Below are positions 1 through 64,000 of a stretch of DNA of 64,000 nt, piece by piece. How positions within the stretch are numbered: position 1 is the first letter of the stretch; every line of letters begins with the position of its first letter. The notes under the pieces are model-generated. The model was not told the DNA's origin. It worked only from the letters and a program-made list of their open reading frames with translations, and ran no database searches. The translations under genes and the position numbers were made by a program. Where the stretch lies: the NCBI GenBank assembly GCA_017505535.1, contig JAFVPD010000002.1:29051-93050 (forward strand), given 5' to 3'. Source of the DNA: Muribaculaceae bacterium (GTDB lineage: Bacteria; Bacteroidota; Bacteroidia; Bacteroidales; Muribaculaceae).

Positions 1-400
1 CCACCTTATACTGAAATTGAGCCTCCTCGCTTAGCACCACGAAGCCATGGGCCATTCCGCGCGGAACAAACAATTGTCGGCCATTCTCCTGACTGAGTTC
101 AACGGCCACATGTCGCCCAAATGTCGCCGAATTGCGACGCAAATCCACTACCACATCAAGCACCTTGCCACGCGACACCCTCACAAGCTTTGCCTGCGAC
201 TTATCGCCTCGCTGAAAATGCAATCCGCGCAACACTCCGTAGCTCGACAACGACTCATTGTCCTGAATAAATTCCACTTCACCCACTACGCCACGAAACT
301 CCGATTGTTTGTAGCTTTCCATAAAATAACCTCGGGCATCGCCATAGCGTTGGGGCTCGATTATCCACACTCCTTTTATATTCTGTTCAATAAAGTTCAT
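1..400 (-). CDS. rfbC: dTDP-4-dehydrorhamnose 3,5-epimerase, N-terminal 133 residues (cut by left edge)
   Basis: The enzyme epimerises C3 and C5 of dTDP-4-keto-6-deoxyglucose in the dTDP-L-rhamnose pathway of cell-surface polysaccharide synthesis. Reading the minus strand from the ATG at 398-400 gives an unbroken frame to base 1. Residues 20-30 read GDARGYFMESY. The family signature LRGLHFQ lies at 58-63, with the catalytic histidine at position 61. A cupin core follows at about 70-120 (KLVRVSRGKVLDVVVDLR, then FVPRGMAHGF). The family is usually 180-190 residues, so about 50 residues lie outside the window. It is divergent from the next gene. The identity is clear from motifs. Confidence 0.93.
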   Translation of the reverse strand, partial: MNFIEQNIKGVWIIEPQRYGDARGYFMESYKQSEFRGVVGEVEFIQDNESLSSYGVLRGLHFQRGDKSQAKLVRVSRGKVLDVVVDLRRNSATFGRHVAVELSQENGRQLFVPRGMAHGFVVLSEEAQFQYKV

Positions 401-432
401 AATTAGGGGAATATTATTCGCGACAAATTTAC

Positions 433-440
433 TAAATTTG
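433..440 (+). promoter_or_regulatory. -7 box (TAAATTTG) upstream of the GlmU-like gene
   Basis: TAAATTTG fits the Bacteroidetes TANNTTTG element and lies 31 bases before the ATG at 472. No clear TTG is seen at the -33 distance, so this is a weak call. Confidence 0.4.
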
Positions 441-471
441 CGCCAATATTTATGCCAAACATTTCTTAACA

Positions 472-1668
472 ATGAAAAATATAATACTTTTTGACGACAA
501 AACGACTCGCGACAATCTTCTGCCTCTAACTTTCACTCGCCCCACTGCGTTGCTGAGATTTGGCATTTCCACCATACAAGAAAAGTGGATGAGAGCAATC
601 CCGGGTGCCTACTCATTCCTTACCATTGATTATTTGCGAGCAAAATACCCCGTCAATATCACCCCCGACAATATTTTCATTGCCGGGCATATTTGCCCTA
701 ACGAATCGCTCATTGGGGCTATAAACAACCTCAGTCAAGGCGAAGCCATCATCGACGCCAAAGGAAACATTCTCGCGGCTCGTGGCTCTATCGAGGATTT
801 CAACAATCGCGCCTCGCTCCATGCAACAAGCATCGAGCAGTCGCCATTGGCTATCAATATGCTTTACGACATTTTCGTTCTCAACGATACTGCCCTTCTC
901 CAGGATTTCGCCGCAATCACTGCCGGCCGCAAAAGCCAACCGCTCAGCAACACCAACACCGTGGTGGGCAACCCTCTCTTTGCCGACGGAACGCCAAAAA
1001 TCTTCATTGAAGAAGGCGCCACTGTCGAAGCAGCCATTCTCAACGTAAACAAAGGTCCCATTTACATCGGCAAAGACGCCGAAATAATGGAAGGATCATG
1101 CATTCGTGGCCCATTTGCATTGTGCGAAAGCGCCGTCGTAAACATGGGCGCTCGCATCTACGGAGCAACCACAATTGGACCTCACTGCAAGGTTGGTGGC
1201 GAAGTTAATAACGTGGTCATGATCGGATACTCCAACAAGGCACACGATGGATTCCTCGGGAACGCCGTTATTGGCGAATGGTGCAACCTCGGTGGCGGCA
1301 CCACGGCTTCAAACCTCAAAAACGACTACACCGAAATCAAACTATGGAACTACCCGGCCCACCGATTCCTACGCACCGGATTGCAATTCTGCGGACTCAT
1401 CATGGGCGACCACTCCAAAGCCGGTGTCAACTGCATGTTCAACACTGCAACCGTCGTAGGCGTAGGCGTCAACATTCACGGCTCTGGATTCCCTCGCAAC
1501 TTTGTCGCATCGTTCAGCGAAGGTAGCTCTGCCGGGTTCACCGACGTTTCGTTGAACAAGTTCTTCGACATTGCCCATCGAATGATGGCTCGTCGCAATA
1601 TCGAGCTCACCGACATCGACCAACAAATCTTCCAAGCAATCTACAACATTGCCGACACCTATAAATAA
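472..1668 (+). CDS. GlmU-like sugar nucleotidyltransferase with left-handed beta-helix
   Basis: A 398-residue protein of the Bacteroidetes GlmU-like family, expected to transfer a nucleotidyl group to, or acylate, an amino-sugar phosphate. Residues 1-45 (DDKTTRDNLLPLTFTRPTALLRFG) match the degenerate N-terminal nucleotidyltransferase domain typical of this family; the classic LAAGxGTRM loop is not present. From about residue 195 to 345 there are hexapeptide repeats (IYIGKDAEIMEGSCIRGPF, TTIGPHCKVGGEV, AVIGEWCNLGGGT) forming a left-handed beta-helix, ending in a helical tail. It is unlikely to be canonical GlmU because the N-terminal catalytic loop differs. Kinase 1692 follows 23 bases downstream, so they may be cotranscribed. 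Confidence 0.8.
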   Translation: MKNIILFDDKTTRDNLLPLTFTRPTALLRFGISTIQEKWMRAIPGAYSFLTIDYLRAKYPVNITPDNIFIAGHICPNESLIGAINNLSQGEAIIDAKGNILAARGSIEDFNNRASLHATSIEQSPLAINMLYDIFVLNDTALLQDFAAITAGRKSQPLSNTNTVVGNPLFADGTPKIFIEEGATVEAAILNVNKGPIYIGKDAEIMEGSCIRGPFALCESAVVNMGARIYGATTIGPHCKVGGEVNNVVMIGYSNKAHDGFLGNAVIGEWCNLGGGTTASNLKNDYTEIKLWNYPAHRFLRTGLQFCGLIMGDHSKAGVNCMFNTATVVGVGVNIHGSGFPRNFVASFSEGSSAGFTDVSLNKFFDIAHRMMARRNIELTDIDQQIFQAIYNIADTYK

Positions 1669-1691
1669 CTTTACCATCTTTTCTCTCCCAC

Positions 1692-3005
1692 ATGGTTAAC
1701 GATAGCGAAACATTCAAACCGGTAACGCCACAGTTGGATATGAGCGAGTCTTATGCCGACCCCGTTTTGTTGCGCGAAACAACCACTGCGCGACTTTACC
1801 GCGTCAGCAAAGCAGGAAAATATTTCATCATAAAGACAGCAAAGGACTCCTCCGGAATGAGCCTCGCTATGCTCAAGCGTGAATACGAAATGTCGGTCTC
1901 GCTCAACCATTACCACATTCCATTTTTCTTCACCTACGAGCCATCATCGCCCGTAGGGCCGGGAATCGTCATGGAATATATCGACGGACGCAACCTCAAC
2001 GAATTCCTCAACGAAAACCCATCGCTCGACAGCCGCCGTCGCGCGTTCAGCCAGATTCTTGACGTCGTAGCCTACATTCACAAAAACGGAATCATTCACA
2101 ACGATCTGAAACCCGAGAACATTCTCATCTCACGCATCAACAACGACGTGAAGCTTCTCGACTTCGGACTCAGCGACAACGACGCACACTATCTCGCCCA
2201 CACGCTCGGATGCACGCCCACCTATGCCTCGCCCGAACTTTTGAATCAAGGCGACATCGACGCTCGCAGCGACATCTACTCCTTAGGCCGCATCATGCAG
2301 CGCATCTTCGGCACAAAACGTTATGCATCAGTCTCCAACCGATGCATTGCCACCGACCGCAACAATCGCTACAACAACGTCGACCAACTAAAAACCCATT
2401 GGCTCAAACGCCAAAAAACACCCGGCCGAATTTTGCTCGCAACGACCATTATTGCCATTTTATCGCTGACATTTTACCTGGGCCGACAACTAACCTCATC
2501 GACCAAGCAACAGCTGACTGAGAGCTACAACGCACTACGCGACTCGCTCTCGGCGGCCAACCATCAAACCCGACTCTACAAATCACAAATCGACTCGATA
2601 AAACATGCGCAAGATCAAGAAAACGCAGCCATTCAACGCCGCACTGCAATGCGCGACTCTATATGCAACGCATTTGACACAGCATTAAAACACATCTACG
2701 ACAAAGCAGTTCCCATCGTCAAAAACGAACGGTTTAGTGATTTTGCACACAATAAAGCACTCGAAACATTTTATAACCCCATGTGGGAACTTCAAAAACA
2801 ATACAACTTCAGCCGGCAACATGACGCCGAAATGACAAGCCACATCACCTCCCACACAAACCTCGTCGGCAATGAATATTACACAAAAATGACCGACCTC
2901 ATCGACTCCATGCCCAAAGTCTCCGACATCACCGATGAAAACGAGAAATACCACTACCTCCAACTCTTAAAACACAACCGCCCCTACACACCCTATCACC
3001 AATAG
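1692..3005 (+). CDS. membrane-anchored Ser/Thr protein kinase
   Basis: A 437-residue eukaryotic-type kinase. The ATP-binding lysine is K48 (KYFIIKTAK). The catalytic loop is HNDLKPEN at 136-143, with D138 as the catalytic aspartate and HND in place of the usual HRD. DFG is at 157-159 and the APE-like motif TYASPEL at 177-183. A single membrane segment lies at about 246-265, followed by a coiled-coil-rich region of about 170 residues that should face the periplasm. No known sensor domain (PASTA or similar) is seen outside. Targets cannot be read from the sequence. It directly precedes the 6S-like RNA. Confidence 0.88.
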   Translation: MVNDSETFKPVTPQLDMSESYADPVLLRETTTARLYRVSKAGKYFIIKTAKDSSGMSLAMLKREYEMSVSLNHYHIPFFFTYEPSSPVGPGIVMEYIDGRNLNEFLNENPSLDSRRRAFSQILDVVAYIHKNGIIHNDLKPENILISRINNDVKLLDFGLSDNDAHYLAHTLGCTPTYASPELLNQGDIDARSDIYSLGRIMQRIFGTKRYASVSNRCIATDRNNRYNNVDQLKTHWLKRQKTPGRILLATTIIAILSLTFYLGRQLTSSTKQQLTESYNALRDSLSAANHQTRLYKSQIDSIKHAQDQENAAIQRRTAMRDSICNAFDTALKHIYDKAVPIVKNERFSDFAHNKALETFYNPMWELQKQYNFSRQHDAEMTSHITSHTNLVGNEYYTKMTDLIDSMPKVSDITDENEKYHYLQLLKHNRPYTPYHQ

Positions 3006-3216
3006 AAACAACCTCAAAAGACAACAAAAGACATTTCTACATATCAAAAACAAGTTCTACCTTTGTACTCAGCGACATGAAGCCTGAAAAAGAATCCACG
3101 ACAACAAACTCTCCTCAAGGAGAAAGCCGTCAAAGAGCGTAACACAAAAGCGACAGTCCACAAAAAAAAATGATATAGTTGCTTGCATTCAAAAAAAATT
3201 TCATACATTTGCAATT
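3006..3216. other. intergenic stretch before the 6S-like RNA
   Basis: About 210 bases without a convincing gene. A TACCTTTG box at 3058-3065 could be a promoter. The only downstream reading frame is a 21-codon ORF starting near 3077, with no recognisable features. The promoter for the RNA at 3217 occupies the right end. Confidence 0.4.
3183..3211 (+). promoter_or_regulatory. promoter of the 6S-like RNA
   Basis: TTG at 3183-3185 and TACATTTG at 3204-3211, 18 bases apart, match the Bacteroidetes housekeeping promoter. The start point expected 5-7 bases later (about 3217) coincides with the 5' strand of the long RNA helix. Confidence 0.65.
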
Positions 3217-3450
3217 GACATATCATACTAACACGAAAAAGTGTTTAACTTGACTCCTTGATAGTGAACCTAGGAAATTCATTCAGACAGGAAAGGTAAG
3301 TTAAACACCCACCGTGGTATCCGAGTCATACTGACATCGTCATGACCCTGATATACATCGTGTGGGCTGTTGCTTATTTCCCTGTCGCGGCATTCCTAGG
3401 GCCTACTATCAGAAATAAGTTAGCGGGCTCACACTTTTTATGTATATGTA
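3217..3450 (+). ncRNA. ssrS: 6S RNA candidate (SsrS)
   Basis: The region folds into one long rod. ACATAT (3218-3223) pairs with ATATGT (3444-3449). AAAAAGTGT (3236-3244) pairs with ACACTTTTT (3431-3439). TGATAGT and CCTAGGAA on the left pair with TTCCTAGG and ACTATCA on the right, and CAGGAAA pairs with TTTCCCTG. An open bubble of about 13 bases per side follows. The apex is closed by CCCAC/GTGGG, TATC/GATA and GTCAT/ATGAC. Closing stem, central bubble and terminal stem is the 6S architecture that binds RNA polymerase holoenzyme. An alternative helix, GTGTTTAACTT with AAGTTAAACAC, resembles the rearrangement known for 6S after product-RNA synthesis. At about 230 bases it is slightly long. The assignment rests on folding by eye. 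Confidence 0.68.
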
Positions 3451-3505
3451 CTAACCCAAACAAAAAACACACCACCCCGAGCCCCGGCGGTTATACCTAA
3501 ACGCC

Positions 3506-4642
3506 ATGGCAACAACAACAACAAAATACGGCAACTACACAATCGCCATTGAAGAAAGCGGGACGGTAAAAGTATCGCTCAACGGCTCGGAATGCATAAA
3601 CACAAAAGCCGCTCTGCGTGACATCGCAGAAAAAGCAGGCCTCACCATTGACGAAAAATGGAACACTCGCCAAGCCGGCAAGAAAATTGTGGAATGGATT
3701 AATCTACCTTATAGCGATATGAGTACAGAAATTTTGAAAACTATGAAGTTGATTGCCGAAGATATCATCGAGGAAAATTCTGAGAATGTCTTCACCTACA
3801 ATCAGCAGCGAGCCATGATTAATCGCATTTTTCAAATAGAGAAATATGATATAGCTTCTATAATGTTGAGATTAACAGTAATCGACTCTCTATATTCAAC
3901 CAATGCTGCTTATAGTTACTTCTCAATTGAAGAAATGGCTCACAAGATTTACGCATTGGGGAACGAAGAGCAAGCCAAAAAGTATTTCAATTCACTGATA
4001 ACACAAAACGATTCAGAAAATTTATTTAACGAAAAATACGGCATTCGTAAAAATCTTGAGGAAGGTAGCAAACAGGCATCTCTTATGTCTAAGTATGCTT
4101 ATTACCAGTTGCTTCAAGACACCAAGAAATATCCGCTTGGTTTTCCCATATATGACAGCCTTGCAATAAAAATGTACCCTATCGTGTGCAACGCATTGAA
4201 TATAAAATCAAGTTCAAAAAATAAAATCACAATTCCCGCAGATAAAGACATAGATACGCCTAATATTTGTGATTATATTAATGCATTGGACATAATACGC
4301 AAAGAGTTATTTAGACAAGACACCCACCTATTTTATAATTTGCAACAGTTTGACATTCTCGATGCATATTTATGGCGTATGGGCAAAATTGATGAAGGGA
4401 ACTTCTCTCTGTTGCTCAGTAAAGATGACTACGAAAAATTTGTCACTAATTTAGGATTAGGCCATTCCAAATATAACAATGATTTCAATGCACTTGTGCA
4501 GAAGGAAATTAAGAATAGGAGTACTAATGAAATCGTCACTGGCTTGTCTAATAGCGAGTATATTTCAGCTCTTATTGAACATTGGAAATTGATAACAGGA
4601 CTCAAAAATTCTCCTCAAACAATAAGCATATTACTAACATAA
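3506..4642 (+). CDS. hypothetical protein with a recurrent N-terminal adaptor-like module
   Basis: 378 residues with no membrane segment or signal. Residues 1-63 (KYGNYTIAIEESGTVKV, then AALRDIAEKAGL and EKWNTRQAGKKIVEWI) form a compact module that I recall at the N-terminus of assorted Bacteroidetes hypothetical proteins (memory, not searched). The rest, 64-378, is predicted mostly helical and unfamiliar. Base composition changes sharply at about 3690-3700: the first 190 bases use GC-richer codons like the core genes, and the rest is AT-rich like the island downstream. This suggests a domain swap or an acquired C-terminal part. It is the first gene of the island and is followed 12 bases later by the basic repeat peptide. 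Function unknown. Confidence 0.75.
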   Translation: MATTTTKYGNYTIAIEESGTVKVSLNGSECINTKAALRDIAEKAGLTIDEKWNTRQAGKKIVEWINLPYSDMSTEILKTMKLIAEDIIEENSENVFTYNQQRAMINRIFQIEKYDIASIMLRLTVIDSLYSTNAAYSYFSIEEMAHKIYALGNEEQAKKYFNSLITQNDSENLFNEKYGIRKNLEEGSKQASLMSKYAYYQLLQDTKKYPLGFPIYDSLAIKMYPIVCNALNIKSSSKNKITIPADKDIDTPNICDYINALDIIRKELFRQDTHLFYNLQQFDILDAYLWRMGKIDEGNFSLLLSKDDYEKFVTNLGLGHSKYNNDFNALVQKEIKNRSTNEIVTGLSNSEYISALIEHWKLITGLKNSPQTISILLT

Positions 4643-4654
4643 AAAATTAAACGT

Positions 4655-4900
4655 ATGGCATTAAAACGAACAGCTGACGGCACAGTCGATTTACGCACTA
4701 AAGAAGGTAAAGCGATTGCCGCTCGCATGGCTAAAGCCAGAAAAGCAGCAGCAAAAAAAGCAAAATCATCAGTTAAAAAAACTTCTGATGGAACAGTAGA
4801 TAAACGCACCAAAGAAGGCAAAGCCATTGCCGCACGCATGGCTAAAGCTCGTGCATCAAAAAACAGTTTAAAAAGTCGCATAAAACGTTTATTCTCATAA
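4655..4900 (+). CDS. 81-residue basic protein made of two tandem repeats
   Basis: The protein is almost wholly two copies of a 24-residue unit (TADGTVDLRTKEGKAIAARM, then TSDGTVDKRTKEGKAIAARM, each followed by AKAR), joined by a lysine-alanine linker and ending in a basic tail. High Lys and Arg content suggests nucleic-acid or membrane-surface binding (inference). It lies 12 bases after the 378-residue gene and 11 bases before the TerB-like gene, so the three probably form an operon. The strongly basic charge contrasts with its very acidic neighbour, which could indicate a partner pair. Confidence 0.75.
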   Translation: MALKRTADGTVDLRTKEGKAIAARMAKARKAAAKKAKSSVKKTSDGTVDKRTKEGKAIAARMAKARASKNSLKSRIKRLFS

Positions 4901-4911
4901 AAATCCGAATT

Positions 4912-5322
4912 ATGAATACAAAATTGACAAATATCGCTCAAATTATAGCATCTGTAATTTGGGCTGATGGAGAATATGATGAAGCTGAAAAAGTTGCTAC
5001 TGAAGAAATTGCCGATGCTCTTGAATATGATGTAGCACAATTCAACGAAGCCATTAGCGCTGAAATCGCAAAAATAAAAGACCTCTCAGAAGAAGAAGTC
5101 GCTGATTATATTATCAAGGCATGTGAAGGTGTGGAAGAAGAAGAAACTGAAATCGTTTTTGAAGCAGTACTTCAAATGATTATCAGTGACAATGTTCTCG
5201 CATCGGCCGAAGTGAGCACCGCTCTTGCAATTGCCGAAGCACTCGACATCGAACAAGAAACTGCAGTATTGCTTCTCGCTGACCTCATTAAGTCAGAGCC
5301 AGAACTTGAAATCGAATTCTAA
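4912..5322 (+). CDS. acidic TerB-like helical protein
   Basis: 136 residues, all-helical and strongly acidic. The start, IAQIIASVIWADGEYDEAEK at 8-27, and the second half, VFEAVLQMIISDNVLASAEV, carry the paired pattern of helix then D-x-x-x-x-x-E typical of the TerB/DjlA-N fold, which is often a metal-associated helper in stress and defence loci. The stop at 5322 is followed by another small gene. The TerB assignment is from pattern only, and exact metal ligands cannot be confirmed by eye. Confidence 0.62.
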   Translation: MNTKLTNIAQIIASVIWADGEYDEAEKVATEEIADALEYDVAQFNEAISAEIAKIKDLSEEEVADYIIKACEGVEEEETEIVFEAVLQMIISDNVLASAEVSTALAIAEALDIEQETAVLLLADLIKSEPELEIEF

Positions 5323-5357
5323 TCAATCTATTTTTCAACTTTTAAATTTTAAATATT

Positions 5358-5672
5358 ATGGCAGAATTTAAATTAGATGGTCGTATGAAAGTTAAGACCT
5401 TAAAAGACACTTTCAAGAAAACATTTGGTGCATCTTTGCGCGTGTACAAAAGCGCAACATGCAAAGGTGCATTTGCCGATGACAATGCTACTCTCGCATC
5501 TATTCGTGCTGAAGGAGCAAAAGGCGGTGAAATTGTTGTGAAAGGTAACATGCAAGTTGGCAACTTTGAAAAGAAGGTGGCCGAACTCTACGGAATTGGT
5601 GTTCAGGTAGCAACTCCTGATGATTCAAAACTCGCCGACAATAGCATCACTCTTGCAGCGGCAGGAAAATAA
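5358..5672 (+). CDS. small conserved Bacteroidetes protein, unknown function
   Basis: 104 residues with no signal or membrane segment. It begins AEFKLDGRMKVKTLKDTF, continues FGASLRVY, and ends GIGVQVATPDDSKLADNSIT LAAA in type. I recall similar proteins next to TerB-like and OmpA-like genes in other gut Bacteroidetes (memory only). Alternating short strands and helices suggest a small alpha/beta fold. It lies 35 bases after the TerB-like gene and about 100 bases before the OmpA fusion. Confidence 0.7.
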   Translation: MAEFKLDGRMKVKTLKDTFKKTFGASLRVYKSATCKGAFADDNATLASIRAEGAKGGEIVVKGNMQVGNFEKKVAELYGIGVQVATPDDSKLADNSITLAAAGK

Positions 5673-5774
5673 AATCTTGGCATGGAGCCGTGCCTAAATT
5701 TTATTCGTGACACGGCTTCATTGCTATTTTGCTATTAAAACGGACAATATTATCTTTAATACAACTACTGAAAT

Positions 5775-6677
5775 ATGGTAAATAAAGTAAGGGTTTATGG
5801 CAAAGCGCAAAATCGCACTGCATTAGGAATCATGCACGCCTATATGGTGATGTATCCTCAATCTACTATTGACGATTTGAAAAAAGCTTTCCCTAATTCT
5901 TTAAATCCCGACAAAGGTACTGACGAAATATTTATTTTTGCTGAAGAAAAAGGCACTACTGCCAATTGGGACGGATATTTCAAAAGCGAAGAGGAAGTTC
6001 TTAATATGGGCGATGGCAAAAAAGTCGCAGTTGTAAAAATGTGGACTAAGCCAAGCTTTGAACGTGTAGTTGAACAAGCCAAATTATATGGCATTGAAAT
6101 AGCTCAATTTGAAGCAGCCGATAAAGGTGGGAAAAAGGGTGGATTCAGATTAGAATATCTTAATGGATGGATTCCGCCTACTCCTGTTCAAAAGAAAAGC
6201 AAAATGTGGTTGTGGATACTTCTTGCCGCATTATTAATTGGGGCTATTGTTGCGCTATTATTCATGAATAACGAGCCGAAAGTTCAAATTATCGAAAAAG
6301 AAAAAATCGTCACTATTGTTGATACTGTTTATGTTCAACAACTTGAAGAAATCGAAAAGAACTTCAATGCAGCTAAATTTTCTCAAGGCAAAGTAGATTT
6401 GACCGACGAAGCAAAATTTGTATTGCATGATTTGGCCAAATTATTGGAAAAGAATCCAGATTTGAAACTTCGCATTGTTGGACACACTTCAGCAGAAGGT
6501 GATCCTGCATTTAATCAAAAACTTTCTGAAGGACGTGCTAAAGCTGCCGTTGATTTCCTTGTCGGAAGAGGCATTTCGGCCGACCGCCTAGTGAGCGAAG
6601 GTAAAGGTTCGTCTGAACCTCTTGATGAAAATAATCAAGAAATTAATCGTCGCACTGAATTTATTGTGATTGAATAA
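5775..6677 (+). CDS. OmpA-family protein with an N-terminal soluble domain and one TM segment
   Basis: 300 residues. Residues 4-118 form a soluble domain (ALGIMHAYMVMYPQSTIDDL, then KKVAVVKMW and YGIEI) that resembles the C-terminal domain of the KAP NTPase at 11744. A single TM is at 144-164. A linker and then an OmpA-C peptidoglycan-binding domain occupy 195-300, with NQKLSEGRAKAA and NRRTEF. The usual GHTD motif reads GHTS (236-239), so the aspartate that binds diaminopimelate is replaced. The likely topology is a cytoplasmic N-domain, one inner-membrane pass and a periplasmic cell-wall-binding domain. It has no signal peptide and is not an outer-membrane barrel. A strong terminator follows. 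Confidence 0.8.
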   Translation: MVNKVRVYGKAQNRTALGIMHAYMVMYPQSTIDDLKKAFPNSLNPDKGTDEIFIFAEEKGTTANWDGYFKSEEEVLNMGDGKKVAVVKMWTKPSFERVVEQAKLYGIEIAQFEAADKGGKKGGFRLEYLNGWIPPTPVQKKSKMWLWILLAALLIGAIVALLFMNNEPKVQIIEKEKIVTIVDTVYVQQLEEIEKNFNAAKFSQGKVDLTDEAKFVLHDLAKLLEKNPDLKLRIVGHTSAEGDPAFNQKLSEGRAKAAVDFLVGRGISADRLVSEGKGSSEPLDENNQEINRRTEFIVIE

Positions 6678-6696
6678 TAATAGTTTCACAAAACAA

Positions 6697-6728
6697 AGGG
6701 ACTGTGCTAAAATTATAGCACAGTCCCT
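6697..6728 (+). terminator. terminator after the OmpA fusion gene
   Basis: A perfect 13-bp stem, AGGGACTGTGCTA with TAGCACAGTCCCT, has a 6-base loop. It is followed by CTTAAAAAATTT rather than a clean U tract. It ends the 3506-6677 gene group. Confidence 0.75.
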
Positions 6729-6749
6729 CTTAAAAAATTTCTATTTCTA

Positions 6750-6918
6750 GAGCATCGAAAAGGAATTTGACACAGTATTTGGACTTTATTGCCAAGTATG
6801 TTATACTGCAAAAGATGGTCAGAGATATTACACTTCGGGCAGCTCTGATGAAATGACTCTATCAGCTTTTAATGCCTTGTGTGAGAAAAACGATTGTAAA
6901 AAAGGAGTCTGGAAATAA
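6750..6918 (+). pseudogene. gene remnant, about 54 codons without a start
   Basis: An open frame follows a TAG stop at about 6748. It reads EKEFDTVFGLYCQVCYTAKD and ends KKGVWK before the TAA at 6916-6918. It has four cysteines and looks protein-like, but it has no ATG or GTG near its beginning. It sits between a terminator and the next small gene. It is most simply the 3' end of a lost gene; a non-standard start cannot be excluded. Confidence 0.4.
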
Positions 6919-6932
6919 TTCATTGATTAATT

Positions 6933-7178
6933 ATGAGCAAAGAATATTATAAAAAACAGATTATTGACATTCGCGCAGCGATTGAAAAAGAAAAAGAAGC
7001 AAAAAAGCGCGATAATGAAAGTTATGCACGTCTAATAAAAGGGGCATCTTCACCATCGTCAAAAGCATCCTACCGCAAAAGTAAGATTGACAAAGCTGCA
7101 TCTCACGACCGTCAAATAGAGTCGTTGAAACGTAGATTGGAAAGCGCCAAAGAATCATTAAAACGTGAAAAAAAATAA
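6933..7178 (+). CDS. 81-residue charged coiled-coil protein
   Basis: Lysine-, glutamate- and arginine-rich throughout. Heptad-like helices (residues 1-30 and 55-81, the latter RQIESLKRRLESAKESLK) flank a short serine-rich linker. It probably forms a hairpin coiled coil. No family is recognised. The next gene starts 8 bases downstream, so it likely belongs to a short operon with the two small membrane proteins. Confidence 0.6.
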   Translation: MSKEYYKKQIIDIRAAIEKEKEAKKRDNESYARLIKGASSPSSKASYRKSKIDKAASHDRQIESLKRRLESAKESLKREKK

Positions 7179-7186
7179 AGGCCAAT

Positions 7187-7393
7187 ATGATTGATTTTGG
7201 GGCAATAATATTTCTCGCAGGGACCATACTTGCGGTGTGGTCCATGCTGAAAGGTGGATATAAAAGCATCAGTCACAAACTGGGGCAAATAATCTTGTGC
7301 ATGCTCATGATCATTATTGGGGGCATACTCATGATAGTTGATTACTACATAATTCAAGAGCATACATCGTTTGTCACCAACGCAATTCTTTAG
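7187..7393 (+). CDS. 68-residue membrane protein
   Basis: Two hydrophobic helices (residues 4-22 and 32-53) are separated by a short basic loop. The order and spacing resemble small inner-membrane proteins of unknown function. The flanking genes lie 8 bases upstream and 6 bases downstream, indicating cotranscription. No homologue is recognised. Confidence 0.6.
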   Translation: MIDFGAIIFLAGTILAVWSMLKGGYKSISHKLGQIILCMLMIIIGGILMIVDYYIIQEHTSFVTNAIL

Positions 7394-7399
7394 TAAATT

Positions 7400-7711
7400 A
7401 TGGCAGTTCTTTGTTATATCATAAACATCTTAGCTCCATTCACCAATGCATTGGGGCTATTTGGATTACTGTTGGCTTGTAGTAGAAGCCAATGGAGCGT
7501 TTTGTATATCGCAATACCATTTGCAATCATTGGCCTTATTTTTGGAATATTAGCCTACAGTAGGGACATTCCTCCCCGTTGGTTCTGGTCGCGCTCGGCA
7601 AACGAAATATTTTCATTCTCAGTAACTGCAGTGTTGGGCTACGCTATAACATTTGCGGCCTATCCCCTCGCTTGGTACATCGCTTCTGATTTCATCTCAC
7701 TAATCAGCTAA
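7400..7711 (+). CDS. 103-residue membrane protein, about three TM helices
   Basis: Hydrophobic spans lie at about residues 5-25, 33-52 and 72-98, with short polar loops (SRSQWS, SRDIPPRWFWSRS). No enzyme motif is present. It is the last gene of the 6933-7711 cluster. It could act with the 68-residue protein as a small membrane complex, but this is inference from adjacency only. Confidence 0.6.
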   Translation: MAVLCYIINILAPFTNALGLFGLLLACSRSQWSVLYIAIPFAIIGLIFGILAYSRDIPPRWFWSRSANEIFSFSVTAVLGYAITFAAYPLAWYIASDFISLIS

Positions 7712-7741
7712 GTGCAATTGTTCTTTTTATCACGCATTACA

Positions 7742-7761
7742 GATTGCATTTAATTGCAATC
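7742..7761. repeat. 7-bp inverted repeat (GATTGCA/TGCAATC)
   Basis: GATTGCA, a 6-base spacer, then TGCAATC in the 160-base gap before the 508-residue gene. No U tract follows, so an operator is as likely as a terminator. Confidence 0.3.
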
Positions 7762-7871
7762 GCGATATATCAGGCGCATTCATACATATTCTCATCAACG
7801 ATATAATTGTATCAACTCACGATAAATGCAATTAAATTGGTTTAAAATACTCTTAAAAATTGAATGGTTTT

Positions 7872-9398
7872 ATGGGATTTTTTGACATAAAAAAGAAATT
7901 TGACGAAGTGGCGCAAAAAGCCAAAGATGATTTTGAGGAAACAAAAAAAGCATTGGCTACCACTACCTCTGACATTATAGACTCTACATCTGCAAAAATA
8001 AATGAGATTGCAGAAAGTGACACTTTCACAGCAATCAAAGGAAAAACTTCCGATATCGTTAACCAAACTTCCCAAAAAACGTCCAATCTCATCAACGAAG
8101 CAATGAGTGGGTGTATTGCTTTTACTGCTAACGTAGAGGACGCTTCAAATAGTATTCTAAGCTCAATTAGCGATAAGGCTGGTAAATTGTGGGAGAATGA
8201 GAATCTACAACAAATAATCAAGACCATAGAAGAACAAGCGTCGGCTGTAGGTGAAAAATCCCAAGAATTCTATACATCTTTAATTGAAAGTATTCAAGAA
8301 ATTTGGGAATCAGAAAAAATCGTTGAAGCCCGTAAATCAATGGAAAAATTTGCTGGAGCCATTGGCTCCACTGCCGAAGATATATGGAACAGCGAGACAA
8401 TGAATAAGATTGGCGAAGGCTCTAAAACTACCCTTAAAGTCATTTCCGGAATGAGAGCGATTGAAGATCGCAAAAATTCAATTAAAACAAGGGAAGATGC
8501 CGACAAACTAAGAGACGAAATTAACTCAACAAATAATGCAATACGCGATGATTTAAATGAAACGTTGACTGAGTTTGGCAAATTACGTATAGAATCTTTA
8601 CAAAAAACCGTAAAAGTATTCCTCAACTACTTGAGCCAATTAAAACAAAGATCAAAAGGGAAAGAATATGAATTCCTTTCTGATATAGATTTCAAACTCC
8701 CTGAACTGAAAGAGCTTAAACAGATAGATATGAGCGTATCGGAAGCCGGTCAAGTACTTGCCATCGGAGGTGGGTTTGCGGCATTGGCTCTCATTGGCAC
8801 TCCGGCATTAGTATTTAATGCCGTGACGGCTATAGGAACTGCAAGCACAGGTGCTGCCATTTCTGGATTGTCTGGTGCTGCTGCTTCAAATGCCATTTTA
8901 GCATGGTTGGGTGGTGGCGCAATTGCATCGGGAGGAGGTGGCGTAGCTGCCGGTACTATAGTTATGGGTGCAATTACATCTTTAGCCGTTGTTGGCGTTG
9001 CTGTTATTGCAATCGGTACATTATCTTCGGCTTATTATGCACGCAAATATACCGAAGCTACAGAATATCTCGCTGAAACTCAAAAATGGGCCGAAGAAGT
9101 TAAGGCCGGATGGATTGTTATTGGGGCTTTAAAAAAACGAGTTTTTGAATTAATTAATTTAACTCAAGAATTAGAGACAAAGACAACTTCAGAGTTAAAT
9201 AAACTTGGAGAGCTTATTCCAATTTTTGACAATACCAATATGACTCATGTGAAACAATTTCAACAATGCGCCATTTTAGTTAAATCCATGAGTGAAATAT
9301 CACAGATATCTTTGTTGGATGAATGTGGGAACATTGATGAAAATTCAAGTTTAGAAATAGAAACGAAAACAAAAAAACTACTAAATCACAATTTATAA
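7872..9398 (+). CDS. coiled-coil protein with a glycine-rich hydrophobic membrane-active core
   Basis: 508 residues from the ATG at 7872; an in-frame TTG four codons earlier is less likely. Residues 5-250 form long amphipathic helices with repeated lysine/glutamate patterning. Residues 292-386 are a hydrophobic block dense in Gly and Ala (TGAAISGLSGAAASNAIL, AWLGGGAIASGGGGVAAG, then VVGVAVIAIG). The rest returns to coiled coil. Similar Gly/Ala hydrophobic cores between coiled coils occur in bacterial pore-forming or membrane-remodelling proteins, so a membrane-inserting effector is plausible (inference). It lies 7 bases before the next gene and leads the 7872-11269 operon. Confidence 0.68.
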   Translation: MGFFDIKKKFDEVAQKAKDDFEETKKALATTTSDIIDSTSAKINEIAESDTFTAIKGKTSDIVNQTSQKTSNLINEAMSGCIAFTANVEDASNSILSSISDKAGKLWENENLQQIIKTIEEQASAVGEKSQEFYTSLIESIQEIWESEKIVEARKSMEKFAGAIGSTAEDIWNSETMNKIGEGSKTTLKVISGMRAIEDRKNSIKTREDADKLRDEINSTNNAIRDDLNETLTEFGKLRIESLQKTVKVFLNYLSQLKQRSKGKEYEFLSDIDFKLPELKELKQIDMSVSEAGQVLAIGGGFAALALIGTPALVFNAVTAIGTASTGAAISGLSGAAASNAILAWLGGGAIASGGGGVAAGTIVMGAITSLAVVGVAVIAIGTLSSAYYARKYTEATEYLAETQKWAEEVKAGWIVIGALKKRVFELINLTQELETKTTSELNKLGELIPIFDNTNMTHVKQFQQCAILVKSMSEISQISLLDECGNIDENSSLEIETKTKKLLNHNL

Positions 9399-9405
9399 AT
9401 AGATT

Positions 9406-9705
9406 ATGCGAAAATTTTTAGACTCCGTCAAAAAAGGCGTTGAATTCGTTCAAGAGAGCAAAGACCTAATAGAGGAAGCTGCAGAGACTTTAGCTACATT
9501 AAAGGAAGAACTCGATGAGGCTAAAGATTCAATCATGGCTATCAAAGACATGGCCACTTCCATGTTCAATAATGACGATGATACCAAAACGGAACAAAAC
9601 AAAGAGCAAAATGACGTACCATTAATTGCGCCAAAACAAAAAGGCAATGGCACAACTGAACCAACCCAAAACAAACTTGAAAAGCTTCCAAATAACAATT
9701 CATAA
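9406..9705 (+). CDS. 99-residue coiled-coil protein (short paralogue)
   Basis: Residues 8-55 form one long amphipathic helix (KKGVEFVQESKDLIEEAAET, then KEELDEAKDS), followed by an acidic, Gln- and Asn-rich tail. Its DNA from 9430 to 9656 is nearly identical to 9738-9964 in the next gene, with only about four base differences. It is therefore a very recent tandem duplicate lacking the repeat region. It could be a truncated copy or a separate small subunit. It is cotranscribed with the gene 7 bases upstream and the one 2 bases downstream. Confidence 0.65.
   Translation: MRKFLDSVKKGVEFVQESKDLIEEAAETLATLKEELDEAKDSIMAIKDMATSMFNNDDDTKTEQNKEQNDVPLIAPKQKGNGTTEPTQNKLEKLPNNNS
9430..9656 (+). repeat. 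227-bp tandem gene duplication, copy 1
   Basis: Matches 9738-9964 with about four mismatches, offset 308 bases. It covers the coiled-coil part of both neighbouring genes. Confidence 0.9.
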
Positions 9706-9707
9706 AT

Positions 9708-10832
9708 ATGAATCTAAAAAAGCTATTAAAATCCGCTAAAAAAGGCGTTGAATTCGTTCAAGAGAGCAAAGAACTAATAGAGGAAGCTGCAGAGACTTTA
9801 GCTACATTAAAGGAAGAACTCGATGAGGCCAAAGATTCTATCATGGCTATCAAAGACATGGCCACTTCCATGTTCAATAATGACGATGATACCAAAACGG
9901 AACAAAACAAAGAGCAAAATGACGTGCCATTAATTGCGCCAAAACAAAAAGGCAATGGCACAACAAAACCCACACCCAAACATGCCGATGCCCCTGTTAT
10001 TGCGGAGGCTAAAGCAGAAGATAAATCTGTAGCTGTGGCCACCTCAACAAAACATGCCGAGGCACCCGTTATTGCGGAGGCTAAAGCAGAAGATAAATCT
10101 GCAACTGTGACCACCACACCCAAACATGCCGAGGCTCCCGTTATTGCGGAGGCTAAAGCAGAAGGTAAATCTGTAGCTGTGGCCTCCACAACAAAACAAG
10201 CCGATGCCCCTGTTATTGCGGAGGCTAAAGCAGAAGATAAATCTGTAGCTGTGGCCACCTCAACAAAACATGCCGAGGCACCCATTATTGCGGAGGCTAA
10301 AGCAGAAGATAAATCTGTAGCTGTGGCCACCCCAACAAAACATGCCGAGGTTGTTGAAGTAATAGAAGTTTGCAATTCCACTGATTCAAAAAAAGAGGAT
10401 ACTTTTTTTGAAGACACGGTAGGGTTATTGGGAGATACTGTCTCTAATACCAATCCACAGAATCCCACCGAAGTAGTGGCTGCTTTATCAGTCTTAGCTC
10501 AAGCCGCACAAGAAACGACCAAATATGTACTAGAACAAGAAGTAAAGCGTGAAGAAATTAGAGCAAAAAAAGAAGTCGCTATACATCAGATTAATGCTAT
10601 TAGTGAAGGCGTAAAATTGTATTTGGAGAAAACATTTGATGAGCGAAGTGCTATTTTTTCAAAACAATTTGAATGCATTGATGAAGCATTAAAAAAAGGG
10701 GACAATGAACTTTTAGCAATAACATTAAATAACATTAATTCACTCGCTACGTCAAGCCCATTCAAAAATCTTGCTGACATAAATTCTGTCCAGCACGCTT
10801 TAGGCAATGGCGACACTGAATGGGATATATAA
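9708..10832 (+). CDS. coiled-coil protein with five 24-residue repeats
   Basis: 374 residues. Residues 1-80 duplicate the preceding protein. Residues about 90-215 hold five 24-residue units of the form APVIAEAKAEDKSVAVATST followed by KHAE. They are proline-poor and Ala/Lys/Glu-rich, and likely extended or helical. The C-terminal 150 residues contain another helical stretch (AAQETTKYVLEQEVKREEIR, then YLEKTFDERS). There is no signal or membrane span. The repeat array could vary in number by slippage. The preceding stop is 2 bases away, so it is translationally coupled. Confidence 0.7.
   Translation: MNLKKLLKSAKKGVEFVQESKELIEEAAETLATLKEELDEAKDSIMAIKDMATSMFNNDDDTKTEQNKEQNDVPLIAPKQKGNGTTKPTPKHADAPVIAEAKAEDKSVAVATSTKHAEAPVIAEAKAEDKSATVTTTPKHAEAPVIAEAKAEGKSVAVASTTKQADAPVIAEAKAEDKSVAVATSTKHAEAPIIAEAKAEDKSVAVATPTKHAEVVEVIEVCNSTDSKKEDTFFEDTVGLLGDTVSNTNPQNPTEVVAALSVLAQAAQETTKYVLEQEVKREEIRAKKEVAIHQINAISEGVKLYLEKTFDERSAIFSKQFECIDEALKKGDNELLAITLNNINSLATSSPFKNLADINSVQHALGNGDTEWDI
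9738..9964 (+). repeat. 227-bp tandem gene duplication, copy 2
   Basis: Partner of 9430-9656. The divergence is so low that duplication or gene conversion must be recent. Confidence 0.9.
9979..10350 (+). repeat. 72-bp in-frame tandem repeats, five copies plus a partial
   Basis: The anchor GTTATTGCGGAGGCTAAAGC recurs at 9996, 10068, 10140, 10212 and (with one change) 10284, exactly 72 bases apart. Differences between copies are mostly in the ACC/ACA-rich linker. Confidence 0.92.
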
Positions 10833-10867
10833 TCACAACTCAAATAATAACTAATAAATAATCGACA

Positions 10868-11269
10868 ATGAAAGCAATTATTAATTTTAGCGAATTAGTT
10901 TCTTATGTTAAGAAAAACTTCAATATTGAAGTTGGATTGAAGAGTGTTTACCAAAATTCCATTATGGTAAGTTACGACCCTGGCATGTTTGCTCCAACAA
11001 TCAATATCCAGGTAAATGTTGACTCTATGGAGGATGGTACGATTTGTTTGTCTTATGAATGTGCAAAGGTATTATCTCTTGTTATTTCTGGAGCTCTCAA
11101 TTATTTAAGAGATAAGTTACCTCATGAAATTGAATTTGACACATCTAAACAAACTGTTACAGTTTACCTCAAACGATTCAAAGAACTTCAAGAGGTGTTG
11201 CAATACCTAACTTTGTCTGATATTAGTTTTGGAGACCGAACAATCGAATTAACTGTTAAACTTAAATAA
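10868..11269 (+). CDS. 133-residue hypothetical protein
   Basis: No recognised family. The sequence alternates predicted strands and helices (GTICLSYECAKVLSLVISGA, QTVTVYLKRF, DRTIELTVKLK), suggesting a compact alpha/beta fold. Soluble, with no signal peptide. It is the last gene before a strong terminator at 11291 and lies 35 bases after the repeat protein, so it is probably the distal gene of the 7872 operon. Confidence 0.65.
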   Translation: MKAIINFSELVSYVKKNFNIEVGLKSVYQNSIMVSYDPGMFAPTINIQVNVDSMEDGTICLSYECAKVLSLVISGALNYLRDKLPHEIEFDTSKQTVTVYLKRFKELQEVLQYLTLSDISFGDRTIELTVKLK

Positions 11270-11290
11270 TTATCACACAACAAAAAGCCA

Positions 11291-11314
11291 ATACGACTAG
11301 CGTGCTAGTCGTAT
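11291..11314 (+). terminator. terminator after the 7872-11269 operon
   Basis: A perfect 11-bp stem, ATACGACTAGC with GCTAGTCGTAT, has a 2-base gap and is followed by TTTGCT. The very short gap means the top pairs open to make the loop. Confidence 0.7.
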
Positions 11315-11340
11315 TTTGCTATAATTATAGTGACGAAAAT

Positions 11341-11631
11341 ATGATACGATTAAAACAATTCAAGCAAGAACTTGCTAAGGTATTTGATGATAACTTAAAC
11401 ACCTCGCAGTGGCACAATTATGTAGATTATTTTATCATTGGGCTTATTTTGTTAAGCACCATTCAAGTGTTTGTGTCAACATTTGATTTGCCACAAGATT
11501 GGGAATCGGTGATGCATTATATTGACGTGATTACATTGCTGATTTTTACGGTAGAGGTTTCGTTACGCATTTGGACAGCCGACATTATCAACCCTCGTTA
11601 TAAAGGAGTGTGGGGCAGGGTTAAGACTTGA
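11341..11631 (+). pseudogene. truncated voltage-gated ion channel, first about 96 residues
   Basis: The frame starts at ATG 11341. It encodes an acidic N-terminus, WHNYVDYFIIGLILLSTIQV (S1 helix), YIDVITLLIFTVEVSLRIW (S2 helix) and RYKGVWGRVKT. This is the beginning of a bacterial Kv-type ion-channel protein. It stops at 11631, before the voltage sensor, pore loop and filter, so it cannot make a working channel. Its 5' part is repeated at 14481-14612. A full family member would be about 250-280 residues. Confidence 0.75.
11359..11490 (+). repeat. 132-bp direct repeat, left copy (channel-gene fragment)
   Basis: Runs from TTCAAGCAAG to ACATTTGATTTG. It matches 14481-14612 with three mismatches. 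The two copies flank the NTPase cassette. Confidence 0.92.
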
Positions 11632-11743
11632 TATTGCAGTGAAAAAAGACGGCATATTTTATCCCTAACCATTTAGTTCTCAAAGTTATTAAATCAACCG
11701 ACAAATCAATCAATAAAAAAATAGTAAAACTACATCTATAGAT

Positions 11744-13507
11744 ATGAAGTCAAGCATTATCGATGTGCCTCGTAAGCACACTCAAGAAGACCTTTTTGGC
11801 ATCCAAGTATACCAAGACGCGCTCATTAAATATATACGTTTAACCGACACGCCCATCACTATTGCTCTTCAAGGCGAATGGGGTAGCGGAAAAACTTCTC
11901 TGATGAATTTATTGCGTTATAATTTATGTGAAATCGACAATGCACCATATTTCCCAATATGGATTAATACTTGGCAGTTCTCGCTAATGAAAACTCCCTC
12001 CCAAGCAATTATTTCAATATTGGAAGGCATTATAAATCAAATAGGATCTCTTAATCCAAATACTCAGAAATGGGAAGATAGCAAAAAAAAGATTGGCGGA
12101 CTTTTCAAAAAAATGGCGTCAGTGAGCACAAAGGTGGCTGCTAGTGCAGTGGGCATTGATGGAGGTGTTGTTGATGAACTTTTCTCTTCTGAAAATGGGG
12201 AGGTTTCAGATATAATGCAACTAAAAGAAGAAATCACAAAATTAATTGAAGATGCCCTCATTCGCGACAATACAAAAAGTGGATTCACTTTTTATATTGA
12301 TGACCTAGACCGCATTGACCCGCCGGTTGCAGTTGAAATTTTAGAACTCCTCAAAAATATTTTTGACCTTGAAAAATGTGTATTCATTTTAGCTATAGAC
12401 TATGATGTTGTCATAAAAGGGCTTAGGCCTAAATTTGGAGAACTTACGGATGCAAATGAACGTGAATTTCGTTCGTTTTTTGACAAAATAATTCAACTTC
12501 CGTTCTCAATGCCAGTAGCGTCTTACAATGTTGACACATTCTTGGTTGATGCTTTACGCAAAATTGAATTTTTTGATGAAGCAGAACTCAATGATCCATC
12601 TCTTGCTGAAACACTTTCTGAAATAACCCGACTATCTGTAGGGAGCAACCCTCGCTCACTCAAACGATTGACCAACACTCTTGCTCTAATTTCAATTATT
12701 AATGAAATGCAGAATGTTGAAGCTTCAGCTTCTCAAGAGCGGGTGAGCAAAATACTAAACTATTCAATGGTGTGTATGCAAATTGCATATCCTTATATCT
12801 ATAATCAACTTACTGAAGCTCCTAATTTCAAAAGTTGGAACGAAAAAATTGCATCAAAACTCAAACTACGTCCGCTCACCGATGTGGAACGTGAAACATT
12901 AGATGCAACCGAAGAGTTTGACGAAGATTGGGAAAAAGTCGTGTATCGCATGTGCCAAAAAGAAACTTATTTAAGCAATCGAGCGTTTAGCGTTTCCTCT
13001 CTTTTCAATAAAATTGCAGAATTAGTCAACGACGACTCACAATTGGGTGATATTGTTGCCGCCGTACTCGAGCTTTCAGCTGTAACTAATCTTAAGGCAT
13101 TTGATGGGCCAATAAAGAAACCTGGTGCTCGCAATCGCGACAATTCATCATATCGTTTCAATGGCACAACATATTCTAAAAAGACTGAGTTTGTTCACGC
13201 TGTAGTAAATCATTACCTTTCAGAACACCCTGGCACTACTCATCAACAACTCAAAGATGCATTCTCATACAAGAAGAATATGAATACAGTATTTTTGAGC
13301 TACGACGAATATTTGGACATCCTTGCCGAAAAGGGAGTAGTTGGTTTCTTTGGTCGCACTCCCGATGTACCTACTATCCAATTAGCCGACAAAAAAATTG
13401 TTATTTCAACAAACTGGCCTACCTATGTAAATGGGAAGCCAAGCGATTTTGCAAAATTGCTAGAAGTGTTGCGCACCAAAATTGGCTATAAAATAGAGAA
13501 TTGCTAA
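11744..13507 (+). CDS. KAP-family P-loop NTPase
   Basis: 587 residues. The Walker A motif GEWGSGKT is at 44-51 and the Walker B type segment FTFYIDDLDRIDP at 181-193, followed by EILELLKNIFDLEKCVFILA. This is the KAP (Kidins220/ARMS, PifA) signature. The NTPase core spans about 10-340, with a weak hydrophobic stretch near 118-143 where other KAP proteins carry membrane helices. Residues 468-587 form a separate domain (EFVHAVVNHYLSEHPGTTHQ QLKDAF type, then IQLADKKIVISTNW) shared with the OmpA fusion at 5775. PifA-type KAP proteins exclude phages, so a defence role is possible. Two small membrane proteins follow. Confidence 0.85.
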   Translation: MKSSIIDVPRKHTQEDLFGIQVYQDALIKYIRLTDTPITIALQGEWGSGKTSLMNLLRYNLCEIDNAPYFPIWINTWQFSLMKTPSQAIISILEGIINQIGSLNPNTQKWEDSKKKIGGLFKKMASVSTKVAASAVGIDGGVVDELFSSENGEVSDIMQLKEEITKLIEDALIRDNTKSGFTFYIDDLDRIDPPVAVEILELLKNIFDLEKCVFILAIDYDVVIKGLRPKFGELTDANEREFRSFFDKIIQLPFSMPVASYNVDTFLVDALRKIEFFDEAELNDPSLAETLSEITRLSVGSNPRSLKRLTNTLALISIINEMQNVEASASQERVSKILNYSMVCMQIAYPYIYNQLTEAPNFKSWNEKIASKLKLRPLTDVERETLDATEEFDEDWEKVVYRMCQKETYLSNRAFSVSSLFNKIAELVNDDSQLGDIVAAVLELSAVTNLKAFDGPIKKPGARNRDNSSYRFNGTTYSKKTEFVHAVVNHYLSEHPGTTHQQLKDAFSYKKNMNTVFLSYDEYLDILAEKGVVGFFGRTPDVPTIQLADKKIVISTNWPTYVNGKPSDFAKLLEVLRTKIGYKIENC

Positions 13508-13549
13508 TAAGTTTAAATTTCAATAATTCTAATATATCTATTTCAAAAA

Positions 13550-14134
13550 ATGGAAAATCAGATTAATAAAAGTCAACTAAACGATTTAACTCCAGTATTT
13601 TTCCCTTGTTATTTGATTGCGATAGGGATAATTATCATATCAGGAATTGACATTTTTGGAGCTGCATTTCTTGAAAGTGCACCGTGGAAACAGAATGTAT
13701 TATTTAGTGTTCTTCTTTTATTTGGGATGCTACCTCCTAATGCCAGAAATTCAAAACCCACATGGATGATTATTGGCTACACAATTGCATTCTTTATGTT
13801 TGGAGGAGCGAATATTGTGGGTACCGTGGGAATCGTTTTGGGTCTAATGAAAGTAGCATTCCCTATTCTAATTATTTATCAAGCGTTTAGATTGTGGTTT
13901 TACATAAAGGACTACAACAAATGGATTATGTTATTACCAATCATTTCATTGACACTTGTTTTCTTTCTATTGCCAATAAAAGATGAGAATATCGCTCAAA
14001 GTGTCATTAATGTTGTTACTGAACTTAATACCGATAACTTAAGTAGCGACCATGGTTTTCATATTTTATTAGGTGCTACTGGCATCATTACAGGTATTTC
14101 TGAATTTATAATTGCTAAAAAAACTATATCTTAA
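13550..14134 (+). CDS. 194-residue multi-pass membrane protein
   Basis: About five or six hydrophobic helices (near residues 15-35, 48-64, 72-96, 98-120, 125-147 and 172-190). No transporter or enzyme motif is recognised. It lies 42 bases after the KAP NTPase and 1 base before the next gene, so the three look like one operon. KAP NTPases often work at the membrane, which makes this a candidate partner (inference). Confidence 0.65.
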   Translation: MENQINKSQLNDLTPVFFPCYLIAIGIIIISGIDIFGAAFLESAPWKQNVLFSVLLLFGMLPPNARNSKPTWMIIGYTIAFFMFGGANIVGTVGIVLGLMKVAFPILIIYQAFRLWFYIKDYNKWIMLLPIISLTLVFFLLPIKDENIAQSVINVVTELNTDNLSSDHGFHILLGATGIITGISEFIIAKKTIS

Positions 14135-14135
14135 T

Positions 14136-14453
14136 ATGTTTTCATTTCAATTGTCAAAACTGACATTTATCGGTTGCATAGTTGTTGTATTATTGATATT
14201 TCTAAACATAATCATTTCAGCAATATTATCTGTTTTGAGTTATATTTTGGGTGGCATTATTGTTCTTGGATTAGCTTTTATTGTCTTCATTCCTGAAAAA
14301 AAATGGATAAATGGAGCAGTTAAAGCTCAAGAAATTAGTTTAAAAATAGAGGATAAAATAATGAAGGTTATCACTCGCATGTCAAAAGTAAAGCCCAGCA
14401 AAGTTGCGTCTACGATTGACCATTTATCCGATAGACTTGAACAAATGAAATAG
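14136..14453 (+). CDS. 105-residue membrane protein with an amphipathic tail
   Basis: The ATG at 14136 follows the upstream TAA (14132-14134) after one base; an upstream in-frame TTG would overlap that gene and is less likely. Two hydrophobic helices (about 10-30 and 32-52) are followed by a lysine-rich helical tail with IEDKIMKVITRMSKVK. Unknown family. It is translationally coupled to the 194-residue protein. Confidence 0.6.
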   Translation: MFSFQLSKLTFIGCIVVVLLIFLNIIISAILSVLSYILGGIIVLGLAFIVFIPEKKWINGAVKAQEISLKIEDKIMKVITRMSKVKPSKVASTIDHLSDRLEQMK

Positions 14454-14480
14454 TCCCAATTTCATAAAAAAACATCTCAT

Positions 14481-14612
14481 TTCAAGCAAGAACTTGCTAA
14501 GGTATTTGATGATGACTTAAACACCTCGCAGTGGCACAATTATGTTGATTATTTTATCGTTGGGCTTATTTTGTTAAGCACCATTCAAGTGTTTGTGTCA
14601 ACATTTGATTTG
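14481..14612 (+). repeat. 132-bp direct repeat, right copy (channel-gene fragment)
   Basis: Same sequence as 11359-11490 with three base changes. After it the channel frame is lost within a few codons (TCTTTTGTTTTCC). The AT-rich island ends about 30 bases later. Confidence 0.9.
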
Positions 14613-14653
14613 TCTTTTGTTTTCCTCCTAAAGCCTAATTTGCGGGGGCTTGC

Positions 14654-15346
14654 TCAGCCTACGCCGAGGTCGGTGTTGTTGAGCAGGACCTCTACGCCGG
14701 GAAGGGCCTTGAGGGAGGGATATACTTCTCGGCTGAACCAACGTGCCAATTCCCTATCGCATTTCACTGCGGTGGAATTGTCACAGAACACGTTCACGCT
14801 GAAATATTCAAAATTCTGCCGGGCGGTTTCAATGTCGCTCAATATGCGACTGCGCGACTCTCCTTCGGTGCAACATAGCAAACAAACGCCATGGAAATAT
14901 TGTGCTATATCTTGGGCTGTTACCGTTGAGGGAATGCCTTTACACCATTGCCTACGCAACTCTCCATCAAATGTCTCAACTCCGCATCTAAATTTCACTT
15001 TGGCCGGAGAAAAACGTGCCGCAAAATCGGCCAATTGATGTCTATACATCCAGTGTGCCTCAAACCACAATGTCGTTATCTTGCATTCCTTGACTATTCG
15101 GACTATCATCTGTAAGGTATCCTCATCAAGTTCCATCGCCGAGCCTGAATTTATCACGTCAAGTGTGCCATACACCCCGGTCACTCGGCTCAGCACCTCT
15201 CGGTTGACCTCTACCATGTTCTCGCTCACATCATTGTGATAATCGCAAAACACGCATTTGCGCCAGCGACAGCCTTGACCTTGCAACAGCACAAACTCGC
15301 GGGGCAACTTGGTGTGAATCACCGAATATCGCTCTGAAACCTCCAC
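14654..15346 (-). CDS. radical SAM protein, possible queuosine-salvage enzyme
   Basis: 230 residues from a GTG start. The iron-sulfur motif is C26-RWRK-C31-VF-C34, that is CX4CX2C rather than the usual CX3CX2C. Later motifs include VINSGSAMELDEDTL, TLWFEAHWMYRHQL and FRCGVETFDGELR, fitting a short TIM-barrel radical SAM enzyme. It starts 4 bases after the end of the VUT/YhhQ transporter gene. The pairing with a queuosine-precursor transporter suggests a role in recovering queuine from salvaged precursors, as described for QueL-type radical SAM enzymes of gut clostridia. The exact reaction is not readable from sequence. Confidence 0.78.
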   Translation of the reverse strand: MEVSERYSVIHTKLPREFVLLQGQGCRWRKCVFCDYHNDVSENMVEVNREVLSRVTGVYGTLDVINSGSAMELDEDTLQMIVRIVKECKITTLWFEAHWMYRHQLADFAARFSPAKVKFRCGVETFDGELRRQWCKGIPSTVTAQDIAQYFHGVCLLCCTEGESRSRILSDIETARQNFEYFSVNVFCDNSTAVKCDRELARWFSREVYPSLKALPGVEVLLNNTDLGVG

Positions 15347-15350
15347 AATA

Positions 15351-16019
15351 TCAACTCATTAATTTGCGACGTATGATTTTTATTGCCACATAGGCCATAG
15401 GCGTTCCAAACACAGCCTCTATAAGCAACTTAACACAATATTGCAACACTATCATCGCAAGCAGGTCATGGGTTGAGACAACTCCGAGGAACGCAATGAG
15501 CACAAATGGCAATGTATCAAAGGCATACCCTATCACCGAACTACCAATCGTGCGCAACCACAACCATCTGCCTCGCGTCTTGATCTTGATGCGCTCCATG
15601 AACCACGCATTTGATAGCTCGCCACACAAAAATCCCACAAGCGACCCTAACACTATGCGAGGAACATAATTAAACACCGTATTATAGGCTTGGGCCGATG
15701 CGTCAAGATAATCGGGCGAGGGCAACCATACGCCTATCTGAGTACACACTACCAACAACACGTTGCACATAAACGTCAGCCATATGATTTTGCGCGACGT
15801 GCGATAGCCCCAAATCTCGGTGAGCACATCGCCAAGCATATAAGCAAACGGGAACGTGATAGTTCCTGAGTCAAAGTAAAAAAGATCGGCAATGCCTATC
15901 ACTTTTACCGCCATAATGTTAGATACTAAATACAGAGTCACAAACAATGCAGTGACCACCATCAATGGAGTGCCATTGATTTTTCGGTTTTTGAAAGGGT
16001 TTTCCGATACCTTGTCCAT
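15351..16019 (-). CDS. yhhQ: queuosine precursor transporter, VUT/YhhQ family
   Basis: 222 residues with six hydrophobic helices. The family signature region is FYFDSGTITFPFAYMLGDVL TEIWGYRTSRKIIW in type (about 48-80), followed by FLCGELSNAWFMERIKIKTR and later GYAFDTLPFVLIAF. YhhQ imports preQ0/preQ1 or queuine for tRNA modification at wobble position 34. Length and motif order are normal. It is first in a two-gene operon with the radical SAM protein. Confidence 0.88.
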   Translation of the reverse strand: MDKVSENPFKNRKINGTPLMVVTALFVTLYLVSNIMAVKVIGIADLFYFDSGTITFPFAYMLGDVLTEIWGYRTSRKIIWLTFMCNVLLVVCTQIGVWLPSPDYLDASAQAYNTVFNYVPRIVLGSLVGFLCGELSNAWFMERIKIKTRGRWLWLRTIGSSVIGYAFDTLPFVLIAFLGVVSTHDLLAMIVLQYCVKLLIEAVFGTPMAYVAIKIIRRKLMS

Positions 16020-16038
16020 AATGTCTTGAATTTTGTCG

Positions 16039-16071
16039 CAAAGTTAGCACAATTTTTCCTAACTACGACAA
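16039..16071 (-). promoter_or_regulatory. promoter of the yhhQ operon
   Basis: On the minus strand TAACTTTG (complement of 16039-16046) fits TANNTTTG. A TTG (complement of 16069-16071) lies 22 bases upstream, slightly farther than optimal. Start expected near 16033. Confidence 0.45.
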
Positions 16072-16083
16072 CTCATGATTCTT

Positions 16084-18267
16084 CTATAAATCTATTTTCT
16101 TTTTGCGGTTACGTTGAGTAAACTTCTTTTTGAAATTAATCACAGCCATGTACCACGAGCGCATCTTGGTGAACAATGCCGATGGTGCAACGTTCATATC
16201 GGTCAACAACGGATCGACAAACGTAGTCAACGCCACTTCCTCGCCAAACTGCTCGGGATACAACACAATGAGATTGTTGCGTGAAAAATAACGTTGTAGG
16301 AACGAGGGCATCGAATCCATGTCGGCCGTAAACGACACCGACGTACGACGTGCGCTCACCACCACAAACAGGTCATCATCATGTATGCGATTGGCCAGCA
16401 ACACAAAGTCGTCCCACTCCTCGACATCACGAAACTCGTTACGTATCTGATAGCGTTCCTTATACAACACTCCCCTTATGAGAGGCTGCGTATCAGGGTG
16501 ACAACAAAATATTACCTTACACCCTATCTCTCGAGCAATATTACCAACCATCATCACCCATTTGCGGAATCCCGTCTCATACTGCGCTTTTGGAGGCACC
16601 GACACCACAATGCGTGTAATCGTATTCACAGGAATAAAGCAACGCGATATCACAAGCATCTTATTGGTTGACTTGAGTAGATGGTCTATCTTTGAGCCAA
16701 AGAAACTATCTATAACGGTTGACTTTCGGTGCATACCAAGTATCACCTCAGTGATATCTCGTTCCTCTATCACATTGAGAATTCCCGCAGCGGTACTCAT
16801 GTCATAACGCTCAATGGGAGTTACCACTGCATCAACACTCGCTCCCGATTGTTGCGCAATGTCAAGTGAATTTCGGCCCAATGCTCGTGAACTCGGAGTG
16901 TTGTCATTGCGCACATGTAACGCATATAAATTCGTCACGCCCACTGCATCACGAGCAAACAATGCCAACTCTACCAACGATTGCACCGTAATGGGATTGG
17001 CCACAGGTATGAGGACATTTGAGACCTTGCGTCGTGGAGCTTTTTCCTCAGGTCTATCTCCCTCAAGCATCTTAATCTTGATGCGCGCGGCAGCTCCCGA
17101 AGTCACGATTGGAGCAATTGCACAAGTGACCAATATCATCAACACCGTACCATTAAGCACCGTTTCACTCATCATACGATGGCCATCGGGCATCACCATG
17201 TTATAACCAATCGTCACTACAGCCAAAGCCACCGCCGTATGAGCCGTCGAAAGCCCAAAGAGCACCTTACGTTCCTCGGCCTGCATACGATATATTTTTT
17301 GAGCAAGCCACGCCGCAAGCCATTTGCTCACGATGGCTACCACAATCATGTTCAATGCCACATAAATCGTGGCAAGATTAGCTATTACCTTCACATTTAT
17401 CATCATTCCCACACCAATAAGGAAGTATGGGATAAACAACGCATTTCCAACAAACTCGATTCGGCTCATCAACGATGACGTGTTGGGCACATACCGATTC
17501 AACACAAGCCCGGCAAAGAATGCTCCAAGAACAGCCTCCAACCCTATGACCTGAGCAAACCATGACGCCAAAAACACCATAGCCATCACATAGACATATT
17601 GTGTCACCCTATCACTGAAATTCTTAAAGAACCATCGGGTCAAGCGCGGATAAACATATAATATAACTACACAATATACCGCCAACTCACCCAATAGGCG
17701 CAACAAATCAAACAGAGCAAACTCGCCCGTGCGATGAATGTTCACAGCTGCCGCAAGCACAAGCAACGAACCGATCACAGCGATTATCGTCCCGACAATC
17801 GCAATGAGAACCGCCGTATTTTTGGTGATTCCTAAACGTGCAACGACAGGATAAGCAATAAGAGTGTGCGACGCATACATCGAAGCCAACAACACCGACG
17901 TGAGCAAATCCATGTGAAGCAAATAGATACTTGCCAACGTTCCTATTACCATCGGCAGCACAAACGTGAGCACCCCAAAAATCATACCACGCCGCAAATT
18001 CAGTCGCAAATGATACATATCAATCTCGATACCGGCAAGGAACATCAAATACAACAATCCCACCTGGCCAAAGATATCAAAACTCGAATCGTCGGCAAGG
18101 ATATTAAATCCATAAGGGCCCACTACAACGCCCGCAACAATCAATCCTATAATGTGGGGAATCTTGAACCGATTAAGTAACACCGGAGCCAACAAAATGA
18201 TTGCCAGCACGATAAAGAATATCAGCACCGGATTCGTAACCAAAGGTGTCGCCGCGACAATTAACAT
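16084..18267 (-). CDS. CPA2 cation/proton antiporter with C-terminal universal-stress-like domains
   Basis: 727 residues. Residues 1-400 contain about 12 membrane helices with KefB/NhaA-type motifs (PHIIGLIVAGVVVGPYGFN, GLLYLMFLAGIEIDMYHLRL, ASHTLIAYPVVARLGI, GAFFAGLVLNRYVP). This predicts Na+ or K+ exchange for protons across the inner membrane. Residues about 415-690 are two soluble Rossmann-like units (VSNVLIPVANPITVQSLVEL, then RIVVSVPPKAQYETGF) of the universal stress protein type, probably regulatory. Such fusions are common in Bacteroidales. No operon partner is evident. Confidence 0.88.
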   Translation of the reverse strand: MLIVAATPLVTNPVLIFFIVLAIILLAPVLLNRFKIPHIIGLIVAGVVVGPYGFNILADDSSFDIFGQVGLLYLMFLAGIEIDMYHLRLNLRRGMIFGVLTFVLPMVIGTLASIYLLHMDLLTSVLLASMYASHTLIAYPVVARLGITKNTAVLIAIVGTIIAVIGSLLVLAAAVNIHRTGEFALFDLLRLLGELAVYCVVILYVYPRLTRWFFKNFSDRVTQYVYVMAMVFLASWFAQVIGLEAVLGAFFAGLVLNRYVPNTSSLMSRIEFVGNALFIPYFLIGVGMMINVKVIANLATIYVALNMIVVAIVSKWLAAWLAQKIYRMQAEERKVLFGLSTAHTAVALAVVTIGYNMVMPDGHRMMSETVLNGTVLMILVTCAIAPIVTSGAAARIKIKMLEGDRPEEKAPRRKVSNVLIPVANPITVQSLVELALFARDAVGVTNLYALHVRNDNTPSSRALGRNSLDIAQQSGASVDAVVTPIERYDMSTAAGILNVIEERDITEVILGMHRKSTVIDSFFGSKIDHLLKSTNKMLVISRCFIPVNTITRIVVSVPPKAQYETGFRKWVMMVGNIAREIGCKVIFCCHPDTQPLIRGVLYKERYQIRNEFRDVEEWDDFVLLANRIHDDDLFVVVSARRTSVSFTADMDSMPSFLQRYFSRNNLIVLYPEQFGEEVALTTFVDPLLTDMNVAPSALFTKMRSWYMAVINFKKKFTQRNRKKKIDL

Positions 18268-18420
18268 ATAATCAGTTCAATTTATGGTTTTAGACTTTTA
18301 TCTCCACAAAGTTAGAAAAAATAAATGCATTACACAAACCACACACTAATTACCATGCTTGATTGCCACTTTTTCAAAACACAATATTCATCTCGGCACA
18401 ACTCCCATCAACTACCATAT

Positions 18421-20589
18421 TCAATAAATATTATACATGGCTTCCAAATAATCTTTATATCGATTTTTTGCATAGTCGCGCCATATGTCGCAATTATTGA
18501 TTACTGCCCTGCCCCTACTTGTTTGGATCAAATTATCCACTATATATTGATACTGAAAAAACTCATAACGATATTCTGCCTCTATTTCCTTATTGGTAAA
18601 TAGTTTAAATGCTTGTTCTATCATCTTCTCACTCTTCTCTATCATTTCCTCGACTCCGGGATATTCTTCGGGATAGAACATAACGAAATCTTCATATCTC
18701 GTTAAAGCCCAACAAAAATCTACTGAATTTCGCATTCCCACTGCACATCTTATCATTGCTGCCGCACGTCTATTTGGGTCTGATGCGGTCTTATAGATGC
18801 GTGTAAGTTCAGCCATTTCCGAAGCAAAACGCAACTTATAGTCCAATCTGTCATCAATATACGAGTTTCTCGATTTAAAATCATAGTTAAATGGATTTCG
18901 TTTCATATAATTACCCGAGGACCACACGTTGGTAGTATATTGAAATTCCGATGATACTTTCTCTAAACATGCCACAGCCTTGTCATACTCACATGCTCTA
19001 AGATACCTCGTTCCGAGCAACTCATTCCAATAATCGGCATTGGTATAACCTCGCGACAACAAAAATCGCGACATTACATCTTTGGGGTTATCCAATTCTG
19101 CGACAAATTGCTCCAATGACGACAACGACATCGTATCGGCACATTCAAATGCCAGGGTTGCATAATCTATGGGATTTCTCCAGTAATAATAATCCGGTCT
19201 AAAATGCTCCAATCCGGCGATATTAAACGCCCTATAATCGGCATAGGCCAATAGTTGCAATGCTTTGACGGGTTTGTTGGCACTCATAGCCTTAGGCACC
19301 ACATATTTTATTAATATTTTGCGCATTGCGTCATTCCAATAATAGTTTGATGCACTCACATGATAACCATAATAGCCTGATTCACACAATCGAGTTTTCA
19401 CTTCCGTCGTCATATTGCCGGAAAGTTCATTATCTACACATTGCAAATCACTGAGCAAGCGTTGTTCATAGTCACGCGTATAGCCGGATTGCTGCGCATC
19501 TATATACATGTGCAACATTCTCAGATAGGGATAATATTCTCGTTTCGACTTCTGGCACCCTTGTCTGATAAACTCCTTGGCCTCACTATATCGCGACAAG
19601 AATCCACAACACGTTGCCGCTGTATAATACCACGGACCCATGTTTTCAGTACGGCGTTCTTTAATCACTCGTTTCGACAATTCAAGAAGACGCTCACTAT
19701 CTCTGAGCGTTTGCCCCGTTTCTGGTTCATAGGGATTGTCACCCTGACTCAAATCGGTAAGCTCGACATACAATTTTGAAGCAAAATATGGCGAATTTGG
19801 ATTAATACCATAAAGATATTCTATTCTATCTATCCGATCACCTTCAATTAGTGAAAACAATTTATCCTCTTCGTTATATTTGGCATATAATACTAAAGCA
19901 TCGGCAATGCGACCTTCATGTTCCAATGCTTGCGCAACGATCAACTCTATCTGCTTCATGAACGCATTGTTCCTTATATCCTTGCGCAATTCGTTCCATC
20001 GTGCAATACATTCCTCATATCGACCAAGGCTCATTAATGCTCTCATTTCTTGGAGCAACCAACGATATAAAGGCACACTCCCCCCTTCTGAAATTTCTTG
20101 CCGACAAGTAGCCACTACATTTTCTAACTCCGACATATACTCGTCACCCGGCACCGGATAGTACCATTCATCATCATTTATCTTGAACCGAGTCTCCTCA
20201 CATCTCTTGGCCACACACAAAAATTCCAACATGGAGTATGAATTATATCTACTTTTCACAAGATCAAGAACATACTCATTAATCTCCCCACAGCCCGATG
20301 TATCATTTGATTCAAGCGCTTTGAGCAATTTTTCCACCTTGCTTAATGGATATTTATACACCAACTCGGCCACCATCGAATCGGGGTATTCACAATAGGT
20401 ATCTTCTTTCCACAATTCAATATTTACGCGACTAAATTGCTCATCGATAGGCACCTCAACCGGTCCGGGTTGATACATCTGGCACCACTCGGCTGTTTGA
20501 GAAGGGTGATAACTTGGTCCACCACACGCATAATTATTAATAGCGCACTGCAACATCAGTGCTATTACGATATATCTCAAGTATTTCAT
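18421..20589 (-). CDS. large predicted lipoprotein with helical repeats, unknown function
   Basis: 722 residues from the ATG at 20587-20589 (MKYLRYIVIALMLQCAINNY, then ACGG); the signal with a cysteine near residue 23 suggests a lipoprotein. The open frame extends 19 codons further, but that would deepen the overlap with the upstream gene. The body is almost entirely helical with SEL/TPR-like spacing (YSEAKEFIRQGCQKSKREYY, RYLRACEYDKAVACLEKVS). No enzyme motif is seen. It overlaps the end of the upstream lipoprotein gene by 53 bases, so both are cotranscribed and may function together at the cell surface. Confidence 0.72.
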   Translation of the reverse strand: MKYLRYIVIALMLQCAINNYACGGPSYHPSQTAEWCQMYQPGPVEVPIDEQFSRVNIELWKEDTYCEYPDSMVAELVYKYPLSKVEKLLKALESNDTSGCGEINEYVLDLVKSRYNSYSMLEFLCVAKRCEETRFKINDDEWYYPVPGDEYMSELENVVATCRQEISEGGSVPLYRWLLQEMRALMSLGRYEECIARWNELRKDIRNNAFMKQIELIVAQALEHEGRIADALVLYAKYNEEDKLFSLIEGDRIDRIEYLYGINPNSPYFASKLYVELTDLSQGDNPYEPETGQTLRDSERLLELSKRVIKERRTENMGPWYYTAATCCGFLSRYSEAKEFIRQGCQKSKREYYPYLRMLHMYIDAQQSGYTRDYEQRLLSDLQCVDNELSGNMTTEVKTRLCESGYYGYHVSASNYYWNDAMRKILIKYVVPKAMSANKPVKALQLLAYADYRAFNIAGLEHFRPDYYYWRNPIDYATLAFECADTMSLSSLEQFVAELDNPKDVMSRFLLSRGYTNADYWNELLGTRYLRACEYDKAVACLEKVSSEFQYTTNVWSSGNYMKRNPFNYDFKSRNSYIDDRLDYKLRFASEMAELTRIYKTASDPNRRAAAMIRCAVGMRNSVDFCWALTRYEDFVMFYPEEYPGVEEMIEKSEKMIEQAFKLFTNKEIEAEYRYEFFQYQYIVDNLIQTSRGRAVINNCDIWRDYAKNRYKDYLEAMYNIY

Positions 20590-21661
20590 TTTCGGCATAT
20601 TTTGAAAGATTTTTAGAATCAAGATGATAAAGGATTGTTGACCCACTGGTCACTGCTGCATCTATAGCTTGTTTCACTCGTTTCAACTCTTCGATTGACG
20701 ATTGTTCCACTTTAATTTTATAACCCGGCTTCAACAACACCTCATCGCTTTTACGATAATGGCGTGATATTACCTCATATAGGTTTGGGCCTATGGGTTT
20801 ATACAACTTCTTGTCGCTCCAATCCATGTTGTACATGATGCCGGCAAACTCATTCCTTTCGTTATACAACAAGCTCCATTCAAATGCCGGATAGGCAACA
20901 TCAAGGGGCAAATCATAATCAACGTCTCTCAGATAGGGCTTGATATTGTTCAAGTCTATAATCGAATTTTTGGTGTTGATATTGCGGAAATTACCTGTGT
21001 TATACACCATCAGCACTCCTCGACCTACCGGCGGCACACTCTGTCGCAATTGGTGCAAACGTATTGTCGCACTTAATTCTATTGAATCGGGCAATGCATT
21101 CTGCATTCTTCTACACAATTGATCGAAATTATTGCGTGTACTTTTTGTCCAATCACAATCGACTTGCACCTCCCTCACGGTGTTTATCCCATGGGCCTTG
21201 CACATCAACATTACTCGCTTTACGATTTTCTGCGCAATAAGATCAATATTTTCGGCAAGAAGCTCCGACTCCGACTCTCCCGTATATTTACTCTGAGCCC
21301 TCTTATCTATATCAAGCACATTATTCAACACATATACCGTAGGAACTATTTCAACCCCCTCCGGCACTGTATCTTTAAATGTTATTGTCGCATTGGGCGT
21401 TGACCCACTATTATCGTACTTGCTTTTTACAACATCAAAAAAGCGCACATACATGCGTTTAACATCGTTTTGAGTCAAAAACTGTTGTTCCACGGAGTCT
21501 AACTTGAATGTTGTTCTCCAATAGTAAATCCCATTTCCGTCCTTTCGGTCGGGGTATCTTGAGGAGTGGCCATCTCCCTCACCCGAACTCCAACTTGAGC
21601 CACATGCTGTCAGCAATATCAGCGACAGCACACATACCATCAACTTGTGTGTCTTTTTCAT
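20537..21661 (-). CDS. lipoprotein with a TIM-barrel-like domain (DUF3142-like)
   Basis: 374 residues. The signal peptide ends in LILLTAC with the lipid-modified Cys at 20. The body begins with GIYYWRTTFKLDSVEQQFL and contains VREVQVDCDWTKSTRNNF, SIELSATIRLHQL and RGVLMVYNTGN. This order of strands resembles DUF3142-type, glycosidase-like barrels (tentative). No catalytic pair can be assigned with confidence. It is upstream of, and overlaps, the large helical lipoprotein. Confidence 0.65.
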   Translation of the reverse strand: MKKTHKLMVCVLSLILLTACGSSWSSGEGDGHSSRYPDRKDGNGIYYWRTTFKLDSVEQQFLTQNDVKRMYVRFFDVVKSKYDNSGSTPNATITFKDTVPEGVEIVPTVYVLNNVLDIDKRAQSKYTGESESELLAENIDLIAQKIVKRVMLMCKAHGINTVREVQVDCDWTKSTRNNFDQLCRRMQNALPDSIELSATIRLHQLRQSVPPVGRGVLMVYNTGNFRNINTKNSIIDLNNIKPYLRDVDYDLPLDVAYPAFEWSLLYNERNEFAGIMYNMDWSDKKLYKPIGPNLYEVISRHYRKSDEVLLKPGYKIKVEQSSIEELKRVKQAIDAAVTSGSTILYHLDSKNLSKYAENEILEIYRNSTDVAVRY

Positions 21662-21830
21662 TAGATTAATAATTTTATTGTTAATTTATTTTCTTATACA
21701 AATTTACTCGTTTTTTTTAATCAACACAAAATAGCTCTCAAAAAAATTTGCACAATGAGATCTTTCCATTATAATTCCGGCGTTTTTTAAGACAGTTTCC
21801 TATCTTCGCTATCACATATTTGCTTCAGGT

Positions 21831-21862
21831 TTTGTGGCAACCGAAATGTTTTGCTAATTTTG
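21831..21862 (+). promoter_or_regulatory. promoter of the thioredoxin-like lipoprotein
   Basis: TTTG at 21831-21834 and TAATTTTG at 21855-21862 with exactly 20 bases between, an excellent Bacteroidetes promoter. The ATG is 31 bases after the -7 box. Confidence 0.72.
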
Positions 21863-21892
21863 TGGCTGAATTTTCAAGAAACATTCTATTAG

Positions 21893-22996
21893 ATGAAAAA
21901 ATATCTTTCTGCATTTATCGCTTTAGCTGCAATTATGGGCCTATCGGCTTGCGGCGAAAAACAATGGTCGGTTTCCGGAAACATTGACGGAGCCAAGGGT
22001 GAAAACTTAGTGCTTGAAACATCTGACAATGGTTGGTGGTATCCTATCGACACCACAACTATTGACAACAATGGTGATTTTGAGATGAGCCAAGCGCCGA
22101 AAGGCTATCCCGACATTTACCGTTTGAGCTTTAACGGCAAGAAATTATATTTCCCCATTGATAGCATCGAAAGCATTTCGGTTAAAGCCTCTGCGGCTAA
22201 CTTCGACGCCGATTATAAACTATCAGGCTCAGCGGCTGCGGCGCAAATGACCGCTGTTGACTCTCTGATTAATGCCGCCGTAAGAGCCAATGGCGAAGCG
22301 GCAATCGCTACCGACTCACTCCTTAAACGCAACATTGCAAACATCATCATCGCCGACCCTGCAAGCGTCGTTTCATACTATATTATCAACAAAAAAGTGG
22401 GCAAAACATCATTATATAGTCCTCTCAACAAAGCCGACTTGCGCATCATTGGTGCTGTTGCCAACGCCTATGATGTTCAACGCCCCAACGATCCCCGCAC
22501 TGGCTACCTCAAGAATCTTTTCTTAGCCAACCGACAAACTACCCCTCAAGCTGTTCAAGCCGAAAATGCCGACACAATGTATATAACTGAAACTCCAATT
22601 TTAGACCTTTCATTGAGCGACTACACCGGCAAGACTCACAGTTTGCAAGAAGTAGCGCAAAAAGGTAACGTTGTGGTGCTTAACTTCACGCTTTATGCGG
22701 CCGAACAATCTCCCGCGTTCAACGTGGAATTGGCTCGCATTTATGAAAAACGTAAAAATGCCGGTTTTGAAATTTTCCAAGTTTCAGCCGACCCCGATGA
22801 ATTCCAATGGAAACAAACTGCTAAAAATCTCCCTTGGATCACAGTTTACAATCCTCCAACAACCGGTGCAGCCAACCTCATGAAATATAACATTGTAGCT
22901 CTCCCTGCTACTTTCATCATCAACCGTAAAGGTGAATTGGTTGAACGCGTCGATGATATCACCAAACTCGACTCGGCTCTGAATAAATATATGTAA
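21893..22996 (+). CDS. DUF4369/thioredoxin-fold lipoprotein lacking the CXXC active site
   Basis: 367 residues with lipobox GLSAC (Cys20). Residues 24-110 (WSVSGNIDGAKGENLVLETS, then GDFEMSQAPKGYPDIYRLSF) match the DUF4369 beta domain that precedes thioredoxin folds in Bacteroidetes. Residues about 235-367 have the AhpC/TlpA fold, with VVVLNFTLYAAEQSPAF and the cis-proline motif LPATFIINRKGEL. The expected WCxxC is replaced by TLYAAEQSP, so there is no redox cysteine. It is probably a structural or binding relative, not an oxidoreductase. A clean terminator follows. Confidence 0.82.
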   Translation: MKKYLSAFIALAAIMGLSACGEKQWSVSGNIDGAKGENLVLETSDNGWWYPIDTTTIDNNGDFEMSQAPKGYPDIYRLSFNGKKLYFPIDSIESISVKASAANFDADYKLSGSAAAAQMTAVDSLINAAVRANGEAAIATDSLLKRNIANIIIADPASVVSYYIINKKVGKTSLYSPLNKADLRIIGAVANAYDVQRPNDPRTGYLKNLFLANRQTTPQAVQAENADTMYITETPILDLSLSDYTGKTHSLQEVAQKGNVVVLNFTLYAAEQSPAFNVELARIYEKRKNAGFEIFQVSADPDEFQWKQTAKNLPWITVYNPPTTGAANLMKYNIVALPATFIINRKGELVERVDDITKLDSALNKYM

Positions 22997-23003
22997 TATA
23001 GAA

Positions 23004-23045
23004 AACAACAACGAGGGCACGACATTGCGTGCCCTCGTTGTTGTT
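23004..23045. terminator. bidirectional terminator
   Basis: An 18-bp perfect stem (AACAACAACGAGGGCACG with its complement at 23028-23045) and a 6-base loop. It is preceded by A-rich and followed by T-rich sequence, between convergent genes. Confidence 0.85.
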
Positions 23046-23054
23046 TATATACGT

Positions 23055-23858
23055 TTATTTTGAATTTCCTTCTCGGTCAAAATGGCGCAGGCCATATATA
23101 TATCCCTCAAAAAGATATCGCACTGCCGTAAAAAACCGCGTCAAGCCTCGGCGACTACTGCGCCACGCCATCAATGGAATGCGCATCAAGGCTGTGCCTC
23201 TATACTCTATCGACAAATAGGCCCCTTGCGACATCAACACTCCGCGCGTATAAGGGCGATTGGCTGTCGTCAGGCCACAATGTTCTACTATTGTTATTGG
23301 GAAATACCGCCCTTTTAGGCCGCTCCTTAATGCCTGATACAAAAACAATTGTTCCTCTCCGGCATGAAGTATTTCCGCTCCAATGCCCCAATTGGGATTA
23401 AACCTTATATTTTCTATTGACTTGCGACGGGCTGCGATCTCAAACGATGTCACAAAATATCCCTTCGCACTTTTCTTCAAGTCAAACTCTTCGTCGGGGA
23501 ACCATTTTGAATCCCCACTATGCCGAAACGTTGCAATATCAAGGTCTCCATTCTCGGCAAACACCTCTATCACATGTCTCAACCCATCAGGAGTGTAACG
23601 TAAATCATCATCGGCAAAAAGACAAATCTCGGCATCGCTTTGAGCGATTGCAACGTTGCGATTGTTGCTCAATCCCAACGTTTCGGTTGGGCACAACTTC
23701 ACATCTCGACGCGCGACAAGTTCGGTCGGGACATTTGACATATCCGGTTTCTGCCATGACACCAAATACCTCACGCCCTCAACCTCCGGCAATGACATTG
23801 ACGCCACTCTTTTAATTCCGTCATCGCCCAACGTACATATCAAAACATCGAGTTTCAT
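23055..23858 (-). CDS. family 2 glycosyltransferase
   Basis: 267 residues from the ATG at 23856-23858, which overlaps the upstream stop by four bases (ATGA) and begins MKLDVLICTLGDDGIKRV; a longer frame exists but has no support. The GT-A fold shows the acidic motif CLFADDDLRYTP (DDD in place of DxD), and a membrane-proximal basic C-terminus. It transfers a sugar from a nucleotide donor to an unknown acceptor. It is the last gene of a three-gene glycosyltransferase operon. Confidence 0.82.
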   Translation of the reverse strand: MKLDVLICTLGDDGIKRVASMSLPEVEGVRYLVSWQKPDMSNVPTELVARRDVKLCPTETLGLSNNRNVAIAQSDAEICLFADDDLRYTPDGLRHVIEVFAENGDLDIATFRHSGDSKWFPDEEFDLKKSAKGYFVTSFEIAARRKSIENIRFNPNWGIGAEILHAGEEQLFLYQALRSGLKGRYFPITIVEHCGLTTANRPYTRGVLMSQGAYLSIEYRGTALMRIPLMAWRSSRRGLTRFFTAVRYLFEGYIYGLRHFDREGNSK

Positions 23859-24982
23859 CTTTGTAACTCTTTTAATCGTTTTTGCCAAAAATCAAGAAAA
23901 CGTTGTGCTACAACGTGCGCATCATTATGTCGTCGCACAAATTCCCTGTTGGCATCAATGTTTTCTATTACTCGTTCTTTATTCAACACCAACTCCTTCA
24001 GTGACTCATATAGTCGTTCATCATCGGGCTCGGCATTCACAATCGGACGCAACTCTTTCTCGCCGATAAAATCATAATATTCCGCCTCGCCGCCTGTCAC
24101 CGCTGTCAATCCTTGCGCCATTGCCAACAAGGCATTTGTCGCCGGGGTATAGGAATATAATTGATCGAGTATCACATGTGAATGACACATCAGCGACAGA
24201 TACTCATCATAAGGAACATTTTCAACCACTTCAAGTACACATTCCTCGGGATACTCTTCCACTACCCTACGCGCAGCAGCAAGCAATCTATAGGTTCCTT
24301 TTTCCACTTGACGGTCGCGATGCATTCCCAAAAACAATTTCAACTTGCGTGGGACATTCCGACCCACCTCAACCTTCAAGGTTGACGTATCAATCGGAAT
24401 TCCGGCATAGGCCAACCGTTCTCGCGGCACTATTCTGCGACACGACAAGTGATATTCATAAAGTGCTGTCAACACACCATCGACTTGTTCATATATATAA
24501 TCGCAATGAGCCGCGATTGAAGGTTGCAACCATGAATCAAGCGACATGGGCGATTCAACCCTGTGAGGACCGGGAGCGCCATCTATCTGCCACTCATTAT
24601 ATCGCAACGGACTATCGTTCTCGATACACATCTTAACAAACGGTGTGTCATTGCCCATTGCTGTCATAAACACCGACCGATTTTTTCGCTTGAGAAAATC
24701 AAACAATCGGCGCACTTTTTCCGGACGCAAATCGACAAACGTGGGACTGTTTATCTGCACCACATCATAGCCCGTAAACCTGTGTGACAACAGTTGCAAC
24801 TTCAGCCACAACAACAACCCGCCAATACGGCCGCCAACTTTGCGAGAAAGGTCAATATCTCGATGTGTATTAAGCCATCTTGACCCGTTTGAGGCCACCG
24901 TCACGTCATGCCCCATGCGTCTCAATGCTTCAGCCAAACAGCGGTGATAATTACTATAATCGCCTAAAAACAATATCTTCAT
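23855..24982 (-). CDS. GT-B glycosyltransferase, family 4-like
   Basis: 375 residues beginning MKILFLGDYSNYHRCLAEAL RRMGHDV in type, the first Rossmann strand and loop of GT-B enzymes. The C-terminal half has VVENVPYDEYLSLMCHSHVI, LDQLYSYTPATNALLAMAQG and LTAVTGGEAEYYDF, the donor-binding region of GT4 proteins (an E-x7-E-like pattern is not clean). Middle gene of the operon: 6 bases after the upstream GT2 and overlapping the downstream GT2 by four bases. Probably acts in surface polysaccharide or glycan assembly. Confidence 0.78.
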   Translation of the reverse strand: MKILFLGDYSNYHRCLAEALRRMGHDVTVASNGSRWLNTHRDIDLSRKVGGRIGGLLLWLKLQLLSHRFTGYDVVQINSPTFVDLRPEKVRRLFDFLKRKNRSVFMTAMGNDTPFVKMCIENDSPLRYNEWQIDGAPGPHRVESPMSLDSWLQPSIAAHCDYIYEQVDGVLTALYEYHLSCRRIVPRERLAYAGIPIDTSTLKVEVGRNVPRKLKLFLGMHRDRQVEKGTYRLLAAARRVVEEYPEECVLEVVENVPYDEYLSLMCHSHVILDQLYSYTPATNALLAMAQGLTAVTGGEAEYYDFIGEKELRPIVNAEPDDERLYESLKELVLNKERVIENIDANREFVRRHNDAHVVAQRFLDFWQKRLKELQR

Positions 24983-24988
24983 GACTAT

Positions 24989-25924
24989 CTACAACAATTT
25001 GGCTAAAATTGACACTCCACGTCCGCCATGCGCCACATAGCCACGCACGAAACGATAAAACATTCTACGCAATCTCTTTGGCTCTCGGCTCAACACCTCG
25101 CCGAGCAAACGCTCCGATTCATCTTCACGTTGCTCTCTACTATATAATCCGGCCAATATGCATCTCCGGGTTTCGATATATTTTATTGCGTCGGCGCGGC
25201 CTGATTGGCGCAACACCGACTCACACTTTTTCAACGATTCCTCCCACTTTTCCTTTCCCGACACATAATTTGTCCCGGTTATGGAATTTTCCTGTAAATA
25301 TACATGTACATTCCACGAATTGGGCATTTTCACAACCTTTTTGGCGGCAAGCAAAAGCCTCACTCCAAGCTCATAGTCATTCCACCCCATCAGCGTCTCG
25401 TCCCATGCTCCCACTCTGCGCACCAACTCGGTCCTTGCGCACCAACACTGTGTTGCAAGTGTCGCATGAAACAAATGATTGAACAGGTGATCGCCTCGAC
25501 GACATTGCTTTCTATAAACCTTCCCATCAAGGCCATGTCGTGTCGTGCCCCATTGCACGATATCGACATCTTTGTTTGATTCTATTGCCGCAACAACTTC
25601 GCCCACATGATTACTCTCCATCACATCATCTGAATCAAAAAACATCACATAGGGAGTGGAAACAATCCTCAGTCCGCTATTGCGGGCAGCACAGGCTCCG
25701 GGCTTTGACTCTTGCAATATTGTCACAAAAAAATCCGATGAAATATGCGTCTCTCGCCAATTGGTCACAACTCCCAATGTTTCATCGGTCGAGCCATTAT
25801 CCACTACAACCAAGTGCAATGGGCGCAACCGCTGCGAAGCGATCGAGTCAAGTGTGCGCGTCACGATATCAGCCCTATTATAAACAGGCACCACAACCGT
25901 TATTTGCGACATTGCTTGAGTCAT
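24989..25924 (-). CDS. family 2 glycosyltransferase
   Basis: 311 residues (a second ATG four codons in is also possible). Classic GT2 start: ITVVVPVYNRADIVTRTLDS, then VVVDNGSTDETL and the metal motif MFFDSDDVMESN (DSD). The C-terminal part is helical and ends with a basic amphipathic segment, typical of membrane-associated enzymes. First gene of the glycosyltransferase operon. Confidence 0.88.
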   Translation of the reverse strand: MTQAMSQITVVVPVYNRADIVTRTLDSIASQRLRPLHLVVVDNGSTDETLGVVTNWRETHISSDFFVTILQESKPGACAARNSGLRIVSTPYVMFFDSDDVMESNHVGEVVAAIESNKDVDIVQWGTTRHGLDGKVYRKQCRRGDHLFNHLFHATLATQCWCARTELVRRVGAWDETLMGWNDYELGVRLLLAAKKVVKMPNSWNVHVYLQENSITGTNYVSGKEKWEESLKKCESVLRQSGRADAIKYIETRRCILAGLYSREQREDESERLLGEVLSREPKRLRRMFYRFVRGYVAHGGRGVSILAKLL

Positions 25925-25961
25925 CTTTGCGATATTTTTTACGACAATATTGTCATTGATA

Positions 25962-26570
25962 CTACTTCTCCTCTTTGGGCAACACCCTCAATGTTGTCAA
26001 GCCACTACGCTGCCCCACCACATATCTCGCATTCTCGTCGGGCGTTCCATTCTCCGATGCTCGTTGAAACAAGTCCATATATAGCTCTCGCCCCTTCTGC
26101 ATCTGCAAACACGAGAATCTGTCTCCGGGTTGAATTGTCGAATTTTCGGTTTCCTCGGCTACAAATCTATTCTCGCCCAAATATCTGACAACACACAATC
26201 TGTCGGGCTGCCAACCTATTTGCAAGCGTGTGCCAACCGGCAAATTCCCTACCATCAACACGTCGCCCGTAAACAGCTCACTCTCAGCATGTGCTTCGCG
26301 ATGTAAATGGTCAACAAATTCACTCCAATCGGCCGACCCTATTAATTGAGACAACACTGTCAAAGTGCGATCGCTCACCGTATCATATCCTCGTGTGGAA
26401 TACCCCCACACGCGTTCCAAGGTCGATTCCGACACATGTTCGTTCAACCGAGTCTCTATCTCTGACGTCAAACGCAAAAAATCGGAATGTACCTTTGGTT
26501 TAAATCCCACCTCGCGTTCAACCTGTTCACGCAAAGCCACTATCTGAGGTATATCTGTTTTGTAATTCAT
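25962..26570 (-). CDS. 202-residue protein of unknown function with a helical N-terminal domain
   Basis: Residues 10-75 (FLRLTSEIETRLNEHVSEST LERVWGY, TVSDRTLTVLSQLIG) resemble a winged or helix-turn-helix DNA-binding unit found in Bacteroidetes hypothetical proteins. Residues 100-200 are mainly beta (LPVGTRLQIGWQPDRLCVVR, FVAEETENSTIQPGDRF) and could be a ligand-binding barrel. It is 37 bases upstream of the glycosyltransferase operon on the same strand, so it might regulate or be cotranscribed with it. Function unknown. Confidence 0.6.
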   Translation of the reverse strand: MNYKTDIPQIVALREQVEREVGFKPKVHSDFLRLTSEIETRLNEHVSESTLERVWGYSTRGYDTVSDRTLTVLSQLIGSADWSEFVDHLHREAHAESELFTGDVLMVGNLPVGTRLQIGWQPDRLCVVRYLGENRFVAEETENSTIQPGDRFSCLQMQKGRELYMDLFQRASENGTPDENARYVVGQRSGLTTLRVLPKEEK

Positions 26571-26680
26571 ATTAACTACAAAAATAACTACTTAATTTGA
26601 TTTTACCAACAGCTATACATCACAATCTTCGTTCTTTAGCCTCACACAACGGCCTCTTAAGCAAAAACAACACTTTTAGT

Positions 26681-26711
26681 TTTGACTTTTCATCGGAAAA
26701 TGCTATTTTTG
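26681..26711 (+). promoter_or_regulatory. promoter of parE
   Basis: TTTG at 26681-26684, 19 bases, TATTTTTG at 26704-26711. This agrees with the Bacteroidetes consensus. Confidence 0.75.
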
Positions 26712-26733
26712 TCGTTTAGAACTCCTATTAATT

Positions 26734-28677
26734 ATGGCTGAAGAAGTAGAAATCACAAACGACGAATTGTCAAAACCCGCAATCGGGTCTGACTCATATA
26801 CCGAAGATGAAATCACAACCCTCACGTGGAACGAACACATTCGCCGACGCCCGGGTATGTACATCGGAAAACTTGGCGACGGAACATCAAGCGACGACGG
26901 CATCTATGTGCTTCTAAAAGAGGTACTCGACAATGCCATCGACGAGTATATGATGGGCTATGGAAAACAAGTATCGATTGACATTAATGAGCAATCGGTA
27001 CAAGTTAGAGACTTCGGACGTGGCATTCCGTTGGAAAAAGTGGTTGACGTTGCTTCAAAGATGAACACCGGGGCTAAATACGACTCTAAAGCATTTAAAA
27101 AGTCGGTTGGTCTTAACGGTGTAGGTATCAAGGCTGTAAATGCTCTTTCTACTGAATTCTACATTGAAAGCGTTCGTGACGGACAATGCAAACAAGCCCA
27201 CTTCAGCCGTGGAGAGATTATAAGCGAAAGCGACATTATCCCCTCAGACGAGCCCAATGGCACTTTGGTGCGATTCACGCCCGACGCCGAGATTTTCCGT
27301 GGCTACAAATATCTTGAAGAGTTCATTATCCCCTTGCTAAAAAACTACACTTTCCTAAACACCGGCTTAGCCATCTATCTCAACGGAAAGCGTTTTTACT
27401 CGCGCAACGGCTTGATGGATTTGCTCAAAGAAAATCTCACTGCCGAAGTTCTTTATCCCATCATTCACCTTAAAGGCGATGACATTGAGGTGGTAATAAC
27501 CCACACCAATCAATACGGCGAGGAATACTACTCGTTTGTAAACGGTCAGCACACCACCCAAGGAGGAACCCACCTCATGGCGTTTAAAGAAGCTACCGCT
27601 CGCACTATAAAAGACCACTTCGGACGAAACTTTGAATACTCCGACATTCGCAATGGTATCGTGGCCGCGATTGCCGTAAAGGTAGAAGAGCCGGTATTTG
27701 AATCGCAAACAAAAACTCGACTCGGCTCGCGCGACATGGGTCCCGAAGGTCCCACTGTGGCCAAATTCATTGGCGATTTCCTTAAAAAAGAACTCGATAA
27801 CTATCTCCACAAAGAGCTTGACGTCGCTGAGATTATCCTCAAGAAAATACAAGCAAGCGAGAAAGAGCGCAAGGCTATGGCCGGCATCACAAAACAAGCG
27901 CGTGAGAAAGCCAAAAAGGTTAACCTTCACAATCGCAAACTGCTTGATTGCCGCGTTCATCTCAACGACCCGAAAGGTGACGAGAATCTCAAAAATGCTT
28001 CTTCGATTTTCATCACCGAGGGCGACTCTGCATCAGGCTCCATCACAAAAATCAGAGACGTTGCCACCCAGGCCGTTTTCTCACTCAGAGGTAAACCGCT
28101 AAACACCTACGACCTAACCCAAAAGGTAGTGTACGAAAACGACGAATTCAACCTGCTTCAAGCGGCACTAAACATTGAAGATGGCCTTGATGGATTGCGC
28201 TACAACAAAGTGATTATTGCCACCGATGCCGATAACGATGGCATGCACATTCGTTTGCTCATGCTCACTTTCTTCCTCCAATTTTTCCCCGACCTCATAA
28301 AAAAAGGGCACGTTTATGTTCTGCAAACACCATTGTTCCGTGTTCGCAACAAGAAAACGGCCAAACGTGTTGGCGTGAGAAAAAATGGAGCCGGAATTGA
28401 AGAAACCTACTATTGCTACACCGACGAAGAACGCATTGCCGCCATTGAAAAATTGGGAGCAAATGCCGAAATCACTCGATTTAAAGGTCTTGGAGAAATA
28501 TCGCCCGAGGAGTTCCGCAACTTCATTGGACCCGATATGCGTGCCGACAAAGTAACTCTTCGCAAAGAAGATGCCGTTGACGAATTGCTTGAATTCTACA
28601 TGGGCAAAAACACTCCATTGCGCCAAAACTTTATTATTGACAATCTTGTTGTAGAAGATGATACAGAACTCATGTAA
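26734..28677 (+). CDS. parE: DNA topoisomerase IV subunit B (type IIA ATPase subunit)
   Basis: 647 residues. GHKL ATPase motifs: [18 protein letters not shown] (Asn and Asp that bind Mg-ATP) and [14 protein letters not shown] near 125-140. Transducer domain about 220-400. Toprim domain with [10 protein letters not shown] and the metal-binding [14 protein letters not shown], then [12 protein letters not shown]. ParE relaxes and decatenates chromosomes together with ParC (not in the window). The typical EGDSAGG of GyrB reads EGDSASG, and the length of about 650 favours ParE over GyrB. coaD overlaps its end by 20 bases. Confidence 0.93.
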
Positions 28678-29128
28678 CAACAAACGCATAGCCCTATATC
28701 CGGGAACTTTTGACCCTTTTACCACAGGGCACCTCTCTATCGTTGAAAGAGGTTTGGCTTTATTTGATGAAATTGTCATTGCTGTTGGCATTAACGATTC
28801 AAAACGATGCTACCAACCAACGGCCGAGAGAGTTGAACACATCAAACGGGTAATGAAAGATTATCCCCAAGTGAGGGTAATTGCCTATGATTCGCTCACC
28901 GTTGAAGCGGCTAAGCAAGAAGGGGCTAACTTTATATTGCGTGGCGTGCGCACAGTTGCCGACTATGAATATGAGAGAAACCTCGCCTATGCCAACCGCA
29001 ACATCTCTGGCATTGAAACGGTTTTACTCTACACGCTTCCCGAGTTGTCCTACATTAGTTCGACAATGGTAAGAGATCTTCAACGACACGGATATGACGT
29101 ATCTCCATACGTTCCCGACGAGAAATAA
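28658..29128 (+). CDS. coaD: phosphopantetheine adenylyltransferase
   Basis: 156 residues. It transfers AMP from ATP to 4-phosphopantetheine in coenzyme A synthesis. The nucleotidyltransferase motif is [20 protein letters not shown] (TxGH) at 12-31; the substrate loop [20 protein letters not shown] and [10 protein letters not shown] (ISSTxVR) are complete. The ATG at 28658 lies inside the 3' end of parE; no later in-frame start precedes the catalytic motif, so the overlap is real and coupling is likely. Confidence 0.95.
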
Positions 29129-29212
29129 TCCTCCTCAACCTCCGCGCCGCGACATTTCTCTGTCCCACACAAAATAAAGTTCCCTTTAATAACGGATAAA
29201 ACACTACCAAAA

Positions 29213-30796
29213 ATGAAAAAACTCATCGTTTCACTCATAGCCATCACCTCTGCATTCTACATGATGGCACTAACTTTTTCGCCCAATCAAAAACTACGAT
29301 ATGCCGAGGGAATTATTGAGAGTTACTACGTTGACACCGTCGATACCAACAAAATCGTTGACGAGGCAATCATTGCAATGCTCAAGACTCTCGACCCTCA
29401 TTCGAGCTACTCAAGCCCCGAAGAGACCAAAGAGCTCACCGAGCCTCTCGAAGGAAATTTCAGTGGAATTGGCATTCAATTCAACATGCTCAACGACACC
29501 TTGTATGTCATTGAAACCATCTCTGGCGGGCCATCTGAGCGAGTAGGCATTCGTGCCGGCGACCGCATCATTATGGCCAACGACACCATTATCGCCGGTG
29601 TCAAAATGAAAAACAACGACATCATTAAAAAACTTCGAGGGCCAAAAGGCTCTATCGTGAACGTTTCGGTCGTTCGACGTGGCGAAGCTCAACCCATCGA
29701 GTTCTCTATCACTCGCGACAACATTCCGCTTTTCAGCGTCGATGCCGCCTACATGGCAACTCCCACAATCGGATACATTCGCATTGCTCGATTTGCCAAG
29801 GACACATTCCAAGAAGTGGCCGAAGCAATGGACAAATTAAGCGATCAGGGAATGAAAGACCTCATCATTGACGTTGAAAACAATGGAGGCGGCTACATGG
29901 GTACAGCCATTGAAATTTCATCGCTATTCCTCAACAACAACGAGCTCATCGTTTACACCCAGGGAGATAAATCGCCCTACCACGAGTTCCGCACCCTACC
30001 CATCAAAAACAAGTTCTCGGGAAAGGTGGTTATAATGGCAAACCAATATTCGGCATCGGCAAGCGAAATTCTCGCAGGTGCCATGCAGGACAACGACCGC
30101 GGATTGGTTGTGGGACGACGCACCTTTGGAAAAGGTCTCGTTCAACGCCCGTTCCCATTCCCCGACGGGTCAATGATACGCCTCACCGTCTCTCGCTACT
30201 ACACTCCGTCAGGGCGAAGCATTCAACGCCCCTATGAGAAAGGCGAGTCTGAAGACTACTACGACGACATGCGCCGACGCTACGATTCGGGTGAGTTCTC
30301 AAGCGCCGACAGCATTCACTTTGCCGACTCGTTGATGCACACAACCCTACGCAATCATCGCAAGGTGTATGGCGGTGGAGGAATCATGCCCGACCTCTTT
30401 GTGCCCATCGACACGGCTTTCTATAGCGATTACTATCGCGACCTTGTTGCCAAGGGCGCAATAAACCAGCATGCTATTGACTACGTCGATAAAAACCGCA
30501 AACAACTGCTCAAAGAGTACAAATCGGAGACTGCTTTTATCAATAATTTCATCGTTGACGACGACCTCATGAACTCATTGGTTCAACAAGGCGAAAAACT
30601 CGGCGTGAAATACAACGAAGAGCAATTCCTCACAAGCAAAGAATACATCAGAACAATCATTAAAGCGCTCCTGGCTCGTGACCTATTCCTCTCAAGTAGC
30701 TACTACCGAGTGGCAAACTCGCTTAACCCCACATACCACGAAGCCATCAAACTCATCAACGACAACAATCGTTACAACACCCTCCTTGGCAATTAA
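29213..30796 (+). CDS. C-terminal processing peptidase (S41 family)
   Basis: 527 residues. A signal/anchor at 3-20 is followed by an N-terminal helical domain (YVDTVDTNKIVDEAIIAMLK), a PDZ domain (about 80-165: GIGIQFNMLNDTLYVIETIS, VGIRAGDRIIM) and the S41 catalytic core. The nucleophile serine is in NQYSASASEILAG and the general-base lysine in GRRTFGKGLVQ, the Ser-Lys dyad of CtpA/Prc. It cleaves C-terminal tails of periplasmic proteins. Length and domain order are normal for Bacteroidales CTPs. Confidence 0.93.
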   Translation: MKKLIVSLIAITSAFYMMALTFSPNQKLRYAEGIIESYYVDTVDTNKIVDEAIIAMLKTLDPHSSYSSPEETKELTEPLEGNFSGIGIQFNMLNDTLYVIETISGGPSERVGIRAGDRIIMANDTIIAGVKMKNNDIIKKLRGPKGSIVNVSVVRRGEAQPIEFSITRDNIPLFSVDAAYMATPTIGYIRIARFAKDTFQEVAEAMDKLSDQGMKDLIIDVENNGGGYMGTAIEISSLFLNNNELIVYTQGDKSPYHEFRTLPIKNKFSGKVVIMANQYSASASEILAGAMQDNDRGLVVGRRTFGKGLVQRPFPFPDGSMIRLTVSRYYTPSGRSIQRPYEKGESEDYYDDMRRRYDSGEFSSADSIHFADSLMHTTLRNHRKVYGGGGIMPDLFVPIDTAFYSDYYRDLVAKGAINQHAIDYVDKNRKQLLKEYKSETAFINNFIVDDDLMNSLVQQGEKLGVKYNEEQFLTSKEYIRTIIKALLARDLFLSSSYYRVANSLNPTYHEAIKLINDNNRYNTLLGN

Positions 30797-31220
30797 ACGC
30801 CATGTAAGGCTACGCACGTTTTCCTCACAAAAACTACTTAGCCAAATCATATTCTACCATTTCATCAATAAAGAAAACGAAATGTTTTCGCAAACGGAAT
30901 TGTTAACAAACCTTTTGCGACAATTTCGAAAATTGCCAAACGATTGAGAATAAGCACAATCATAAACTTCACTACTTAAATTTTAATATTCTAAATTGTC
31001 GCAAATGCCACAATTTAACATTTTATTAAATTTTCTTGCGAAAATCGCATTTTTCACACATTGATAAATGACTGATAATGAGCTAATATTTATACTCGAT
31101 TTTATCACAATTGTCGCAAAAGACTATTTATGAAAACAATGCTCAATCTCTTGCGAAGATTTTTAAGACATTAAACCACTGATATTCAGCCACATCTCAA
31201 ATTTCACACATCAAAAACAC
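30797..31220. other. AT-rich gene-free stretch upstream of the CRISPR leader
   Basis: No gene is visible beyond a 21-codon ORF at 30881. The motif TTTGCGACAATTT, or its reverse complement, occurs near 30914, 30994, 31109 and (in the leader) 31248. These may be promoter or operator remnants. No tRNA or protein fragment is recognised. Confidence 0.4.
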
Positions 31221-31251
31221 TTGTTTTTGAAAATAAAAATTAGTAGATTTG
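31221..31251 (+). promoter_or_regulatory. promoter of the CRISPR leader/anti-repeat transcript
   Basis: TTG at 31221-31223, 20 bases, TAGATTTG at 31244-31251, an exact Bacteroidetes promoter pattern. Transcription would begin near 31257, read through the anti-repeat and enter the array. Confidence 0.65.
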
Positions 31252-31256
31252 CGACA

Positions 31257-31352
31257 ATTTGTTGAAAACAGCAACTAAAGCGCTGGTATTCATAGGGGAA
31301 TTTCATCTATGGAGAAAGCAACAAGAAAAGTCAAAACTCTGGGAATCAGATT
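31257..31352 (+). ncRNA. tracrRNA-like leader RNA with anti-repeat
   Basis: The segment 31280-31303 contains ATAGGGGAATT, complementary (with one G-U pair) to the first 11 bases of the repeat. After a bulge, GCGCTGG can pair with the repeat's CACTGCG part. This two-part duplex with a bulge is the standard crRNA:tracrRNA geometry of type II systems. Just before repeat 1, GGGAATCA (31341-31348) and TGATTCCC (31352-31359) form a perfect 8-bp hairpin that includes the start of repeat 1. Direction matches the array and its promoter. No Cas9 is present locally, so the role is inferred. Confidence 0.5.
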
Positions 31353-31657
31353 GATTCCCCTATACACTGCGTTAGCGGTACTGAGACATGGCCAGATAGC
31401 GTTTATTTGTGTTATATTTTGATTCCCCTATACACTGCGTTAGCGGTACTGAGACATTTTTTTCCATATTTTTTTGTTTTAAATAATGATTCCCCTATAC
31501 ACTGCGTTAGCGGTACTGAGACCAAAAATAGACATAACAATGACACTTGACGTTTTTGATTCCCCTATATACTGCGTTAGCGGTACTGAGACTTCCACCA
31601 TTGACCTTTATGTTTTAATACTGCCGATTCCCCTATATACTGCGTTAGCGGTACTGA
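31353..31657 (+). CRISPR. short CRISPR array, 35-bp repeats, 4 spacers, no cas genes
   Basis: Repeats begin at 31353, 31421, 31488, 31558 and 31626. Each starts GATTCCCCTATA and ends GCGGTACTGAGAC. Repeats 1-3 read CTATACACTG, 4-5 read CTATATACTG. Repeat 5 loses its last three bases (ACTGA then CGG). Spacers are 33, 32, 35 and 33 bases, unrelated to each other and AT-rich. Damage at the right end and the promoter at the left put the leader on the left. The nearby anti-repeat suggests type II. No cas1, cas2 or cas9 occurs in the window, so the array is orphaned or served in trans. Confidence 0.85.
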
Positions 31658-31673
31658 CGGCTCGGTAGATATT

Positions 31674-31800
31674 TATTGTGGGAGACGTGCGAAGCACGAG
31701 ACGCAACGCGTATAAATAACCGCGTGGTTGAGGGCAAAGCCCGAAACCTCCGGATAGCGAACACCACCCACTCCCACACCGGCGTCTGAAAGACGCGAAT
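31674..31800 (+). repeat. REP-like palindromic element, copy A
   Basis: Contains GTGCGAAGCAC (hairpin), ATAACCGCGTGG, GGGCAAAGCCC (hairpin), CCTCCGG and GTCTGAAAGAC (hairpin). The same blocks in the same order occur as a reverse complement at 52743-52855. It starts 17 bases after the broken end of the CRISPR array. Confidence 0.8.
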
Positions 31801-31805
31801 TGACC

Positions 31806-31824
31806 TTTTTTTTTTGGGGGGGGG
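31806..31824 (+). repeat. homopolymer tract T10 G9
   Basis: Ten T are followed directly by nine G in a gene-free region. This may be a slippage-prone site or a sequencing/assembly uncertainty; no gene would be switched by it. Confidence 0.7.
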
Positions 31825-31860
31825 AAACAGACAAATCCTCTACGAATACATTTCAAAGGA

Positions 31861-31875
31861 TAGCAGTACTAAAAC
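31861..31875 (+). repeat. possible degenerate CRISPR repeat end
   Basis: TAGCAGTACTAAAAC resembles the repeat end TAGCGGTACTGAGAC with three differences. It lies beyond the REP-like element, which would fit an array split by that insertion. Weak on its own. Confidence 0.3.
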
Positions 31876-31911
31876 AGAGCACCACCCGAAATTATTCCAA
31901 CACAAAACAAA

Positions 31912-31942
31912 AACCGCGATCCAATCATCTTGGACCGCGGTT
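31912..31942 (-). terminator. terminator of the pyrG-yidC operon
   Basis: AACCGCGATCCAA pairs with TTGGACCGCGGTT (one G-U in the minus-strand transcript). A T-rich run follows on the minus strand, 22 bases after the yidC stop. Confidence 0.8.
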
Positions 31943-31963
31943 ATATTTTAATAGGGACTTATT

Positions 31964-34063
31964 TTACTTTTTTCCTTTGCGTTTTTGTTGCTCACGCAAC
32001 ATTGCCTGTTGTTGGCGTTGTGCTTCTTCGAGACGTGCCATAAAACCGCTCTTCTTGCGTGGTTTCTTGGCATTTTCTTTCATTTGGGCTCTCACTTTTT
32101 CTTCATCTACAACAAGACGGAACACGTAGGTTTGAATAATAGTGATGAGCAATGACAAGAAATAATAGTAGCTCAATCCCGACGCATAGTCGTTAAAGAA
32201 GAAGAGGAACATCACAGGCATCAAATACATCATCAACTTCATGCCGGGCATTGTGTTTGCCTGCATTTGATTTTGCATATTGATGCGTGTATAAATAATG
32301 TTGGTTACAGTCATCACCAAACAGAAGATGCTCAAGTGAGTACCCAACAATGGCACGTCAAATCCCAATGGGATTATAGCATCGGGGGCCGACAAGTCTT
32401 TTGCCCACAAGAACGACTCTCCTCTCAACTCTATGCATGAGGGGAAGAACGTAAACATCGCAATGAGAATAGGCATCTGCAGCAACATGGGCAAGCAACC
32501 TGAGAACGGACTTGCTCCGGCTTTGCTATACAATTCCATTGTCTTTTGTTGACGAGTCATTGCGTTTTCTTGACCGGGGTATTTGTCATTTATCTCCTTG
32601 ATTTCGGGAGAGAGCACTCTCATCTTGGCTTGTGACATATAGCTCTTATAGGTCAATGGGAAGAGTATCAACTTAATGAGCAATGTCAATATCAAGATTA
32701 TGATTCCATAGTTGCTTATGAATCCGCCCAAGAATGTAAATACCGGGATTATTATCAACGTATTTATCCATCTGAACAAGGCCCAGCCAAGTGGCACAAG
32801 ACGTGTTAGTTCCAAATCTTCGCCGGGAATGAGTTCTTCTTCAAGATCGCTCAACAACGGATATAGATTAGGTCCGAGGTACATGTCAAACGATGCTGCC
32901 ACAGGCGCTGCCGACGAGTAATCGATTGTTGCATCGGCAGTGAGCGACTTCAAATATTTATCTCCAACCGCTGTATCTTTCAAATCGCGAGAGTCAAGTT
33001 TTGCTCCGGTGAAATTTTCTTTGGCAATGAGCACCGATGAGAAGAACTGATTCTTAAACGCAATCCATTTTATTTGCGAGTTAACATCTTCCGATTCATC
33101 GCCTTGGGCCGACAAGTCTTCAACATCATCTCCGGCATATTTATAATAGATTGCACTATTGCGTTCCTCAAATGTCTTACCCTCTTCATGACGGCTCATC
33201 TGTTGATACCAATGCACGTCGATTGTTGATGTGCTGGTTGGAATTATATTTTGCATTCCATTTTGCACCACATCAATTTTCACCACATAGCTATCGGCAG
33301 GAAGCGTGTAACGTATTCCAAACGATGCTCCTGAGGCAAAGTCAAGCGACATCAACACCGATGAATCGCTCTCCACGATCGGTTTGAAATACAAGTCGCG
33401 AGTTTCCAAGCGCTGATTGATTGTTGTCAAAGTAAAATTAAAGTCACTGTGAGCATCATCAAAGAGCACTACATTGGCACTGTCATACGACAAATATTGT
33501 TTCAACTCTGCACGGGCAATTTTCCCTCCTTTTGTATTGAGATTCAATGCGATAAGGTCATTTTCAAGTGTCAAGTCTGAAGCTGCACCCGTAAGAAAAC
33601 GAGCAAACTCTTGATATCGGCCATATTGCGACACAACATCTTTGAGAGCTTTAACGGCCATTGATGCCACACGTGGCTCGTATGATGCCAAGTCGCCCGA
33701 CAACACTTGTGCAACAGCGACAGTTGTATCATTCACCGCAATTTTTCCTGAAACGGCTCCTCCTTCAAGGCGCAATTCCACCGTTCCATTCGAAAGAGTA
33801 TATACCTCGGGGTTTTGAGCATCAGCCTCTCCATATTGTTTGATTGTTGGAGTAATGAGTGCCTCCTCGGTAGGTGTGAGCGAGTCAACTATCAACACAT
33901 TTTGTTGCTCAGCTTGTTCGTTAGCCTGCTGTTGGGCTGCAAGTTGCTCGGCGGCTTCTTGACGACGGCGTTCAAGTTCCTCGGCCGATGGCTGGTTGAG
34001 CCACATAAAGCCTAGGATTACTCCTCCCATCAACAGAAGACCGAGTAGCGTGTTTTTGTCCAT
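31964..34063 (-). CDS. yidC: membrane protein insertase YidC/Oxa1
   Basis: 699 residues. It inserts and folds inner-membrane proteins with or without SecYEG. An N-terminal TM (LLGLLLMGGVILGFMW), a large periplasmic beta domain (about 60-390, with NGTVELRLEGGAVSGKI) and five C-terminal TMs starting near FRWINTLIIIPVFTFLGGF. The cytoplasmic loop reads SYMSQAKMRVLSPEIKEIND. The very basic tail ends QQKRKGKK, typical of Bacteroidetes. It lies 43 bases after pyrG on the same strand, as in many relatives. Confidence 0.95.
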   Translation of the reverse strand: MDKNTLLGLLLMGGVILGFMWLNQPSAEELERRRQEAAEQLAAQQQANEQAEQQNVLIVDSLTPTEEALITPTIKQYGEADAQNPEVYTLSNGTVELRLEGGAVSGKIAVNDTTVAVAQVLSGDLASYEPRVASMAVKALKDVVSQYGRYQEFARFLTGAASDLTLENDLIALNLNTKGGKIARAELKQYLSYDSANVVLFDDAHSDFNFTLTTINQRLETRDLYFKPIVESDSSVLMSLDFASGASFGIRYTLPADSYVVKIDVVQNGMQNIIPTSTSTIDVHWYQQMSRHEEGKTFEERNSAIYYKYAGDDVEDLSAQGDESEDVNSQIKWIAFKNQFFSSVLIAKENFTGAKLDSRDLKDTAVGDKYLKSLTADATIDYSSAAPVAASFDMYLGPNLYPLLSDLEEELIPGEDLELTRLVPLGWALFRWINTLIIIPVFTFLGGFISNYGIIILILTLLIKLILFPLTYKSYMSQAKMRVLSPEIKEINDKYPGQENAMTRQQKTMELYSKAGASPFSGCLPMLLQMPILIAMFTFFPSCIELRGESFLWAKDLSAPDAIIPLGFDVPLLGTHLSIFCLVMTVTNIIYTRINMQNQMQANTMPGMKLMMYLMPVMFLFFFNDYASGLSYYYFLSLLITIIQTYVFRLVVDEEKVRAQMKENAKKPRKKSGFMARLEEAQRQQQAMLREQQKRKGKK

Positions 34064-34106
34064 TATTCAGTAGGAAATTGAATATTATTATTGATTAATA
34101 CTGCTT

Positions 34107-35735
<1,629 letters not shown>

Positions 35736-35954
35736 TTATGAAAGTACAAAAGTACAAATTATTCTTGATACATTATCACCATCTCCCTCAAAAAATATTG
35801 CGTTATTCAGCTTTACAATGCCAATGGTTTCTTTTTACCCTCCACGATGTTAATATAACTTAATTTTAGTGTCAATTCATATATTTTCCGACCACAAAAT
35901 CGTATTTTTACAACCCAAATCCATGATTAAACAATTTCTAAAATATTAACCCCC

Positions 35955-38414
35955 ATGAAAAAAATCTACTCTTTAATTGCATTTGTCGCTTTGATGTTAT
36001 GCTCTTCGGCCTACATTTCAGCTAATGTATTGAACATCAATGGCGTTGACCAACAAGTTGACACAATCATTCCTAAACATCAAGTTGGACCCGGAACAAC
36101 CTATGCTTTCTATCACTGCCCAAACCGCCCTTTGACCATACACGTGCTTGAGATTGACCTCACCAACCCCTATGTACAGATGGAAGTGTGTGATGGCGGA
36201 CAAAAGTCGGTAGCAACCGAAACACCGTCAAGCATGTATGCTCGCAACGATGCTCCGGGACACGACATGGTTGCCGTGTTCAATGGCGACTTTTTCCACA
36301 CCTCTTCTACCGACGCCACCGCTACCGGCATGTCTCGCATGGGACTCATCAGCAACGGCGAGTGTATCCTCAACCCCGTCGGATACCCAATGTTTGTCCT
36401 TTCCGATGAGCGCGTTGCATACACCGAACTTCTATACTTCAACGCAACGCTTTCTACTGCAACATCTTCCACTCGCATTCACACTCTCAACTCTCATGCA
36501 TTGGAATTTGACGCTGCCGATGATAGCGAGCGCATGATTCTTTACACAAATGCCTACGGCACAAAAACCAATAACACTTCGGCCGGAACTTCTATCGTGA
36601 TTGCGCCAAAAGAAGGCGACGCATTTGACTTTGCCGACAATTGCACTATTTCTTGCATCGTTGAGTCTTCGGTTGACAATGCAGCATCTTCTACAATTCC
36701 CACAGGCAAAGCCATTCTCTACGGAACCGGCAGCAATGCCACGTTCCTCAAGACTTTGGCCGTTGGTGATGAATGCACTATCAACATCTCAAACACAATG
36801 CCCGCTCAAGCTGCTGTGAAAAACATCAAAGAAGCGCTTGGTGGTAGCGGACACTTCATCATTCAAAATGGCGAAGTGGTAATCTCGGGCAACCCCGACA
36901 TTCACCCTCGCACTTTCATGGGAATATCTCAAGACCGCACAAAAGTTTATTCAGTAGTAGTTGATGGTCGTTGGGCCGGCTCGGCTGGTGTTACTCTCGA
37001 CGACGAAGGTCGCATTCTCAAATGGCTCGGTGCTTGGAACGGCATCAATCTCGATGGCGGTGGTTCATCGGGAATGGTTGTCAATAGCGAATACAAAAAC
37101 CACGCTTCTGATGGTACTGAACGCGCCGTCGGTAACGGTATGCTTGTTTTCTCAAGCGCTCCCGTTGACGACAACATCGCTCAAATTGCTTTCGAAGCAC
37201 GCCAATACAACGTCCCCATTACCGCACGCTTCAAACCTGCAATATATGGCTACAACCAATATGGCGTTCTCAAATCTAAAGACCTTGAAGGCGTAAAACT
37301 CTCTTGCGATCCTCAAGTGGGTTCATTCAACGACAACAACGAGTTCATTGCCGCCGAAACCATTCAAAGCGGATACATCTACGCCGAATATAATGGCATC
37401 ACAACCAAACAAGCGGTAAACACAATCCTTTCTCCTCTCTCGCTCATATATGATAAATACATCGTTGACGACCGTCGCGGCTACCCAATACAAATGAACG
37501 CTCAAATCGGAAACTTCACCTATGGCGTTGATGCCGCAAGCGTTAATTGGGCAATTTCCGACGAATCGGTATGCTCTATCAACGACGGCAAAGTCACCGG
37601 TATCAAAAACGGCGAAGCTCAACTCACAGGTGCTTCAACCAATTTCTCTGGAATTGTAAACATCGTTGTTGAAATTCCTGAAAAAGACATGATTTCTTTG
37701 TTCCCGGCATTCACCGACACTACTTGGACTCTCAAACAAACAGGAGGAAAAGGCATCACAGCCACTCAATACAAAGAAGGTGTCAAACTCAACTATACCG
37801 GTAATGCTGTGACTCGCGGAGCCTACATAAGCATGGAAGCCGATAGCATTAAAACCTACAGTCTTCCCTATGGTTTGCGCTTGGAAATCAACCCCGGAGA
37901 AGCTCCCATCACAAAGATTTCGGTGATTATGGAAAATGCGCTTGGCGAACGCGCAACTGCAATTCTTGCCAACTCTGCGCTGACCCCCAACCAAACTCAA
38001 TCAATCTTCTATCAATTGAACAACGATTGGGACACCGACAACAACGCAATCTACCCTATCAAGATTTCAAGAATCAGATTTGACATGGGTAAATCCAACA
38101 AAGATACCGCCTACGAAATTCAACTCTCTAAGTTCGAACAACTATATGGCGACCCGGTTGGTATTGAAAGCGTTTCTACCGACAACGTTGCCGCTCAAAT
38201 ATTCCCCAACCCCGTTAACTCTGGAGCTCCGGTAAATGTAATCGTTGACGGTCCTGCTGTTGTTTACATCTATAGCCTCAGCGGAAACTTAATGCAACAA
38301 GCAACCCTCCACGGGGCGGCTACCATCGACACTGCAATGCTCCCTGCCGGTATGTACATTGTAAAAATCGACTCTGAAGGCACAACTGCCACAGCCAAAC
38401 TCATCGTCAAATAA
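35955..38414 (+). CDS. secreted phosphodiester glycosidase (NAGPA domain) with Big2-like and T9SS sorting domains
   Basis: 819 residues. The signal peptide is cleaved after about residue 23. The NAGPA/DUF2233 domain (about 60-400) shows MVAVFNGDFFHTSS, SGHFIIQNGEVVISGNPDIH PRTFMGI in type, and the signature GINLDGGGSSGMVVN. It would remove GlcNAc-phosphate or related caps. A bacterial Ig-like domain (about 505-575) has PIQMNAQIGNFTYGVDAASV. The last about 80 residues (AAQIFPNPVNSGAPVNVIVD, then GMYIVKID and KLIVK) are a type IX secretion sorting domain. Exported to the cell surface. Confidence 0.85.
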   Translation: MKKIYSLIAFVALMLCSSAYISANVLNINGVDQQVDTIIPKHQVGPGTTYAFYHCPNRPLTIHVLEIDLTNPYVQMEVCDGGQKSVATETPSSMYARNDAPGHDMVAVFNGDFFHTSSTDATATGMSRMGLISNGECILNPVGYPMFVLSDERVAYTELLYFNATLSTATSSTRIHTLNSHALEFDAADDSERMILYTNAYGTKTNNTSAGTSIVIAPKEGDAFDFADNCTISCIVESSVDNAASSTIPTGKAILYGTGSNATFLKTLAVGDECTINISNTMPAQAAVKNIKEALGGSGHFIIQNGEVVISGNPDIHPRTFMGISQDRTKVYSVVVDGRWAGSAGVTLDDEGRILKWLGAWNGINLDGGGSSGMVVNSEYKNHASDGTERAVGNGMLVFSSAPVDDNIAQIAFEARQYNVPITARFKPAIYGYNQYGVLKSKDLEGVKLSCDPQVGSFNDNNEFIAAETIQSGYIYAEYNGITTKQAVNTILSPLSLIYDKYIVDDRRGYPIQMNAQIGNFTYGVDAASVNWAISDESVCSINDGKVTGIKNGEAQLTGASTNFSGIVNIVVEIPEKDMISLFPAFTDTTWTLKQTGGKGITATQYKEGVKLNYTGNAVTRGAYISMEADSIKTYSLPYGLRLEINPGEAPITKISVIMENALGERATAILANSALTPNQTQSIFYQLNNDWDTDNNAIYPIKISRIRFDMGKSNKDTAYEIQLSKFEQLYGDPVGIESVSTDNVAAQIFPNPVNSGAPVNVIVDGPAVVYIYSLSGNLMQQATLHGAATIDTAMLPAGMYIVKIDSEGTTATAKLIVK

Positions 38415-38527
38415 CACGTTTCGCATATCACTAAGACCTAAACAAACCTCAAAAAACTACGGATGCAAATATATAAGTAAAGCACAAAAATAAAGCATCT
38501 TCCAATGATGCATTGCGAATAGACAAG

Positions 38528-38574
38528 ACAATGGCGTATAAAGAAACTACATAGTTTACTATATACGCCATTGT
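38528..38574. terminator. bidirectional terminator between convergent genes
   Basis: ACAATGGCGTATA and its complement at 38562-38574 form a 13-bp stem. AAACTA and TAGTTT extend it at the apex. T-rich on both sides. Serves the glycosidase gene and the pst operon. Confidence 0.82.
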
Positions 38575-38599
38575 TTTGTATTGGGTTATAAAAACCACA

Positions 38600-39370
38600 C
38601 TAACCCATCTTACCTGTAAGGTAAGCTTTAGTACGTTCGTCCGAGGGATTAGAAAACATCGTAGCAGTGTCGCCATACTCTACCAACTCACCGAGATACA
38701 TGAACATTGACTTCGAGGATATTCGCATCGCCTGTCCCATATTGTGAGTAACAATCAAGATGGTCACCTCATTTTGAAGTTCCTGCATCAGTTCCTCGAT
38801 ATGAGCTGTCGCGATAGGGTCAAGCGCAGAGGTAGGCTCGTCCATCAGCAATACATCGGGTTTCATTGCCAATGCACGTGCAATACACAAACGCTGTTGT
38901 TGGCCGCCAGAGAGAAATGTACCCTTTTTATTCAACACATCATTTACCTCATCCCACAGCGCAACACTCTTCAGGCAACGTTCAACCGTTTCATCTTTTT
39001 CGGTTTTCGACAATCGAATACCATTTAGCACATAACCCGAAAGCACATTATCGTAGATGCTCATCGTGGGGAAGGGTGCTGGACGCTGAAAGACCATACC
39101 CACACGGCGCCGCACATCAATAGGCTCCATTGAGAGAATGTTTTCGCCATTAAGTAGTATCTCACCATCAACACGTATATTGGGATATAAATTGTGCATC
39201 AGGTTTACGGCTCTCAAGAGCGTTGATTTTCCACAACCCGAGGGCCCCATTATGGCTGTTATCGTATTTTTATCAATGGCTGCAGATACATATTTTACGG
39301 CCATCGTCTGCTTGGTATAGGATACACAAGTCTTATTAAATTCAAGTATGGGTGGTGTTACTGATTCCAT
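38600..39370 (-). CDS. pstB: phosphate ABC transporter ATP-binding protein
   Basis: 256 residues. Walker A GPSGCGKSTLLRA, signature LSGGQQQRLCIARALA and Walker B VLLMDEPTSALDP are intact. The start overlaps the end of pstA by 13 bases. PstB powers phosphate import through PstC-PstA. It is the last gene of the operon; phoU, commonly next, is missing here. Confidence 0.96.
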   Translation of the reverse strand: MESVTPPILEFNKTCVSYTKQTMAVKYVSAAIDKNTITAIMGPSGCGKSTLLRAVNLMHNLYPNIRVDGEILLNGENILSMEPIDVRRRVGMVFQRPAPFPTMSIYDNVLSGYVLNGIRLSKTEKDETVERCLKSVALWDEVNDVLNKKGTFLSGGQQQRLCIARALAMKPDVLLMDEPTSALDPIATAHIEELMQELQNEVTILIVTHNMGQAMRISSKSMFMYLGELVEYGDTATMFSNPSDERTKAYLTGKMG

Positions 39371-40224
39371 TTCTTTGCAAGATATTTAGCTGTAAGATTC
39401 AATGTAAGAACAAATAATAACAAGAAGAGAGATGCTCCCCATATCAATTCCTGTAGGTTGGGGTCATTGAAGAACTCCCATATAAGCAAAGGTACTGCCG
39501 AGATGGGTTTGTCAATTGTAAAGCGAATGAATGAGCATCCGAGGGCGGTAAACATAAGTGGAGCTGTTTCACCAATAACGCGCGAGATAGCCAACAGAAC
39601 ACCGGTAAAGATTCCTCCGAAAGCAGCAGGGAGCTGCACTTTCAACATTACGCGGGCGCGATTCCCTCCAAGTGCCAACCCGGCCTCTTTGAGTGATGCC
39701 GGCAGAATTTTTAAAGTCTCCTCGGTAGAGCGAATAATAAGTGGCAGCATCATAATAACGAGAGCTACACTACCGGCAATAGCCGAGTAACCTTTCATCG
39801 GAACAACTACCCAAATATAAACGACAATACCAATTATTACCGATGGTGTTCCTTGTAGTAGGTCGGTAAGATAACTCACCATTTGAGCAAATCTATTTTT
39901 GGGATTCTCCGCCAAAAATGCGCCACAAAGAATGCCGATGGGCACAGCCACAACTACAGCCATACCGAGCATTATCATCGTGCCGATAATGCCATTTGCA
40001 ATACCCCCAGGTATTGAATTGCCTGCCTCAATAGCCACCATCGCCTTATATGCCGTAGGTGTTGGCTCAGTAAAAAACGTCCACGAAAGTTGGTCATAAC
40101 CACGCAGAAACACCTCGCCCAAAATGGCAAACAGAGGAACAGCCGTAAGGGTCGCTAATATACACACAGCCCACAGCAACGCGTTATCCTTTGCCAAACG
40201 ATTCCTAATTTTCCTTTTATCCAT
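39358..40224 (-). CDS. pstA: phosphate ABC transporter permease
   Basis: 288 residues with six membrane helices and the permease EAA-type loop SLKEAGLALGGNRARVMLKV. One of two subunits forming the phosphate channel. Starts 2 bases after the pstC stop, so translation is coupled. Confidence 0.95.
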   Translation of the reverse strand: MDKRKIRNRLAKDNALLWAVCILATLTAVPLFAILGEVFLRGYDQLSWTFFTEPTPTAYKAMVAIEAGNSIPGGIANGIIGTMIMLGMAVVVAVPIGILCGAFLAENPKNRFAQMVSYLTDLLQGTPSVIIGIVVYIWVVVPMKGYSAIAGSVALVIMMLPLIIRSTEETLKILPASLKEAGLALGGNRARVMLKVQLPAAFGGIFTGVLLAISRVIGETAPLMFTALGCSFIRFTIDKPISAVPLLIWEFFNDPNLQELIWGASLFLLLFVLTLNLTAKYLAKKWNQ

Positions 40225-40226
40225 AG

Positions 40227-41084
40227 TTATGCTATTCTTGCGCGTTTAATCATTATTTTACCTATTAAATTGATAAATGCTGTTATAAGGAATAGTATCA
40301 AACCGATGGCAATAAGAGAAGAAAGTCTCAAATCATCTGCCTCGCCGAATTGGTTAGCGATAATTGATGCCATTGAATTACCTGTTGATGTAATTGACTC
40401 GGGGATATTATTCGTATTACCTATAAGCATTGTAACAGTCATTGTCTCACCCAAAGCACGGCCAATAGCCAATATATATGAGGAGAATATACCCGAACCT
40501 GCAACAGGGAATACCACCTTGCGAATAACCTCGGCTCGAGTTGCGCCTAAGCTATATGCTCCCTCTTTTAGGTCGTTAGGCACCATCTTAATAAACTCGG
40601 CACTAAGTGAAGCTGCGTAGGGTACAATCATAATTGCCAACACCAACGAAGCAGTCAATACTCCCGAACCTTGCGGCGAGATATTGAGAGCCATTATGAA
40701 TGGTCGTAGCGTGTAGAAGCCCCACAAACCATAGATAATTGAAGGGATACCTGCCAACAAATCCGTTACAGTACTTAATATAGCTGCAATCTTTGTTCCT
40801 TTGAAGTACTCGCCAACGAACAATGCAACAGGCAGTGAGAAAGGGATGCAGAAGATTAGTGCAAAAAGCGTAGTCATTAGTGTACCCGTGATAAAGGGCA
40901 ACGCTCCATATTGCTCTGCACCATCGGTGTAGCTCCACTCCTTGGATGTGAGGAATTTGAAGAATCCGAAGTGTTCGAAAGCATCGTATGCGTCAGTGAC
41001 GAGAGCATAAACGATACCCCCGCACACTAACGGCATTACCAATGCTACCACAAACAATAGAACTTTGTAGAACTTATCGCTCAT
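40227..41084 (-). CDS. pstC: phosphate ABC transporter permease
   Basis: 285 residues with six membrane helices and the inner loop PNDLKEGAYSLGATRAEVIR that contacts PstB. Pairs with PstA. Located 9 bases after pstS. Confidence 0.95.
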   Translation of the reverse strand: MSDKFYKVLLFVVALVMPLVCGGIVYALVTDAYDAFEHFGFFKFLTSKEWSYTDGAEQYGALPFITGTLMTTLFALIFCIPFSLPVALFVGEYFKGTKIAAILSTVTDLLAGIPSIIYGLWGFYTLRPFIMALNISPQGSGVLTASLVLAIMIVPYAASLSAEFIKMVPNDLKEGAYSLGATRAEVIRKVVFPVAGSGIFSSYILAIGRALGETMTVTMLIGNTNNIPESITSTGNSMASIIANQFGEADDLRLSSLIAIGLILFLITAFINLIGKIMIKRARIA

Positions 41085-41093
41085 AGCGTTTTC

Positions 41094-42155
41094 TTATTGC
41101 AGTATTGAGACTCCGTCATAAGTAACAGCATTCAAATTTATTAGGCTCAACTCCTTTGCTTTAGCTGGTAGCGGAGCATAATGCACTTCGGACGTAATGT
41201 GTTGCGCTTCATCAGAGAGAATATATTTCAAGAGGTCAAGGGTCGCCACAGCCTGCTCTTTTGTGCGATCAGAGTAGTTCTGTTCCTTGTAAATAATCAT
41301 CCAAGTAAAGGTTGAGATGGGATATGCTCCAATCGCATCTGAATTTGTGATGGAGCAACGTGTATCCGCTGGAATTTCGCCTGACGCTGCCGCCGAGATA
41401 GAAGCCGATGAAGGCAACACAAATTCCCCTTGCTGATTTTGCACTCGTGCGTAAGGAATCTTTTGTGCAAAGGCATATTCCGAACCCACATAACCAATGG
41501 AATTCTTGGTCTGCTTGATGACACCAGCCACACCGGGGTTACCTTTTGCCGCCTGACCCGAAGGGAAATTGACCGACTTTCCAGCACCGAAATTGGACGC
41601 CCACATAGGGCTAACTTTTGTCAGATAGTCTGTGAATACGAAAGTTGTACCCGAACCATCTGAACGGAAAACCGGGATGATAGCTTCTGCCGGAAGAGTC
41701 ACATCTGGGTTAAGTGCTGCCAGACGCTCATCGTTCCACGTCTTGATATTGCCGGCAAAGATGTCTGCTATAACCTCGCCTGAGAGGTTGAGCTCGCTTA
41801 TACCGTCAAGGTTGTATGCCAGAACCACAGCTCCCATACAGGTTGGGATATGTACCACTGAAGCCATATCCGACATTTCTTTATCTGAAAGAAACGCATC
41901 ACTACCCGCAAAATCTACAATCTTGTCACGCAAATTGCGTACACCGCCACCAGAACCAATGCCACCATAAGCGACTTGGTCTCCACTTACAAGGCCAAAC
42001 TGTTCAAAGACTACATTGTAGAAAGGAAGTGGGAATGTTGCACCTGCTCCCGAGAGTTCCTGAGGTTCACGATCTGCTTTGTTTACATTACTGCCACAAG
42101 CAACTGTCATAACTGCAAGGGCAATTGTCATAACTGACTTAAAAATATTGTTCAT
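41094..42155 (-). CDS. pstS: phosphate-binding lipoprotein
   Basis: 353 residues with lipobox VMTVAC (Cys20), so lipid-anchored in the periplasm. Binding motifs AGATFPLPFY, YGGIGSGGGVRNL and VFRSDGSGTTFVFTDYL (phosphate-contacting Ser, Asp and Arg region) match PstS. Second gene of the operon, after the porin. Confidence 0.95.
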   Translation of the reverse strand: MNNIFKSVMTIALAVMTVACGSNVNKADREPQELSGAGATFPLPFYNVVFEQFGLVSGDQVAYGGIGSGGGVRNLRDKIVDFAGSDAFLSDKEMSDMASVVHIPTCMGAVVLAYNLDGISELNLSGEVIADIFAGNIKTWNDERLAALNPDVTLPAEAIIPVFRSDGSGTTFVFTDYLTKVSPMWASNFGAGKSVNFPSGQAAKGNPGVAGVIKQTKNSIGYVGSEYAFAQKIPYARVQNQQGEFVLPSSASISAAASGEIPADTRCSITNSDAIGAYPISTFTWMIIYKEQNYSDRTKEQAVATLDLLKYILSDEAQHITSEVHYAPLPAKAKELSLINLNAVTYDGVSILQ

Positions 42156-42193
42156 ACTAATCTTATTATTATATGTTTATATGTTTATATTTT

Positions 42194-43174
42194 TTAGAAT
42201 CCAAAGTAACAATTCACATAGGCATAGTAACCATTCTTAACACCATCAGCTTTAGGCATACTCATTCTAAAATTAGGGGCAATTTTTACATACTTGCCGA
42301 GCTTGAATTGCGCTCCGAGAATTGCCAAAGCCTCATCTTTTGCAATATTCCAATCATCATTTGAATAGAGGTCATCGTAGCGTGCATAGAGGTCGGCCAC
42401 CTTGGATAACTTGACTGATGCAAAGATTGAATAACCATTTTGGTCTGCACCATCATTATACGAAGCATTCCACATTTGGTTATATTCTGCACCTATTGAG
42501 AATTTCTCGTGTTTATATCCCATAAATGTGGCAAGATTAACAATATCCTTTTTACCCTCTTCAACACTCTCATTCAAACCTCCATATAGGCGAATCTGGA
42601 AACCCTTTACAGGTGTTAGCGTTACACCCAATCCATAATTGAGACCATCATTTATCTGAATCTTCTTGTAACCCTCACCATTTACAATAATTACATCTGA
42701 AGAAATCCAGTCTGCAAACTTATATGCCACTGAAACACCTAAATCGGCACTGCTACCAAACTTGTACTCATCTTGGAACGACTTCATAATATAGCGATAG
42801 CCCCAGAATTTCTCTTGGAAATTGAACTGCGTGGTTGAGATAAGACCTCCGTTGAGCGTCAAGGATCCATTTTTCCAGGATACCATTGCATTTTTGATGT
42901 AGGCAATACGCTGATAATCATCAACACTTGAGGACTTGCCAATATCCATTACAGCCTTTGCCGTGAGGCCCTTACCAAAGTTATATTCGTAACCCAAATA
43001 GCTACGCTCCATCTCAAAACCTCGGTCATCATTCTCTACTCCAAAACCTGTGTGGAAATTCCCAAACACCTGAACAATCGCTTTACCTTTTGGTTCCTCC
43101 GTGTTGGTTTCCAACGCCTGTGCTGTGACACCAATGCAGGCTAAAACACCTGCCATAATAAATTTCAACTTCAT
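42194..43174 (-). CDS. outer-membrane porin of the phosphate operon (OprO/OprP-like)
   Basis: 326 residues with a cleaved signal (about 1-20) followed by alternating amphipathic strands and a final YAYVNCYFGF ending in phenylalanine, the outer-membrane barrel signature. FGNFHTGFGVENDDRGFEME and FGKGLTAKAVMDIGKSSSVD resemble O/P-type phosphate-selective porins, though at lower similarity. First gene of the pst operon, downstream of a Pho-box-like site. It should admit phosphate to the periplasm (inference from context). Confidence 0.8.
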   Translation of the reverse strand: MKLKFIMAGVLACIGVTAQALETNTEEPKGKAIVQVFGNFHTGFGVENDDRGFEMERSYLGYEYNFGKGLTAKAVMDIGKSSSVDDYQRIAYIKNAMVSWKNGSLTLNGGLISTTQFNFQEKFWGYRYIMKSFQDEYKFGSSADLGVSVAYKFADWISSDVIIVNGEGYKKIQINDGLNYGLGVTLTPVKGFQIRLYGGLNESVEEGKKDIVNLATFMGYKHEKFSIGAEYNQMWNASYNDGADQNGYSIFASVKLSKVADLYARYDDLYSNDDWNIAKDEALAILGAQFKLGKYVKIAPNFRMSMPKADGVKNGYYAYVNCYFGF

Positions 43175-43220
43175 TTTTCTGTTTTATTAAATTTGACAAT
43201 GCAAAAGTATCAGCAATACA

Positions 43221-43236
43221 TTTCATAAATGTTTCA
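43221..43236. promoter_or_regulatory. Pho-box-like site between the pst operon and phoB
   Basis: TTTCATAAATGTTTCA has two TTTCA units 11 bases apart and matches the E. coli Pho box half-site arrangement TGTCATAAAWCTGTCA at most positions. It lies about 45 bases upstream of the porin gene. A TACTTTTG -7 box on the minus strand is nearby, with no proper -33, as expected for an activated promoter. Confidence 0.5.
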
Positions 43237-43331
43237 AAAAAATTAGACTTTTGTGAAATACTGAAAGAGAGCAAAATATTACATTTTCATTAAATCTTAT
43301 TTCAAGCATTTCGCCTTTCACCGGAACGTTG

Positions 43332-43339
43332 TAATTTTG
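43332..43339 (+). promoter_or_regulatory. -7 box (TAATTTTG) of phoB-phoR
   Basis: TAATTTTG, 24 bases before the phoB ATG. The -33 region is poor (TTTCG), so activation may be needed. Confidence 0.45.
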
Positions 43340-43362
43340 CACAAAAATGATTTATATGGTAT

Positions 43363-44064
43363 ATGGCAACAAATCGTATATTGATAGTAGATGATGAGGA
43401 AACTCTATGTGAAGTGTTGAAACTCAACCTTGAGAATGAAGGATATGACGTGGACTTAGCATTCAATGCAGAGCAGGCGTTGACTCTTGACCTAAAAAAG
43501 TATTCATTGATTCTTTTAGATATTATGATGGGAGAGATTAGTGGTATAAAAATGGCTAAGATGCTAAAATCAGATGTTAAAACGGCCGACATTCCCATTA
43601 TATTCTGCACAGCACGCGACACTGAGGACGATATGATTATGGGACTAAACCTCGGCGCCGATGATTATATTATGAAGCCATATACTGTTCGTAATGTAAT
43701 AGCTCGTGTCAAGAGCGTTCTACGCCGAACAACCGGCCATATAAACATTAACAGCACCACGACCCGGAAGCCAAATCACTTAGTAGTCGATGGTCTGTGT
43801 CTTGACTTGGAGTTTAAACGTTGCACGGTCGATGGCGAGGAGGTTAGGTTGACTCGAAAAGAGTTTGAATTGCTTGCCCACTTGATTCAACATCGTGGAA
43901 AAATCTGTTCAAGAGAGCAAATCTTAAACAAAGTTTGGAGCCATGAAGTAGTCGTACTTGACCGCACCATAGATGTAAATATCACACGCTTGCGATCCAA
44001 GATTGGGGCATACGGCTCCTATATTGTAACCCGTTCAGGTTTTGGCTATGGCTTCCGAGATTAA
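43363..44064 (+). CDS. phoB: response regulator, PhoB family
   Basis: 233 residues. The receiver domain has DDEE near the start, phosphoacceptor D in LILLDIMMG (residue about 50) and K in IMKPYTVRN. The C-terminal winged helix has RLTRKEFELLAHLIQHRGKI and LDRTIDVNITRLRSKIG. It lies divergent from the pst operon and directly before phoR (1-base gap after the preferred phoR start), so it should control phosphate genes. Confidence 0.92.
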   Translation: MATNRILIVDDEETLCEVLKLNLENEGYDVDLAFNAEQALTLDLKKYSLILLDIMMGEISGIKMAKMLKSDVKTADIPIIFCTARDTEDDMIMGLNLGADDYIMKPYTVRNVIARVKSVLRRTTGHININSTTTRKPNHLVVDGLCLDLEFKRCTVDGEEVRLTRKEFELLAHLIQHRGKICSREQILNKVWSHEVVVLDRTIDVNITRLRSKIGAYGSYIVTRSGFGYGFRD

Positions 44065-44065
44065 A

Positions 44066-45346
44066 ATGTCGTTTCACAAACGATTGTTCCTAATGTTGCT
44101 CACATTTTCGTGGGCAATTGTTCTATGCTTCATTGGTTTTCAATATTTCAGAGAGAAGGAATATAAATCAGAGTTCTTGAATGCTCAACTCCAGCAATAC
44201 AACCGCCATCTTCTAAACGCTGTGGAGGAAGGTCTGCCTTATGAGGATTACATTGCCTCCCACGACAAGCCGTTTGATGGACTGCGAATATCTATTATAG
44301 CTCTCTCTGGCGCTGTGGTTTTCGACAATACCATATTGCTCGATTCACTCGACAACCACCGTAATCGGCCCGAAGTGGCTGATGCTTTGGCAAAGGGTGA
44401 AGGATATAACATCGGCCGACAATCGACAAGCGATGGACGAGAATATTTCTATTCTGCAACACGTGGCGAGAGAGTCGTGATCCGCACTGCCATTCCATAT
44501 TCAAACGCTCTGCAAGACCTGCTCGAAGCTGACTGGTCGTTTCTTGTGGTAATGATTTCTATAAGCTTAGCAATGAGCATTTTGGCACATTTCACCACTC
44601 GCCGGCTCGGTAAAGACATAGAGCGTGTCAATCGCTACGAGGCACAGCAAGAACAAAACCGCCTAAAACGGCAACTCACAAACAATATTAACCACGAGCT
44701 GAAAACACCCGTAGCATCTATTCAAGTTTGCCTTGAAACATTGTTGTCAGGTATTGCGTTGAGTGAAGAGAAACAACAAGAACTCATTGAGCGATGCTAT
44801 ATGCACAATGAACGCCTACGCCGACTGCTTAACGATGTGTCGCTGATTACCCGAATGGAGGATGGAAGCAGTCTTATCAACCGAGAAAAGGTTGTAATCA
44901 ACGAGATAATAGATGAGGTCGCCGAGGGACTAGAGATGATGCCCGACGAGGAACGACTGACACTACATACGGATTTTAGCGATACGGTTATCATTGATGG
45001 CAACCCATCATTGATTGGTTCTATTTTCAGCAACTTGACAGAAAATGTCATAGCATACTCCGAGGGTAAAAATATCTACATCTCACTGCTTGAAAACTCT
45101 GAAAAAGCGTGCCATATTAGCTTTGAAGATGATGGCAAAGGTGTTGAACCGGAACATCTACAACACCTCTTCGAGCGATTCTATCGTGTGGACAAAGGTC
45201 GCTCCCGGCAAAAAGGTGGCACTGGTCTTGGTCTTGCAATCGTAAAACACGCCGTTCAGTTTCACGGTGGCACCATAACTGTTACCAATCGCCCAAATGG
45301 TGGATTAAGGTTTGATTTCACCCTATGCAAACACTACATTCCCTAA
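44066..45346 (+). CDS. phoR: sensor histidine kinase, PhoR type
   Basis: 426 residues from the ATG at 44066, one base after the phoB stop; an earlier in-frame ATG at 44048 would overlap phoB. Two TM helices (about 5-25 and 157-176) bound a periplasmic region of about 130 residues. HisKA: NNINHELKTPVASIQVCLET (phospho-His). ATPase: FSNLTENVIAYSEGK, then GTGLGLAIVKHAVQFHGG. The linker is short and has no PAS domain. Confidence 0.9.
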   Translation: MSFHKRLFLMLLTFSWAIVLCFIGFQYFREKEYKSEFLNAQLQQYNRHLLNAVEEGLPYEDYIASHDKPFDGLRISIIALSGAVVFDNTILLDSLDNHRNRPEVADALAKGEGYNIGRQSTSDGREYFYSATRGERVVIRTAIPYSNALQDLLEADWSFLVVMISISLAMSILAHFTTRRLGKDIERVNRYEAQQEQNRLKRQLTNNINHELKTPVASIQVCLETLLSGIALSEEKQQELIERCYMHNERLRRLLNDVSLITRMEDGSSLINREKVVINEIIDEVAEGLEMMPDEERLTLHTDFSDTVIIDGNPSLIGSIFSNLTENVIAYSEGKNIYISLLENSEKACHISFEDDGKGVEPEHLQHLFERFYRVDKGRSRQKGGTGLGLAIVKHAVQFHGGTITVTNRPNGGLRFDFTLCKHYIP

Positions 45347-45388
45347 GTAGTAGCGTCGGTGTTTTGTTTTTTTCACTTCTCGTTCAGG

Positions 45389-46753
45389 TCACAATCGCAT
45401 TGATTGTTGCTTCAGCTCTCGCAACTGCCACCACACCATAGCCAACGACACAACAGTTGCACACACGTCCGACGTTGGGAACGAGGCCCACACGCCATTC
45501 AGTCCCATAAATCCTGGGAAAATGAGCAAAAATGGTATCAAAAATATAACTTGGCGTACCAAGCTCAAGAATATCGATTTACCAGCCGCTCCGATTGATT
45601 GAAACAATGTAGTTGCCACTATTTGGAAACCTACAAACCAGAATGTGAGCATCGCAATCGACAAGCCATTTGACGTTGCCTTGATGAGGGCTTCGTCTTC
45701 GGTAAACATCATTGCTATATACTCGGGAAAGAATTGACCAAAAGCCCAACCAACGGTCGTCACAATCGAGCCGGCAACTACCGCAAGCCAAAATGTGCGA
45801 GTGAGACGATGCAACTTTCCGGCGCCATAATTATATCCGATGATAGGTTGCATTCCTTGACATATCCCCACCACAATCGTTGTCAACAACGATGTGTAGG
45901 TTATAAAAATACCCACTGCGGCAACAGCAGTGTCGCCTCCATACTTGTACAACGTACTGTTTATTATCCCATTTATGGCACAACCAGCCGCATTCACAAA
46001 ACATGGAGCAGCCCCAATGGCCACGATCGACATTACAATAGGCCATCGCAAACGATAAATTCCACCAACAAATCGCAACACACTCTTGCGCGAGAAGAAA
46101 TGAGACATCACAAAGGCCATTGATATAGTCATGGCTATATCTGTTGCTATCGCAGCCCCTTTAATTCCCATGTCCAAGACAAATATAAACAATGGAGCCA
46201 AGACCAAATTACTTCCCGCGCCGATAAACATCGAAATCATAGCCTTCACCGGATAACCCGATGCACGCATGATACTGTTAAAACTAAATGTCAGATTCAT
46301 CACAAGCATTCCCGGCAAGATATACAACATAAAATCTCTTGCATAGGGCAATGAGGTGGGACTTGCGCCAAATACCAACAATATTTCATCAATAAACACT
46401 GCAAATAGCGTGAGATACACTATTGCATTGACAAGCAACAACACTAACGTATTTCCAAGCACAAGCTCAGCGCCACGATGATCGCCGGCTCCCAACATGA
46501 TTGACACACGGGCACTTGCTCCGGCTCCTATCAGCACTCCGATTGCAGCCGAAAGGTTCATCACCGGAAATGTGATTGCCAACCCGGCTATTGCATCGGC
46601 GCCAACACCGCGCCCTATAAAAATGCGGTCGATCACATTATATAATTGCATCACCACCATAGCCACCACTGCAGGAACACTATATTCCCACAACAATCGA
46701 CCTACTGAACGTGTTGCCAACTCATTGAGTTTATTTTCCTTTGCCTTTTCCAC
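45389..46753 (-). CDS. MATE-family efflux transporter
   Basis: 454 residues with 12 predicted helices in two related halves (LLWEYSVPAVVAMVVMQLYN, VDRIFIGRGVGADAIAGLAI). It exports cationic compounds in exchange for Na+ or protons. It fits the DinF/NorM-like Bacteroidetes subfamily. Convergent with phoR. Confidence 0.9.
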   Translation of the reverse strand: MEKAKENKLNELATRSVGRLLWEYSVPAVVAMVVMQLYNVIDRIFIGRGVGADAIAGLAITFPVMNLSAAIGVLIGAGASARVSIMLGAGDHRGAELVLGNTLVLLLVNAIVYLTLFAVFIDEILLVFGASPTSLPYARDFMLYILPGMLVMNLTFSFNSIMRASGYPVKAMISMFIGAGSNLVLAPLFIFVLDMGIKGAAIATDIAMTISMAFVMSHFFSRKSVLRFVGGIYRLRWPIVMSIVAIGAAPCFVNAAGCAINGIINSTLYKYGGDTAVAAVGIFITYTSLLTTIVVGICQGMQPIIGYNYGAGKLHRLTRTFWLAVVAGSIVTTVGWAFGQFFPEYIAMMFTEDEALIKATSNGLSIAMLTFWFVGFQIVATTLFQSIGAAGKSIFLSLVRQVIFLIPFLLIFPGFMGLNGVWASFPTSDVCATVVSLAMVWWQLRELKQQSMRL

Positions 46754-46835
46754 CTTTTAAAACCTACTTAAACACAGCTCTTTACAACAGTTTCTGAATC
46801 CTGATTTACCCAATGTTCAACTGTCTATTTCAAAT

Positions 46836-46863
46836 AAAGCGAGAGTCCGCTTGGACCCCCGCT
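46836..46863 (-). terminator. terminator of the TPR protein gene
   Basis: On the minus strand an AGCGGGGGTCC-type stem pairs with GGACTCTCGCT (G-U pairs included), followed by TTTATTT, about 30 bases after the stop. Confidence 0.6.
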
Positions 46864-46891
46864 CCTACTTTCTTAATTACGAAGAAATTTT

Positions 46892-47578
46892 TTATTGTGC
46901 TTGAGCAGCCGAAGCTTTGGCACGCTCAATATATTTCTCTACATTAAATCCATAAGTTGCACAATATGCAGGATATTCACTCTTGATTTTTTCATATACG
47001 GCAGCTTCTTTTTCATAATTCTTAAGCTCACGATATACATTAGCTTGTTTAATCATGAACAATGGAGTGTAAAATTCATTATCGCCCGATGTTGCAATCG
47101 CTTCTTCAAATGCGGCAATCGCTTCTTCATAGCGGTCAAGATTCACGAGGCAGTCTCCCTTTAGTGAATAGCTCGCTGCACCAACAACCTCTTCTGATGG
47201 TGAATATTTTTCAACGTAGTTCAATGCTTGTTCATAATCGCCTTTCTTGTACAACAAAATTGCGGCTTCGAGCGATGCACGATTTCCTGCGTCATATCCT
47301 TCATTGTCAGCAACTGATTTATACATGTCAAGGGCGATAGAATCATTGCCTTGCATCAATTCCAAATCGGCTTGACCTATTGCTGTATTTGCGGCTTCAG
47401 CTCCGGCTTTACGCATGTTCACTACTGCCATCACTACTATTGCCACTACCACAATCGCCAATACTGCCAACAAGATGGGCTTCTTATTGTTGATTACTTT
47501 TTCCTCAACCACACTGTTGAGTGTCTCATTGAGTTCGTCAATTGATGTACGAGTCTCGGTTTGTTTTTCTTTTGCCAT
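46892..47578 (-). CDS. single-TM protein with tetratricopeptide repeats
   Basis: 228 residues. A TM at about 34-53 (PILLAVLAIVVVAIVVMAVV) leaves a short cytoplasmic tail. TPR-like helices follow (QALNYVEKYSPSEEVVGAAS, YEEAIAAFEEAIATSGDNEF). It resembles YfgM-like or Bacteroidetes TPR proteins that handle periplasmic partners. Ends in Ala/Gln-rich RAKASAAQAQ. Confidence 0.78.
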   Translation of the reverse strand: MAKEKQTETRTSIDELNETLNSVVEEKVINNKKPILLAVLAIVVVAIVVMAVVNMRKAGAEAANTAIGQADLELMQGNDSIALDMYKSVADNEGYDAGNRASLEAAILLYKKGDYEQALNYVEKYSPSEEVVGAASYSLKGDCLVNLDRYEEAIAAFEEAIATSGDNEFYTPLFMIKQANVYRELKNYEKEAAVYEKIKSEYPAYCATYGFNVEKYIERAKASAAQAQ

Positions 47579-47843
47579 TGTTATGTCTTATTTTCTGATT
47601 TTCAATTAATACATTATTTGGAACTTTCCATTCCGAACTGCAAAATTAATAGTTATTCCTCATTTATAAAAATTTTTAGCCACCAATTTCCTCCACACAA
47701 CCAATTTTAGCACTAAATAAGGCTCCTGAATCATGCCTTTGAATTTATTTTCTTATAAAATAAACATCGTTGAGGATCGATATTGAATCTTGTCAACTCT
47801 CAAAAAATACCTGTTACGGCGAACCATCAAAATTATTTTTTTG

Positions 47844-47874
47844 TTGCAAATTAAACCCTAATAGACTATATTTG
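47844..47874 (+). promoter_or_regulatory. promoter of cdd
   Basis: TTG at 47844-47846 (a second TTG at 47841), 20 bases, then TATATTTG at 47867-47874. Excellent match. Confidence 0.72.
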
Positions 47875-47909
47875 CGTTATTATTCCAAAGCACTATTAAG
47901 TATATATTT

Positions 47910-48386
47910 ATGAAAAAGATTCAATTGAATTTGGAATTCACTCATGCCACATACGACGAACTTGATTCTCAACATCAAGCTCTGATTGACGCTGCAAGAG
48001 AGGCCAACACTCGTTCTTATGCCCCTTACAGCCACTTCAACGTGGGCGCTGCAATACTGCTCGATAATGGCGAGGTCATAACCGGCGCCAATCAGGAAAA
48101 TGTTGCTTACCCCTCCGGCACCTGTGCCGAGCGATCGGCGTGTTTCTATGCCCATGCTCAATTTCCCGACGTCCGATTCAAAGCAATTGCCATTGCCGCA
48201 CGTGGCACCGACGGCAATGAGGTTGCGGACCCGATAGCCCCTTGTGGTGCGTGCCGACAAGCGCTGCTCGAATATGAAACCCTCGCCCAATCGCCGGTTG
48301 AGGTCATTCTTGTCGGGAACAAAAATATATTGATAATTCCATCGGTAAAAGATCTTCTGCCATTGGCATTTGCTCATTTTGAATAA
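47910..48386 (+). CDS. cdd: cytidine deaminase
   Basis: 158 residues. It deaminates cytidine and deoxycytidine. Zinc site: SGTCAERSACF (CAE with catalytic Glu) and PCGACRQ; substrate region YSHFNVGAAILLDNGEVITG. Complete and of normal length for homotetrameric Cdd. Followed by the cytidylate-kinase-like gene, a pyrimidine-salvage pairing. Confidence 0.95.
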   Translation: MKKIQLNLEFTHATYDELDSQHQALIDAAREANTRSYAPYSHFNVGAAILLDNGEVITGANQENVAYPSGTCAERSACFYAHAQFPDVRFKAIAIAARGTDGNEVADPIAPCGACRQALLEYETLAQSPVEVILVGNKNILIIPSVKDLLPLAFAHFE

Positions 48387-48408
48387 TTTTTCTCCGCTTT
48401 TAAATTTT

Positions 48409-49044
48409 ATGGACAACATGAAGAACTTTGTGATAACAATCGGACGCCAATTTGGCAGTGGCGGGCGCGAACTTGGTCAACTATTAGCAGCCAAACTTGG
48501 TATTGCCTATTACGACAAACAATTATTGTGCAAAGCAGCCGAACAAGCCGGAGTGAGCACCGACTTCGTTGAACGTAGCGACGAGCGTTTCCCCTCGTTT
48601 TTAGGCGGCTTTTTCTCGTTCAACCATGGATATAGCGCAATTGCTTGCTATCAAGGAGTTTCTTCGGCAATCAGCGATGAAAACATCTACAAAGCTCAAA
48701 GCGATGCCATCAAAACCATTGCCGAGCGTGAGTCGTGTGTCATTGTGGGGCGCAGTGCCGACTATGTGCTTCGCGACCACCCTCGTTGCATCAACATTTT
48801 CGTTCATGCCCCAATCGAAGCTCGCATCGAGCGCATCATGAAACGCGGAGACTGCTCTTCAGCACACGAAGCCCGTAGCCGGGCCGAAAAGACCAACAAG
48901 CTACGAGCCCATTACTACAATTTCTATACTCCCAAAACATGGGGCGATGCCGCAAGCTACGACCTATCGATCGACTCTTCGCTCATGCCCATGAACGACA
49001 TCGTCGAAGTTATTGCCGAATATGTCAAACGACGATTTAGTTGA
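48409..49044 (+). CDS. cytidylate kinase-like protein
   Basis: 211 residues from ATG 48409 (or 48418); the open frame extends back into cdd but only via a TTG. P-loop-like GRQFGSGGRELGQLLAAKLG at the start, then SCVIVGRSADYVLRDHPRCI and a KRGDCSSAHEARSRAEKTNK lid region. This is the cytidylate_kin2-type family common in Bacteroidetes, near cytidine deaminase. True CMP kinase activity is not certain. It overlaps the convergent DUF308 gene by 8 bases. Confidence 0.8.
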   Translation: MDNMKNFVITIGRQFGSGGRELGQLLAAKLGIAYYDKQLLCKAAEQAGVSTDFVERSDERFPSFLGGFFSFNHGYSAIACYQGVSSAISDENIYKAQSDAIKTIAERESCVIVGRSADYVLRDHPRCINIFVHAPIEARIERIMKRGDCSSAHEARSRAEKTNKLRAHYYNFYTPKTWGDAASYDLSIDSSLMPMNDIVEVIAEYVKRRFS

Positions 49045-49606
49045 CCGACTCGGCTGATGCCGATTTATCTTTGGGCGCATCAAGCAACCACATTTCCATA
49101 AATCGATTCACAGCATAGGCTATCAACGAAATCCCGGTAACAAGCACTACCATCGATTCGATTGCTTTCACATCAGTGGCCAATATCACTATGCCGGCAA
49201 TCACCATCAACGTAGGCAACAAAAACAGCCACCACAACGGCTTCACATTGTCATGGCCCACAACAAGCATGATCACATCATACAGTCCGGCAACAATAAG
49301 CATCACCGCAAATAAATAAACCACCACACCTATCAACATTTCAGGATTGAGCATCATCAGCACACCAAGACCTATCCCGCCAAGGCTCACCACCACTCCC
49401 TGAGTCATCAAGGCCCGGTCCTTAAACTTCCACTCCTTGTGTCGCTCTCGCAAAAGCATCACAATATTCGTCACACTGGGAACGATAAACGCAATCCCCA
49501 TCGCAACAATCAACACCGAAAGAATATCGCGTCGATGAAACACAATGAGCAACACTCCGGCCAAAATCATCAGCAAATTGCTCCAAACCACATTTTTTGA
49601 CTTCAT
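49037..49606 (-). CDS. DUF308/HdeD-like membrane protein
   Basis: 189 residues with six hydrophobic helices in three pairs (NLLMILAGVLLIVF, LSVLIVAMGIAFIVPSVTNI, VVVSLGGIGLGVLMML). HdeD relatives are linked to acid stress in enterobacteria; the role here is unknown. Convergent with the kinase-like gene, overlapping by 8 bases. Confidence 0.78.
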   Translation of the reverse strand: MKSKNVVWSNLLMILAGVLLIVFHRRDILSVLIVAMGIAFIVPSVTNIVMLLRERHKEWKFKDRALMTQGVVVSLGGIGLGVLMMLNPEMLIGVVVYLFAVMLIVAGLYDVIMLVVGHDNVKPLWWLFLLPTLMVIAGIVILATDVKAIESMVVLVTGISLIAYAVNRFMEMWLLDAPKDKSASAESVN

Positions 49607-49873
49607 AGCATTAACCTAAAAATTAAACAATAGTACATTTCTCATATATATACTATTACAACCCAATCCCCAAAAAAGTTTTAAACCCTCGCAACGACAA
49701 CTCTTGACGTAGCTTTTTAGGTGGATAAGTGTCGATTTGTAACAGTTATTATATCCCGGCAAAATCGTGCAAAGCACGTTTCACTCATCAAAATCATCTA
49801 CTGAGCCACGATATACCAACACTTCACGGCACTTTTACGTCATCAGCTTTTTCTTTTTTGTGGCGGTGGGATA
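49607..49873. other. gene-free stretch with a small REP-like fragment
   Basis: Contains ATCGTGCAAAGCACG near 49766, a variant of the GTGCGAAGCAC block of the REP-like family without the rest of the element. No gene is seen. Confidence 0.4.
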
Positions 49874-49903
49874 TTTGACTCTCAGCTTTTTTATGTAATT
49901 TTG
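49874..49903 (+). promoter_or_regulatory. promoter of the SGNH hydrolase gene
   Basis: TTTG at 49874-49877 and TAATTTTG at 49896-49903, 18 bases apart. ATG 29 bases after the -7 box. Confidence 0.65.
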
Positions 49904-49931
49904 TGAAAACAATATTATCAATCCATTTATC

Positions 49932-51053
49932 ATGAATACATTTAGCAAACTCATCAGAAAAGCTACATTAGCCCTTGCAATTGCATCGGTTGCTTTTTCG
50001 GCATCGGCCCAAGAACAAGAAAAGCCTCTAAAATATGTTGACGCCCAAGAGCTTCGCATCATCAACAAAGGGTGGGACAACACCCTCAGAAAATACACTC
50101 GCATTCCGGCCTACCTCAAGGACAGCGTACGCCCCGACCTTTGGGAACGCGCGCAATGCAGTTCGGGTATCGCGGTGAGATTTGCTACCGACTCGCGTCG
50201 CGTGGGAGTTAAATACCAACTCCTTTGGAACACTCATTTGCTCCACATGGCCGACACCGGTTTGAAAGGCACCGACCTTTACATTCTTGAAGGCGACTCG
50301 GTGTGGCGACATGTGAACACCAACCGTCCGAATGCCAACAAAGAGACTAAGATGTGCGAAAAAATCTATGTTGAAAATCTCGACCCCGGCATGAAAGAGT
50401 TCATGATATATATGCCTCTATATGACGGTGTTGAAGACCTTTGGGTGGCAGTTGACAGCGGTGCGACAATCACTCCGGGCAACAACGACATCATTCGCCA
50501 CGACAAGAAAATCGTGGCCTACGGCACAAGCATTCTACAAGGAGGTTGTGCTTCTCGCAGCGGTATGGCGGCCACAAACATCATCAGCCGCGAGCTCAAC
50601 TGCGAAGTGGTCAATATCGGCATCAGCGGCGAAGGTAAAATGGACTACTGCATGGCTCGGGCGATGGCACAAATTCCCGATGCCGATCTATTCCTCATCG
50701 ACCCCATTCCCAACTGTACCGAAATGATGTGTGACACTCTCACCTACGATTTCGTCAACATCTTGCGCAAAGCTCGCCCCGACGTACCCATCGTTATGGT
50801 CGAAGGTCCCATCTACCCCTACGCCCGCTACGACTCTTTCTTCCGTGACTATCTCCCCCGCAAAAACGCCGCGTTCCGTCGCAACTACGAGAAACTAATG
50901 GCCGAAAATCCCAACAATCTTTACTACGTCGATTGCATCAACCTTGATGGGGTTGAAGACGATGGCACGGTTGATGGCATACACCTAACCGACCTCGGTT
51001 TTAAATATTATGCCCAAAAACTCATTCCGGTATTGCGCCCTCTCATTAAATAA
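49932..51053 (+). CDS. secreted SGNH/GDSL hydrolase
   Basis: 373 residues. Signal peptide ending ASVAFSASAQ. A beta-sandwich N-domain (about 35-185) precedes the SGNH domain: IVAYGTSILQGGCASR (nucleophile Ser block), VVNIGISGEGKMD (Gly block), FLIDPIPNCTEMM (Asn block) and DGIHLTDLGFKYYAQ (Asp-His block). Probably removes acetyl or other esters from glycans in the periplasm or at the surface. The M20 peptidase gene starts 13 bases after it. Confidence 0.87.
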   Translation: MNTFSKLIRKATLALAIASVAFSASAQEQEKPLKYVDAQELRIINKGWDNTLRKYTRIPAYLKDSVRPDLWERAQCSSGIAVRFATDSRRVGVKYQLLWNTHLLHMADTGLKGTDLYILEGDSVWRHVNTNRPNANKETKMCEKIYVENLDPGMKEFMIYMPLYDGVEDLWVAVDSGATITPGNNDIIRHDKKIVAYGTSILQGGCASRSGMAATNIISRELNCEVVNIGISGEGKMDYCMARAMAQIPDADLFLIDPIPNCTEMMCDTLTYDFVNILRKARPDVPIVMVEGPIYPYARYDSFFRDYLPRKNAAFRRNYEKLMAENPNNLYYVDCINLDGVEDDGTVDGIHLTDLGFKYYAQKLIPVLRPLIK

Positions 51054-51065
51054 CATCACAGCCTC

Positions 51066-52145
51066 ATGGATTCCAGCTTTGATCTTGACGAACTTTATTA
51101 TACTGCCATCGATCTGCTCGAGGAGCTTATTCACACCCCTTCCATAAGCCGCGAAGAAAACGATGCGGCCGACCTCATTGAGCAGTTTTTCGTCCACAAC
51201 AACATCACTCCTCATCGACATGGCAACAACGTGTGGGCCATCGCCAATGGTTACGACTCAACGCGTCCCACCCTGTTGCTCAACTCCCACATCGACACCG
51301 TAAAACCGGTAGAGGGGTGGACTCGACACCCTTTCAACGCCGAAGTTGATGAAAAGCTACGACTCTATGGATTAGGGAGCAACGACGCCGGTGCATCGCT
51401 CGTTTCGCTGATTGTTTCGTTCCTTTATCTCTCGCAACGACCACAACCCTACAATTTGGTGATGCTGGCCTCATGCGAAGAAGAGGTCAGCGGCAAAAAT
51501 GGCATCGAATCGGTAATACCCCTGCTACCCCACATCGACGTAGCCATTGTCGGAGAACCCACCGATATGCAACCGGCCATTGCCGAAAAAGGCCTAATGG
51601 TGCTCGACGGGACAATAGCCGGAGTGTCGGGTCATGCGGCTCGCAACGAGGGCATCAATGCCATTTATAATGCGTTGCCAATCATCGAGACTCTGAAATC
51701 ACTCACTTTTGAGCGCACTTCGCCCACTCTCGGACCGGTAAAAATTTCTGTCACTCAAATTCATGCCGGAACTCAACACAATGTGGTACCCGATTGTTGC
51801 TCGATTGTTGTTGATGTGCGCACAACCGACGCCTACTCCAATTCCGAGACATTAGAACTCATCACCAAGGCGGTGCCTCAATGCAAACTCGTGCCACGTT
51901 CCACTCGTCTGAATCCATCATCGATTTCGCCCAACCACCCCATCATCAAGCGCATGGTTTTAATGGGGGCAACACCCTTTGGTTCGCCCACTTTAAGCGA
52001 CCAAGCTCTCATGCCGTGGCAATCGGTCAAACTCGGCCCGGGAAGCTCCTCTCGCTCTCACACAGCCAACGAGTTTATCTACTTTGACGAAGTACGATCG
52101 GCTATAGAAACCTACATCAAACTCCTCGACGGCCTCAACATTTAA
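51066..52145 (+). CDS. M20 peptidase family, acetylornithine deacetylase-like
   Basis: 359 residues. Metal-binding motifs LLNSHIDTVKPVEGW (His, Asp), GLGSNDAGASLVSL (Asp), SCEEEVSGKNGIES (catalytic Glu pair) and VGEPTDMQPAIAEKG (Asp/Glu). The dimerisation domain has SGHAARNEGINAIYNALPII. The GLGSNDAG variant matches the Bacteroidetes ArgE-type enzymes of arginine synthesis. No arg gene is nearby, so substrate is inferred. Confidence 0.85.
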   Translation: MDSSFDLDELYYTAIDLLEELIHTPSISREENDAADLIEQFFVHNNITPHRHGNNVWAIANGYDSTRPTLLLNSHIDTVKPVEGWTRHPFNAEVDEKLRLYGLGSNDAGASLVSLIVSFLYLSQRPQPYNLVMLASCEEEVSGKNGIESVIPLLPHIDVAIVGEPTDMQPAIAEKGLMVLDGTIAGVSGHAARNEGINAIYNALPIIETLKSLTFERTSPTLGPVKISVTQIHAGTQHNVVPDCCSIVVDVRTTDAYSNSETLELITKAVPQCKLVPRSTRLNPSSISPNHPIIKRMVLMGATPFGSPTLSDQALMPWQSVKLGPGSSSRSHTANEFIYFDEVRSAIETYIKLLDGLNI

Positions 52146-52173
52146 TCGGTGGCAATTCTCTGAATATGGGCTC

Positions 52174-52296
52174 AAAAAAATAAGGGTAGCAATATGCTCC
52201 CCTTAATAACCGAGGTTGCCGTAGCCCCACGATTTCCCGAACTTAATCGGTTGCTGCTCGAAGGTATCTTGACTTGCGCCCAACGTGCCCTAAGAA
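52174..52296 (-). ncRNA. unassigned small RNA with promoter and terminator
   Basis: On the minus strand a TAACTTTG box (complement of 52302-52309) precedes about 120 bases with internal pairing (AACCGA with TCGGTT, CGATT with AATCG, AAG-AUAC-CUU). A terminator, AAGGGGAGC/GCTACCCTT with a run of T, ends it at 52174. The RNA carries AGCAGC as in SRP RNA, but lacks the GGAA tetraloop, so SRP is not supported. No open frame. Confidence 0.5.
52182..52204 (-). terminator. terminator of the minus-strand small RNA
   Basis: AAGGGTAGC (52182-52190) and GCTCCCCTT (52196-52204) form a 9-bp stem with one G-U, followed on the minus strand by seven T. It may also serve the convergent peptidase gene. Confidence 0.65.
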
Positions 52297-52384
52297 CGAT
52301 ACAAAGTTAACAAATAACTTCCATTTATACGACAATCGGTTAAAATTGTCGCCATTCAAGTATAATCTCAAAGACTTTTCCCTT

Positions 52385-52435
52385 CCACTGAAAAAACGGT
52401 TGCATCTGTGACTATTTTTTCAGTGGGATTTTTTT
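52385..52435 (+). terminator. long hairpin with T tract
   Basis: CCACTGAAAAAA and its complement TTTTTTCAGTGG (52415-52426) enclose an 18-base loop; seven T follow. No clear plus-strand gene precedes it closely; it may end readthrough from 51066. Confidence 0.6.
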
Positions 52436-52490
52436 ACGTGACAGTCGTTATTCAGTGCGGATAACGCGCGACCTTGTTACAAATACTGCA

Positions 52491-52680
52491 AAAATCGTGC
52501 GAAGCACACAAAAATAACCACGCAGTTGGAAAAAGTGGATTAAGGTAAAACGGATATAGCTGATAAACGTGCGAAGCACTGGAAAGCAACGCGTATGAAT
52601 AACCGAGGGTAGAGCGAAGCGATACCCCCGGAAAGCCGACCCCACTACTTTCAAAGTCTGTAAAGACGAGGAAATCAGAG
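52491..52680 (+). repeat. REP-like element, copy B (two adjacent units)
   Basis: First unit near 52494-52535 (ATCGTGCGAAGCACAC, ATAACCACGCAG). Second at 52566-52672 (CGTGCGAAGCAC, AACGCGTATGAATAACCG, GGGTAGAGCGAAGCGATACC C in type, CCGGAAAGCC, GTCTGTAAAGACGAG). The second closely matches copy D at 60738. Confidence 0.82.
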
Positions 52681-52742
52681 AATTACCATCTCAGAATTTC
52701 CCTAAGATTGGTTAATTCACGCCCTTCTATTATATTTGCCTT

Positions 52743-52855
52743 ACAGACGCTGGTGTAGGAGATAGCGCTCGCTATCCGGAGGTTTCGGGCTTTGCCCTCA
52801 ACCACGCGGTTATTTTTGTGCGCTACGCTTACCCGTGCTTCGCACGGCTCCCAAC
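52743..52855 (-). repeat. REP-like element, copy C (inverted)
   Basis: Reverse complement of copy A: CCGGAGGTTTCGGGC, TTTGCCCTCAACCACG and CCGTGCTTCGCACGG can be read directly. It lies between copy B and the korB stop. Confidence 0.82.
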
Positions 52856-52956
52856 GATATCTATCTCTCATTATCACAAACTTAAAGCGGACGAGCCAAA
52901 ATTTGCATTTTGACCTGCCCGCTTCGCTTTAAATTTTATTTCTTGTGTCGGTGGGG

Positions 52957-53970
52957 TTATTTCACTTCCCAAGTTTCGCCGGCAAGAATCATGTCGCGCA
53001 ATGAGCCGAAACCTTTCTTTGCTTTCACTTCGGCTACTTGTTTGTCTATTTCCTCATTATAGGTGAGCGCCTCAACATCGCGTATCACACCCACAGCCAA
53101 TGGCAGCTCTTTGCCGTCCATCATGGCCAATTGTTGATGCAAGAAATTTGACTGACAATGAGCATCATGCACCAATACATCGTCAATTGTGTATCCGTCC
53201 TTACCGATTTCAACAGCCTTTAGCAAAAATCCATCTTGCACGAGGCCCTTCTCTCCATCTTTGCCAAACACCATTTTTTCGCCATGGCGCAAATGTATAG
53301 TGCGGTCGGCGCGATACTCTTTGTCGGTTATGCAATTATGAATACCATTGTTGAATATCACACAATTCTGCAAAATCTCAACAACCGATGCTCCCTTGTG
53401 TTGAGCAGCTGCAACCATCACTTCTTGAGTAGTTGCAAGCTCCACATCAATGCTGCGCGCAAAGAAGTTTCCACGAGCGCCAAACACGAGTTCGGCCGGG
53501 ATAAACGGATCTTCAGTTGTGCCATAGGGCGATGATTTTGACACAAAGCCACGATCACTTGTAGGAGAATATTGACCTTTTGTCAAACCATAGATTTTAT
53601 TGTTGAGCAATAGCATATTGATGTCGATATTGCGTCGCACGGCGTGAATAAAATGGTTTCCACCGATTGCGAGGCCGTCGCCATCACCCGAGATTTGCCA
53701 CACGGTCATTTCGGGATTGGCAACCTTAAATCCGGTTGCAATCGCAGCTGCACGACCATGGATAGTGTGGAATCCATAGGTGTTCATATAATATGGCAAA
53801 CGTGAGCTACAACCAATACCTGAGATAACAGCTGTCATGTGGGGAGCAACTCCCACTGTTGCCATTGCTTTGTGGAGTGAATTCAAAATGGCATGGTCGC
53901 CACAACCGGGACACCAACGCACCGATTGATCACTCTTATAATTGGCTGCTGTATATTTTACTTCTTCCAT
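52957..53970 (-). CDS. korB: 2-oxoacid (2-oxoglutarate):ferredoxin oxidoreductase beta subunit
   Basis: 337 residues. CPGCGDHAILNSLHKAM near residues 20-36, and the thiamine diphosphate site ISGDGDGLAIGGNHFIHAVR RNIDINML LLNN in order, then GLTKGQYSPTS. It is the TPP-binding subunit that oxidatively decarboxylates 2-oxoglutarate to succinyl-CoA (or runs in reverse). The start lies 4 bases after korA. Identity as Kor rather than another 2-oxoacid enzyme follows subunit order and length. Confidence 0.9.
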   Translation of the reverse strand: MEEVKYTAANYKSDQSVRWCPGCGDHAILNSLHKAMATVGVAPHMTAVISGIGCSSRLPYYMNTYGFHTIHGRAAAIATGFKVANPEMTVWQISGDGDGLAIGGNHFIHAVRRNIDINMLLLNNKIYGLTKGQYSPTSDRGFVSKSSPYGTTEDPFIPAELVFGARGNFFARSIDVELATTQEVMVAAAQHKGASVVEILQNCVIFNNGIHNCITDKEYRADRTIHLRHGEKMVFGKDGEKGLVQDGFLLKAVEIGKDGYTIDDVLVHDAHCQSNFLHQQLAMMDGKELPLAVGVIRDVEALTYNEEIDKQVAEVKAKKGFGSLRDMILAGETWEVK

Positions 53971-53974
53971 TGTT

Positions 53975-55819
53975 TTAGCCCTCCATTATTTTAGTTACTC
54001 CATCAATGATTTCACTCACCAAGAATGGTTGTCCCTGAACTTTATTTATACGTTCAATCTTGACACCGGGGAATTTTGCTTGTAGATAATCGGCAAACTG
54101 TCCGGTGTTCAACTCAGCAACAATCACACGTTTGTAGCGAGCAAGCACCTCTGCGGTATTTGCCGGAAGCGGGTTGATATAGCGGAAATGTGCAAATGCA
54201 ACCTTCTTGCCTGCTTTACACATCTCTTCGGCAGCGGTGTAGAGATGGCCATAGGTTCCACCCCAACCAACGAGCAATGTGTCGGCATCGGCGTCACAAG
54301 CCACTTCAAGTGCTGGGATATCATTGGCGATACGTTCCACTTTTTCCTTGCGTGTATAAACCATCTTTTCATGGTTTACAGCATCGGTTGAAATTGCTCC
54401 GGTGGTGTAATCCTTTTCCAATCCGCCCAATCGGTGAGCAAAGCCTTCGGTGCCGGGAATTGCCCAATAGCGCACCTTGCTTTCTTCGTCACGCATATAG
54501 GCTTTCCATGTGCCCTTGAGTTCTTCAGGCACATAGTGGGGACGTATTTCGGGATATTCATCAGCTTCGGGCACTCGCCATGCCGATGAACCGTTACCGA
54601 TAAACGCATCGGTCAACAACACAACAGGCGTCATGTGCTCAATGGCTATGCGACATGCTTCAAATGCCATTGTAAAACAGTCGGTAGGTGAGGCCGGCGC
54701 AACAACTGCAAGTGGCGACTCTCCGTTGCGACCATAAAGAGCTTGCAACAAGTCGGTTTGTTCGGTCTTTGTGGGCAATCCGGTTGATGGTCCGCCACGT
54801 TGCACATCGATCACAACAAGTGGCAATTCGGCCATCACAGCAAGACCTATACCCTCACTCTTCAATGCAAGACCGGGACCCGACGTTGATGTCACTGCAA
54901 GATTTCCTGCAAATGATGCACCGATAGCCGAACAAACTCCGGCAATTTCGTCCTCCATTTGACATGCCTTCACTCCCAAATCCTTGCGTTTGGCAAGTTC
55001 GTGAAGTATATCTGTTGCGGGGGTGATGGGATAGCTGCCCAAGAACAACGGACGGCCCGATTTTTCGCTGGCCATAATTAAGCCCCATGCGGTTGCGGTG
55101 TTACCATTTATATCGGTATATACACCGGGCATTGCGGCTTCCGACTCGATGCGATAGGTCGATACCGATGCATGTATATTGTGTCCATAATCATAACCGG
55201 CTTGTATCACCTTGGCATTGGCCTCATAGATGGCAGGTTTCTTGGCAAATTTGTTTTTCAAATGTTGCAATGCGCTCTCAAGCGGACGGTCAAACAACCA
55301 GCACACGAGTCCCAATGCAAAGATATTGCGGCACTTCAAAACCGATTTATTATCCAATCCACTTTCGGCCAAAGCTGCCTTGGTCATTGAGGTGATTGGA
55401 ACTTCCACCACTTGAGCTGTGATGCCGAGTTCTTTAAATGGTTGGTCGGTTTCAAACAGGGCTTTCTTCAAGTCCGACTCCTTAAACGAGTCAATATCCA
55501 CGATGATCACTCCACCGCTCTTGAGGAACTTAACATTTTGTTTCAATGCGGCCGGATTCATTGCAATTAACACGTCGGCTTGGTCACCGGGAGTGTGCAC
55601 GCCGGTTCCTACACTCACTTGAAATCCCGAAACTCCACTCAACGATCCTTGTGGAGCACGTATCTCAGCCGGATAATCGGGAAATGTTGACACTTGGTTG
55701 CCTACTCCGGCCGATACATTTGTGAAGATGTTGCCGGCAAGCTGCATACCATCGCCTGAGTCGCCCGAAAATCTGACGACTACTTTGTCGAGAACTTTTA
55801 CATTTGCTTTCTCCAACAT
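53975..55819 (-). CDS. korA: 2-oxoacid:ferredoxin oxidoreductase alpha subunit (gamma-alpha fusion)
   Basis: 614 residues. The N-terminal gamma domain (about 8-195) begins VVRFSGDSGDGMQLAGNIFT. The alpha domain follows with GNTATAWGLIMASEKSGRPL FLGSYPITPATDILHELAK in order, and MELP-type loop VMAELPLVVIDVQRGGPSTG. It gives CoA-dependent oxidation with ferredoxin as acceptor, important in anaerobic energy metabolism. Gene order A-B and the gamma-alpha fusion are typical of Bacteroidetes. Confidence 0.93.
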   Translation of the reverse strand: MLEKANVKVLDKVVVRFSGDSGDGMQLAGNIFTNVSAGVGNQVSTFPDYPAEIRAPQGSLSGVSGFQVSVGTGVHTPGDQADVLIAMNPAALKQNVKFLKSGGVIIVDIDSFKESDLKKALFETDQPFKELGITAQVVEVPITSMTKAALAESGLDNKSVLKCRNIFALGLVCWLFDRPLESALQHLKNKFAKKPAIYEANAKVIQAGYDYGHNIHASVSTYRIESEAAMPGVYTDINGNTATAWGLIMASEKSGRPLFLGSYPITPATDILHELAKRKDLGVKACQMEDEIAGVCSAIGASFAGNLAVTSTSGPGLALKSEGIGLAVMAELPLVVIDVQRGGPSTGLPTKTEQTDLLQALYGRNGESPLAVVAPASPTDCFTMAFEACRIAIEHMTPVVLLTDAFIGNGSSAWRVPEADEYPEIRPHYVPEELKGTWKAYMRDEESKVRYWAIPGTEGFAHRLGGLEKDYTTGAISTDAVNHEKMVYTRKEKVERIANDIPALEVACDADADTLLVGWGGTYGHLYTAAEEMCKAGKKVAFAHFRYINPLPANTAEVLARYKRVIVAELNTGQFADYLQAKFPGVKIERINKVQGQPFLVSEIIDGVTKIMEG

Positions 55820-55972
55820 AATTTTTTTGCTCTGTATATAGATAAATTTATTGTTTTATTTGCTCTACTCCTTTTGCGAGTAGGGTTTCACATGGTTAAG
55901 ATTCAGCAAAGGTAACGATTATTTAATTACGTCGCCACCTTTTCTTTAAAAATATTTTTGCGGGGGTGTTGC

Positions 55973-56368
55973 TCATTCGGTTTTCGAGCCTCTACCCGCT
56001 TCCAATATAGGGAGATTGGTTTCGGTGGGGATATATATCACCGTTTTATCGCCAAGATTACTTTGCTGACGCACCCACAAATATTGAATATATTCGGGAG
56101 TGAGTGAGCCATTTTCAATTTTGATGGCTTCAGCCATACCCTTGGCGCGTTCTATCTCGGCCTGCGCATTGAGCTTTTCTGCTTCAAGATTGGCTTTGGC
56201 CTCCTCGATTTTTATCTTTCGGTTTTGTTCAGCCTTGGCAAATTCGGCCTTACCGTCCATCTCTTGCGACCACACATTATAATAGGGTATTCCTATACAT
56301 AATCCCACAATCACCATCACAACAATGACACATACGGTCACGATAACTTTCACATTGTTATTATTCAT
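55973..56368 (-). CDS. small membrane protein resembling the C-terminal coil of SPFH proteins
   Basis: 131 residues. TM at 8-30, then a charged coiled coil (KAEFAKAEQNRKIKIEEAKA NLEAEKLNAQ in type) and the tail TPEYIQYLWVRQQSNLGDKT, which matches the end of Bacteroidetes prohibitin/HflK-like proteins, but the SPFH domain itself is missing. Either a dedicated short protein or a reduced family member. It lies 17 bases after pyrC on the same strand. Confidence 0.7.
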   Translation of the reverse strand: MNNNNVKVIVTVCVIVVMVIVGLCIGIPYYNVWSQEMDGKAEFAKAEQNRKIKIEEAKANLEAEKLNAQAEIERAKGMAEAIKIENGSLTPEYIQYLWVRQQSNLGDKTVIYIPTETNLPILEAGRGSKTE

Positions 56369-56385
56369 ACTTAAATTATATTTAA

Positions 56386-57729
56386 TTAGTTTCTAAATTT
56401 CAATGCTTCACCTCTCACTGCATTATTTACCACGCCATCGCGATAGGCACATTGACCGTTCACATAGGTGGCAACTACTCTATGATGCAATGTCTCGCCC
56501 ACGAGTGGAGTCCACCCACATCGGCTCAACACATCGGCATCTTTAACCTCGTAGCCTTCAACAGGTTTCACCACTACCAAGTCGGCCTTATAATGCGGTG
56601 CTATATACCCGCGCTCCTCAATTGCATACAATCGCGCCGGTTTGTGACACATATAATCAATCACCTGTTCAACCTCAAACACTCCTTGTTGCACGAGTTC
56701 AAGCATCATCAACAACGAGTATTGAACCAACGGGCCTCCCGATGCAGCCTTCAATGCACCACCCTCTTTCTCCGTCAGCAAGTGAGGAGCATGGTCGGTG
56801 GCAACAATGTCGATGCGGCCTTCTTTCAAAGCCTTGCGCAATGCTGCTCTATCGGCCGAGGTCTTTATTGCCGGATTCCACTTCACCCTACTTCCGAGTC
56901 GTGCATAAGCCTCATCGCTCCACCACAAATGATGGGCACAAACCTCGGCCGTAATGCGTTTTTCCTCGAGAGACCGGGTTGTAAGGAACTCCAATTCGGC
57001 GGCTGTTGAAATGTGAAGAATGTGAAGGCGGGCATTATGCTTTTGAGCCAACGCCACTGCTCGACGAGTTGACTCATAACAAGCCTCGCTACTGCGTATT
57101 TTCCAATGCTCTTCAACAGGCACATCTTCGCCCCATTTTTCTTGCGCAGCAGCCTTGTTGCGACGTATAATCTCCTCATCTTCAGAGTGAATAGCTATCA
57201 ACGCCGGCACCTCGCCAAAGATGCGATTTAATGCCGATTCATGGTCAACGAGCATATTTCCGGTCGATGCCCCGAGGAACAATTTCACGCCCGGCACTCG
57301 GCTATAATCACACGCCAACAAAGCATCGATATTATCATTTGTGGCACCTATGAAAAACGAGTAATTGGCAACCGACACCTCGGCGCCTCGGCGATATTTT
57401 GCTTCAAGGGCTTCAAGCGTTGTGGTTTGCGGATTGGTGTTGGGCATATCCATGAACGAAGTCACACCCCCGGCTACTGCGGCAGCCGATTCGCTGGCAA
57501 TATCACCCTTATGAGTCAATCCGGGATCACGAAAATGCACCTGGTCATCAATCACTCCGGGAAACAGATAGGCTCCGCCCAAATCTTCTCGTTCATCGGC
57601 TTGAGCAAGCATTTCATCGGGAACAACCCCTTCGCCCACTCGAGTGATATACTCGTTTTCAATCTCTACATATCCGGCAAAGCGACGACCGCCGGTGACG
57701 ACAACCGCATTATAAAATACCTTGCGCAT
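56386..57729 (-). CDS. pyrC: dihydroorotase, class I
   Basis: 447 residues. It cyclises carbamoyl-aspartate in pyrimidine synthesis. The metal motif reads VIDDQVHFRDPGLTHKGDIA (in place of DxHxHxR, as in other Bacteroidetes). Later motifs are ARLHILHISTAAELEFL, VCAHHLWWSD, IDIVATDHAPHLLTEKEGG. Complete length. The glycosyltransferase gene precedes it by 24 bases on the same strand. Confidence 0.92.
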   Translation of the reverse strand: MRKVFYNAVVVTGGRRFAGYVEIENEYITRVGEGVVPDEMLAQADEREDLGGAYLFPGVIDDQVHFRDPGLTHKGDIASESAAAVAGGVTSFMDMPNTNPQTTTLEALEAKYRRGAEVSVANYSFFIGATNDNIDALLACDYSRVPGVKLFLGASTGNMLVDHESALNRIFGEVPALIAIHSEDEEIIRRNKAAAQEKWGEDVPVEEHWKIRSSEACYESTRRAVALAQKHNARLHILHISTAAELEFLTTRSLEEKRITAEVCAHHLWWSDEAYARLGSRVKWNPAIKTSADRAALRKALKEGRIDIVATDHAPHLLTEKEGGALKAASGGPLVQYSLLMMLELVQQGVFEVEQVIDYMCHKPARLYAIEERGYIAPHYKADLVVVKPVEGYEVKDADVLSRCGWTPLVGETLHHRVVATYVNGQCAYRDGVVNNAVRGEALKFRN

Positions 57730-57753
57730 TTCCGTTTTTTCTGTGTTTCGTGA

Positions 57754-58503
57754 TTATTGGTTATATCGAGGATATTTTTTGAACAAGCTGCTCCATTTCA
57801 ATTTAATGACGCCAAACACAGCCTCTCCAAATATTCCGGAATTCATCTTGCTGGTGCCAAGCACGCGATTGACAAAGATGATGGGCACCTCTTTTATCTT
57901 AAAGCCATACTTATAGGCCGTAAATTTCATCTCGATTTGGAACGCATAGCCCTTAAATCTGATCTTGTCAAGGGGCAACGCCTCAAGCACTCGACGGGTG
58001 TAGCACACAAATCCGGCTGTGGTGTCTCTCACTGGCATGCCGGTCACGATTCTCACATAGGCCGATGCATAATACGACATGAGCACTCGCCCCATGGGCC
58101 AGTTCACCACGTTAACTCCGGTCACATATCGTGAACCGATCGACATATCGTTACCCTCTTTGGCACATGCTTCATACAGCGCCAACAAGTCATTGGGATT
58201 ATGCGAGAAATCGGCGTCCATCTCAAACGTGTACTCATATCCATGCTTCAACGACCAGTTAAAGCCATCAATATAAGCCGTACCAAGACCGAGCTTGCCG
58301 GCACGTTGCACCAAGTGCACTCGTCCCTCATACTCTTGCTGCTTCGACTTGACAATCTCGGCAGTTCCGTCGGGCGAATTGTCATCGATAACCAACACAT
58401 CAAATTGATGAGGCAATGCCATCACCGCATCGATTATATTGGCTGCATTTTCTTTCTCGTTGTACATGGGTATGATTACCACACTATCTGATTTTGCATT
58501 CAT
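57754..58503 (-). CDS. polyprenol monophosphomannose synthase-like GT2
   Basis: 249 residues. SVVIIPMYNEKENAANIIDA, FDVLVIDDNSPDGTAEIV and YTFEMDADFSHNPND (catalytic DAD) fit dolichol-phosphate mannose/glucose synthase proteins, with a short amphipathic C-terminus and no TM. It makes lipid-linked sugar donors. Precedes pyrC in an operon-like arrangement. Confidence 0.9.
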   Translation of the reverse strand: MNAKSDSVVIIPMYNEKENAANIIDAVMALPHQFDVLVIDDNSPDGTAEIVKSKQQEYEGRVHLVQRAGKLGLGTAYIDGFNWSLKHGYEYTFEMDADFSHNPNDLLALYEACAKEGNDMSIGSRYVTGVNVVNWPMGRVLMSYYASAYVRIVTGMPVRDTTAGFVCYTRRVLEALPLDKIRFKGYAFQIEMKFTAYKYGFKIKEVPIIFVNRVLGTSKMNSGIFGEAVFGVIKLKWSSLFKKYPRYNQ

Positions 58504-58643
58504 TTGAGTTATGCCTTTGTTTGTTAGATTTCTTTCCGATACGTCATTTTCCGAGAATAGCCATTCCCGTCAAACTCTTATTTCGCAAAGGTATAATATT
58601 TTTTGCAAATTGCGCTATCTATTCGGCAAATTTATTGGAACTC

Positions 58644-59168
58644 CTATAAATTGCCTTGCTCAATTACCGTTATATATCTCACAGGAATTTCTTGCGCGAG
58701 CCATATTCCGTTGCGGGTTTTATAAAACTCTCCTCCGTCGCGCACCATCGCTTCGGCTGACACCCCCAACAACACCGGACTGCCATGGCGAGTTCCCACC
58801 GACGTCGCCTCCTCAATCGATTCGGTCAAATGCACATATTTTCGCTTTCTCGGCTTCAACCCCTCACGGGAAATAACCTCTATGTACTTCTCGGCCGTAC
58901 CATGATATAACATCGCAGGTGGATTCACCGGCTCCAAGCCCAAATCAACATCTATCGAGTGCCCATACAATGCCCTCACCATCAATCCATCTTCCGAGAA
59001 TTCAAAACGACCTCTATCATCTTTCACTACAATCTGCTCCAATTCCGTCATAGTCAGTTGCAAATGCTCACACACAACATCATTCGTCACCCAAGCATTA
59101 TAATTGGGATAATCGGAATGTCGCAACATATTTGCAACCCGCCTCGAATTCCGTCTAAAATCATTCAT
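58644..59168 (-). CDS. kptA: RNA 2'-phosphotransferase (Tpt1/KptA)
   Basis: 174 residues from the ATG at 59166-59168; an upstream GTG frame adds nine codons but matches the family less well. Family residues: MVRALYGHSIDVDLGL (Arg, His), LYHGTAEKYIEVISREGLKP, and GEFYKTRNGIWLAQEIPVRY. KptA transfers an RNA 2'-phosphate to NAD+. In bacteria without 2'-phosphate splicing its role is unclear; an RNA-repair or NAD-linked function is possible. Confidence 0.9.
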   Translation of the reverse strand: MNDFRRNSRRVANMLRHSDYPNYNAWVTNDVVCEHLQLTMTELEQIVVKDDRGRFEFSEDGLMVRALYGHSIDVDLGLEPVNPPAMLYHGTAEKYIEVISREGLKPRKRKYVHLTESIEEATSVGTRHGSPVLLGVSAEAMVRDGGEFYKTRNGIWLAQEIPVRYITVIEQGNL

Positions 59169-59195
59169 CGTAAGAAATTTTTGCCTGTTTTTCAC

Positions 59196-59340
59196 TTTAT
59201 AACCCTAAAGTTAACACATTTTCCCCATTCAGCAAAATCTCCACACGTTCTCGATCGTTACTAATACTATTTAACCATTCTATTTTTTTCATCTTATCAA
59301 TACCTAAAATATCAAAAAGATTTCATACCTTTGCGAAGAT
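59196..59340. other. gene-free stretch with a -7 box
   Basis: Nothing coding is seen. TACCTTTG at 59326-59333 is an exact TANNTTTG box and would start a transcript near 59340 leading into the structured element. Confidence 0.4.
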
Positions 59341-59370
59341 AATATCTTTCAGGTGTTATCTATATAATAT

Positions 59371-59533
59371 TGGTAGCCTAATCGTTCCGCAAATTACCAC
59401 AATAGACCGAAACGGCTATTTTTTTGAAATCCTAACTTGGGCGTACTGCGTTTTAACGTAGTGCATGTCCATTGTTAGGATAGGGTGTGGTAATCCTTGC
59501 GGAACGAGTGGATAGGCACTGCGTTCTTTTTTG
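59371..59533 (+). ncRNA. multi-stem structured RNA element
   Basis: Outer stems: GCCTA (59376-59380) with TAGGC (59513-59517); CGTTCCGCAA (59383-59392) with TTGCGGAACG (59497-59506); TTACCAC (59394-59400) with GTGGTAA (59487-59493). Inside are a hairpin ATAGACCG-AAA-CGGCTAT followed by seven T, and a second stem ATCCTAAC (59429) with GTTAGGAT (59474) holding ACTGCGTT/AACGTAGT. Ends CGTTCTTTTTTG. Either an untranslated leader of the lipoprotein at 59595, a separate sRNA, or a mobile element with terminal inverted repeats. Confidence 0.5.
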
Positions 59534-59594
59534 TGGGTATTGTCTATCTGCGACAGATTACGGCAATATTGCACTAACTTTTAATAATTTAATT

Positions 59595-60650
59595 ATGAAA
59601 ACAAAAATTTTATCTGTGATGCTTATTTTTGCATCTTGTTTGTGTTTATTATCTTGCTCAAGCGATGACAATGAGCCTTCTATTAATCTAACCCTGTCCG
59701 ATGTTATAGGATTATGGAATGTTACTGAGATGACTGAAAATGGTAAAACAAACGCCATACCAAGCGGTCAGGTTACAATTGATTTGGATAACGACAATAG
59801 CTATCAAGTAAAATTCTTCAGTAACACATATATTGGTACTTATCATTTATCAGAAAACACTATTATTGGTACCACTTTAGATCCTATTACCGAAAGATTT
59901 AAATTTACCAAATTTGATGGCACTAATGCCACAATTCAATACTCAAATTCCGTTGGAGATAAATACATTTTCAAAGCAACAAAGAAAACATATGCACGCG
60001 TGTCTTTGAACTATACTTTTGCCGAAAGTGGCAACCTATCTAGAGCAACTGGCGCTGAAGTATATAATAACTTTTATGAAAATTATATTAAAACAAAAGT
60101 TCTTACACCCAAATCATACTCTCTTAAATTTACCCATAAGGAAACAGGTGCGACTGCTACCATAAATGGGCTTTGGGAGAACAAAGATATGGTTAGACTT
60201 GTAGAAGGAACATATACAGTTACAGGGTCATCTACACCTAAGCCCAAAAGTAATTCATTGGCTCCTTCTGATACAGTATTTTTGTCATTTAATGAAGATG
60301 TTATCGTTACCAAGGATATGACAAACTTAAATTTGACTGCTATTTACGATTCTTACTTACTTTTATTTGACAACACAAATTATAGTAGTATAAAATTTCG
60401 TCAGTATGCTGCAAGTGCAGGATATACTACTATAGAAAAACCTTTATATCAGACTGATGAAGTATATTGTCTTTTTATTCGTGATTTTAATTATGGCTCT
60501 TTTGGCGCACCTGTAATTATAACAAAAAGACTAGATAATCAAAATACAACCATCACCCTTAATGAGTTCCCATTTGAAAAAGGTAAATATTATTACTTTA
60601 ACGACATGACTAACTCGTTTGATATTCCTCCTATGGAATCAGGTAATTAA
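59595..60650 (+). CDS. lipoprotein with an N-terminal lipocalin-like domain
   Basis: 351 residues from the ATG at 59595; the frame extends 36 codons upstream but that part overlaps the structured element and lacks a signal. Lipobox CLLSC (Cys21). Residues 30-135 (LSDVIGLWNVTEMTENGKTN) look like a lipocalin-type beta domain common in Bacteroidetes lipoproteins. The rest is beta-rich (SYSLKFTHKETGATATINGL). AT-rich compared with its neighbours. Substrate unknown. Confidence 0.72.
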   Translation: MKTKILSVMLIFASCLCLLSCSSDDNEPSINLTLSDVIGLWNVTEMTENGKTNAIPSGQVTIDLDNDNSYQVKFFSNTYIGTYHLSENTIIGTTLDPITERFKFTKFDGTNATIQYSNSVGDKYIFKATKKTYARVSLNYTFAESGNLSRATGAEVYNNFYENYIKTKVLTPKSYSLKFTHKETGATATINGLWENKDMVRLVEGTYTVTGSSTPKPKSNSLAPSDTVFLSFNEDVIVTKDMTNLNLTAIYDSYLLLFDNTNYSSIKFRQYAASAGYTTIEKPLYQTDEVYCLFIRDFNYGSFGAPVIITKRLDNQNTTITLNEFPFEKGKYYYFNDMTNSFDIPPMESGN

Positions 60651-60737
60651 ATCTTCAACAAGAGCCGATTAATCAGTCGGCTCTTGTTTTTCTCTATTGA
60701 CGTTGCGTGGGAAGATATAACTGACTCTGTCACTTTT

Positions 60738-60853
60738 TTGTGCGGGAATCGTGCGAAGCACGTGACGCGAAGCGAAAAAATAACCGAGGGTAGAGCGTAG
60801 CGATACCCCCGGGAAGCCAGACCTACCACCCTCGAAGTCTGTAAAGACGAGAA
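60738..60853 (+). repeat. REP-like element, copy D
   Basis: Contains ATCGTGCGAAGCACGTGA, AATAACCGAGGGTAGAGC, GATACCCCCGGGAAGCC and GTCTGTAAAGACGAG, very close to the second unit of copy B. Located after the lipoprotein gene and before the convergent surface protein. Confidence 0.85.
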
Positions 60854-60955
60854 TTAACCAGTCTTAGGAAATATAATCCCCCATGCAACATTACAAAAGA
60901 AGTTCCCTCAAAGGCACATGAGGGAACTTCTTTAAAAATATATTATAACGACTCG

Positions 60956-63900
60956 TTATTTGACAACTTTAGTTACATTATTGCCCACCCGTTTAATATA
61001 GAATCCCTTAACCGGATTCTTTACAATGCGACCGTGCAAGTCAAACAATTTCTCTTCGCCATTTTCTTCTCTACCATTTACTTTGAGGTCATCTATTCCT
61101 ACGAACACTCCATCAAAATCTATCGTATAGTTCTTTACTGCTATATCCTCGATTCCCTTCAATGAAGGAATTTCAAAATAAGAATGGAAACTATTTAATG
61201 CGGCATCTTCTGTTGGGAAATATATAGCTTTATCAGTTCCCATGAACATAATGCTTTGGTCTCCGGCAGATGCATAAACAGGAGCATAGCTGCCTATCAT
61301 ATTTATTGCATCTAACTCAAATGTTTCTGAAGCAATAGTTATCGGTGCATAATTAGTAACTACAACATTTTCAAAAACAGGATCCTCAATATTTTCGCCA
61401 TTATCCCATTTAACGATATATGGCTTCCCTGCTTCTATCGCAGTAATTGTCTTGAATGAAAGATAAAGCATGCCTGTTGTGCTATCAAATCCATTACGAC
61501 TTGCAGTATTCAATTCCATAATTGTCGCTCCTTCAAGAGGAGTACCATTTAAATTGGCAACATCAAACGGCAAACACAATGTGGTCCAGCTATTATCCTT
61601 GTAGAATGTGCGATTGACAAGTTGAGCATTGGTCTTTTTATCTCTTGCTGCGTATGTTTCTAAAGTGACAGTGTTGTTAATATCTTCGTATAACATCAAC
61701 TGTGATTTTATTACTACTTTGCGAGCATAATTTCCGTTACCATCTTCGATTGTTGCATCAACAACTTCTCCTCCAATTGGAGTTGCTATTACACAATCCA
61801 CGAGAGAAATACCACCATTGAAGTCATCAACAGCTGCCGAGCCTTTGGCAGAAATCTCTACATTAGAAGAAACGATTGAGAGCGATTCGTTACCACCGAT
61901 ATTACCTGTCATTGGGTACATTCCATTCACCACAACATTGGTATCGAAAATTGTCAAATTTGCTCCGTTGTTTACTCCTATACCTATAGAATTGGCATTG
62001 ATGGTCAATTGACCTTCACCCGTAATAACCGTATTAGCTGCAAAGTCAAACACATTAGACTCAACATTGACCTCTTGATTAATTGTAGAGTTACCTGCCA
62101 CATCTATTATTAGCCCATCGACACCCTTGTTTTCCACCAATTTTACAGGTGTATTCAATGTGTAATCTCCATTAATTGTCAATATATTATAATTATTGAA
62201 ACTAAACTTGCCGTCACCTAAGATGTCTTCACTATTACGGCTGGTAACTTGTGTAGATGCCACATAGAGGTCATATTCTTTACCACTAACCGTTATTTTG
62301 CAGTTATCATAACACCCATTGGCAAGAGCAGTTATATACACTTCTGCTCCAATAGGTGCATCGGGAGCAATCGTAACAACACCATCAACAACCGGAGCTA
62401 TATTCTCATCGGTTGTGTGCCATTCTATTTCAGCCTTTGAGTTTGTTGGCATCAATTGTGCCACAAGCTCAATGCGATCACCGGGATCGGCTGTTATATA
62501 TTTGTCACGCAAAATCACCGACTCGACATTATAATTACCATCAGTAACAGTAATTGTAAATGTACTTGTTGTTATAGGATTTCCGTTTTGTATTGGAGTA
62601 TAAGTATATACGCCCGGTGTGGCATTGGTAGCATCAATATTCATCTTCTCATAGATATCGAATTTAACAATTGGAGCCGTACCCTCACCGGTAACTTCTG
62701 TTGTGACACCATAAACTGAGGCAGACAACGGACGCCTTGCGACATCTAAATTAGTCATTTTCTCGCCTGCGGCAATTGTATGACTGCAACCCGACAAATA
62801 CTCAATAGGAGGGAATGTACCATCATAACTTACATTAAATTGCACAGCTCGCGTTTTGTAACCAATGCTACTATTGTATGTCTGAATACGCACCTCCAAA
62901 TAGTTCTTTTCTGCAAGTGTTTTAAGATATACGGTTTCATAGTTGCTTGTTGAGTTGATTGGTATTGTACACTCTTCATCTTCATAGAATTCACCATAAG
63001 GCGAACCGGTATTGCGATTTCCTACCGTCCAATTACTTCCCGAGATGCCATACCAATTAGTAGCGTCAGAGGGCACAGGGGAAGCATCGCATCTAATAAC
63101 ATCTCCCACCTTACAATTCAACTCATTGTAAAATTTTTGAAAATAACCGACTGTCTTACTGATATTCAATTCGATATCTTGCAGATAAACCGATGTACCG
63201 ATATATATTCTGCCTTCGGCCACACTCTCACTTGCCCAGGCCGATGTTGTTTCTTTTACACGAGTAAAAACGGTATGGTTGGAATTTGCCGTACTATTCA
63301 TTTCAAAGAAACCCACTTCGCTGTCGGGTGTTACTGCATTATTCCAATCACTCTCGGTGAGCGTTGACACATCTTTAGAGTAGTTGAAAATAATATACTC
63401 TTGTGTTGTCTTGGCATTTGATACATGCACTTTATCGTTTATGTTTGTTAGCGTAGGAGCGACTGGTGAATTTGCACACAATCTTTTTGTGATCTGACGA
63501 CTTGGACTATATAGATAACCTGAATATCCTGTGGCTTCAGCGCGTACTCGTAGATACTTGCCTAATTCTGATTCCTTTGGCACATATACTTTTTCGGTTG
63601 CGCCGTCAATATCTTTCCAAGTTTCGTTATTTTCACTGATTTGCCATATACAACTCAATTCATTGAGACTTATATTTCCACTGAGTGAAAAGCCCAACGA
63701 TTCTCCCGGCACAGGCGTTGATGCCAATGTAATAGTGCCTGAAATAGGAGGGGTCATAATTACTACTCTTGTCTGCACTTCATTGTTTTCATCAACTACA
63801 TAATGGCCATCGTTACTAATTTGTCCCTCCCATGGAGAGACGATAATAAGAGGCGATGTGATAGTTATAGCGCCATCTTCGGCATAAAGGCCGGCAGTAC

Positions 63901-64000
63901 CTCCCTTTGCAACTACTTCACCCGATTTAATATTGAGATTTCCACGCGCTGCGATACCATAAGCCCATATACCGGAATTACCTCCTGTGGCTTTAATTAC
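60956..64000 (-). CDS. very large secreted surface protein, C-terminal about 1014 residues (cut by right edge)
   Basis: The frame is open from the stop at 60956 to base 64000 without interruption (checked codon by codon over 63779-64000), so the start lies outside; a GTG at 63776-63778 is not a likely start. N-terminal visible part has GSGG-like beta repeats (GIWAYGIAARGNLNIKSGEV, AGLYAEDGAITITSPLIIV), then Ig-like units with ITLASTPVPGESLGFSLSG and VESVILRDKYITADPGDRIE. The C-terminus (EEKLFDLHGRIVKNPVKGFY, then IKRVGNNVTKVVK) is a Por/T9SS-like sorting tail. Probably an adhesin or cell-surface beta-helix protein. Confidence 0.8.
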   Translation of the reverse strand, partial: VIKATGGNSGIWAYGIAARGNLNIKSGEVVAKGGTAGLYAEDGAITITSPLIIVSPWEGQISNDGHYVVDENNEVQTRVVIMTPPISGTITLASTPVPGESLGFSLSGNISLNELSCIWQISENNETWKDIDGATEKVYVPKESELGKYLRVRAEATGYSGYLYSPSRQITKRLCANSPVAPTLTNINDKVHVSNAKTTQEYIIFNYSKDVSTLTESDWNNAVTPDSEVGFFEMNSTANSNHTVFTRVKETTSAWASESVAEGRIYIGTSVYLQDIELNISKTVGYFQKFYNELNCKVGDVIRCDASPVPSDATNWYGISGSNWTVGNRNTGSPYGEFYEDEECTIPINSTSNYETVYLKTLAEKNYLEVRIQTYNSSIGYKTRAVQFNVSYDGTFPPIEYLSGCSHTIAAGEKMTNLDVARRPLSASVYGVTTEVTGEGTAPIVKFDIYEKMNIDATNATPGVYTYTPIQNGNPITTSTFTITVTDGNYNVESVILRDKYITADPGDRIELVAQLMPTNSKAEIEWHTTDENIAPVVDGVVTIAPDAPIGAEVYITALANGCYDNCKITVSGKEYDLYVASTQVTSRNSEDILGDGKFSFNNYNILTINGDYTLNTPVKLVENKGVDGLIIDVAGNSTINQEVNVESNVFDFAANTVITGEGQLTINANSIGIGVNNGANLTIFDTNVVVNGMYPMTGNIGGNESLSIVSSNVEISAKGSAAVDDFNGGISLVDCVIATPIGGEVVDATIEDGNGNYARKVVIKSQLMLYEDINNTVTLETYAARDKKTNAQLVNRTFYKDNSWTTLCLPFDVANLNGTPLEGATIMELNTASRNGFDSTTGMLYLSFKTITAIEAGKPYIVKWDNGENIEDPVFENVVVTNYAPITIASETFELDAINMIGSYAPVYASAGDQSIMFMGTDKAIYFPTEDAALNSFHSYFEIPSLKGIEDIAVKNYTIDFDGVFVGIDDLKVNGREENGEEKLFDLHGRIVKNPVKGFYIKRVGNNVTKVVK

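Follow-up and report, generated by a model that had tools for sequence, protein, structure and literature searches.

The leader of a small CRISPR array in the genome of a Muribaculaceae bacterium carries two anti-repeats, AR1 and AR2, both complementary to the beginning of the repeat of that same array. The array lies in the window, the 64,000-nucleotide stretch of DNA analysed here, which is part of contig C13 (genome of 2.31 Mb in 40 contigs, 90.6% complete). The anti-repeats are real: the array, the identity of its repeat with that of an array on contig C3 and the match of the anti-repeats in two repeat families can all be read from the DNA. That the two elements pair with the first 7–11 bases of nearby repeats and thereby probably tune the cutting or trimming of the first guide is a proposal for which we see about as much reason for belief as for doubt.

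The array (31353–31660; all leader and array features are given for the plus strand) is flanked by an S41 peptidase gene and yidC and comprises five 35-nt repeats and four mutually unrelated spacers of 32–35 nt. Its end was placed at 31660 and not at 31657, because the 3' end of the last repeat is degenerate (GACGG for GAGAC). Repeat 1 (31353–31387) is followed by the leader-proximal and thus presumably newest spacer 1 (31388–31420), repeat 2 (31421–31455), spacer 2 (31456–31487), repeat 3 (31488–31522), spacer 3 (31523–31557), repeat 4 (31558–31592), spacer 4 (31593–31625), and the terminal repeat 5 (31626–31660). Upstream, a promoter −7 box, TAGATTTG (31244–31251), runs into the sequence TTTGCGA, which relatives also have. 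The box was called on the basis of TAnnTTTG, which we take to be the Bacteroides-type −7 motif. Five repeats with unrelated spacers behind a promoter, as described in the original prediction, were thus confirmed. Its statement that the 64 kb hold no cas gene agrees with what was covered here: the six flanking genes examined (S41 peptidase, YidC, CTP synthase, and others) include none, and searches of the genome for the Cas9 HNH domain, Cas1, and Cmr2 gave matches on contigs other than that of the window only.

Repeats 1–3 read GATTCCCCTATACACTGCGTTAGCGGTACTGAGAC. The C at position 13 is restricted to these three copies; T is found there in repeats 4 and 5 and in the repeats on C3. The location of this variant at the leader end, together with the decayed last repeat, suggests the usual polarity with addition of new units at the leader. 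The tag of the last repeat is broken not only in the window (GACGG); in relatives, it is truncated or ATAAAACA-like (L022, L087). Class 1 systems produce their extra guide at the other array end, from the last repeat (PMC13187072, available text), and a broken tag is as expected if this extraneous guide is disfavoured. Comparison of the spacers with phage sequences, proposed as a check in the original prediction, yielded no convincing target for the window spacers searched: a phage search with the whole array returned nothing better than E = 1, and the 20-base cores of spacers 1 and 3 were absent from the viral contigs. The core of spacer 4 matched eight contigs, all of them with one similar stretch (22/33 bases), and was rejected as a protospacer match. 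The repeat tail was not found in the viral contigs either, and the window had no Rfam match. Another repetitive stretch of the window (9996–10331) consists of tandem repeats with a core of approximately 34 nt that are not CRISPR-like and probably represent a repetitive coding stretch.

A further array with this repeat, the search for which was also proposed in the original prediction, was found. The repeat occurs at 14 sites in the assembly (≤3 mismatches), five on C13 and nine on C3, and nowhere else. The C3 array follows an operon typed III-B, which encodes NrN (DHH_CorA), CorA, Cas6, Cmr1, Cmr2/Cas10, Cmr3, Cmr4, Cmr5, and Cmr6. Cas6 is located at L014:7087–8205 (Pfam E 1.1e-6, PADLOC 9.5e-18); the matches of CorA and DHH_CorA (NrN) reached 6.2e-118 and 2.3e-78, respectively. 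The SAM-AMP type III-B system of B. fragilis has the same gene set (PMC10600005, available text). Since the window repeat is the repeat of the C3 III-B array, the window array is an orphan III-B array, presumably processed in trans by the Cas6 of the C3 locus. Within the repeat, ACUGC-GUUA-GCGGU followed by the 8-nt sequence ACUGAGAC fits a predicted Cas6 hairpin plus tag. At the same place in the repeat, the relatives have the hairpins ACUGC-UUCG-GCGGU, ACCGC-UUCG-GCGGU, ACUGC-UGCG-GCGGU, and ACUGC-GAGA-GCGGU.

A small ORF between the CorA and Cas6 genes (L014:8066–8437, minus strand, in the C3 copy) encodes a protein that starts with a hydrophobic segment and ends in a charged tail, for which no Pfam or PADLOC match was obtained. 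Small ORFs of this character adjacent to the CorA gene were also seen at L022:7263–7748 and L087:11763–12116 (minus strand); tblastn ties the one of X. muris weakly to those of C3 and L021, and L087 was matched by position alone. In X. muris and G776, the array has an RT-Cas1 gene next to it (RVT_1 and Cas_Cas1 domains; L087:17232–19556, L022:17175–19463), and both also encode NYN. With the X. muris NYN protein as tblastn query, a match was found at four of eight loci of relatives and none in C3:1–32000. RT-Cas1 was not found in the assembly of the organism (90.6% complete) in searches that in part had no positive control, and the II-C Cas1 is the only one shown there; the C3 contig ends inside the array, and in X. 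muris RT-Cas1 lies past the array.

The original prediction considered that the leader and the array RNA might fold together like a natural single guide, and it raised a Cas9 acting in trans or a regulatory remnant as possibilities. A search for cas9, which it had recommended, led to a II-C locus on contig C4 with cas9 (1232 amino acids), cas1, cas2, and an array of an unrelated 36-nt repeat, GTTGTGGTTTGATGTAGAAATAGAATAATATACAAC. A candidate tracrRNA lies 5' of cas9 on the minus strand (L002, approximately 7550–7690) and is transcribed away from it; its anti-repeat pairs with the GTTGTGGTTTGATGTAGAAATAGAATAATATACAAC repeat at −25.3 kcal/mol, a raw energy without a shuffle baseline, and a strong hairpin follows the anti-repeat. 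In the whole cas9 5' region, the III-B repeat reached −19.0 kcal/mol at best, and the window leader paired with the II-C repeat no better than shuffled sequences (p = 0.40). The II-C locus is a complete cas locus elsewhere in the genome with a different candidate tracrRNA, a situation which the original prediction itself named as speaking against it. Although the bulged duplex of leader and repeat has the right general shape, the Cas9 of this genome has its own repeat and candidate tracrRNA and the window repeat belongs to a Cas6/Cmr locus, so that the leader is almost certainly not part of a single guide for Cas9.

What the original prediction described correctly is the bulged complementarity between the leader and the 5' part of the repeat. 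Block 1 of AR1, ATAGGGGAATT (31292–31302), is complementary to repeat nucleotides 1–11 with one G·U pair. The adjoining segment (31281–31291) contains the bulge TC and the weakly constrained block 2, in which GTAT and CGC extend the helix past the bulge. AR1 shares its strand with the array and was also kept in the second leader of the genome, on C3. AR2, an additional element not covered by the original prediction, has the sequence GGGAATC (31341–31347) and is complementary to repeat nucleotides 1–7; a 5-nt loop, AGATT (31348–31352), separates it from repeat 1. The duplex of window leader and repeat reached −23.8 kcal/mol compared to −13.8 ± 3.1 kcal/mol for 1000 dinucleotide shuffles (p = 0.006); the best helix to repeat nucleotides 1–14 gave p = 0.004 and AR2 p = 0.010. 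The C3 leader has both anti-repeats (p = 0.003 for the whole leader), with six pairs in AR2, which are not significant (p = 0.21). Between the two leaders, 28/29 positions of AR1 and 7/8 of AR2 are identical, compared to 26/58 elsewhere (35/37 vs. 26/58, Fisher p = 2.5e-7, with the limits of the anti-repeats drawn by eye). AR1 fits all repeats of both arrays at nucleotides 1–10. Block 2 is mismatched by the C at position 13 of window repeats 1–3 and is poorly kept in G776b.

For comparison, 29 arrays were assembled via a Cas10 search or the repeat pattern, namely the two arrays of the genome itself, those of L019 and X. muris, and 25 from further genomes. The closest Cas10 relatives, which are 75–95% identical, lie outside this set. 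Left out were arrays with a cut or masked leader (the second G776 copy in L087, the inner groups and C26 of G791, and G1087), decaying or degenerate arrays (G1085 C119, the second array on G1142 C84, and G1156 C2), the single matches in G1110 and G1191, and the second array of G585, which has a different repeat. The G131 repeat was taken as 35 nt long, because its start is unclear from one copy. A leader–repeat duplex with p ≤ 0.006 was detected in six of the 29 arrays (window, C3, G776a, G776b, G400, and G1085); G875b was marginal (p = 0.035), and the remaining 22 were not significant at 0.05, which rules out the anti-repeat as a general III-B feature. Among the latter is X. muris, although the 3' part of its repeat is in common. 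Like L019, G503, G585, G131, and others, it had short, non-significant leader matches, and the ten arrays fetched last had no anti-repeat (lowest p 0.36). G1002 gave p = 0.022 for the AR1 zone and p = 0.099 for the whole leader. Loss of the anti-repeat in related genomes, which the original prediction named as speaking against it, gave a mixed picture: the anti-repeat is clear in six of the 29 arrays, and the exact repeat occurs only in the two arrays of this genome. AR2 was below p = 0.05 in five of the six positive arrays and in one of the 23 others. Twenty of the 29 arrays, among them all six positive ones, have the sequence TTTGCG 90–116 nt upstream of repeat 1.

In ten control arrays from distant loci (two tests each; an eleventh array had no room), 2/20 values were below 0.05: that of L031, whose supposed leader contains a degenerate repeat, and that of L029 at the junction (0.038). 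The repeat pattern of the array's own family, searched with two mismatches, was found in 32 of 297 genomes; outside the organism's own genome, these were mostly single sites, as with the reversed-pattern control. The only real-looking outside match was a single mismatch-free site in G131 at the end of a cmr contig.

The six positive arrays belong to two repeat families, A (window and C3) and B, whose first eleven bases are unrelated (GATTCCCCTAT and GTCAGGGAGTA, respectively; GTCAGAGAGTG in G1085). In each positive leader, none of the repeats of other families (0/27 or 0/23) fitted the AR1 zone as well as its own repeat. With the register fixed, the family A AR1 forms 10/10 pairs with its own repeats and 1–3/10 with family B repeats, and AR1 of family B 8–10/10 with its own and 2/10 with family A repeats. 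Both anti-repeats are anchored at repeat nucleotide 1 in both families, AR2 at leader position −6 with the 5-nt loop in between. A compensatory change was observed within family B (CTCTCTG/CAGAGAG in G1085, CTCCCTG/CAGGGAG in G400 and G776), and the non-Watson–Crick pairs at nucleotides 1–10 of AR1 in the six positive arrays are all G·U (three distinct changes). In G1085, AR2 forms five of seven pairs in the fixed register. Two of the six family B arrays, G889a and G889b, were not significant, with 8/10 and 9/10 AR1 pairs to their own repeat 1; their leaders match the sister repeat 10/10, and the true mismatches to their own repeat 1 number two and one, respectively. The combined p-value over ten families was 0.003 with G776a as the family representative and 0.11 with G889a.

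The narrow distribution could mean that the anti-repeats are a fossil inverted repeat or a product of chance without a present role. Their clear presence in just two of approximately 20 families (grouped by eye) and the match not kept in G889 would be in keeping with this. Nevertheless, the leaders are matched to the repeats in two families with unrelated repeat starts, one compensatory change accompanies this match, and the anti-repeats are better conserved than any other part of the two leaders, which have otherwise diverged; we regard an origin of this kind as improbable. Because the anti-repeat pair is matched to its own repeat also in the second family with its different repeat, the array RNA is predicted to fold back on itself close to the newest spacer.

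The folding of the transcript from the leader through repeat 1 and spacer 1 to repeat 2 was predicted for five of the positive arrays; G1085 is absent, because its contig ends after repeat 1. AR1 paired with repeat 2 with a probability of 0.94–1.00 and AR2 with repeat 1 with a probability of 0.58–1.00 in all five arrays. The window segment 31258–31455 had a fold z-score of −2.2, with four of 200 shuffles as stable. When repeat 3 was included, AR1 moved to it in four of the five arrays (0.87–0.97), the window among them, and was split among repeats 1–3 in C3. Repeat 2 is therefore not the unique partner of AR1, and which partner is taken in vivo would depend on the sequence in which transcription and cutting take place. 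The predicted probability of the Cas6 hairpin in repeat 2 of the shorter transcript was 0.54 in the window, 0.05 in C3, and approximately 0 in the other three arrays, values that stand without a leader-free baseline for repeat 2.

The shift of AR1 to repeat 3 is also what might be seen if the leader acted in trans, as a small antisense RNA, freed when Cas6 cuts repeat 1, that pairs with the repeats of both arrays and damps guide production. The fit of AR1 to every repeat of the window and C3 arrays points in the same direction, as does a local hairpin that the AR1 core could form in both leaders, with part of the core in or near the loop. A partner in cis is always near, however, and its local concentration is higher, which makes a function in trans quite unlikely.

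We favour a clamp in cis instead. If the transcript ended at repeat 2, the helix of AR2 and repeat 1 would be nested in the helix of AR1 and repeat 2, thus forming a clamp around spacer 1. The constrained repeat nucleotides 1–10 probably correspond to the linker between the spacer end and the Cas6 hairpin, and the clamp would therefore make the future 3' handle of the first guide double-stranded. With the leader on the linkers of repeats 1 and 2, the first unit would be shielded. In B. fragilis, Cas6 yields a 72-nt intermediate, the 3' repeat part of which is then trimmed to 37–49 nt; this trimming may be done by NYN, an RNase encoded at such loci that is specific for single strands (PMC11346440, available text). 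The clamp would be expected to impede cleavage of repeat 2 by Cas6, trimming of the first guide at its 3' end, or both, and the dose of the newest guide would be set by it, be it by a boost or by a delay. In this most specific form, with tracrRNA-like anti-repeats of a III-B system that attach to the repeats on either side of the newest spacer, remain on the 3' handle of the first guide once Cas6 has cut, and set its dose, the proposal is tentative, and we put it forward as a possibility with the greater weight still on the side of doubt.

The main rival reading concerns DNA. Cas1-Cas2 (RT-Cas1 in the relatives) could use the inverted repeat starts within the leader as contacts and would then recognise one motif in both leader and repeat, as a signal for integration. 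AR2 together with repeat 1 makes the junction at which new spacers are inserted palindromic, the RT-Cas1 gene lies beside the array in two relatives, and the variant in window repeats 1–3 suggests acquisition at the leader end. Moreover, regularly spaced DNA elements are present upstream. Two copies of a 43-bp element, TCGCAA-N31-TTGCGA, with arms 37 bp apart, were identified in the window (distal copy 30999–31041, proximal copy 31114–31156). Of 18 leaders analysed, 12 (L087, L162, L157, and L019 among others) had outward TCGCAA/TTGCGA pairs of this type, usually two per leader; the pairs were absent from C3, G131, G405, G1156, G1181, and G1104. The arms were 37 bp apart in 21 of the 24 pairs and 27, 36, and 40 bp apart in the others; the window has a 27-bp pair. 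Further single sites of the TCGCAA/TTGCGA type occur near −433 and at the promoter. Two layouts exist between species, in which the inner pair is moved by 10–11 bp (approximately 77 + 98 vs. 88 + 87), about one helical turn. This conserved upstream layout looks like a candidate multi-site DNA-binding array. Just upstream of the C3 promoter (L012:740–960), a CCCTTCCGTCGCTT.GCGACACCCTCCCTACCCC-type stretch occurs twice, possibly as inserted DNA by which the 37-bp elements were lost or shifted there.

Several features of the anti-repeats themselves do not agree well with a role in integration. AR1 is located at −51 in one family and at −65 in the other, and the difference of 14 bp is not a whole helical turn. 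The departures from complementarity in AR1 of the six positive arrays (three changes) are exclusively of the G·U type that RNA pairing permits. Furthermore, the anti-repeats were kept although the organism's own assembly (90.6% complete, with C3 ending in the array) shows no RT-Cas1. An integration signal is a serious alternative that we nonetheless judge to be unlikely.

Leader–repeat pairing has so far been explained as a remedy for guide-repeat systems (types II-A and VI). In a study by Liao et al. from 2022, the II-A leader reportedly paired with repeat 1, possibly acted on repeat 2, and sped up the maturation of the newest guide. The II-A leader RNA works on tracrRNA hybridisation, whereas the system of the window has Cas6 and no tracrRNA. 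In type VI, leader–repeat hairpins block extraneous guides, and in type II-A, they also promote the newest guide (PMC13187072, PMC12080349, available texts). As predicted for the arrays described here, the leader RNA of the type VI-B2 system of Porphyromonas gingivalis pairs with repeat 1 when native and scrambled leaders are compared; the type VI hairpin displaces the processing hairpin and keeps repeat 1 from giving rise to an extraneous guide, a difficulty of guide-repeat systems (PMC13187072, EMBO J 2026, available text). Measured in the way used for type VI, the whole leaders of the window and C3 paired better than scrambled ones (0.006 and 0.003, respectively), and the pairing did not displace the processing hairpin of repeat 1 in either. 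The probability of this hairpin was 0.97 with and 0.83 without the leader in the window, and 0.75 and 0.90, respectively, in C3. Scrambling of the AR1 zone had a small effect of mixed sign (native/scrambled 0.97/0.92 in the window, 0.75/0.79 in C3, 0.13/0.15 in G776a, 0.16/0.30 in G776b, and near 0 throughout in G400 and G1085). A block of the repeat 1 hairpin by AR1 as in type VI is thus unsupported in the window, and block 2, which would be needed for it, is poorly conserved. Unlike in type VI, two anti-repeats are present and the constrained repeat nucleotides 1–10 lie outside the Cas6 hairpin.

Also close is the B. fragilis type III-B system with SAM-AMP signalling, which is alike in Cmr1–6, Cas6, CorA, NrN, the 8-nt 5' handle, and the 3' trimming of guides (PMC10600005, PMC11346440, available texts). 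The word "leader" is absent from the available text of PMC10600005. A further report on B. fragilis III-B describes a highly conserved sequence upstream of the arrays to which no leader could be assigned, and its available text does not contain the word "anti-repeat" (PMC5704556). The G1156 repeat has the last 27 nt of the B. fragilis repeat, and the G1156 array is without anti-repeat. No account of leader–repeat pairing in type III was found among titles and the openings of abstracts, a coverage that most subscription papers fall outside. If the reading proposed here is true, leader RNA would control the newest guide in a Cas6-dependent, RNA-targeting class 1 system that lacks the extraneous-guide reason for such control. 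Leader control of guide dosage would then be a wider principle, which could be tested with one Cas6, one leader, and two repeats.
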